DNA of 22,688 nucleotides from a virus. The DNA lies in the IMG/VR virus record IMGVR_UViG_3300011116_000314, positions 1 to 22,688 of that record, one strand, 5' to 3'. This document shows positions 1 through 22,688 of this stretch, piece after piece (the stretch's first letter is position 1; each line of letters begins with the position of its first letter). The position numbers and the translations under genes were made by a program. Below the pieces are notes generated by a model. It was not told the origin of the DNA. It saw nothing but the letters and a program-made list of their open reading frames with translations, and did not search any database.

Positions 1-879
1 GCGGGATTCATAGGCTCGCATTTGGTTGATCGTTTGGTTTCCGAAGGAAATCGCGTTGTGGTTTTAGACAACGAAACATCAACTAATGGGTCTGCTCCAC
101 GATGGAACAGCGGTGCAGAAAACTATAAAATAGATGTTTGCGATTATGCAGCCACCTTGGATTTGTATGATGGAGTTGATGTGGTATTTCATATGGCAGC
201 AGACTCTAGCATACAGTCTTGTATAACTGATCCCACTAGCACAATAAAAAATAATGTGGTAGGGACAGCCACCGTTCTACAATGTTGTAAAGAAAAAAGA
301 GTAAAACGATTTGTTTTCTCTTCCAGTGCCTCTGTGTATGGGTTGTGTGAAAGTGTTCCAACAGATGAAACACAGCCTAGAAGTTGTTTAAACGGATACG
401 CTCTGTCAAAAAGTATGGGAGAAGACCTGTGCAAGATGTATTCCAATCTGTACGGTTTGGAAACTGTCTGTCTTCGCTATTTCAATGTTTACGGCGAGAG
501 ACAACCATCAAAAGGTCAATATGCTCCTGTTATTGGAATATTTCTAAATCAAGTAAAGAATCACAGCCCTTTAACTGTGGTTGGTGATGGAGAACAGCGT
601 AGAGATTTTGTGCATGTGTCTGATGTGGTTGACGCAAATATTAAAGCGTCTACCGTTTTGCCTTTCAATCGCCGTAATTGGGGAGAGGCATATAACATCG
701 GATGCGGAAAAAACTATTCGGTTAATCGTGTTGCTGAACTCATAGGTGGAGAGGTTTATCATCTACCTCCAAGAATAGGTGAAGTCAGAAATTCTCTAGC
801 AGATTGTTCAAAAGCAAATAGAGAACTTGGGTGGAATCCACAAGTTCGTCTTGAAGACTGGATTAGCCAGCATAAATAA
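1..879 (+). CDS. NAD-dependent sugar epimerase/dehydratase (extended SDR), 5' end missing
   Basis: The frame is already open at base 1, so the start lies outside the window. The first residues (AGFIGSHLVDRL) are the end of the GxxGxxG NAD-binding loop of an extended short-chain dehydrogenase, so only a few residues are missing. Numbering from base 1, the active-site serine region FSSSASVYG is near residue 106 and the catalytic YxxxK pair is Y133/K137 (YALSK). LRYFNVYGERQ and RRDFVHVSDVV are typical of UDP-glucose 4-epimerase-like enzymes. The likely role is making or converting a nucleotide sugar in the host cytosol. The exact substrate cannot be read. The next gene is a glycosyltransferase, so the sugar may go onto a virion protein, DNA or a host surface. 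The gene is AT-richer than the one after it, suggesting separate acquisition. Confidence 0.9.
   Translation, partial: AGFIGSHLVDRLVSEGNRVVVLDNETSTNGSAPRWNSGAENYKIDVCDYAATLDLYDGVDVVFHMAADSSIQSCITDPTSTIKNNVVGTATVLQCCKEKRVKRFVFSSSASVYGLCESVPTDETQPRSCLNGYALSKSMGEDLCKMYSNLYGLETVCLRYFNVYGERQPSKGQYAPVIGIFLNQVKNHSPLTVVGDGEQRRDFVHVSDVVDANIKASTVLPFNRRNWGEAYNIGCGKNYSVNRVAELIGGEVYHLPPRIGEVRNSLADCSKANRELGWNPQVRLEDWISQHK
871..878 (+). promoter_or_regulatory. candidate T4-type late promoter (CATAAATA)
   Basis: CATAAATA differs at one base from the T4 late consensus TATAAATA and matches the relaxed NATAAATA form described for T4-like cyanophages. It overlaps the TAA stop of the epimerase gene. A start about 6 bases downstream would place the AAGGAG ribosome site (886-891) just inside the leader of the glycosyltransferase gene. 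It is a single short match, so chance is possible. Confidence 0.4.
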
Positions 880-899
880 CAGGACAAGGAGAACCGTGA

Positions 900-2132
900 A
901 TGTCTACAGTATGCCTCTCAATGATCGTAAAAAACGAAACTCACATCATCCATGAATGCTTGGATTCTATCCACAAATACATCGACTATTGGGTGATTGT
1001 TGATACTGGTTCCACAGACGGTACACAAGAACTCATCAAGAAATACTTTGCGGAGAAGGGCATTCCCGGCGAACTGATTGAGAAGCCGTGGATCAGTTTT
1101 GGTCACAACCGAAGCGAAGCCCTAGCCCTATGCGATGGTAAGGCAGACTACGCTTGGATGATTGACGCTGATGACAAGATTGTTGGCGACTTCAAGTTCC
1201 CAAACGGAAAGAACATGACTGCTGACGGTTACGCACTCAAGTGTGGACGCGACCAGTGCATTTGGTGGCGTAATCAAATCTTCAAGACAGGAATCGGTTG
1301 GAAGTACATTGGTGTGCTGCACGAGTACGCACATTGTGACAAGCAGCCGCTCCATCAGGAAAAGATTGAAGGCAACTACCATCTAGAGGCTCGCACACTT
1401 GGACACCGTAATGTAAATGTGACACAGGTGGAAAAGTATTCCAAGGACGCAGAAACCCTGCTTGAAGCCCTGAAGACCGAACCAAACAACTCACGGTATC
1501 AGTTCTACCTTGCACAGTCGTACTTTGATTCTCAGCAATGGGACAAGGCTACTGAAGCGTACTACAAGCGGGTAGAAATGGGTGGATGGGAAGAAGAATG
1601 CTACTACTCCTTGTTCCGCGTGGCTCTGATTGCTATGGCACAGGAGAAGGAGTGGCCCGTGATTCAGCAGAAGTTGCTGGACGCTTACGACTACCGCCCG
1701 TGCCGTGCCGAACCTCTCCATGCCATCGCACGAAGTCTACGAATGATGAACAGACCTCGTGCGGCTTATATGTTTGCCAAGGAAGCCGCCCAAATTCCGT
1801 ATCCACAGCAGGACATCTTGTTCATAGACACTAATGTGTACAAGTGGATGGCTTTGGATGAACTAGGGGCTACAGCGTTCTACACCCACGATTACAGAAG
1901 CGGATATGCTGCTTGTGAAATGCTTCTAAAGGAGAACCGTCTGCCGCCATCAGAGGTGGAACGAGTTAGGAAAAATCATCAGGCGTATGCACAAAAACTA
2001 GCAGAGATGCAGCAGATGCAAGCCCAAATGCAGGCACAGCAGCAAAGTATTAAACCAATTGAACAAAAGCAACAACCGAAGTCTGCATACATACCTCCTA
2101 GAGCGAATCGCTTCAAGGAGAGAAAGAAGTAA
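900..2132 (+). CDS. glycosyltransferase family 2 with TPR-like C-terminal half
   Basis: This 410-residue protein has a GT-A fold N-terminus: LSMIVKNE at residues 6-13, VDTGSTDGT near 36-44, and a DxD-type metal/sugar-nucleotide motif at D89-A-D-D92. Residues about 190-300 resemble tetratricopeptide repeats (YQFYLAQSYFDSQQWDKA), as in SunS-like glycosyltransferases, where the repeats help hold the acceptor. The C-terminus (about 365-410) is rich in Gln/Met and ends basic. It probably transfers a sugar from a nucleotide donor to a protein or other acceptor; the acceptor is unknown. The start is ATG 900, preceded by AAGGAG at 886-891. Its last base overlaps the next ATG (TAATG), so it is translationally coupled to a possible virion protein, which is an acceptor candidate by position only. 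Confidence 0.88.
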   Translation: MSTVCLSMIVKNETHIIHECLDSIHKYIDYWVIVDTGSTDGTQELIKKYFAEKGIPGELIEKPWISFGHNRSEALALCDGKADYAWMIDADDKIVGDFKFPNGKNMTADGYALKCGRDQCIWWRNQIFKTGIGWKYIGVLHEYAHCDKQPLHQEKIEGNYHLEARTLGHRNVNVTQVEKYSKDAETLLEALKTEPNNSRYQFYLAQSYFDSQQWDKATEAYYKRVEMGGWEEECYYSLFRVALIAMAQEKEWPVIQQKLLDAYDYRPCRAEPLHAIARSLRMMNRPRAAYMFAKEAAQIPYPQQDILFIDTNVYKWMALDELGATAFYTHDYRSGYAACEMLLKENRLPPSEVERVRKNHQAYAQKLAEMQQMQAQMQAQQQSIKPIEQKQQPKSAYIPPRANRFKERKK

Positions 2133-2587
2133 TGCCCGCAGCAAACTACGACATCTACGCCAAGCAGGACGAGACACTTAATTTCCATGTGGAGTATTAT
2201 GACACCAATGGAAATGCCGTAAACCTTACAGGCTATACTGCTCGTTTTCAGGTTCGTCCCAACACCGCAAATCTGTACAAGTATTTGGATGCAACGGTCA
2301 GCGGTGTCACAGGAGGCGGCAGCACTGGAGACTATCTTGAAGGTGCTACGCTGAAGAACGGTGTGACTTGGACATCTCCGGGCGTTGCAGGCACAGGTGG
2401 AATCTATCTGAATTGCGGTGAAACTGGTGGTGTGTTCACGGGCGGAATCCGTCTCAACATAGACTACACCACGATGGGCAAGGTTCCTGTGGGCACTTGG
2501 GTCTATGGGTTTGATCTCATGCAAGGGGCAACCGTAAATGAACTCCTAACAGGTCGATTTGTTGTTACTGATAAAGTGGTGCGATGA
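2132..2587 (+). CDS. possible virion/baseplate accessory protein with Ig-like N-terminus
   Basis: This 151-residue protein opens with a pattern common in phage structural genes: an acidic/aromatic strand (DETLNFHVEYYDTNG) followed by VNLTGYTARFQVR (about residues 30-42), then Gly/Thr-rich beta segments. The VNLTGYTARxQVR pattern recurs in small phage and prophage proteins encoded near fibre or baseplate genes, some related to the BppU N-terminal domain. I have no catalytic motif and no firm family. No signal peptide or membrane segment is seen. It begins at ATG 2132 inside the glycosyltransferase stop and overlaps the next gene by 4 bases, so the three appear to be one translational unit. A structural role is inferred from the pattern; glycosylation by the upstream enzyme is speculation. 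Confidence 0.55.
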   Translation: MPAANYDIYAKQDETLNFHVEYYDTNGNAVNLTGYTARFQVRPNTANLYKYLDATVSGVTGGGSTGDYLEGATLKNGVTWTSPGVAGTGGIYLNCGETGGVFTGGIRLNIDYTTMGKVPVGTWVYGFDLMQGATVNELLTGRFVVTDKVVR

Positions 2588-2826
2588 TCTACAAACTAAA
2601 AATAAAAGAACCGTCATTTCAAGTAACTGCCAATCTTGATGAGCGGGTAAAGACCTCCAAGAACAAACTGGTTGTCAAGCAGCCATCCCTTTACAAACTG
2701 CGACCCAAACCAAACGGTCTAGTCATAAACACATCAAAAAATAATGTGATATACAAGACCGAAAACGGTAACGGAATAATTCTAAAATACTCACAGGGAA
2801 CTGCCGTTTACAAACAAACTGGTTGA
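2584..2826 (+). CDS. small basic protein of unknown function
   Basis: An 80-residue Lys- and Asn-rich protein that I do not recognise. It has short alternating beta-like segments (VIYKTENGNGIILKYS, TAVYKQTG) and no signal peptide, membrane helix or cysteine. It overlaps the preceding gene by ATGA (2584-2587), which supports it as a real coupled gene. Its TGA stop (2824-2826) lies inside the -35 box of the dUTPase promoter, so it closes the upstream transcription unit. By position it may belong to the possible virion protein before it. Confidence 0.65.
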   Translation: MIYKLKIKEPSFQVTANLDERVKTSKNKLVVKQPSLYKLRPKPNGLVINTSKNNVIYKTENGNGIILKYSQGTAVYKQTG

Positions 2827-2850
2827 CACTTTTATAATCTCGTGTATACT
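2823..2850 (+). promoter_or_regulatory. sigma70-type promoter for the dUTPase unit (TTGACA-N16-TATACT)
   Basis: A perfect -35 hexamer TTGACA (2823-2828) is followed by 16 bases and TATACT (2845-2850, one mismatch to TATAAT). It sits in the only gap between the small unknown gene and dut. Transcription would begin near 2857, followed at once by AAAGGAG (2857-2863) and ATG 2871. The TGA inside TTGACA is the stop codon of the preceding gene. The same design recurs at 3941-3968, which raises confidence. It looks like an early promoter read by host RNA polymerase. Confidence 0.7.
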
Positions 2851-2870
2851 CCACCCAAAGGAGATTCGTC

Positions 2871-3416
2871 ATGTATGATACTATACAAACGCTAGGCGTT
2901 TACGCCATTCCCCAAACAAATCCGGTACTGCCCAAGTTTGCAACCGAAGGTTCTGCGTGTTTCGACATTCACGCACGGCTGCATCCTGAACACATTGCCT
3001 ACTACGAAGGCACAACAGGGGTATCAGAACAGAAAAAGGTGGATACCACCAACTGCGAACGCAAGATTTGGGTGTTTCCCGGTCAGCGTGTCCTTGTTCC
3101 CACAGGGCTGATTCTAGACATTCCTGTGGGCTATTCGGTGCGTCTACACGCTCGCAGCGGGCTAGCACTCAAGAACGGGCTAGTGCTAACCAATTCCGAA
3201 GGCGTGATTGACCACGATTACACCAACGAACTGCTGGTCATGGTGAGCAACATCAGCAGCGGCAGCGGAGCACGAGAAATCCTTATCACCGACAACATGC
3301 GGCTGTGTCAGGGTGAACTTGTGCGGTGTGTGCCCACAAACATTCAATGGGTTGCGGATCGTCCGCAGCGTGATACCCGTAACGGTGGATTTGGCAGCAC
3401 AGGAGTCGGCACATGA
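2871..3416 (+). CDS. dut: dUTPase (dUTP diphosphatase, trimeric type)
   Basis: Hydrolyses dUTP to dUMP and pyrophosphate, keeping uracil out of DNA and feeding thymidylate synthesis. The trimeric dUTPase motifs appear in order over 181 residues: motif 1 SACFDIHA (28-35), motif 2 HARSGLA (93-99), motif 3 GVIDHDYTNEL (111-121) with the usual Asp and Tyr, and the C-terminal P-loop-like motif 5 RNGGFGSTG (170-178). Motif 4 is degenerate: the usual GDRxAQ is replaced near 141-149 by DNMRLCQGE. An insertion at about 38-65 makes the protein longer than the usual 140-155 residues. The start ATG 2871 has AAAGGAG 7 bases before it. The product dUMP is the substrate of the ThyX encoded at 17576. Confidence 0.93.
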   Translation: MYDTIQTLGVYAIPQTNPVLPKFATEGSACFDIHARLHPEHIAYYEGTTGVSEQKKVDTTNCERKIWVFPGQRVLVPTGLILDIPVGYSVRLHARSGLALKNGLVLTNSEGVIDHDYTNELLVMVSNISSGSGAREILITDNMRLCQGELVRCVPTNIQWVADRPQRDTRNGGFGSTGVGT

Positions 3417-3733
3417 CCCGAGATGAACTACTAGCATTTCATGCAGAACTATGCAAGGCTGCTCGTGACCTGATGAGCCTGAAGAACCGTGACTACGCAG
3501 GCAAGGAAGGGGTTGAGCCGTTTGCCAACTTTACCCGTGTGGAAGCAATGGGCATCTGCAAGACGGAGCAAGGCTTCATGGTGCGTCTCACCGACAAGAT
3601 GAGCCGCCTGTCTTCGTTCATTCACGCAGGCAAGATGAATGTGCGGGACGAGTCGTTCATGGACACATGTGTGGATGTCATCAACTACATGGTGCTGCTG
3701 GCTGCGTACTTGAAAGATAAAGACGCGAAGTGA
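3413..3733 (+). CDS. DUF1599 / Nmad1-like nucleotide-associated protein
   Basis: This 106-residue all-helical protein overlaps the dUTPase stop by ATGA. It matches the DUF1599 family (nucleotide modification associated domain 1): NRDYAG at 25-30, PFANF at 36-40, RLTDKMSRL at 58-66, and an acidic helix DESFMDTCVDVINYM at 79-93. The layout of acidic helices resembles MazG-like all-alpha NTP pyrophosphatases, although I cannot confirm a complete metal site. The family name reflects its association with phages that alter nucleotides or DNA bases. Coupling to dut suggests a role in the nucleotide pool. Recognition of the family is good; biochemical activity is inference. Confidence 0.75.
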   Translation: MTRDELLAFHAELCKAARDLMSLKNRDYAGKEGVEPFANFTRVEAMGICKTEQGFMVRLTDKMSRLSSFIHAGKMNVRDESFMDTCVDVINYMVLLAAYLKDKDAK

Positions 3734-3734
3734 A

Positions 3735-3944
3735 ATGTTTCACGAATTCAAAAATCCAGTACCCGTACACACGCCACTAGGCGACGGGTATATTTGGTAT
3801 GTTCGTGACGGTGGCACATGGGAAAATGATGTATTCACCGTTGTGCTTGAGAACGGAAATATACGGCACTTCCGCTCTGACCAAATTCAAATATGGAACA
3901 ACGGAACATTTGATATTGTGTCAAATATTCAACCTCCGTCTTGA
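3735..3944 (+). CDS. small conserved phage protein of unknown function
   Basis: A 69-residue protein of alternating beta strands (HTPLGDGYIWYV, DVFTVVLENGNIRHF, SDQIQIWNNGT). Small proteins with the same plan (an opening HTPxGxG segment and a closing HFxSDxIxIxNN segment) occur in T4-like phage genomes, but I know no function for them. ATG 3735 follows the preceding TGA by one base, so translation is probably coupled. The TGA stop lies inside the -35 box of the next promoter. Confidence 0.65.
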   Translation: MFHEFKNPVPVHTPLGDGYIWYVRDGGTWENDVFTVVLENGNIRHFRSDQIQIWNNGTFDIVSNIQPPS

Positions 3945-3968
3945 CAACTCTCATCCCTGTGGTATACT
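3941..3968 (+). promoter_or_regulatory. sigma70-type promoter for the uvsE-lysozyme unit (TTGACA-N16-TATACT)
   Basis: TTGACA (3941-3946), a 16-base spacer and TATACT (3963-3968) repeat the hexamers and spacing of the promoter at 2823-2850. Again the stop codon of the preceding gene (TGA 3942-3944) is inside the -35 box. Only six bases separate the -10 box from ATG 3975, so the predicted start of transcription falls on or next to that ATG. Confidence 0.68.
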
Positions 3969-3974
3969 GTGGGC

Positions 3975-4898
3975 ATGATCCGCCATCTTGGCTATGCCTG
4001 TCAAAACTTGTCCCTTGCACGGGGACGCAAACTCAAAGATCGGTTGCTCACCGACCGTACTCTTCGTATGGACAGGTTTACCCTTGAGCGTGTGGGAGAA
4101 CTCGCCGTTCGCAATACCGAAGACCTTTTGCCTATTCTGCAATGGAATGCCGCAAATGGAATTCGGTTCTTCCGTATTGGGAGCGGTGTGTTTCCGTTCA
4201 TGGATCATCCCACCCTACAGTACACCCTGCACGATCTAGCACTACACCACTACGAAGCCGTTACCGCAAACCTTGCTGCCGCAGGTCGGTACGCCAAGAG
4301 CGAAGGTATGCGGCTGTCGTGCCACCCTGGCCCGTACACCTGTTTGGCTTCTCCCGATCACGATGTGGCAGACAAGAGCATTCTGTGTCTAGAAATGCAC
4401 TCCCTGCTTGCAGACCTGTTGGGATACGGTGACGAGTTTGCCATCAATATTCATGTGGGTGGCACTTACGGCGAGAAGACTGATGCGGCTAAACGATTCG
4501 TGGACAGGTTCCGCGAGTGTTCTCCCCGTGTGCAGGCTCGCCTAACGGTGGAGAACGACGACAAGGCTTCCATGTGGAGCATGAGCGATCTGTACGAAAT
4601 CCTGTGGTCGCGTTGTGAACGCTTGAAGTTGGTGTTGGATGTGCACCACCACCGCTTCTGTCAGCGTGAAAGTCTTGAAGACGCTGCCAAGATGGCATTC
4701 AGTACTTGGGACGGGTTCTGTGAAATTCCTAAAGTGCACTATTCAGAATCTCGTGACGGTGCTCGTCCTCAAGCCCACTCGGACTACATAAAGGGAGAGA
4801 TACCGCTTCTTGATCCTGTGCGTGAATACGATGTCATGCTTGAAGCCAAAGCAAAAGATTTGGCACTACTTGAATGCCGTGAAAGGATTCTCCTGTGA
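3975..4898 (+). CDS. uvsE: UV-damage endonuclease (UVDE/UvsE family)
   Basis: Nicks DNA 5' of UV photoproducts, starting an alternative excision repair. The 307-residue length and the motifs fit the TIM-barrel UVDE family: start IRHLGYACQNLSL, FRIGSGVFPF (about 62-71), the metal ligands in LSCHPGPYT (about 113-121), NIHVGGTYGEK, VENDDK, DVHHHR, KVHYSESRD and MLEAKAK near the end. An in-frame GTG at 3969 would add two residues. ATG 3975 is preferred because it gives the family-typical N-terminus and coincides with the predicted +1. No Shine-Dalgarno sequence is visible upstream, so the mRNA is probably leaderless. The stop overlaps the next gene's GTG start (GTGA). Many T4-like phages use DenV for this task; a UVDE is a distinct solution. 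Confidence 0.92.
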   Translation: MIRHLGYACQNLSLARGRKLKDRLLTDRTLRMDRFTLERVGELAVRNTEDLLPILQWNAANGIRFFRIGSGVFPFMDHPTLQYTLHDLALHHYEAVTANLAAAGRYAKSEGMRLSCHPGPYTCLASPDHDVADKSILCLEMHSLLADLLGYGDEFAINIHVGGTYGEKTDAAKRFVDRFRECSPRVQARLTVENDDKASMWSMSDLYEILWSRCERLKLVLDVHHHRFCQRESLEDAAKMAFSTWDGFCEIPKVHYSESRDGARPQAHSDYIKGEIPLLDPVREYDVMLEAKAKDLALLECRERILL

Positions 4899-5275
4899 TT
4901 GCTGCATTGATTGCGACTGCTGCTCTTGCGGTTCCGCCCTCTGTCTCCACAGACCGCCTGTTGGATGCCATGTACACCGTTGAATCGGGGCGTGGCAAGA
5001 ATCTGATTGGTGACGGTGGCAAGGCGATTGGCCCGTATCAGATTTGGTACTCGTATTGGCGTGACGCTGTGGAATACGATCCGTCCATCGGCGGCTCGTA
5101 CCGCGACTGCATGGACAAGGCGTACTCCGAACGGATTGTGTGGGCGTATTGGTGTCGCTACGCTCCGAAGGGTGCAAGCGTGGAGCAGTTGGCTCGTATT
5201 CATAACGGAGGCCCAATCGGTTACAAGAACGCCAAGACGGTTGGATATTGGAAGAAAATTAAGTCTAAACTATGA
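4895..5275 (+). CDS. secreted lysozyme-like endolysin, destabilase (i-type lysozyme)-like
   Basis: A 126-residue protein starting at GTG 4895, with AAAGGA (4882-4887) 7 bases before it and a GTGA overlap with uvsE. Residues 1-12 (MIAALIATAALA) form a short hydrophobic signal-like stretch with a possible cleavage after ALA, though without N-terminal lysine or arginine. The rest resembles i-type lysozyme/destabilase: TVESGRGKN with candidate catalytic E30, GPYQI (46-50), YWRDA, YRDCMDKAY, and the hallmark ARIHNGGPIGY (100-110) near the C-terminus. It would cut peptidoglycan after export, serving as endolysin or virion lysozyme. The family fit is by motif memory only. A lytic transglycosylase-like enzyme is the main alternative. 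No holin was recognised nearby. Confidence 0.7.
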   Translation: MIAALIATAALAVPPSVSTDRLLDAMYTVESGRGKNLIGDGGKAIGPYQIWYSYWRDAVEYDPSIGGSYRDCMDKAYSERIVWAYWCRYAPKGASVEQLARIHNGGPIGYKNAKTVGYWKKIKSKL

Positions 5276-5844
5276 GTCTTTGTTTTTTGAATGAGTATTG
5301 GCTGAATTGCGATTCGCAGAAAACTATATCTGCGAACAAGCATTTTTCTGCCTTGAACAATCTGCTCATTCAACAGGTCGGGTGTGCAGGATTTCCTGAA
5401 GCCAAACTCAAGACCAAATACAAAGGCACAAAGAAATGGGACTTACATTTCCCAAGCAAGTCTGTTGCCATAGAATACAAAAGCATGTCGGACAGTTTGG
5501 TTAAAGAAAATTCAGGAGGCTGTCCTAGTCTTAACCATCGAATAGAAGAGGCAATCGGTGCTGCTATAGATTTGAAGCACATGTCTCCCCATTACAAATT
5601 GGGGTACATAATGGTTTTTGTGGTTCGCCACGAATCCACATACAACAAAAAAATATTTGACAAGACGCTTCAAGCGTTTGAAAGCATGGTAAATAATGGT
5701 GTGTACGATTTTTTCTGCCCGCTGATTACTTACGGAACAGATCGTCACACAGAATTAAGTTCCAAGTATTCATTCAATGCCTTCGTGGACGGCATAAAGA
5801 ATACGCAGGAAAGTGAAAGTCCCCTTGCTCTTTTTATGATTTAA
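5272..5844 (+). CDS. XhoI/PaeR7-like PD-(D/E)XK restriction-type endonuclease
   Basis: A 190-residue protein with a PD-(D/E)XK active-site layout: KKWDLHF with D57, then VAIEYKS with E68 and K70. This is followed by NHRIEEAIGAAIDL (88-101), which closely recalls the RTEEAIGSAVD segment of XhoI/PaeR7-type enzymes. In these, WD..(A)IE(F/Y)KS and the downstream helix form the catalytic core. It would cut double-stranded DNA, with unknown target. It starts inside the lysozyme stop (ATGA) and is AT-richer than its neighbours, as expected for an acquired gene. A Mom-like modification gene and a split DNA methyltransferase lie within 4 kb. Alternatives are a homing nuclease or a host-DNA-degrading nuclease. 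The fold call is firm; the restriction role is inference. Confidence 0.75.
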   Translation: MSLCFLNEYWLNCDSQKTISANKHFSALNNLLIQQVGCAGFPEAKLKTKYKGTKKWDLHFPSKSVAIEYKSMSDSLVKENSGGCPSLNHRIEEAIGAAIDLKHMSPHYKLGYIMVFVVRHESTYNKKIFDKTLQAFESMVNNGVYDFFCPLITYGTDRHTELSSKYSFNAFVDGIKNTQESESPLALFMI

Positions 5845-5846
5845 AC

Positions 5847-6470
5847 ATGGCATTCAACAAGAACAAGAATCCTAAACTGGTATATGGCGTTGGTATAAAC
5901 GACGCAACCTATGTTGTTGCAGGCAGGATAAATGGAAAGCAAGTTCTGTGCCCAATCTACAGCATGTGGAAATCCATGTTGCACCGCTGCTACGGTTCCA
6001 AGAAACTGAACTACAACAAAGCGTATATTGGATGCTCTGTTGCACCCGAGTGGGTTAGTTTTTCTGGATTTAGGAAATGGGTTCTAGAACAGCCCTCCGA
6101 TTGGCAGCACGAAGATTACGAATTAGATAAAGACCTGTTGGTTGAGGGAAACCGTGTGTATGGCCCAGAGACTTGTTTGCTGGTTCCAAAGGTAGTAAAC
6201 AATTTCTTCTATCAAAAAATGACAGAAGATGTTGGAGTACGATACTTCCCAAACAGAAAGAAGCCGTGGCGAGCAACTTGTGGATCAGGAAGCAGAAACG
6301 ATAAGTGGGTCAAATATTTTTATACCAAAGAAGAAGCACAGAACGCCTACCTAGAAGAGAAGACTAGAAGAGGAAACATTATTGCAGAAGGACTCACCGA
6401 TGAACGAGTCAAGACTGCGTTTCTTCGTCGTTTGGAAAGTATGAGAGAAAAACTTGTGAACATGGTATGA
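5847..6470 (+). CDS. AP2/HNH-type homing endonuclease-like protein (copy A)
   Basis: A 207-residue protein of the family often annotated in phages as HNH endonuclease with AP2 DNA-binding domain. Visible features are YSMWKSMLHRCYG (38-50), AYIGCSVAPEWVSF, then the ELDKDLLVEGNRVYGPETC segment (about 92-110) that stands in for the HNH metal site. A C-terminal AP2-like strand set follows (VRYFPNRKKPWRATCG, then YFYTKEEAQNAYLEE). Such genes typically spread by cutting and homing into related phages. No good ribosome site precedes ATG 5847, but it follows the nuclease stop by two bases. It is paralogous to the gene at 7381-8058; the two flank the Mom-like gene. Its base composition is AT-rich. Confidence 0.78.
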   Translation: MAFNKNKNPKLVYGVGINDATYVVAGRINGKQVLCPIYSMWKSMLHRCYGSKKLNYNKAYIGCSVAPEWVSFSGFRKWVLEQPSDWQHEDYELDKDLLVEGNRVYGPETCLLVPKVVNNFFYQKMTEDVGVRYFPNRKKPWRATCGSGSRNDKWVKYFYTKEEAQNAYLEEKTRRGNIIAEGLTDERVKTAFLRRLESMREKLVNMV

Positions 6471-7381
6471 GTGAAACAGAAAACCCGTGTCTGCGGGAAT
6501 ACAACAAAGACCACTGTTGGCAATACGATATTCGTCTCCGTAACCGTGAAGACGATCTGAAAGCCGCAGGACTAACCGAAGATGCTGCACAGGCACTTCG
6601 GGTTTCTGATTTTGTATTCCGCCCACTCAATTCCCCTGAAGACCGTGCCCAAGCAGTAGCGTTCATCAAACGGCACGAGTGGTTGGGTAATCTGTCACAA
6701 TACACTACCCATTGGTTTGGTGCGTACTACCACGATCCACATCAAGGCTTGGTGGGCAAGGACATCATGGCAGGAGTCATCCTGATGAATATGCCCAACG
6801 CATTTTCTAAACTGTTGGGCGAAGACACCAAAACCATTGAGCGATTGGTTAGCCGTGGTGCGTGTGTGTCGTGGAGTCCCAAGAATCTTGCAAGTTCGTT
6901 CCTGATGTGGTGCTGCGGGTGGATGGTGAAGAATACACCGTATCGCCTGTTCACCGCGTACTCTGATCCTACCGCAAAAGAGTTGGGAACCATCTACCAA
7001 GCGTGTAACTGGTACTACTTGGGGCAGGAGTCAGGAACCACCACACGGTACATCAATCCGTACACAGGCAAGGTTGTGAGTGACCGCTTCTTCCGTGTGC
7101 GTAGTGCGTACAAGAAGTACGCCAAAGAGTTGGGCATCAAGTGGCAACGGGATTGGAACAACGATCAGCGTATGCTGTGGGAGAATGTGCCTGCGGAAGT
7201 GGAAGCCCAACTCCGTGCACACAGCAAAAAGAAACAGAGCGAGTCTCAAAAGATTCAGATGCCAAGCAAACACAAGTACGCTTTTGTGTTGGGTGCAACC
7301 AAAGCCGAAACCAAGAAGTTGAGACGGGAGTTTGAAGAGCGAAATCCACCCAAGCCGTATCCAAAAGAAAGGGGCAAGTGA
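6467..7381 (+). CDS. Mom-like GNAT-fold protein, candidate DNA adenine modification enzyme
   Basis: A 304-residue protein. The core resembles the Mom family of GNAT-fold enzymes: GVILMNMP (103-110), LVSRGACVSWSPKNLASS (127-144), and AYSDPTAKELGTIYQACNW (164-182) followed by YYLGQESG. In phage Mu, Mom adds a methylcarbamoyl group to adenine and shields DNA from restriction. The pattern SYxDPxxxxxGTIYQAxNWxYxG is typical of that group. Residues about 240-304 are a Lys/Arg-rich tail. It overlaps the preceding gene by ATGA. The GC-rich codon use matches the phage core and contrasts with the homing-type genes on both sides, so it may be an older resident invaded by them. It could instead be a GNAT protein acting on another substrate. 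Confidence 0.62.
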   Translation: MSETENPCLREYNKDHCWQYDIRLRNREDDLKAAGLTEDAAQALRVSDFVFRPLNSPEDRAQAVAFIKRHEWLGNLSQYTTHWFGAYYHDPHQGLVGKDIMAGVILMNMPNAFSKLLGEDTKTIERLVSRGACVSWSPKNLASSFLMWCCGWMVKNTPYRLFTAYSDPTAKELGTIYQACNWYYLGQESGTTTRYINPYTGKVVSDRFFRVRSAYKKYAKELGIKWQRDWNNDQRMLWENVPAEVEAQLRAHSKKKQSESQKIQMPSKHKYAFVLGATKAETKKLRREFEERNPPKPYPKERGK

Positions 7382-8058
7382 TGGGAACTAATCGTCATAG
7401 AGGCAAGATATTGGTTTGTGGTGTCGGTTATAATGATGTGGATGCCGCCACCCAGCGTTTGGAAAATGGTAAACTGGTTGTAACCCCGCACTATGGTGTA
7501 TGGAAAAAAATGTTTGATAGGTGTTACAATCCAAAACATGTTAAAGCAAAGAACTATATTGGATGCACGGTTCACCCCGATTGGCATAGATTTTCAAAGT
7601 TCAAGGAGTGGGTGGATACTCAACCACAAACAGATTGGCAGGATTTACAAATAGACAAAGACTTGCTAGTGAAGGGCAATAAAGTCTACGGCCCTGATAC
7701 CTGCTGCTTTCTGACCCGTAGAGAGAATAGTGTGTTTAAACCATCCGCTACCAAACTTGGAAGTATTGGCTATTATAAAAAAAGAAAAAAGCCTTGGCAG
7801 GCTAGGGTGTGGAAGAACGGCAAAGATACTTATTTTGGGGTTTACTCAACTAAAGAGGAAGCGGATATTGTTGCCTTTAGGGTAACACTTAAATCAGTCA
7901 TAGACCTAGCCAACGCCAACCCCCACCAGTTCATCCGAGAGGCTATGATGAGATGGGTAGACGAGTGGAAGCAGGAATTGTTATTGCGTGAATCAGCATT
8001 TCAAAAACTTGGAGAAAAAAATAATGGAAACGGAACGCTACAAAATCATCTGTGCTGA
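7381..8058 (+). CDS. AP2/HNH-type homing endonuclease-like protein (copy B)
   Basis: A 225-residue paralogue of the protein at 5847-6470. Matching blocks are LVCGVGYND, HYGVWKKMFDRCYNPKH, NYIGCTVHPDWHRF, QIDKDLLVKGNKVYGPDTC, then KKPWQARVWKNGKDTYFGVYSTKEEA (the AP2-like part). ATG 7381 is chosen over GTG 7378 because it sits about 6 bases after AAAGGGG (7368-7374) and overlaps the upstream TGA by one base. The 3' end overlaps the first part of the split methyltransferase (ATG 8024) by 35 bases in another frame. Such a long overlap suggests that the gene's end was created or extended by insertion. It is AT-rich. Confidence 0.78.
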   Translation: MGTNRHRGKILVCGVGYNDVDAATQRLENGKLVVTPHYGVWKKMFDRCYNPKHVKAKNYIGCTVHPDWHRFSKFKEWVDTQPQTDWQDLQIDKDLLVKGNKVYGPDTCCFLTRRENSVFKPSATKLGSIGYYKKRKKPWQARVWKNGKDTYFGVYSTKEEADIVAFRVTLKSVIDLANANPHQFIREAMMRWVDEWKQELLLRESAFQKLGEKNNGNGTLQNHLC

Positions 8059-8245
8059 TTGCATAGCAGGCATGAAGACTCTGCCTGATGGCTGTGTACA
8101 CACGGTCATTACATCACCACCGTATTTCGCACTACGCTCATATTTGCCTGATGGAGTAAAACTTCGTGAGGATTTGACACCAGAACAAGTGGAATATGTG
8201 TTGACCGAACTAAAAAATAGAGGTATTAGCCATATTTTGGAGTGA
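8024..8245 (+). CDS. DNA methyltransferase, N-terminal part (split gene, first piece)
   Basis: A 73-residue fragment of a beta-class amino-methyltransferase (N6-adenine or N4-cytosine). It opens YKIICADCIAGMKTLPDG and carries the catalytic motif IV TSPPYFALRSYLP (about 30-42). Reading ends at TGA 8243-8245 after ISHILE, just before an HNH endonuclease gene. The rest of the enzyme resumes at about 8838. ATG 8024 is chosen over the longer frame from 7988 because GGAG (8011-8014) precedes it and IICADC matches family N-termini. Alone it lacks the SAM-binding motif, so it would have to associate with the second piece, or be joined by RNA splicing if the insert were an intron. Codon use is phage-core-like. 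Confidence 0.82.
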   Translation: METERYKIICADCIAGMKTLPDGCVHTVITSPPYFALRSYLPDGVKLREDLTPEQVEYVLTELKNRGISHILE

Positions 8246-8246
8246 T
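8235..8246 (+). repeat. left copy of an imperfect 12-base repeat flanking the HNH insertion
   Basis: TTTTGGAGTGAT here and TTTTGGTATGAT at 8831-8842 differ at two positions. They bracket the HNH gene and the break in the methyltransferase. Both are followed within a few bases by ATACA and TAG. They are 596 bases apart, so simple recombination between them would not restore the methyltransferase frame. Confidence 0.45.
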
Positions 8247-8274
8247 TCTCTATACATAGTATGGAGGGAAATAT

Positions 8275-8841
8275 ATGCACCAACAAAGAAAAACAGACGG
8301 AACCTTTAAGAAAGGCAGTCATTGGAGACATCCTACTAGACTTTGGGACAAGCAATGGCTTGAAGAACAGTATTTGTCAAAGAAACGATCTATGCAAGAA
8401 ATAGCAACTGAAATGGGCGTATCTGAACCCGCTGTTCGTCATTGGATACGAAAGCATCAAATACGGTCACGAAACACATCTGAAGCAAGAGCAATAAAAC
8501 ACTGGGGAGTATATGGTGCAGATAATCCCATGTGGAATAAGAGGGGTGAACTGAATCCAAACTGGAAAGGTGGAGTAACACCCGAGCGGCAGGCTTTTTA
8601 TACAAGTAAGGAATGGAAAGGAGCATGTCGTGCTGTTTGGAATCGTGATGGTTCATGTTGCAGGAGATGTGGAATACACAAATGCGAAGCAGAAGATGTT
8701 CCTTTCCATATACACCACATAAAACCCTTTAGTGAATCAGTTGAATTGAGAACAGATATTGATAATCTTGCTTTGGTTTGTGAGATATGCCACCATTGGA
8801 TACATTCAAAACAAAATACACAGAAAGAGTTTTTGGTATGA
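8275..8841 (+). CDS. HNH homing endonuclease interrupting the methyltransferase gene
   Basis: A 188-residue protein with three parts. A helix-turn-helix at about 22-60 contains QEIATEMGVSEPAVRHWIRK. A NUMOD3-like linker follows (NPMWNKRGELNPNWKGG, about 83-100). The C-terminal HNH nuclease (about 125-180) has CRRCG, the HIHHIKPF catalytic His pair, NLALVCEICHHWIH and two zinc-type CxxC pairs. It would make a cut in a specific DNA site and copy itself there. ATG 8275 has GGAGGG (8263-8268) 6 bases before it. It lies between the two parts of a methyltransferase gene, and its TGA overlaps the ATG of the second part (ATGA at 8838-8841). Flanks outside the ORF are too short for a group I intron core, so it looks like a freestanding homing gene that split its host gene. 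It is AT-rich. Confidence 0.9.
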   Translation: MHQQRKTDGTFKKGSHWRHPTRLWDKQWLEEQYLSKKRSMQEIATEMGVSEPAVRHWIRKHQIRSRNTSEARAIKHWGVYGADNPMWNKRGELNPNWKGGVTPERQAFYTSKEWKGACRAVWNRDGSCCRRCGIHKCEAEDVPFHIHHIKPFSESVELRTDIDNLALVCEICHHWIHSKQNTQKEFLV

Positions 8842-8842
8842 T
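8831..8842 (+). repeat. right copy of the imperfect 12-base repeat flanking the HNH insertion
   Basis: TTTTGGTATGAT matches 10 of 12 bases of 8235-8246. It contains the ATG (8838) from which the second methyltransferase piece is likely translated. It may be the remains of the insertion site, or a chance AT-rich match. Confidence 0.4.
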
Positions 8843-9746
8843 ATACAATAGGTCTGATATACCAGATGATCTTATTCAGTTTTTTGAACTCGCTGAGATT
8901 GGACACGAAGAAACCCCCGAGCAGTATGTACAGAAGATGGTGGAGGTGTTCCGTGAGGTTCGTCGCATTCTGCGAGACGACGGAACCTTGTGGTTGAATC
9001 TTGGCGACTCGTATGCCACCACAAGCGGAGGCATGGAGCAGTTGCGTAAGATGGGTGGAGACACCCCTGCATACGGCAAGATCAAGTACGCTGAAGGCTA
9101 CAAGGGCGTGTCTCAAAAGGGCAAGGCAGGAGCCAAGCGTGAAGGGCTAAAGCACAAGGATTTGATTGGCATTCCGTGGCGGGTTGCTCTTGCACTCCAA
9201 GCAGACGGGTGGTATCTGCGTCAAGACATTATTTGGAACAAGCCCAACCCCATGCCTGAAAGCGTCACAGACAGGTGTACCCGTTCGCATGAATACATTT
9301 TCATGTTGACCAAGCAGCCCAAGTACTACTACGATCACGAAGCAGTCAAGGAAGCCGCTGTGGGCAAGCCTCACGCACCGGGCAACAAGAACCGCACACA
9401 ACCTGAAGACAAGGGTGCTCGTGATCCTGCACTTGAACCTGATCGCGTATGGGCAGCAGACGGCAAGCGAAACAAGCGTTCGGTGTGGACGGTGACAACC
9501 AAGGCATACAAGGGTGCACACTTCGCTACCTACCCGAAGGACTTGATTGAGCCGTGTGTTTTGGCAGGATGCCCTGCCGGTGGCACGGTGTTTGACCCGT
9601 TCACAGGCAGCGGTACAACGGCTGTGGTGGCTCTTACTCACGGACGAAACTACATCGGCACAGAACTCAATCCTGAATATGTGAAACTCGCGGAAGCACG
9701 AATTACTGAAGAAGTCCCTAATACTTTAGAAGGAATGCTGCAATGA
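8838..9746 (+). CDS. DNA methyltransferase, C-terminal part (split gene, second piece)
   Basis: The 302-residue remainder of the beta-class DNA methyltransferase. Conserved blocks are EETPEQYVQKMVEVFREVRRIL and DGTLWLNLGDSYA early, RQDIIWNKPNPMPESV and RSHEYIFMLTK in the middle, and the SAM-binding motif I FDPFTGSGTT with YIGTELNPEYVKLAEARI at the end. The order motif IV then motif I is that of beta-class enzymes. The longer frame opens at 8787, but 8787-8837 lies inside the HNH gene and does not resemble the family. ATG 8838 sits in the ATGA overlap with the HNH stop and precedes the family-like sequence SDIPDDLIQFFELAEIG. Together with 8024-8245 it supplies all the motifs of one enzyme, which probably protects phage DNA or alters expression. 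The target site is unknown. Confidence 0.88.
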   Translation: MIYNRSDIPDDLIQFFELAEIGHEETPEQYVQKMVEVFREVRRILRDDGTLWLNLGDSYATTSGGMEQLRKMGGDTPAYGKIKYAEGYKGVSQKGKAGAKREGLKHKDLIGIPWRVALALQADGWYLRQDIIWNKPNPMPESVTDRCTRSHEYIFMLTKQPKYYYDHEAVKEAAVGKPHAPGNKNRTQPEDKGARDPALEPDRVWAADGKRNKRSVWTVTTKAYKGAHFATYPKDLIEPCVLAGCPAGGTVFDPFTGSGTTAVVALTHGRNYIGTELNPEYVKLAEARITEEVPNTLEGMLQ

Positions 9747-9940
9747 AAAAGAAAAGAAAAAGTAATAGGGGCAAGATAATCAAGGAAGATTTTTACAGAT
9801 TTAATCTACCTGATTGTTATACTAAAAATCCAGAGTTACACGAAAAACGAATTCAAAAAGAAGAAAAAAAGAAGTTGAAAGAAGATCAAGAGTTTTTTGA
9901 ATGGTACGAAAACGAACTTAAGAAATACGGATACAAATGA
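9743..9940 (+). CDS. small basic protein of unknown function
   Basis: A 65-residue, Lys/Glu-rich protein. The first 13 residues are strongly basic (MKKKRKSNRGK), and a predicted helical segment EKRIQKEEKKKLKEDQEFF fills the C-terminal half. It has no cysteine, signal peptide or membrane segment. I do not recognise it. It is joined to both neighbours by ATGA overlaps (9743-9746 and 9937-9940), which supports expression. The basic start could bind nucleic acid, but that is a guess. Confidence 0.6.
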   Translation: MKKKRKSNRGKIIKEDFYRFNLPDCYTKNPELHEKRIQKEEKKKLKEDQEFFEWYENELKKYGYK

Positions 9941-10203
9941 AAAAGAAACTAAAGCCAATCGGAAAATGGGTACTGGTCGCAACCAAACTCGGCGGGCAGA
10001 AGACCACCGAAGCAGGAATCATTTATACTGAAAAAGTTACTTGTAAAATGGTTTGGGGAGAGGTTGTGGATATTGGCCCCGATCTCACCGAAGACATTAA
10101 AATAGGCGACAAGGTGATGTGGGACTTGACAAAGAACCTTGGTCGCGGGTATGATGGCAAGGACTTGGTTCATCAGGACTGGATCGCAATGGTGGAGAGA
10201 TAA
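9937..10203 (+). CDS. GroES-like co-chaperonin (phage gp31 analogue)
   Basis: An 88-residue protein with the GroES beta-barrel plan: a basic start then KPIGKWVLVAT (6-16), a short mobile-loop region KLGGQKTTEAGIIYTEK (17-33) with the family-like TxxAGIIY turn, GEVVDIGPD (41-49), IKIGDKVMW (55-63), and the closing strand DWIAMVER. Co-chaperonins cap the GroEL ring. Phage versions such as T4 gp31 retune the host chaperonin for folding the major capsid protein. The roof-loop region is short, and length is slightly below the usual 95-100 residues of GroES. It sits directly before the polymerase gene (TAATG, one base shared), an unusual neighbourhood. The fold call is fairly confident; chaperonin partnership is inferred from the family. 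Confidence 0.78.
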   Translation: MKKKLKPIGKWVLVATKLGGQKTTEAGIIYTEKVTCKMVWGEVVDIGPDLTEDIKIGDKVMWDLTKNLGRGYDGKDLVHQDWIAMVER

Positions 10204-12749
10204 TGGACTTCTATACAAGCGTTGATCTTCGTGGCAAGAATGTGCTGTATCGCGGATGGCGAAACGGGTGTCGTGTACACGAAGCCATTCCGTTCTGCCC
10301 AACGCTGTACATCAAATCCAAAGAACCCACAGGACTCACAACCATCTACGGCACTCCTGTTGAACCTGTTCAGTTTGACACGGTTCACGAGGCTCGTGAG
10401 TTCATCGACCAATACAAGGATGTAAGCAACTTTGAGATATACGGCAATACCAGTTTCGTATATCAGTACTTGTATAAGGAGTTTCCACACGAAGTGGACT
10501 ACGATTTCTCCCGTCTGCGTGTGGCGTACCTAGACATTGAGACTTCGTGTGACGGAGGTTTCCCGTCTCCTGATTCGCCAACCGAACGCATCATTGCTAT
10601 TACCCTGACTGTGGGCAGCAAGACCTATGTGCTTGGGCTTGGGGACTTCACGCTCCAAGGCGTGGAAGCCGAATGCTTTACAGACGAAGAAGCCCTGCTC
10701 CGACGCTTCGTGGAGATTTGGAAGCACGAAGACCCTGACATTGTGACAGGGTGGAACATCCGCTTCTTCGATATTCCGTACATGGTGGCTCGCATGAATG
10801 CCATCGCAGACGAGTGGGCTAATGCCCTGTCCCCGTGGGGGCGGTTGCGTGAAACCACCGTGAATCGAATGGGACGCGATCAGCGGGTGTTCACCATTGC
10901 AGGCGTGTCTGTGCTTGACTACTTGGAACTGTACATGAAGTTCACCTATGTGAAGCAGGAATCGTATTCTCTCAACCACATCTGTTCGGTGGAGTTGGGC
11001 GAGGAAAAGGTTTCGTATAGCGAATACGACACTCTTCAGGAGTTCTACACACAGAACTTTCAAAAGTTCATGGAGTACAACTACAAGGATGTGGAACTGG
11101 TTGCCAAACTGGAAGAGAAACTGAAACTGCTTGATCTAGCCGTAGCCCTTGCGTATTCGGCTCGTGTAAACTTTGAGGATGTGTTTTCCCAAGTTCGTAC
11201 ATGGGATGCCATTATCCACCATCACCTGATGAACAAGGGCATGGTGGTTCCGCAGAAGCGTGAAGCAGAGAAGAAAGAGCAGTACGCGGGTGCGTATGTG
11301 AAAGACCCGCTGGTGGGAATGCACGATTGGGTGGTGAGTTTCGACTTGAACTCCCTGTATCCCCACCTTATCATGCAGTACAATATTTCACCTGAAACCA
11401 AAGACCCTAATCCCATATGGAAGCGGAACAACATCAGTCCAGACTCCATCTTGAGTAGGAATCGCGGCGAGCCTGTTACAACATTCCTTGATCCTGCGGA
11501 ATACTTGAATGACGGCAAGCGGAGCAACCTGTCTATTGCTGCCAACGGCGTAGCGTTCCGAAAGGATCGTCACGGCTTCCTGCCTGAACTCATGGAAAAG
11601 ATGTACGAGGAACGCAAGCGGTTCAAGGGGCTGATGTTGGACAAGCAGAAGGAGTTGGAAGCACTTCCCGCTGACGCTCCCGCAAGCAAGCGGAAAGCCA
11701 TTGAATACGACATCTCCAAGTACAAGAACTTTCAGATGGTGCGAAAGATTCAGTTGAACTCTGCATACGGAGCCATCGGCAACGAGTATTTCCGATTCTT
11801 TGATGTGGCACTTGCAGAGGCTATCACCCTGTCAGGGCAGTTGAGTATTCAATGGATTGGTGAAGCACTCAACAGGTATCTGAACAAGATATTCAAGACT
11901 GAAGGGCAGGACTATGTGATTGCCAGCGACACCGACTCTGTGTATCTGCGGTTGGGTGAAGCAGTCAAGCAGTCGTTCAAGGGCGAACACGATCCTGAAA
12001 AGGTTGTGGACTTCTTGGACAAGTTCTGTGAGCGGTTGCTCCAACCGTTCATTGACAAGGAGTTTGCCATGTTGGCTAATGTGATGAATGCGTATGCCAA
12101 CAAGATGTTCATGGGGCGAGAAGTGATTGCACAGAAGGGCGTGTGGACTGCCAAGAAGCGGTATATGCTTTCCGTATGGAACAGCGAAGGCGTTCAGTAC
12201 AAGACTCCCAAGTTCAAGATCATGGGTATTGAAACCACTCGTTCCAGCACTCCTGCGTGGGTGCGTAAGGTTCTAAAGAAATCCATTGAAATGGTGCTGC
12301 TAAAGGACGAGGCTACTCTACAGGCATTTGTGAAATCAACCCGTGAAGAATTCAAAGCCCTGCCTCCTGAATCAATGGCATTCCCGCGATCAGTAAACGG
12401 AATGTCTGAATATCGTGACCCCCAAGCGGTATATCGTAAATCCACACCTATTGCGGTCAAGGCAGCACTGCTCCACAACCACTTGGTGCGGGGCAAGAAG
12501 TTAAATAAGAAGTACAGGATTATTGGCGAGGGAGAAAAGATTAAGTTCATCTATTTGCGAACTCCCAATCCGCTGCACGAGCATGTGATTGGTTTCACAA
12601 CCACTCTGCCTCAAGAATTTGAACTTCACAAATATGTGGATTGGGAAATGCAATTTGATAAAGCATTTCTTGAACCGCTCCGCAGTATTACAAATGCTGT
12701 GGGATGGAAAACAGAGTATGAGAATACTTTAGAGTCACTTTTCGTTTGA
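10203..12749 (+). CDS. gp43: replicative DNA polymerase, family B (T4 gp43-like)
   Basis: Copies the phage genome and proofreads. Over 848 residues the 3'-5' exonuclease motifs come first: Exo I YLDIETS with D111 and E113, Exo II GWNIRFFDIPYM, Exo III YNYKDVELV. Polymerase motifs follow: motif A SFDLNSLYPHL with D381, motif B QLNSAYGAIGNEY (NSAYG at 519-523), motif C IASDTDSVY with D576/D578, and the primer-contact motif TAKKRYML. All catalytic residues are present. It is about 50 residues shorter than T4 gp43 and has no intein or intron, unlike several phage polymerases. ATG 10203 shares a base with the preceding TAA. Helicase, primase and recombinase lie downstream on the same strand. No clamp or clamp loader is in this window. 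Confidence 0.97.
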   Translation: MDFYTSVDLRGKNVLYRGWRNGCRVHEAIPFCPTLYIKSKEPTGLTTIYGTPVEPVQFDTVHEAREFIDQYKDVSNFEIYGNTSFVYQYLYKEFPHEVDYDFSRLRVAYLDIETSCDGGFPSPDSPTERIIAITLTVGSKTYVLGLGDFTLQGVEAECFTDEEALLRRFVEIWKHEDPDIVTGWNIRFFDIPYMVARMNAIADEWANALSPWGRLRETTVNRMGRDQRVFTIAGVSVLDYLELYMKFTYVKQESYSLNHICSVELGEEKVSYSEYDTLQEFYTQNFQKFMEYNYKDVELVAKLEEKLKLLDLAVALAYSARVNFEDVFSQVRTWDAIIHHHLMNKGMVVPQKREAEKKEQYAGAYVKDPLVGMHDWVVSFDLNSLYPHLIMQYNISPETKDPNPIWKRNNISPDSILSRNRGEPVTTFLDPAEYLNDGKRSNLSIAANGVAFRKDRHGFLPELMEKMYEERKRFKGLMLDKQKELEALPADAPASKRKAIEYDISKYKNFQMVRKIQLNSAYGAIGNEYFRFFDVALAEAITLSGQLSIQWIGEALNRYLNKIFKTEGQDYVIASDTDSVYLRLGEAVKQSFKGEHDPEKVVDFLDKFCERLLQPFIDKEFAMLANVMNAYANKMFMGREVIAQKGVWTAKKRYMLSVWNSEGVQYKTPKFKIMGIETTRSSTPAWVRKVLKKSIEMVLLKDEATLQAFVKSTREEFKALPPESMAFPRSVNGMSEYRDPQAVYRKSTPIAVKAALLHNHLVRGKKLNKKYRIIGEGEKIKFIYLRTPNPLHEHVIGFTTTLPQEFELHKYVDWEMQFDKAFLEPLRSITNAVGWKTEYENTLESLFV

Positions 12750-12780
12750 GTTGAGCATAGATACAGTAACCCCTTACAAT

Positions 12781-12784
12781 GGAG
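12781..12784 (+). promoter_or_regulatory. ribosome binding site that decides the start at 12793
   Basis: GGAG lies 8 bases before ATG 12793. The reading frame is open from TTG 12751, but that codon has no ribosome site, and the 14 extra residues it would add lie in the intergenic gap after the polymerase gene. The site therefore favours ATG 12793. Confidence 0.6.
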
Positions 12785-12792
12785 ATTTGAAA

Positions 12793-13128
12793 ATGGCAAC
12801 ACTAATTTTGAAGATGCGTAGCGGTGAAGAGATTATCTCAAAGGTGACTGAAAAGTTCACGGGTGAGAATATTACTGGATACACCCTAAAGAATCCGTGC
12901 ATGTTGATTCCTGTTCCCGGTCGTGGTGGTCAGGGTGCTAGCCTTGCCATCGTGCCGTGGATGGCTTCCGTAAAGCAGGATCAGGGATTTGATATTCCTG
13001 CTGATGCCGTGCTGTTTACCGCAGAACCAATGGACGATCTAGCCAACGAGTACAGCAGTGCTTTTGGTTCAGGACTCGTCGTTCCCACCAAGGAGATGGC
13101 AGTTCCGTCGCTCAAGTTGACTACTTGA
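12793..13128 (+). CDS. Sm-like (LSM-fold) small phage protein
   Basis: A 111-residue protein whose first 80 residues read like a small beta-barrel: LILKMRSGEEIISKVTE (4-20), GYTLKNPCMLIPVPG, LAIVPWMASVKQDQGFDIP, then AVLFTAEPMDDLANEYSSAFGSGLVVP. The order 'modulating strand with GEE, KNP, PWM, IP..AVLF.AEP..LANEY...GSG' is shared by small Sm-like proteins encoded beside the replication genes of T4-like cyanophages, as I recall them. Sm/LSM proteins usually form rings that bind RNA. Whether this one does is unknown. It follows the polymerase gene after a 43-base gap with its own ribosome site, and precedes an AT-rich gene that looks inserted. Confidence 0.6.
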   Translation: MATLILKMRSGEEIISKVTEKFTGENITGYTLKNPCMLIPVPGRGGQGASLAIVPWMASVKQDQGFDIPADAVLFTAEPMDDLANEYSSAFGSGLVVPTKEMAVPSLKLTT

Positions 13129-13140
13129 AAGTAAATAAAA

Positions 13141-13701
13141 ATGGAACATTTTTTTCAAAATGAATCATTTGGCGAAAACATGTTTACATATCCCGAATTG
13201 TATAGGGAGTTTGTAAATGCTCTTCCCGATAATTCTACATTCGTAGAAGTTGGATCTTGGAAAGGTAGAAGTATTTCATTTTTTGTTGTTGAAGTGATAA
13301 ACTCTGGAAAGCATATAGACTGTTTCTCTGTTGATACTTGGAAAGGTTCAGCAGAACATCAACAAGAAACAAATGTAATGAATGATACATTGTATGATTT
13401 GTTTTTATCAAATACCAAACCTATACAAGATCATTTTACTCCAATACGAAAACCATCTGTAGAAGCATCTAAAGATTTTGAAGACGAATCAATAGAGATT
13501 GTTTTCATAGATGCAGACCATGAATATGAGCCAGTCAAGGCTGATATTGCGGCTTGGCTTCCAAAAGTTAGAAAAGGAGGACTGATCGCTGGTCACGATT
13601 ATCTTCTTCCATCAACTAAAAAAGCCGTAGATGAAGCGTTTGGAAATAGTGTAATTTTTAGAAACGCTATGGAAAATTGTTGGATCGTTCAAAAGAAGTG
13701 A
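13141..13701 (+). CDS. class I SAM-dependent methyltransferase (Methyltransf_24-like), AT-rich insertion
   Basis: A 186-residue protein with a Rossmann methyltransferase core: motif I FVEVGSWKGRSISF (34-47), SVDTWKGS (about 63-70) for the acidic ribose-binding strand, IEIVFIDADHEYEPV (118-132) with IDADH, and GGLIAGHDY (146-154). These match the Methyltransf_24 group, small-molecule or sugar methyltransferases often found near glycan genes. It is not a DNA methyltransferase, as it has no (D/S)PPY motif. It is markedly AT-rich next to GC-richer replication genes and has no clear ribosome site before ATG 13141. It sits between the Sm-like gene and the small gene that precedes uvsX, so it looks like a recent insertion in the replication block. 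The substrate is unknown. Confidence 0.82.
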   Translation: MEHFFQNESFGENMFTYPELYREFVNALPDNSTFVEVGSWKGRSISFFVVEVINSGKHIDCFSVDTWKGSAEHQQETNVMNDTLYDLFLSNTKPIQDHFTPIRKPSVEASKDFEDESIEIVFIDADHEYEPVKADIAAWLPKVRKGGLIAGHDYLLPSTKKAVDEAFGNSVIFRNAMENCWIVQKK

Positions 13702-13874
13702 TTATAGAAATCAACAAGCCATACATTTGCAACCTCCTTCGTGAGAGGAAGGAGTGGTTGCAGAATGAAGTAAAGAGATTGATGCTTGACAAAGCGTCGT
13801 CTTCGGTTATGATTGAGCAGTACATCCGTGAGATGGAAACCATTGATACACAACGAAAGGCATTAGGCAAATGA
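13698..13874 (+). CDS. small helical protein upstream of uvsX
   Basis: A 58-residue protein if read from GTG 13698, which overlaps the preceding TGA as GTGA. A longer reading from TTG 13677 is possible but lies inside the methyltransferase gene. The sequence is mostly amphipathic helix: LLRERKEWLQNEVKRLML then EQYIREMETIDTQRKAL, suggestive of a short coiled coil. I do not recognise a family; small helical proteins at this place are common in T4-like phages. It is joined to uvsX by ATGA (13871-13874). Its coding sequence contains a promoter-like TTGACA-N16-TATGAT (13786-13813). Composition is mixed. Confidence 0.6.
   Translation: MIIEINKPYICNLLRERKEWLQNEVKRLMLDKASSSVMIEQYIREMETIDTQRKALGK
13786..13813 (+). 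promoter_or_regulatory. possible internal promoter upstream of uvsX (TTGACA-N16-TATGAT)
   Basis: TTGACA (13786-13791), 16 bases, TATGAT (13808-13813). The -35 and the unusual 16-base spacing equal those of the two intergenic promoters at 2823 and 3941. It lies inside the small helical gene, 58 bases before uvsX. TTGACA arises easily from Leu-Asp-Lys codons in this phage, so the match may be chance. Confidence 0.3.
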
Positions 13875-14920
13875 ATCTAAAGGACATTCTGAAGGCTTCG
13901 GGAAACAAGTACGGCAAGATCGCTATTGAAGGTTTGGACGGTAGCGATACCCAATCGTACATCTCCACAGGCTCGTATTCGTTCAACGCTCTTGTGAGTG
14001 GTTCTCTGTACGGCGGTCTGCCTGACAACAAGATTATTGCACTTGCAGGCGAGCAAGCCACAGGCAAGACCTACTTTGCACTCAATGTGGTTCGTGAGTT
14101 CCTGAATGCAGACGAGAAGAACATGGTTCTGTACTTTGATTCCGAGCAAGCCATCACAAGCGAGATGTTGGATTCTCGTGGTATTGACCGTGAGCGGGTT
14201 GCGGTTCTACCTGTTGCAACGGTGGAAGAGTTCCGCCACCAGTGCATTTCGGCTATTGACAAGTACTTGGAAACCGACGAAGCCAAGCGTCCACGCATGA
14301 TGATTGTGTTGGACTCGTTGGGCATGTTGAGCACCGAAAAGGAAATGAACGACACCGCAGAAGGTAAGAACACCCGTGACATGACCCGTGCACAGGTTGT
14401 GAAGGCTGCTTTTCGCGTCCTTACCATCAAGTTGGGACACGCTCGCATTCCCATGATTATGACCAATCACACCTACGATGTGGTGGGTGCGTATGTGCCA
14501 ACCAAGGAGATGGGTGGCGGTGCAGGACTGAAGTACGCTGCGTCCACCATCATCTACCTGTCCAAGAAGAAGGACAAGGTAGACAACGAGGTTGTGGGCA
14601 ACATCATCCATTGCAAGACCTACAAGAGTCGCAAGACCAAAGAAAACAAGATGGTGGATGTCCAGTTGAACTTTGACACAGGACTGAATCCGTATTACGG
14701 ACTGCTTGACATTGCCATCAAGTACGATATATTCAAGAAGGTGTCTACCAAGGTGGATGTGGGCGGTGGAAAGACTGCGTTTGAGTCACAGATCATCAAG
14801 AACCCTGAAAAGTATTTCACTAAAGAAGTCATGGATCGTCTTGAGGTTGCTGTGCAGAAAGAGTTCTGTTACGGCAAGGACGAGCCTGTTCCGAGTGAGG
14901 CAACTGAATCGGAGGAATAA
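13871..14920 (+). CDS. uvsX: UvsX recombinase (RecA/RAD51 family)
   Basis: Forms filaments on single-stranded DNA and drives strand exchange in recombination-dependent replication and repair. The 349-residue protein has Walker A GEQATGKT at 60-67, a DSEQAI segment after the second strand, Walker B MIVLDSLGM (about 148-156), the L1-type region with NDTAEGKNTRDMTRAQVV, and MTNHTYDV plus GGGAGLKYAAS (L2/base of motif 4). These fit T4 UvsX better than bacterial RecA. The C-terminus is acidic and rich in Glu/Ser (SEATESEE), typical for regulating DNA access. ATG 13871 overlaps the stop of the small helical gene. The helicase gene follows with no gap (TAA then ATG). Confidence 0.95.
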   Translation: MNLKDILKASGNKYGKIAIEGLDGSDTQSYISTGSYSFNALVSGSLYGGLPDNKIIALAGEQATGKTYFALNVVREFLNADEKNMVLYFDSEQAITSEMLDSRGIDRERVAVLPVATVEEFRHQCISAIDKYLETDEAKRPRMMIVLDSLGMLSTEKEMNDTAEGKNTRDMTRAQVVKAAFRVLTIKLGHARIPMIMTNHTYDVVGAYVPTKEMGGGAGLKYAASTIIYLSKKKDKVDNEVVGNIIHCKTYKSRKTKENKMVDVQLNFDTGLNPYYGLLDIAIKYDIFKKVSTKVDVGGGKTAFESQIIKNPEKYFTKEVMDRLEVAVQKEFCYGKDEPVPSEATESEE

Positions 14921-16333
14921 ATGAGCACGATTGAACAGACAGTTATTGCAGGACTCCTAAACAACGACGAGTTCTGCAAGAAGGCTGTGCCATTTCTTCA
15001 GGAAGAGTATTTCGCCAATCGTCCTGATCGTGCGGTGTTCCGTGAGATCAAGGGATTCATTGAGAAGTATAAGGGGGTTCCCTCCAAGGAAGCCCTCCTT
15101 ATCTCTTTGGAAGGCGATAAGGCTCTTACAGAAGACGAGATCAAGCGGTGCAGGGAAACGGTAGACGCTGTGTGTCGTGGCGAGAAGCAGGATACCCAAT
15201 GGCTGTTGGACACCACAGAAAAGTTCTGCAAGGACAAAGCCATTTACAATGCAATTCTTGAATCCATTCACATTATTGACGGCAAGGACAAGGTGCGTAC
15301 CCCCAACGCTCTTCCTGATATTTTGAGCAAGGCACTCGCAGTTTCTTTTGATACAAATATTGGTCACGATTACCTTGAGAACTACGAGTCCCGATACGAA
15401 GTGCTCCACCGTGAAGAGGACAAGATTCCGTTTGATTTGGAGATGTTCAATCTCATCACCAAGGGCGGCGTGGCTCCCAAGACTTTTAATGTGATTATGG
15501 CAGGCACAGGCGTGGGCAAGTCGCTGTTCATGTGTCACCATGCCGCGTGTTGTCTCATGCAGAACAAGAATGTGCTGTATGTCACACTGGAAATGGCAGA
15601 AGAGCGTATTGCAGAACGCATTGACGCAAACATCATGGACATCACGATGGACGAACTCCATGACTTGCCGTTGGAGATGTACGAGAAGCGGCTGCAAGCG
15701 TCCACGCGGGGAGTGAACGGCAAACTCATCATCAAGGAGTATCCCACTTCGGTGGCTAATGCCAACCACTTCCGTGTGCTGATGGACGAACTCAAACTAA
15801 AGAAGGGCTTCGTGCCTGACATTGTGTTTATTGATTACATCAACATCTGTTCGTCGGCTCGTCTCAAGAGCGGTGGCAGCAATGTGAACTCGTACAGTTA
15901 CATCAAGGCTATTGCCGAAGAACTTCGTGGGCTTGCTATGGAGCGGAATGTGCCCATCTTTACTGCCACACAGGTGAACCGTTCAGGATATTCGTCCACC
16001 GATGTGGAACTCACCGATACTTCAGAGTCGTTTGGTCTGCCCCATACCGCAGACTTCATGGCAGCACTCATCACAACTGAAGAATTGGAAAAGGCAGGGC
16101 AGATCATGGTGAAGCAGTTGAAGAACCGCTACAACACCAAGGCTGCAAACAAGAAGTTTATTGTGGGGCTGAACTACGCCAAGATGAAGTTCTACGATGT
16201 GAAGAAGGAAGAGTTTGAAGACTTGACCGATGCCAAGAGCACAGGCGAGGAAGGATTCGGCAGCGGATACGGCAAGCGTGAGTTTGCCAAGAAGTTTGGT
16301 GGTGGCAAGGACGCAAGCGATTGGAATTTCTAA
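14921..16333 (+). CDS. gp41: replicative DNA helicase, DnaB/gp41 type
   Basis: A hexameric 5'-3' helicase that opens the fork and recruits primase. Of 470 residues, the N-terminal 150 are a helical domain (MSTIEQTVIAGLLNNDEFCK). The RecA-like ATPase core has Walker A GTGVGKS (195-201), YVTLEMAEERIAERI (motif 1a), Walker B DIVFIDYINI (300-309), and FTATQVNRSGYSS (sensor and DNA-loop region). The C-terminus is Gly/Lys-rich (GEEGFGSGYGKREFAKKFGGG) and ends DWNF. Length matches T4 gp41 (475). It starts directly after the uvsX stop and is followed directly by primase, so the two probably work as a primosome. Confidence 0.95.
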   Translation: MSTIEQTVIAGLLNNDEFCKKAVPFLQEEYFANRPDRAVFREIKGFIEKYKGVPSKEALLISLEGDKALTEDEIKRCRETVDAVCRGEKQDTQWLLDTTEKFCKDKAIYNAILESIHIIDGKDKVRTPNALPDILSKALAVSFDTNIGHDYLENYESRYEVLHREEDKIPFDLEMFNLITKGGVAPKTFNVIMAGTGVGKSLFMCHHAACCLMQNKNVLYVTLEMAEERIAERIDANIMDITMDELHDLPLEMYEKRLQASTRGVNGKLIIKEYPTSVANANHFRVLMDELKLKKGFVPDIVFIDYINICSSARLKSGGSNVNSYSYIKAIAEELRGLAMERNVPIFTATQVNRSGYSSTDVELTDTSESFGLPHTADFMAALITTEELEKAGQIMVKQLKNRYNTKAANKKFIVGLNYAKMKFYDVKKEEFEDLTDAKSTGEEGFGSGYGKREFAKKFGGGKDASDWNF

Positions 16334-17326
16334 ATGTCTGCACTCATTGACAAGAAGTACATCAATTTGGTGTCTCCACAACTTCAGAAGTTCAAGTGGA
16401 AGGGTTCTGACTTGGCTAACTGTCGATGTCCTCTTTGCGGAGACTCACAGCGAAACAAAAACAAGGCTCGTGGATTTTTCTTTCCCAAGAAGAATGACTT
16501 CTACTACAAGTGTCACAACTGCGGTATTGGTCACACCATGTACAAGTTCTTGGAGATTGTGGCTCCTGTGCTGTGTCGTGAGTACGCACTAGAGCGATGG
16601 CGTGGTGGCGAGAACGGACACTCCAACTACACCAAGCCTGATGAGACGGTGATTGCAAGAAAAGCAATAAAGATAAGTCTTCCGCGTATTTCAGAATTAG
16701 ACGCAGACCACGCTGCTCGCAAATATTGTGAGGGTCGGCTGCTTCCACACACCGACCGTCTATATTTTAGCCATTCATTTGGTGATTGGGTGCGGGGTAT
16801 CGACCCTACATATTCTACCGTCCCAAATGACGAGCGTATCGTCATTCCGTTCCTGAACAAGAGCGGAGAACTATTGGGAGTGCAAGGACGAGCCATTGGT
16901 GGCTCCAAGAGTGCCATACGGTACATTACTGTGAAGTTCGCCAAGGACGGTAGAATGTTTTTTGGAGGCGACACGGTTGATTACTCACGACGAGTTTACG
17001 CTACTGAAGGCCCGCTTGACTCTTTGTTTTTGGATAATGGTATTGCTTTCGCTGGCAGCGAAGTGGGAGATGTGGTTAGTCGTTTCCGAGATGTGGTTAT
17101 TGTTTTGGACAACGAGCCTCGTAACCGAGAAATTGTTGAAGCCACACGAGAAGCCATTGAAGCGGGCTACCAAGTCTGCGTGTGGGGTGATGGAATTCTA
17201 GAAAAAGATATTAACGACATGATTCTTTCAGGCAAGTCCCGCCGAGAGATTCAAGACGCGATTGATAGATACTCGTGTAGCGGAATGGAAGCCCGACTCA
17301 AATGGAGTCAATGGAAGAAGGTGTAA
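16334..17326 (+). CDS. gp61: DNA primase, T4 gp61 type
   Basis: Makes RNA primers for lagging-strand synthesis with the gp41 helicase. The 330 residues begin with a zinc-ribbon: CRCPLCGDS (C30/C32/C35) paired with YKCHNCG (C60/C63). The TOPRIM/primase core follows: ERIVIPFLNKSGELLGVQGR (about 164-183), VYATEGPLDSLFL with the catalytic Glu, GIAFAGSEVGD, and VVIVLDNEPRN with the acidic pair of the TOPRIM fold. It ends with EKDINDMILSG. ATG 16334 abuts the helicase TAA. The length is close to T4 gp61 (342). Confidence 0.95.
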   Translation: MSALIDKKYINLVSPQLQKFKWKGSDLANCRCPLCGDSQRNKNKARGFFFPKKNDFYYKCHNCGIGHTMYKFLEIVAPVLCREYALERWRGGENGHSNYTKPDETVIARKAIKISLPRISELDADHAARKYCEGRLLPHTDRLYFSHSFGDWVRGIDPTYSTVPNDERIVIPFLNKSGELLGVQGRAIGGSKSAIRYITVKFAKDGRMFFGGDTVDYSRRVYATEGPLDSLFLDNGIAFAGSEVGDVVSRFRDVVIVLDNEPRNREIVEATREAIEAGYQVCVWGDGILEKDINDMILSGKSRREIQDAIDRYSCSGMEARLKWSQWKKV

Positions 17327-17327
17327 A

Positions 17328-17570
17328 ATGGATCAAGAAGATCACGACGAAGGTGAAAGTTTCCGACATCCTGTGATTGCATATGCTTTTGCTATTGTGG
17401 AATATCTGAAAACCACAAATCCTGAACTGTACAAGCGAGCGGTTGAATACGCAGAAGACTTGACAGGTGTGGAACTTGAAGGATTTGAACTGGAAGAAGT
17501 GGAAAAGGATGAGATTGAAGATATAGACGAAGAGAACAATCAGAACGAAGACGAAGAATTCTACGGATAA
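17328..17570 (+). CDS. small acidic protein of unknown function
   Basis: An 80-residue protein. The frame is open from further upstream, but ATG 17328 is right after the primase stop (TAA 17324-17326) and has AAGAAGG about 7 bases before it. The first half has a short helix (HPVIAYAFAIVEYLKTTNPELYKRAVEYAEDL); the second half is almost wholly Glu/Asp/Asn (EVEKDEIEDIDEENN), giving a strongly acidic tail. Acidic tails of this kind occur in DNA mimics and in proteins that bind basic partners, but no family is recognised. Position suggests a replication accessory. Confidence 0.65.
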   Translation: MDQEDHDEGESFRHPVIAYAFAIVEYLKTTNPELYKRAVEYAEDLTGVELEGFELEEVEKDEIEDIDEENNQNEDEEFYG

Positions 17571-17575
17571 AAATT

Positions 17576-18298
17576 ATGCAAACTCGTGAAACCTTTATTT
17601 CTGTGCTGAACTGTGGTCATGTGGAATATGTGGATCATATGGGCAGCGATTTGAGTGTGGTGAATGCTGCTCGTGTGTCGTTCAACAAAGCCAGTGATTG
17701 GGAAGGGGAACCGCATTGGAGCGGAAACACTCCCCGAAAGTTGCAGCCCCGTGATGAAAAACTGATTGCGTACTTGGCTAAACACAAGCACTGGACTCCG
17801 TTTGCCCATCCACAGATTACCCTGCGGATCAAGGCTCCCATCTTTGTGCGAACACAACTTTTTAAACATAAAATTGGAATGGTCGAGAATGAAGTGTCTC
17901 GTCGGTATGTCACAGACGAACCGCAGTTCTACACTCCTGAATGGCGATCAGCACCCACAGACGGAGCCAAGCAGGGCAGCAGCAATTTCGTGGACGATGT
18001 TCCCCTTGTAGCAGAGATGGACGAGATGTTTAATCGGATTGTGCTGGAAGCCCTTGATGTGTACAACCGTCTGCTTGCTCGTGGGGTTGCTCCTGAACAA
18101 GCACGAGCGGTTCTACCACAGGGAACCTATACTGAATGGTGGTGGACAGGTTCGCTGTCTGCGTTTGCCCGCATCTACACACAACGGATAGACGCACACG
18201 CACAATGGGAAGTGCGGGAATACGCCCGTGCAATTTCTGAAATCATTGCACCCCTGTTCCCCCACTCGTGGAAGGCACTAACGACACTCCCTACATAA
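17576..18298 (+). CDS. thyX: flavin-dependent thymidylate synthase ThyX
   Basis: Converts dUMP to dTMP using FAD, NADPH and methylene-tetrahydrofolate, so it takes up the product of the phage dUTPase. The 240 residues carry [10 protein letters not shown] (31-40), [19 protein letters not shown] (60-78), and the FAD/dUMP motif region [20 protein letters not shown] (92-111). The usual RHR-X7-S signature is here K97-H98-K99 followed by 8 residues and S108, a Lys-for-Arg, one-longer variant I have seen in other viral Thy[11 protein letters not shown] and [17 protein letters not shown] follow, with [14 protein letters not shown] near the end. Start ATG 17576 is 5 bases after the previous stop. The gene ends four bases before the collagen-like gene. 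Confidence 0.93.
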
Positions 18299-18302
18299 TA
18301 CG

Positions 18303-20621
18303 ATGGAACAGTTTAAACGCTTTTCAAAGCCTAAAGACTCACCCGAGCCGCAGCCCCTACCGTTTTCGGAGGGGCGTTATGGCTTTGGTGCACAGTTCCT
18401 ACTCACACACAAGGTAAAAGGCACAGACTACCGTATCGGTGACAGGTTCACCTATATTTCACAAACCGAAGCGGTGGGACACAACCCGTATATTTTGAAA
18501 ATTGGTGACGGTATTGGAGAACACTGCTTTCTTGATCCAAACGGAAGAGCCGTTGTGCTGTCTGCGGATGTGGGAGTTGTAGACACCCTGTTTGAGCATG
18601 TGGCTCCTGCCCCCAAAACCGTGACTATCAGCGAAGGCGAAGAGTGGACTCCTCCACCCACACCTCCTGTTTACATTACGGAATCACAGTTCACCGAGTT
18701 CCGCAAGGGGCTGGCTACTGTGCTTTCAGAAATTGCTGCGATTGTTCCGAAGCAGGGTGAGCAGGGCATTCGTGGTGAACGCGGTGAACGGGGAGAGAAG
18801 GGTGAGCGTGGTGAAACAGGATGGAACGGATGGCCAGGTGACAAGGGCGAGCAAGGCGTTCAGGGCGAAAAAGGTGACAAGGGCGATAAAGGAGACACAG
18901 GTGAGCAAGGCATTCAAGGCATTCAAGGCCCGAAGGGCGATAAAGGCGATACAGGCGAGCGTGGTGAAAAGGGCGAGAAAGGTGATCGTGGCGAGCGTGG
19001 CGAAGTTGGCCCTCGTGGTGAAAAAGGCGAGAAGGGTGCTAGAGGAGAGCCTGGAATTCCAGGTAGTGAGGGAAGAGCGGGAAATGATGGAAAGAATGGG
19101 AAAGACGGCAAGGACGGTAAAGAAGGCAAAGCAGGAAAAGCGGGCGAAAAAGGACTAAAGGGAGACAAGGGCGACAAGGGTGATCGTGGAGAAAAGGGAG
19201 AGCAGGGCGATAGTGGTTTACTGTCTGCCAAGTTTCCACTTGTTTACGATGCCCAAGAAAAGTCTGTTGCAATTGATGAAGCCCGTCTTGATAAAATCCT
19301 GAAGAAGATTCTTGGTGGCGGAAAAGTGTCCGCTGCTGATATGGGATGGCTTGCCTCCACAGGTGGTGGCGGCAAGGTGGCTGTATACCACGATGGAGTA
19401 AAGGTAACTCCTGATGTTCGTGGACTGAACTTTACAGGTAGTGGGGTTTCCGTCACCAAAGAAAATGGTGTTGGCGGAAAACTCATTGTTAATATCACGG
19501 GCGGTGGTGGCTACGGTTCAACTGGCCCAACAGGCCCAGCAGGCCCAACAGGTGCAGGCGGTGCTTTGGGATATTGGGGATCGTTCTGGTCAACACAGGA
19601 TCAGGTTGCGACTCTTGCTGACACAGAGTACCAAATCACCCTGAACAACACCGATCCTGATTCCAACGGCGTATCCATTTCTAACAGCAGCAGAATAAAC
19701 TTTGCCCACAGCGGTGTGTACAGCATCATCTACTCTGTGCAATTCGTGAACACTGGCAACCAAATTAAAGATGTTGACATTTGGCTGAAGAAAAACGGAA
19801 GCAATGTAGCAGACACCGACAGCCGATGGAGCGTTGTTGCAAGTCACGCTGGAGTGGACGGTCATGCCATCGGAAGCGTGAACTACATGTTGGAAGTGAA
19901 CGCTGGCGATTACCTTGAGTTGGCATGGAAAACAACTGATACAGGACTTTCCATTCAATATCTTCCTGCCTCTGCTCCTGCTCCTGCTGTTCCGTCAGTC
20001 ATATTGACCGCACAACAAGTCATGTACACACAGGTTGGTCCAACTGGTCCGACTGGATCACAAGGATCAACAGGAGCCACAGGAGCCACAGGAGCGACTG
20101 GCCCAAAAGGAGCCACAGGAGCATTTGGTTTCCATTATCTGTACACCGCTATCGGAACAGGACCGTCTGCCAACAATGGAATAAATTACGGTGCAGGATA
20201 TCTATCAGGAAATTACGCAATAGCCACCCCAGGTGGTGGGTCTAATTCTTTTTATGTTCCTGCAATAGATTATCACGGGGTTGATCGTTCTGATGTTTTA
20301 GAATTTTTCGATGCTTTGCCCTCAACAGGTATAGTAGGATATCAAGGACACCTGTACATTCAAAGTGTAGAGAGAAACTTGGTGTCTGCTTACAGAATTA
20401 CCAGTATCACACGAATAGGGCCGTATAGCGGAGAGACTGCGTGTTATGTGTTCACATGGAGTAGCGGACAAGAAGGATCCGCAACCGCTGGTGCATTCAA
20501 TGAAGGTGAAGAGTTTGCAATTCTTTACACTCCTGGAGGATCAAGGGGAGCACAGGGTGACAAAGGAGACACAGCAACAATAACTTCACTAAACGGTGGT
20601 GTGTTGTCAGTTACAGAGTGA
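18303..20621 (+). CDS. collagen-like tail fibre / virion surface protein
   Basis: A 772-residue protein in blocks. Residues 1-150 are a globular N-terminus that may attach to the virion. Residues 152-304 are an unbroken run of about 50 Gly-X-Y triplets rich in Glu, Lys, Asp and Arg (GERGEKG, GDKGDKG), which should form a charged collagen triple helix. A beta region (305-400) precedes a short [10 protein letters not shown] stretch (about 404-419). A jelly-roll-like domain (420-577, [34 protein letters not shown]) resembles C1q/TNF-like domains. Another neutral collagen run [17 protein letters not shown] (579-609) precedes a C-terminal domain with its own short GAQGDKGD. Such proteins trimerise and often bind hosts. 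No ribosome site is visible before ATG 18303; coupling to thyX over four bases is likely. Confidence 0.88.
18756..19215 (+). repeat. degenerate 9-base coding repeats of the Gly-X-Y region
   Basis: DNA in phase with the collagen triplets repeats units such as GGTGAAAAGGGC and GACAAGGGCGAT with synonymous variation. About 50 triplets run from 18756 to 19215. Such tracts can change length by slippage or unequal recombination, which would alter fibre length. Confidence 0.75.
20071..20117 (+). repeat. short tandem 9-base repeat (CAGGAGCCA)
   Basis: Three near-identical copies of the 9-base unit CAGGAGCCA run from 20071, with a fourth after GGCCCAAAA. They encode the GATGATGATG part of the second collagen-like run. 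The copies are much less diverged than those in the first run, suggesting recent expansion. Confidence 0.6.
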
Positions 20622-20629
20622 CCTAAATA
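20622..20629 (+). promoter_or_regulatory. candidate late promoter (CCTAAATA) before the last fibre gene
   Basis: CCTAAATA shares the TAAATA core of the T4 late box and differs at the first two positions. It lies in the 23-base gap between the two fibre genes. A start about 6 bases downstream leaves room for the GAGGA ribosome site (20635-20639) before ATG 20645. This is weak evidence alone, but the same core occurs at 873-878 before the glycosyltransferase. Confidence 0.28.
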
Positions 20630-20644
20630 CTGTAGAGGAACTAC

Positions 20645-22688
20645 ATGCCAGATATTGAGATTTCACTCAAAAAGAGCACAGGAAACCCTACTTCGGCTTC
20701 TGGTCTAACACTAGCCGAACCAGTTTTCAACTACTCTAACAATACTTTTTGGATGGGTAAAGGTAGCGGAAACACCCCTGTATGGGTGGGTGCTGGTATT
20801 TGCGGTGCTTCAGGTGGTATTGCTGCGGGATTGAATTATCAGATTCCCACGCTCGGTGCAGTCAAGGACTATTTCTCTGCGGTATCTTCCGCTTTCTTGG
20901 GCAAAACTGCCTCGTATGTGGCAACCTTTAACGGAGCCACAGGAGCCGTAACAGGGGTTTCGTCTTTCAACGGACTCACAGGTGCAGTCACGGGTGCTTC
21001 GCTTGGAGCCAACACTTTCACGGGACTACAGACTCTAAACGCAGGCTTGACCACATCTTTTGCCTATGTGAGCGGTGGGCTGACTGTGGGCGGAAGCCTA
21101 TATGTGAACGGCAACCTGACTGTGAGCGGTGGAGTCACCACAAGCATCAGCGAGATTGTGCTGATTGAAGACAACATCATCACACTTAATTCCAATGTGA
21201 CAGGCACTCCCACAGAGAACGCAGGCATTGAAATTGAGCGTGGGACATCCGCTAACACACAAATCCTGTGGAACGAGTCCACAGACAAGTGGACATTCAC
21301 CAATAACGGAACCCTGTATTACGATATTCCAACCGACTATGTGAGTTCGTTTAACGGGTTGACAGGTGCAGTTGGAGGCGTGACCACATCGGCAGCAAAC
21401 ACATTTACTGCTCTACAGTCGTTTGCCCAAGGTGTGTCTAGTGCAGGTGGAACCTTTGATAGCCTTACTGTATCAACAGATATAGTTGCTAGTGGAGTAA
21501 TTGCGGGAACTGAGTTCAGCACTGGAGTATATTACAGGGTTGAAGACGGAACAAACACCAGCGACTACGGATTAAATTCATTGGGGTTCTTTAATGGAGC
21601 CAGAACCCAGAATTGGAATCCAGGTTTTACTGGAGCCAACACATCTATAACATTTCCAGCCGCGACCACTACACTAGCAGGGCTTTCACTTGCTCAAACA
21701 TTTACTGCTCTGAATTCGTTCAACGCAGGCATATCCGCAGCGGGTGCTACATTAAGTGGAACAGTTACCGCACCAACACCCGCCGTTGGAACCAACAACA
21801 CTCAAGTAGCAACCACAGCATTTGTGCAGAACGAAATAGTTGCGGATGCTGTTACGGCATTCAACGGGTTGACTGGTGCGGTTACAGGCGTAACTGTTGG
21901 TGGAGCCAACACATTTACCGCTCTGAATTCGTTCAACGCAGGCATATCCGCAGCAGGCGGTATCACATTCGGAGCCACAGCGGCATTCCGAAGCAGTATA
22001 TCTCTACAGAACTCTGAGTTTATTCGTAATACCACAGACGGTCGTATAGATTTTATGCCCGCTCCGTCAAGTTCCACGGCTTATGGGGTATACTTGGATT
22101 TCACTTCGTGGACATTTGGTCCAAGATTTGGAACCATAAAGTCTAGCGATAATACCACAAACACCGCAGGTATTCTGTGGGATACATCATTAGTTCTAGG
22201 AAATGATGTAGACTTTGCTTTTGGTTCAAATCAGGCGTATAAATTCCGCACAACCGTAGTAAACAGCAGTTACAAAACCATGCAACTAGGATTACCTGCT
22301 GGAGTAGCAGGTTACAGTAGTGCATTGGCTCTTATAGACTACGCATACCAAGGCTCATCTTTAAGAGTTCCAAATACAGTTCATGCCAATCCAAATCTAT
22401 ATCTGTATTCAGCAGGTCAAGCAAGTGCCAACGATTTCATGCGTATGGAGCATGACCGAGCAACAGGAAGAATTGCTTCAGGTGGAACAAGTGGAATCAG
22501 CGTTGAACCTGGAAATGGTGTGCTTGGAATTAGTGGTGGATTAAGTGCGTCTGGTGGTGTCACATTTAGCGGAACAGTTGCGTCTAACACAGGATATAGG
22601 GTAACATCAAGTGCAATCAACGCACAAACAGGAACCACATATACTTTGGTTAGCGGAGACAATGGAGAAATAATCACTTTCAACAACG
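20645..22688 (+). CDS. long repeat-built tail fibre protein, 3' end beyond the window
   Basis: The frame from ATG 20645 (GAGGA 5 bases before) stays open for 681 codons to the window end. The N-terminus MPDIEISLKKSTGNPTSASG, then LAEPVFNYSNNTFWMG, is a fibre-start pattern. A block near residues 175-215 (SEIVLIEDNIITLNSN, TPTENAGIEIERG, ILWNESTDKW) is shared with T4-like cyanophage structural proteins as I recall them. The unit FNGLTGAV..T(F)TALNSFNAGISAAGG recurs about four times between residues 95 and 440. TNNTQVATTAFVQNE (about 382-396) is a well-known phage fibre motif. The rest is Ser/Thr/Gly-rich beta sequence. It likely forms a trimeric fibre for host binding. No chaperone or C-terminal autocleavage domain is visible because the gene runs off the window. 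Confidence 0.88.
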   Translation, partial: MPDIEISLKKSTGNPTSASGLTLAEPVFNYSNNTFWMGKGSGNTPVWVGAGICGASGGIAAGLNYQIPTLGAVKDYFSAVSSAFLGKTASYVATFNGATGAVTGVSSFNGLTGAVTGASLGANTFTGLQTLNAGLTTSFAYVSGGLTVGGSLYVNGNLTVSGGVTTSISEIVLIEDNIITLNSNVTGTPTENAGIEIERGTSANTQILWNESTDKWTFTNNGTLYYDIPTDYVSSFNGLTGAVGGVTTSAANTFTALQSFAQGVSSAGGTFDSLTVSTDIVASGVIAGTEFSTGVYYRVEDGTNTSDYGLNSLGFFNGARTQNWNPGFTGANTSITFPAATTTLAGLSLAQTFTALNSFNAGISAAGATLSGTVTAPTPAVGTNNTQVATTAFVQNEIVADAVTAFNGLTGAVTGVTVGGANTFTALNSFNAGISAAGGITFGATAAFRSSISLQNSEFIRNTTDGRIDFMPAPSSSTAYGVYLDFTSWTFGPRFGTIKSSDNTTNTAGILWDTSLVLGNDVDFAFGSNQAYKFRTTVVNSSYKTMQLGLPAGVAGYSSALALIDYAYQGSSLRVPNTVHANPNLYLYSAGQASANDFMRMEHDRATGRIASGGTSGISVEPGNGVLGISGGLSASGGVTFSGTVASNTGYRVTSSAINAQTGTTYTLVSGDNGEIITFNN
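21698..21745 (+). repeat. direct repeat in the tail fibre gene, copy 1
   Basis: This 48-base stretch encodes TFTALNSFNAGISAAG. It matches 21911-21958 at 45 of 48 bases; the three differences are all synonymous third-base changes. The spacing is 213 bases, a whole number of codons (71), so recombination between the copies would remove or duplicate one 71-residue module without breaking the frame. A more diverged copy lies at 21401-21448. Confidence 0.85.
21911..21958 (+). repeat. direct repeat in the tail fibre gene, copy 2
   Basis: Second copy of the 48-base repeat at 21698-21745, in the same reading frame. The near-identity at DNA level is higher than in the other repeats of the gene, which suggests recent duplication or gene conversion. 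Confidence 0.85.

Follow-up and report, generated by a model that had tools for sequence, protein, structure and literature searches.

An HNH homing-endonuclease gene lies between two halves of a phage DNA methyltransferase that probably still form one enzyme

The window, by which we mean the whole stretch of DNA analysed, is a virus record of 22,688 bases. It carries a DNA methyltransferase (MTase) in two pieces with an HNH endonuclease gene between them. The features of the locus are given below; L numbers denote the loci collected for comparison.

7378..8058, plus strand: second HNH-type gene (PHROG_953 HNH endonuclease, 9.8e-58)
7382..8907, plus strand: tract unlike the nearest relatives, delimited by blastn breakpoints
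8024..8245, plus strand: MTase N piece, 73 aa, with motif IV TSPPY and a C-terminal tail
8144..8245, plus strand: clasp-N, the tail of the N piece, LPDGVKLREDLTPEQVEYVLTELKNRGISHILE and stop, missing in unsplit short-loop alleles
8144..8894, plus strand: putative mobile unit (N tail, HNH gene and C head), about 751 bp by comparison with the empty alleles L001/L002/L003
8275..8841, plus strand: HNH endonuclease gene, 188 aa, with an HTH-like N-terminal part and the HNH at the C-terminus
8838..8894, plus strand: clasp-C, the head of the C piece, MIYNRSDIPDDLIQFFELA, missing in unsplit short-loop alleles
8838..9746, plus strand: MTase C piece, 302 aa, with the remaining core motifs, the TRD and motif I FDPFTGSGTT

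The N piece, the HNH gene and the C piece are three ORFs in three different frames. ORF calls together with Pfam and PHROG searches reproduced this layout, the motifs and the translation signals at every coordinate given in the initial annotation. The N piece starts at ATG 8024 behind GGAG (8011-8014) and stops at TGA 8243-8245; the HNH gene runs from ATG 8275, preceded by GGAGGG (8263-8268), to TGA 8839-8841; and the ATG of the C piece at 8838 overlaps the HNH stop as ATGA, its reading frame ending at 9746. The C piece matches PF01555 in Pfam (1.1e-46), and the 188-aa HNH protein matches PF01844 (1.3e-9) with the HNH catalytic residues present; its HIHH, N and H (HIHH..N..H) are invariant in the alignment with relatives. 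The N piece matches the DNA methyltransferase family PHROG_67 (2.1e-11) and, because it is short, gave no Pfam match. Its residues 6-40 are ~71-83% identical to several intact MTases, and it reads ICADC at the place where relatives read ILGDC, which could be early drift. The second HNH-type gene lies directly upstream of the N piece, with an overlap of 35 nt. A search of the coding strand between 7900 and 9000 for promoter- and terminator-like sites found none.

Uninterrupted homologues of the MTase occur in short-loop (L001-L005) and long-loop (L135/L136) forms. The short-loop alleles read ..SPPYYGLRDYDGGDAEIG..; the window reads ..SPPYFALRSY-LPDGVKLREDLTPEQVEYVLTELKNRGISHILE up to the stop, followed by the HNH gene and then by MIYNRSDIPDDLIQFFELA-EIG... 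Aligning both pieces to uninterrupted homologues, a check suggested in the initial annotation, revealed no loss of a conserved block at the junction: L135 and L136 align through it with no conserved column missing, and a few non-conserved residues of theirs lie between the last residue of the N tail and the first of the C head. The MTase core in an AlphaFold model of L135 is mostly at pLDDT 87-99, with an inserted loop (~41-90) at pLDDT 49-78 between confident core elements; the best fold matches of the model are CcrM, M.BceJIV and M.MboIIA. On the best reading, the insertion site is a variable surface loop that follows motif IV and precedes the next core helix. Motif order (motif IV on the N piece, then motif I on the C piece), PF01555 profile and fold are those of the beta-class N6/N4 amino-MTases to which these three belong; the enzyme of the window differs from them in consisting of two chains, the break falling after motif IV and before the next core element.

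The initial annotation had put the insert at about 0.6 kb. Measured against unsplit alleles the insert is larger, because ~33 aa at the end of the N piece and ~19 aa at the start of the C piece are also missing in unsplit alleles. Since near-identical unsplit alleles lack both the HNH gene and the tails, we infer a mobile unit of ~0.75 kb that includes the tails. From 8907 on, the C piece shares 96% DNA identity with the unsplit L001 and L002 (blastn), and its residues 19-302 share 99% protein identity with L001. Within the differing tract, L001/L002 match in a single island of 68 bp (8057-8124) around motif IV, and 8107-9013 is 81% identical to the split L111. A second pair of relatives, L011/L012, matches at 91% over 6473-7382 and resumes at 8892 (blastn). 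The left breakpoint, 7382, is the end of a mom-like gene, and the right one, 8892-8907, lies just past the C head. In the C-piece tree, the split state requires 8 changes; the nearest row to the window is the unsplit L001 (99%), and L114 clusters with the unsplit L054 and L057 (SH-aLRT 97). By these sequence comparisons, the split has been gained repeatedly on the MTase tree, with flanks transferred along with the HNH gene. Relatives of the HNH gene also adjoin intact MTases on the upstream side in L152 and L153. Such intergenic siting next to an intact gene is typical of free-standing homing genes, as in the T4 mob genes.

A scan of viral contigs that used the HNH and the junction as queries uncovered the same N-HNH-C layout in 13 further viral contigs (L084, L111-L118, L146, L150, L151 and L154), which fall into about eight sequence groups. 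The layout is also present in L141, a contig binned with a Peregrinibacteria genome (MAG). As it repeats in these 14 other contigs, it is not a product of chance or assembly error. HNH identity to the window ranges from 85% down to 43% across the split contigs; among isolate phages we found no close HNH copy, the matches there reaching ~41% identity at most and having mostly partial cover. For the pairs of split copies with finite dS, many others being saturated, dN/dS was 0.08-0.12 in the N piece, 0.08-0.20 in the HNH gene and 0.07-0.25 in the C piece, and clasp-N showed a dN of 0.04-0.06 against a dS of 0.65-1.06 (window vs L111/L114). Judged from these substitution rates, both halves and the HNH gene are under purifying selection, which by itself is no proof that the two pieces work together as a single enzyme.

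One locus, L215, carries the same split with the HNH gene absent. Its N piece ends in ..LLGIKSI and a stop, followed by 14 nt and a C head starting MNIYNKKDIPEHLQQYFEPAELG, and a GGA-type ribosome-binding site precedes the ATG of the C piece. The N frame of L215 contains three in-frame stops, so its break is not a single sequencing error. Its relative L151 has an HNH gene where L215 has the 14-nt gap. The presence of the split without an HNH gene indicates that the two-piece enzyme outlasts the endonuclease. In the window, too, a sequencing error or single frameshift was rejected, given several stops and the many contigs; the N frame has, besides the stop at 8243-8245, several more through the insert.

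Phage HNH endonucleases are commonly intron-encoded, and the insert might accordingly be a group I or group II intron with a ribozyme core overlapping the HNH ORF and an mRNA that is spliced. The initial annotation had argued that no room is left for an intron core, and this held: all but 29 nt of the insert is ORF, and nothing in Rfam matched, including in a permissive scan of 8000-9100, so that no ribozyme core was found. Each piece has its own start and stop. L118, in which the HNH and C ORFs overlap, and L151, in which the N stop overlaps the HNH start and the HNH gene overlaps the C ORF, are as compact as the window, and the 14-nt gap in L215 is too short for any intron. On the Rfam result, the compactness and this gap we rejected the intron, which we consider extremely improbable.

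We favour the reading that a homing-endonuclease unit split the phage MTase and left a working two-chain enzyme, to which we assign, from sequence, a probability of roughly 0.77. The initial annotation had proposed a homing-gene insertion leaving two pieces that may work or may be dead; the intact junction, the low dN/dS, the breadth of occurrence and L215 now point to the working enzyme. If the MTase were instead dead or decaying, the HNH gene having broken a dispensable gene of which the pieces are remnants, stops and frameshifts would be expected to build up. The frames are intact across highly diverged copies, dN/dS is low including in the tails, and the split has been kept in L215 without the HNH gene. 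On the other side, phage orphan MTases are often dispensable, as a passage of PMC11855218 states for the ShiLan methylase, and the 96% identity of the C body to unsplit alleles makes the window insertion recent, with little time to decay. Taken together, we regard a dead enzyme as unlikely.

By its sequence, the insert belongs with mobE of Aeh1 among the homing insertions that leave genes in pieces: an endonuclease ORF lies inside a host coding sequence, the host gene forms two ORFs with their own starts and stops, unsplit homologues exist, and nothing conserved is lost. In Aeromonas phage Aeh1, mobE lies in nrdA and a genes-in-pieces ribonucleotide reductase results (Friedrich et al., 2007; review PMC2988022), an enzyme whose function is proven and whose halves associate (PMC2988022). 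Both systems have a free-standing HNH homing gene within coding sequence, an enzyme of two polypeptides, no intron or intein, and related HNH genes in intergenic positions beside the same gene in other phages (here L152 and L153). They differ in that the host gene here is a DNA MTase, that many lineages are affected, that the tails are conserved and coding, and that an endonuclease-free copy exists; furthermore, the split enzyme of Aeh1 has been proven to function, whereas that of the window is only likely to. The novelty lies in the enzyme affected, in how the arrangement recurs among phages, in a split that lacks an endonuclease and in tails that reappear at several breaks.

By analogy with known homing genes (PMC2988022), the HNH endonuclease would cut or nick unsplit alleles, and the unit with its flanks would be copied in by recombination. 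The unit would comprise an in-frame N extension ending in a stop, a free-standing HNH gene preceded by a ribosome-binding site of its own, and an in-frame C extension, the start codon of the C half overlapping the HNH stop. One polycistronic mRNA would yield both halves, the second through translational coupling, and they would associate non-covalently into an active enzyme; association is known for Aeh1 nrdA and likely here. With lower confidence, the tails may make up a small docking element of helices and so help the halves to meet.

The tails as part of the insert, and as a feature of other breaks, lay beyond the view of the initial annotation. At three other MTase positions a break is likewise bordered by a similar pair of tails, and the gap there contains a reverse-strand HNH gene, a Vsr-like endonuclease gene or none:

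L139: break ~13 residues downstream of the window's site; opposite-strand HNH gene (PF01844, 1.5e-8)
L215b, the second break of L215: break between NWVLR and NEIVWHKPN; no endonuclease
Mycobacteriophages: break between ..GAERPS and VAHPTVKPL..; opposite-strand Vsr-like gene or nothing

To detect tails elsewhere, we built profiles from this site's tails only and ran them against 27,780 ORFs of the collected loci. The best matches of the N-tail profile outside the set were L136 (same site, unsplit), L139, the second break of L215, L209 and mycobacteriophage methylases; the C-head profile found L135 and L139 and, lower and amid unrelated ORFs, L215b and Jebeks. In L139 and L215b, both tail halves beat all of 5,000 shuffles each. 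In the mycobacteriophages, the N tail beat all 5,000 and the C head was weaker (1-25/5,000). The match to L209, an unrelated ORF that reached 14.0 bits against the tail profile, marks what chance can reach.

The tails match 84 Mycobacterium phage records at their methylase. Most of the query lies in one place in 67 of the 85 matching records, which therefore have no endonuclease in the gap; in the remainder the match is interrupted or partial. In Girafales, the same gene is unsplit and tail-free in a context 96-98% identical to Seagreen, and PF01555 covers 1-219 there as against 1-89 and 172-219 in the two Fishburne pieces. Tails and endonuclease thus form one insertion in these phages as well. 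Seagreen has the split with an endonuclease, and Jebeks has it with none. The ShiLan methylase itself carries this break, further downstream (gp65/66/67). In the mycobacteriophages, the peptide that forms the head (gp66-like, 29 aa) lies in a different frame from the motif-I piece (ACC TAA TGCC GTC), so that +1 frameshifting or re-initiation at a GTG behind GAGGAGG would be needed, and the mycobacteriophage head may be separate from the C piece. Passages of PMC9957025 and PMC11855218 describe an intein, a LAGLIDADG and a hidden-HNH ShiLan domain in this methylase; in these passages we found no mention of the split. Like our insert, the ShiLan domain as presented there is a mobile HNH gene in a phage DNA methylase with no intron or intein signature. 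Unlike our insert, its HNH is hidden out of frame and the methylase frame stays open, whereas stops break the host gene here and the window has no continuous host frame.

Extra coding sequence on broken ends is also what a split intein would leave, the tails then being trans-splicing intein halves around a free-standing endonuclease. In 2009, Dassa et al. reportedly described fractured genes in which split inteins occur together with Vsr-like homing endonucleases; these genes share with the window two gene halves, an endonuclease gene between them and added sequence on the broken ends, and a Vsr-like endonuclease occupies the gap in some of the mycobacteriophage cases. Unlike those genes, the window has no intein sequence, and its tails are far too short for splicing. 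They measure ~33 and 19-25 aa, intein motifs are absent, and the broken ends have neither a conserved Cys/Ser start nor a His-Asn/Cys-Ser-Thr end. The window pieces gave no match to an intein profile in Pfam, although the same search detected true inteins in the related MTases L036 and L215. We rejected an intein in the window on this Pfam result, and the split-intein reading appears to us barely credible.

Alternatively, the tails may be the inherited loop of a long-loop lineage, and their likeness to tails at other sites may be convergence on the amphipathic-helix motif DLTPEQV. Unsplit long-loop forms do exist (L135, L136), DLTPEQV[DE] is frequent in unrelated phage proteins, and L209 scores about like some tails. 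When we searched viral contigs with the DNA pattern of DLTPEQV[DE], it fell mostly in unrelated proteins, so the motif is not diagnostic by itself. Queries with the tails of L139 and L118 gave only chance matches in phage genomes, and the query from the second break of L215 gave no match there. Against inheritance, at three other positions (L139, L215b and the mycobacteriophages) both halves match together, in order and precisely where the gene is broken, and near-identical unsplit alleles lack the tails (L001 vs the window; Girafales vs Seagreen). In addition, L135 groups on the tree with the unsplit L159 (85%), which lacks this loop, so the loop of L135 was probably acquired. We therefore find an inherited loop doubtful, while giving it appreciable weight.

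In the single-chain structure model the tails are predicted at low confidence, and we give the idea that they dock the halves about an even chance. Caution is warranted because DLTPEQV is generic, L209 scores well and the tail searches were null; a search for solved structures resembling the tails found none. Tentatively, and at somewhat less than even odds, we propose that the insert represents a novel type of mobile element, with an endonuclease gene between the halves of a portable docking domain, which breaks an enzyme yet supplies the parts that hold it together. Such an element would be a non-splicing counterpart of the split intein. Its gap would be filled by unrelated endonucleases (a same-strand HNH, an opposite-strand HNH or an opposite-strand Vsr-like gene) or emptied, and phage amino-MTases would have received it at four or more positions, one of them in the widely studied mycobacteriophage ShiLan-type methylase.

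Homing genes are usually held to spare the host gene only by occupying an intron, an intein or an intergenic site, and Aeh1 nrdA is the best-known exception. Among the MTases described here, a large family of phage DNA methylases, the exception has become recurrent, mobile and stable. Dozens of mycobacteriophages have motif-I pieces that are listed as small methyltransferases in their own right; these are parts of the neighbouring gene. If the tails dock the halves, phages would possess a splicing-free route to harmless gene breakage, and the tails would provide natural split-protein tags, together with natural two-chain methyltransferases for study.

The N piece of the methyltransferase (MTase) in the window is flanked by HNH genes on both sides, with an HNH-type gene directly upstream. 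The MTase also adjoins a Mom-like gene, whose end marks the start of the foreign tract, the stretch differing from the nearest relatives. The Cpn10 and ThyX genes belong to a region for phage replication, in which PolB, RecA-like and DnaB-like genes also lie.

Further genes of the window
3969-4898, UvdE endonuclease
6467-7381, Mom-like DNA modification gene (PF25680, 6.9e-11)
7378-8058, second HNH-type gene (PHROG_953, 9.8e-58)
9937-10203, GroES-like Cpn10 (4.5e-9)
17576-18298, ThyX (4.6e-47)
18303-20621, collagen-repeat protein
20636-22688, repetitive ORF, 684 aa, open at the contig end

The last two, which follow one another, probably encode virion decoration or fibre proteins.

Two related MTases carry inteins. 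In L215 (2426-4761), a relative of the split locus L151, two breaks produce three ORFs from one MTase, which contains an intein with a LAGLIDADG domain (junctions WHKPN/CLNGK...IHN/CMPAS). The L036 MTase (1838-4021) has an in-frame intein (Intein_splicing, 8e-7; LAGLIDADG_3; junctions DIIW/CLSGG...SHN/SKPN) and is adjoined by tandem MTase genes.

The ShiLan-type methylase of mycobacteriophages (L245, which is ShiLan, NC_041988, 1220-4493; L239, L240, L241 and L246) is split, and Girafales has an unsplit allele. ShiLan gp65 lacks motif I, which gp67 carries; gp66, of 29 aa, matches the head tail, and the annotation lists the three pieces as separate genes. In these methylases, a conserved stop and a 7-nt change of frame (L241, about 2740-2760; L240, about 3445-3460) part the head peptide, ending in VAHPT, from the motif-I piece (VKPLALMRWLV). 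It is possible that this piece is reached by a +1 frameshift or an internal start behind GAGGAGG.

The C piece of the L151 MTase contains a second insertion (3969-4472), through which the MTase frame stays open (3485-5071). Hidden out of frame within it is an ORF of 167 aa, HNH-like by eye from its sequence rather than by profile. The insertion resembles ShiLan in its open host frame and concealed HNH-like ORF; in L151, one MTase gene is thus both split by an HNH gene and bears a ShiLan-like insertion.
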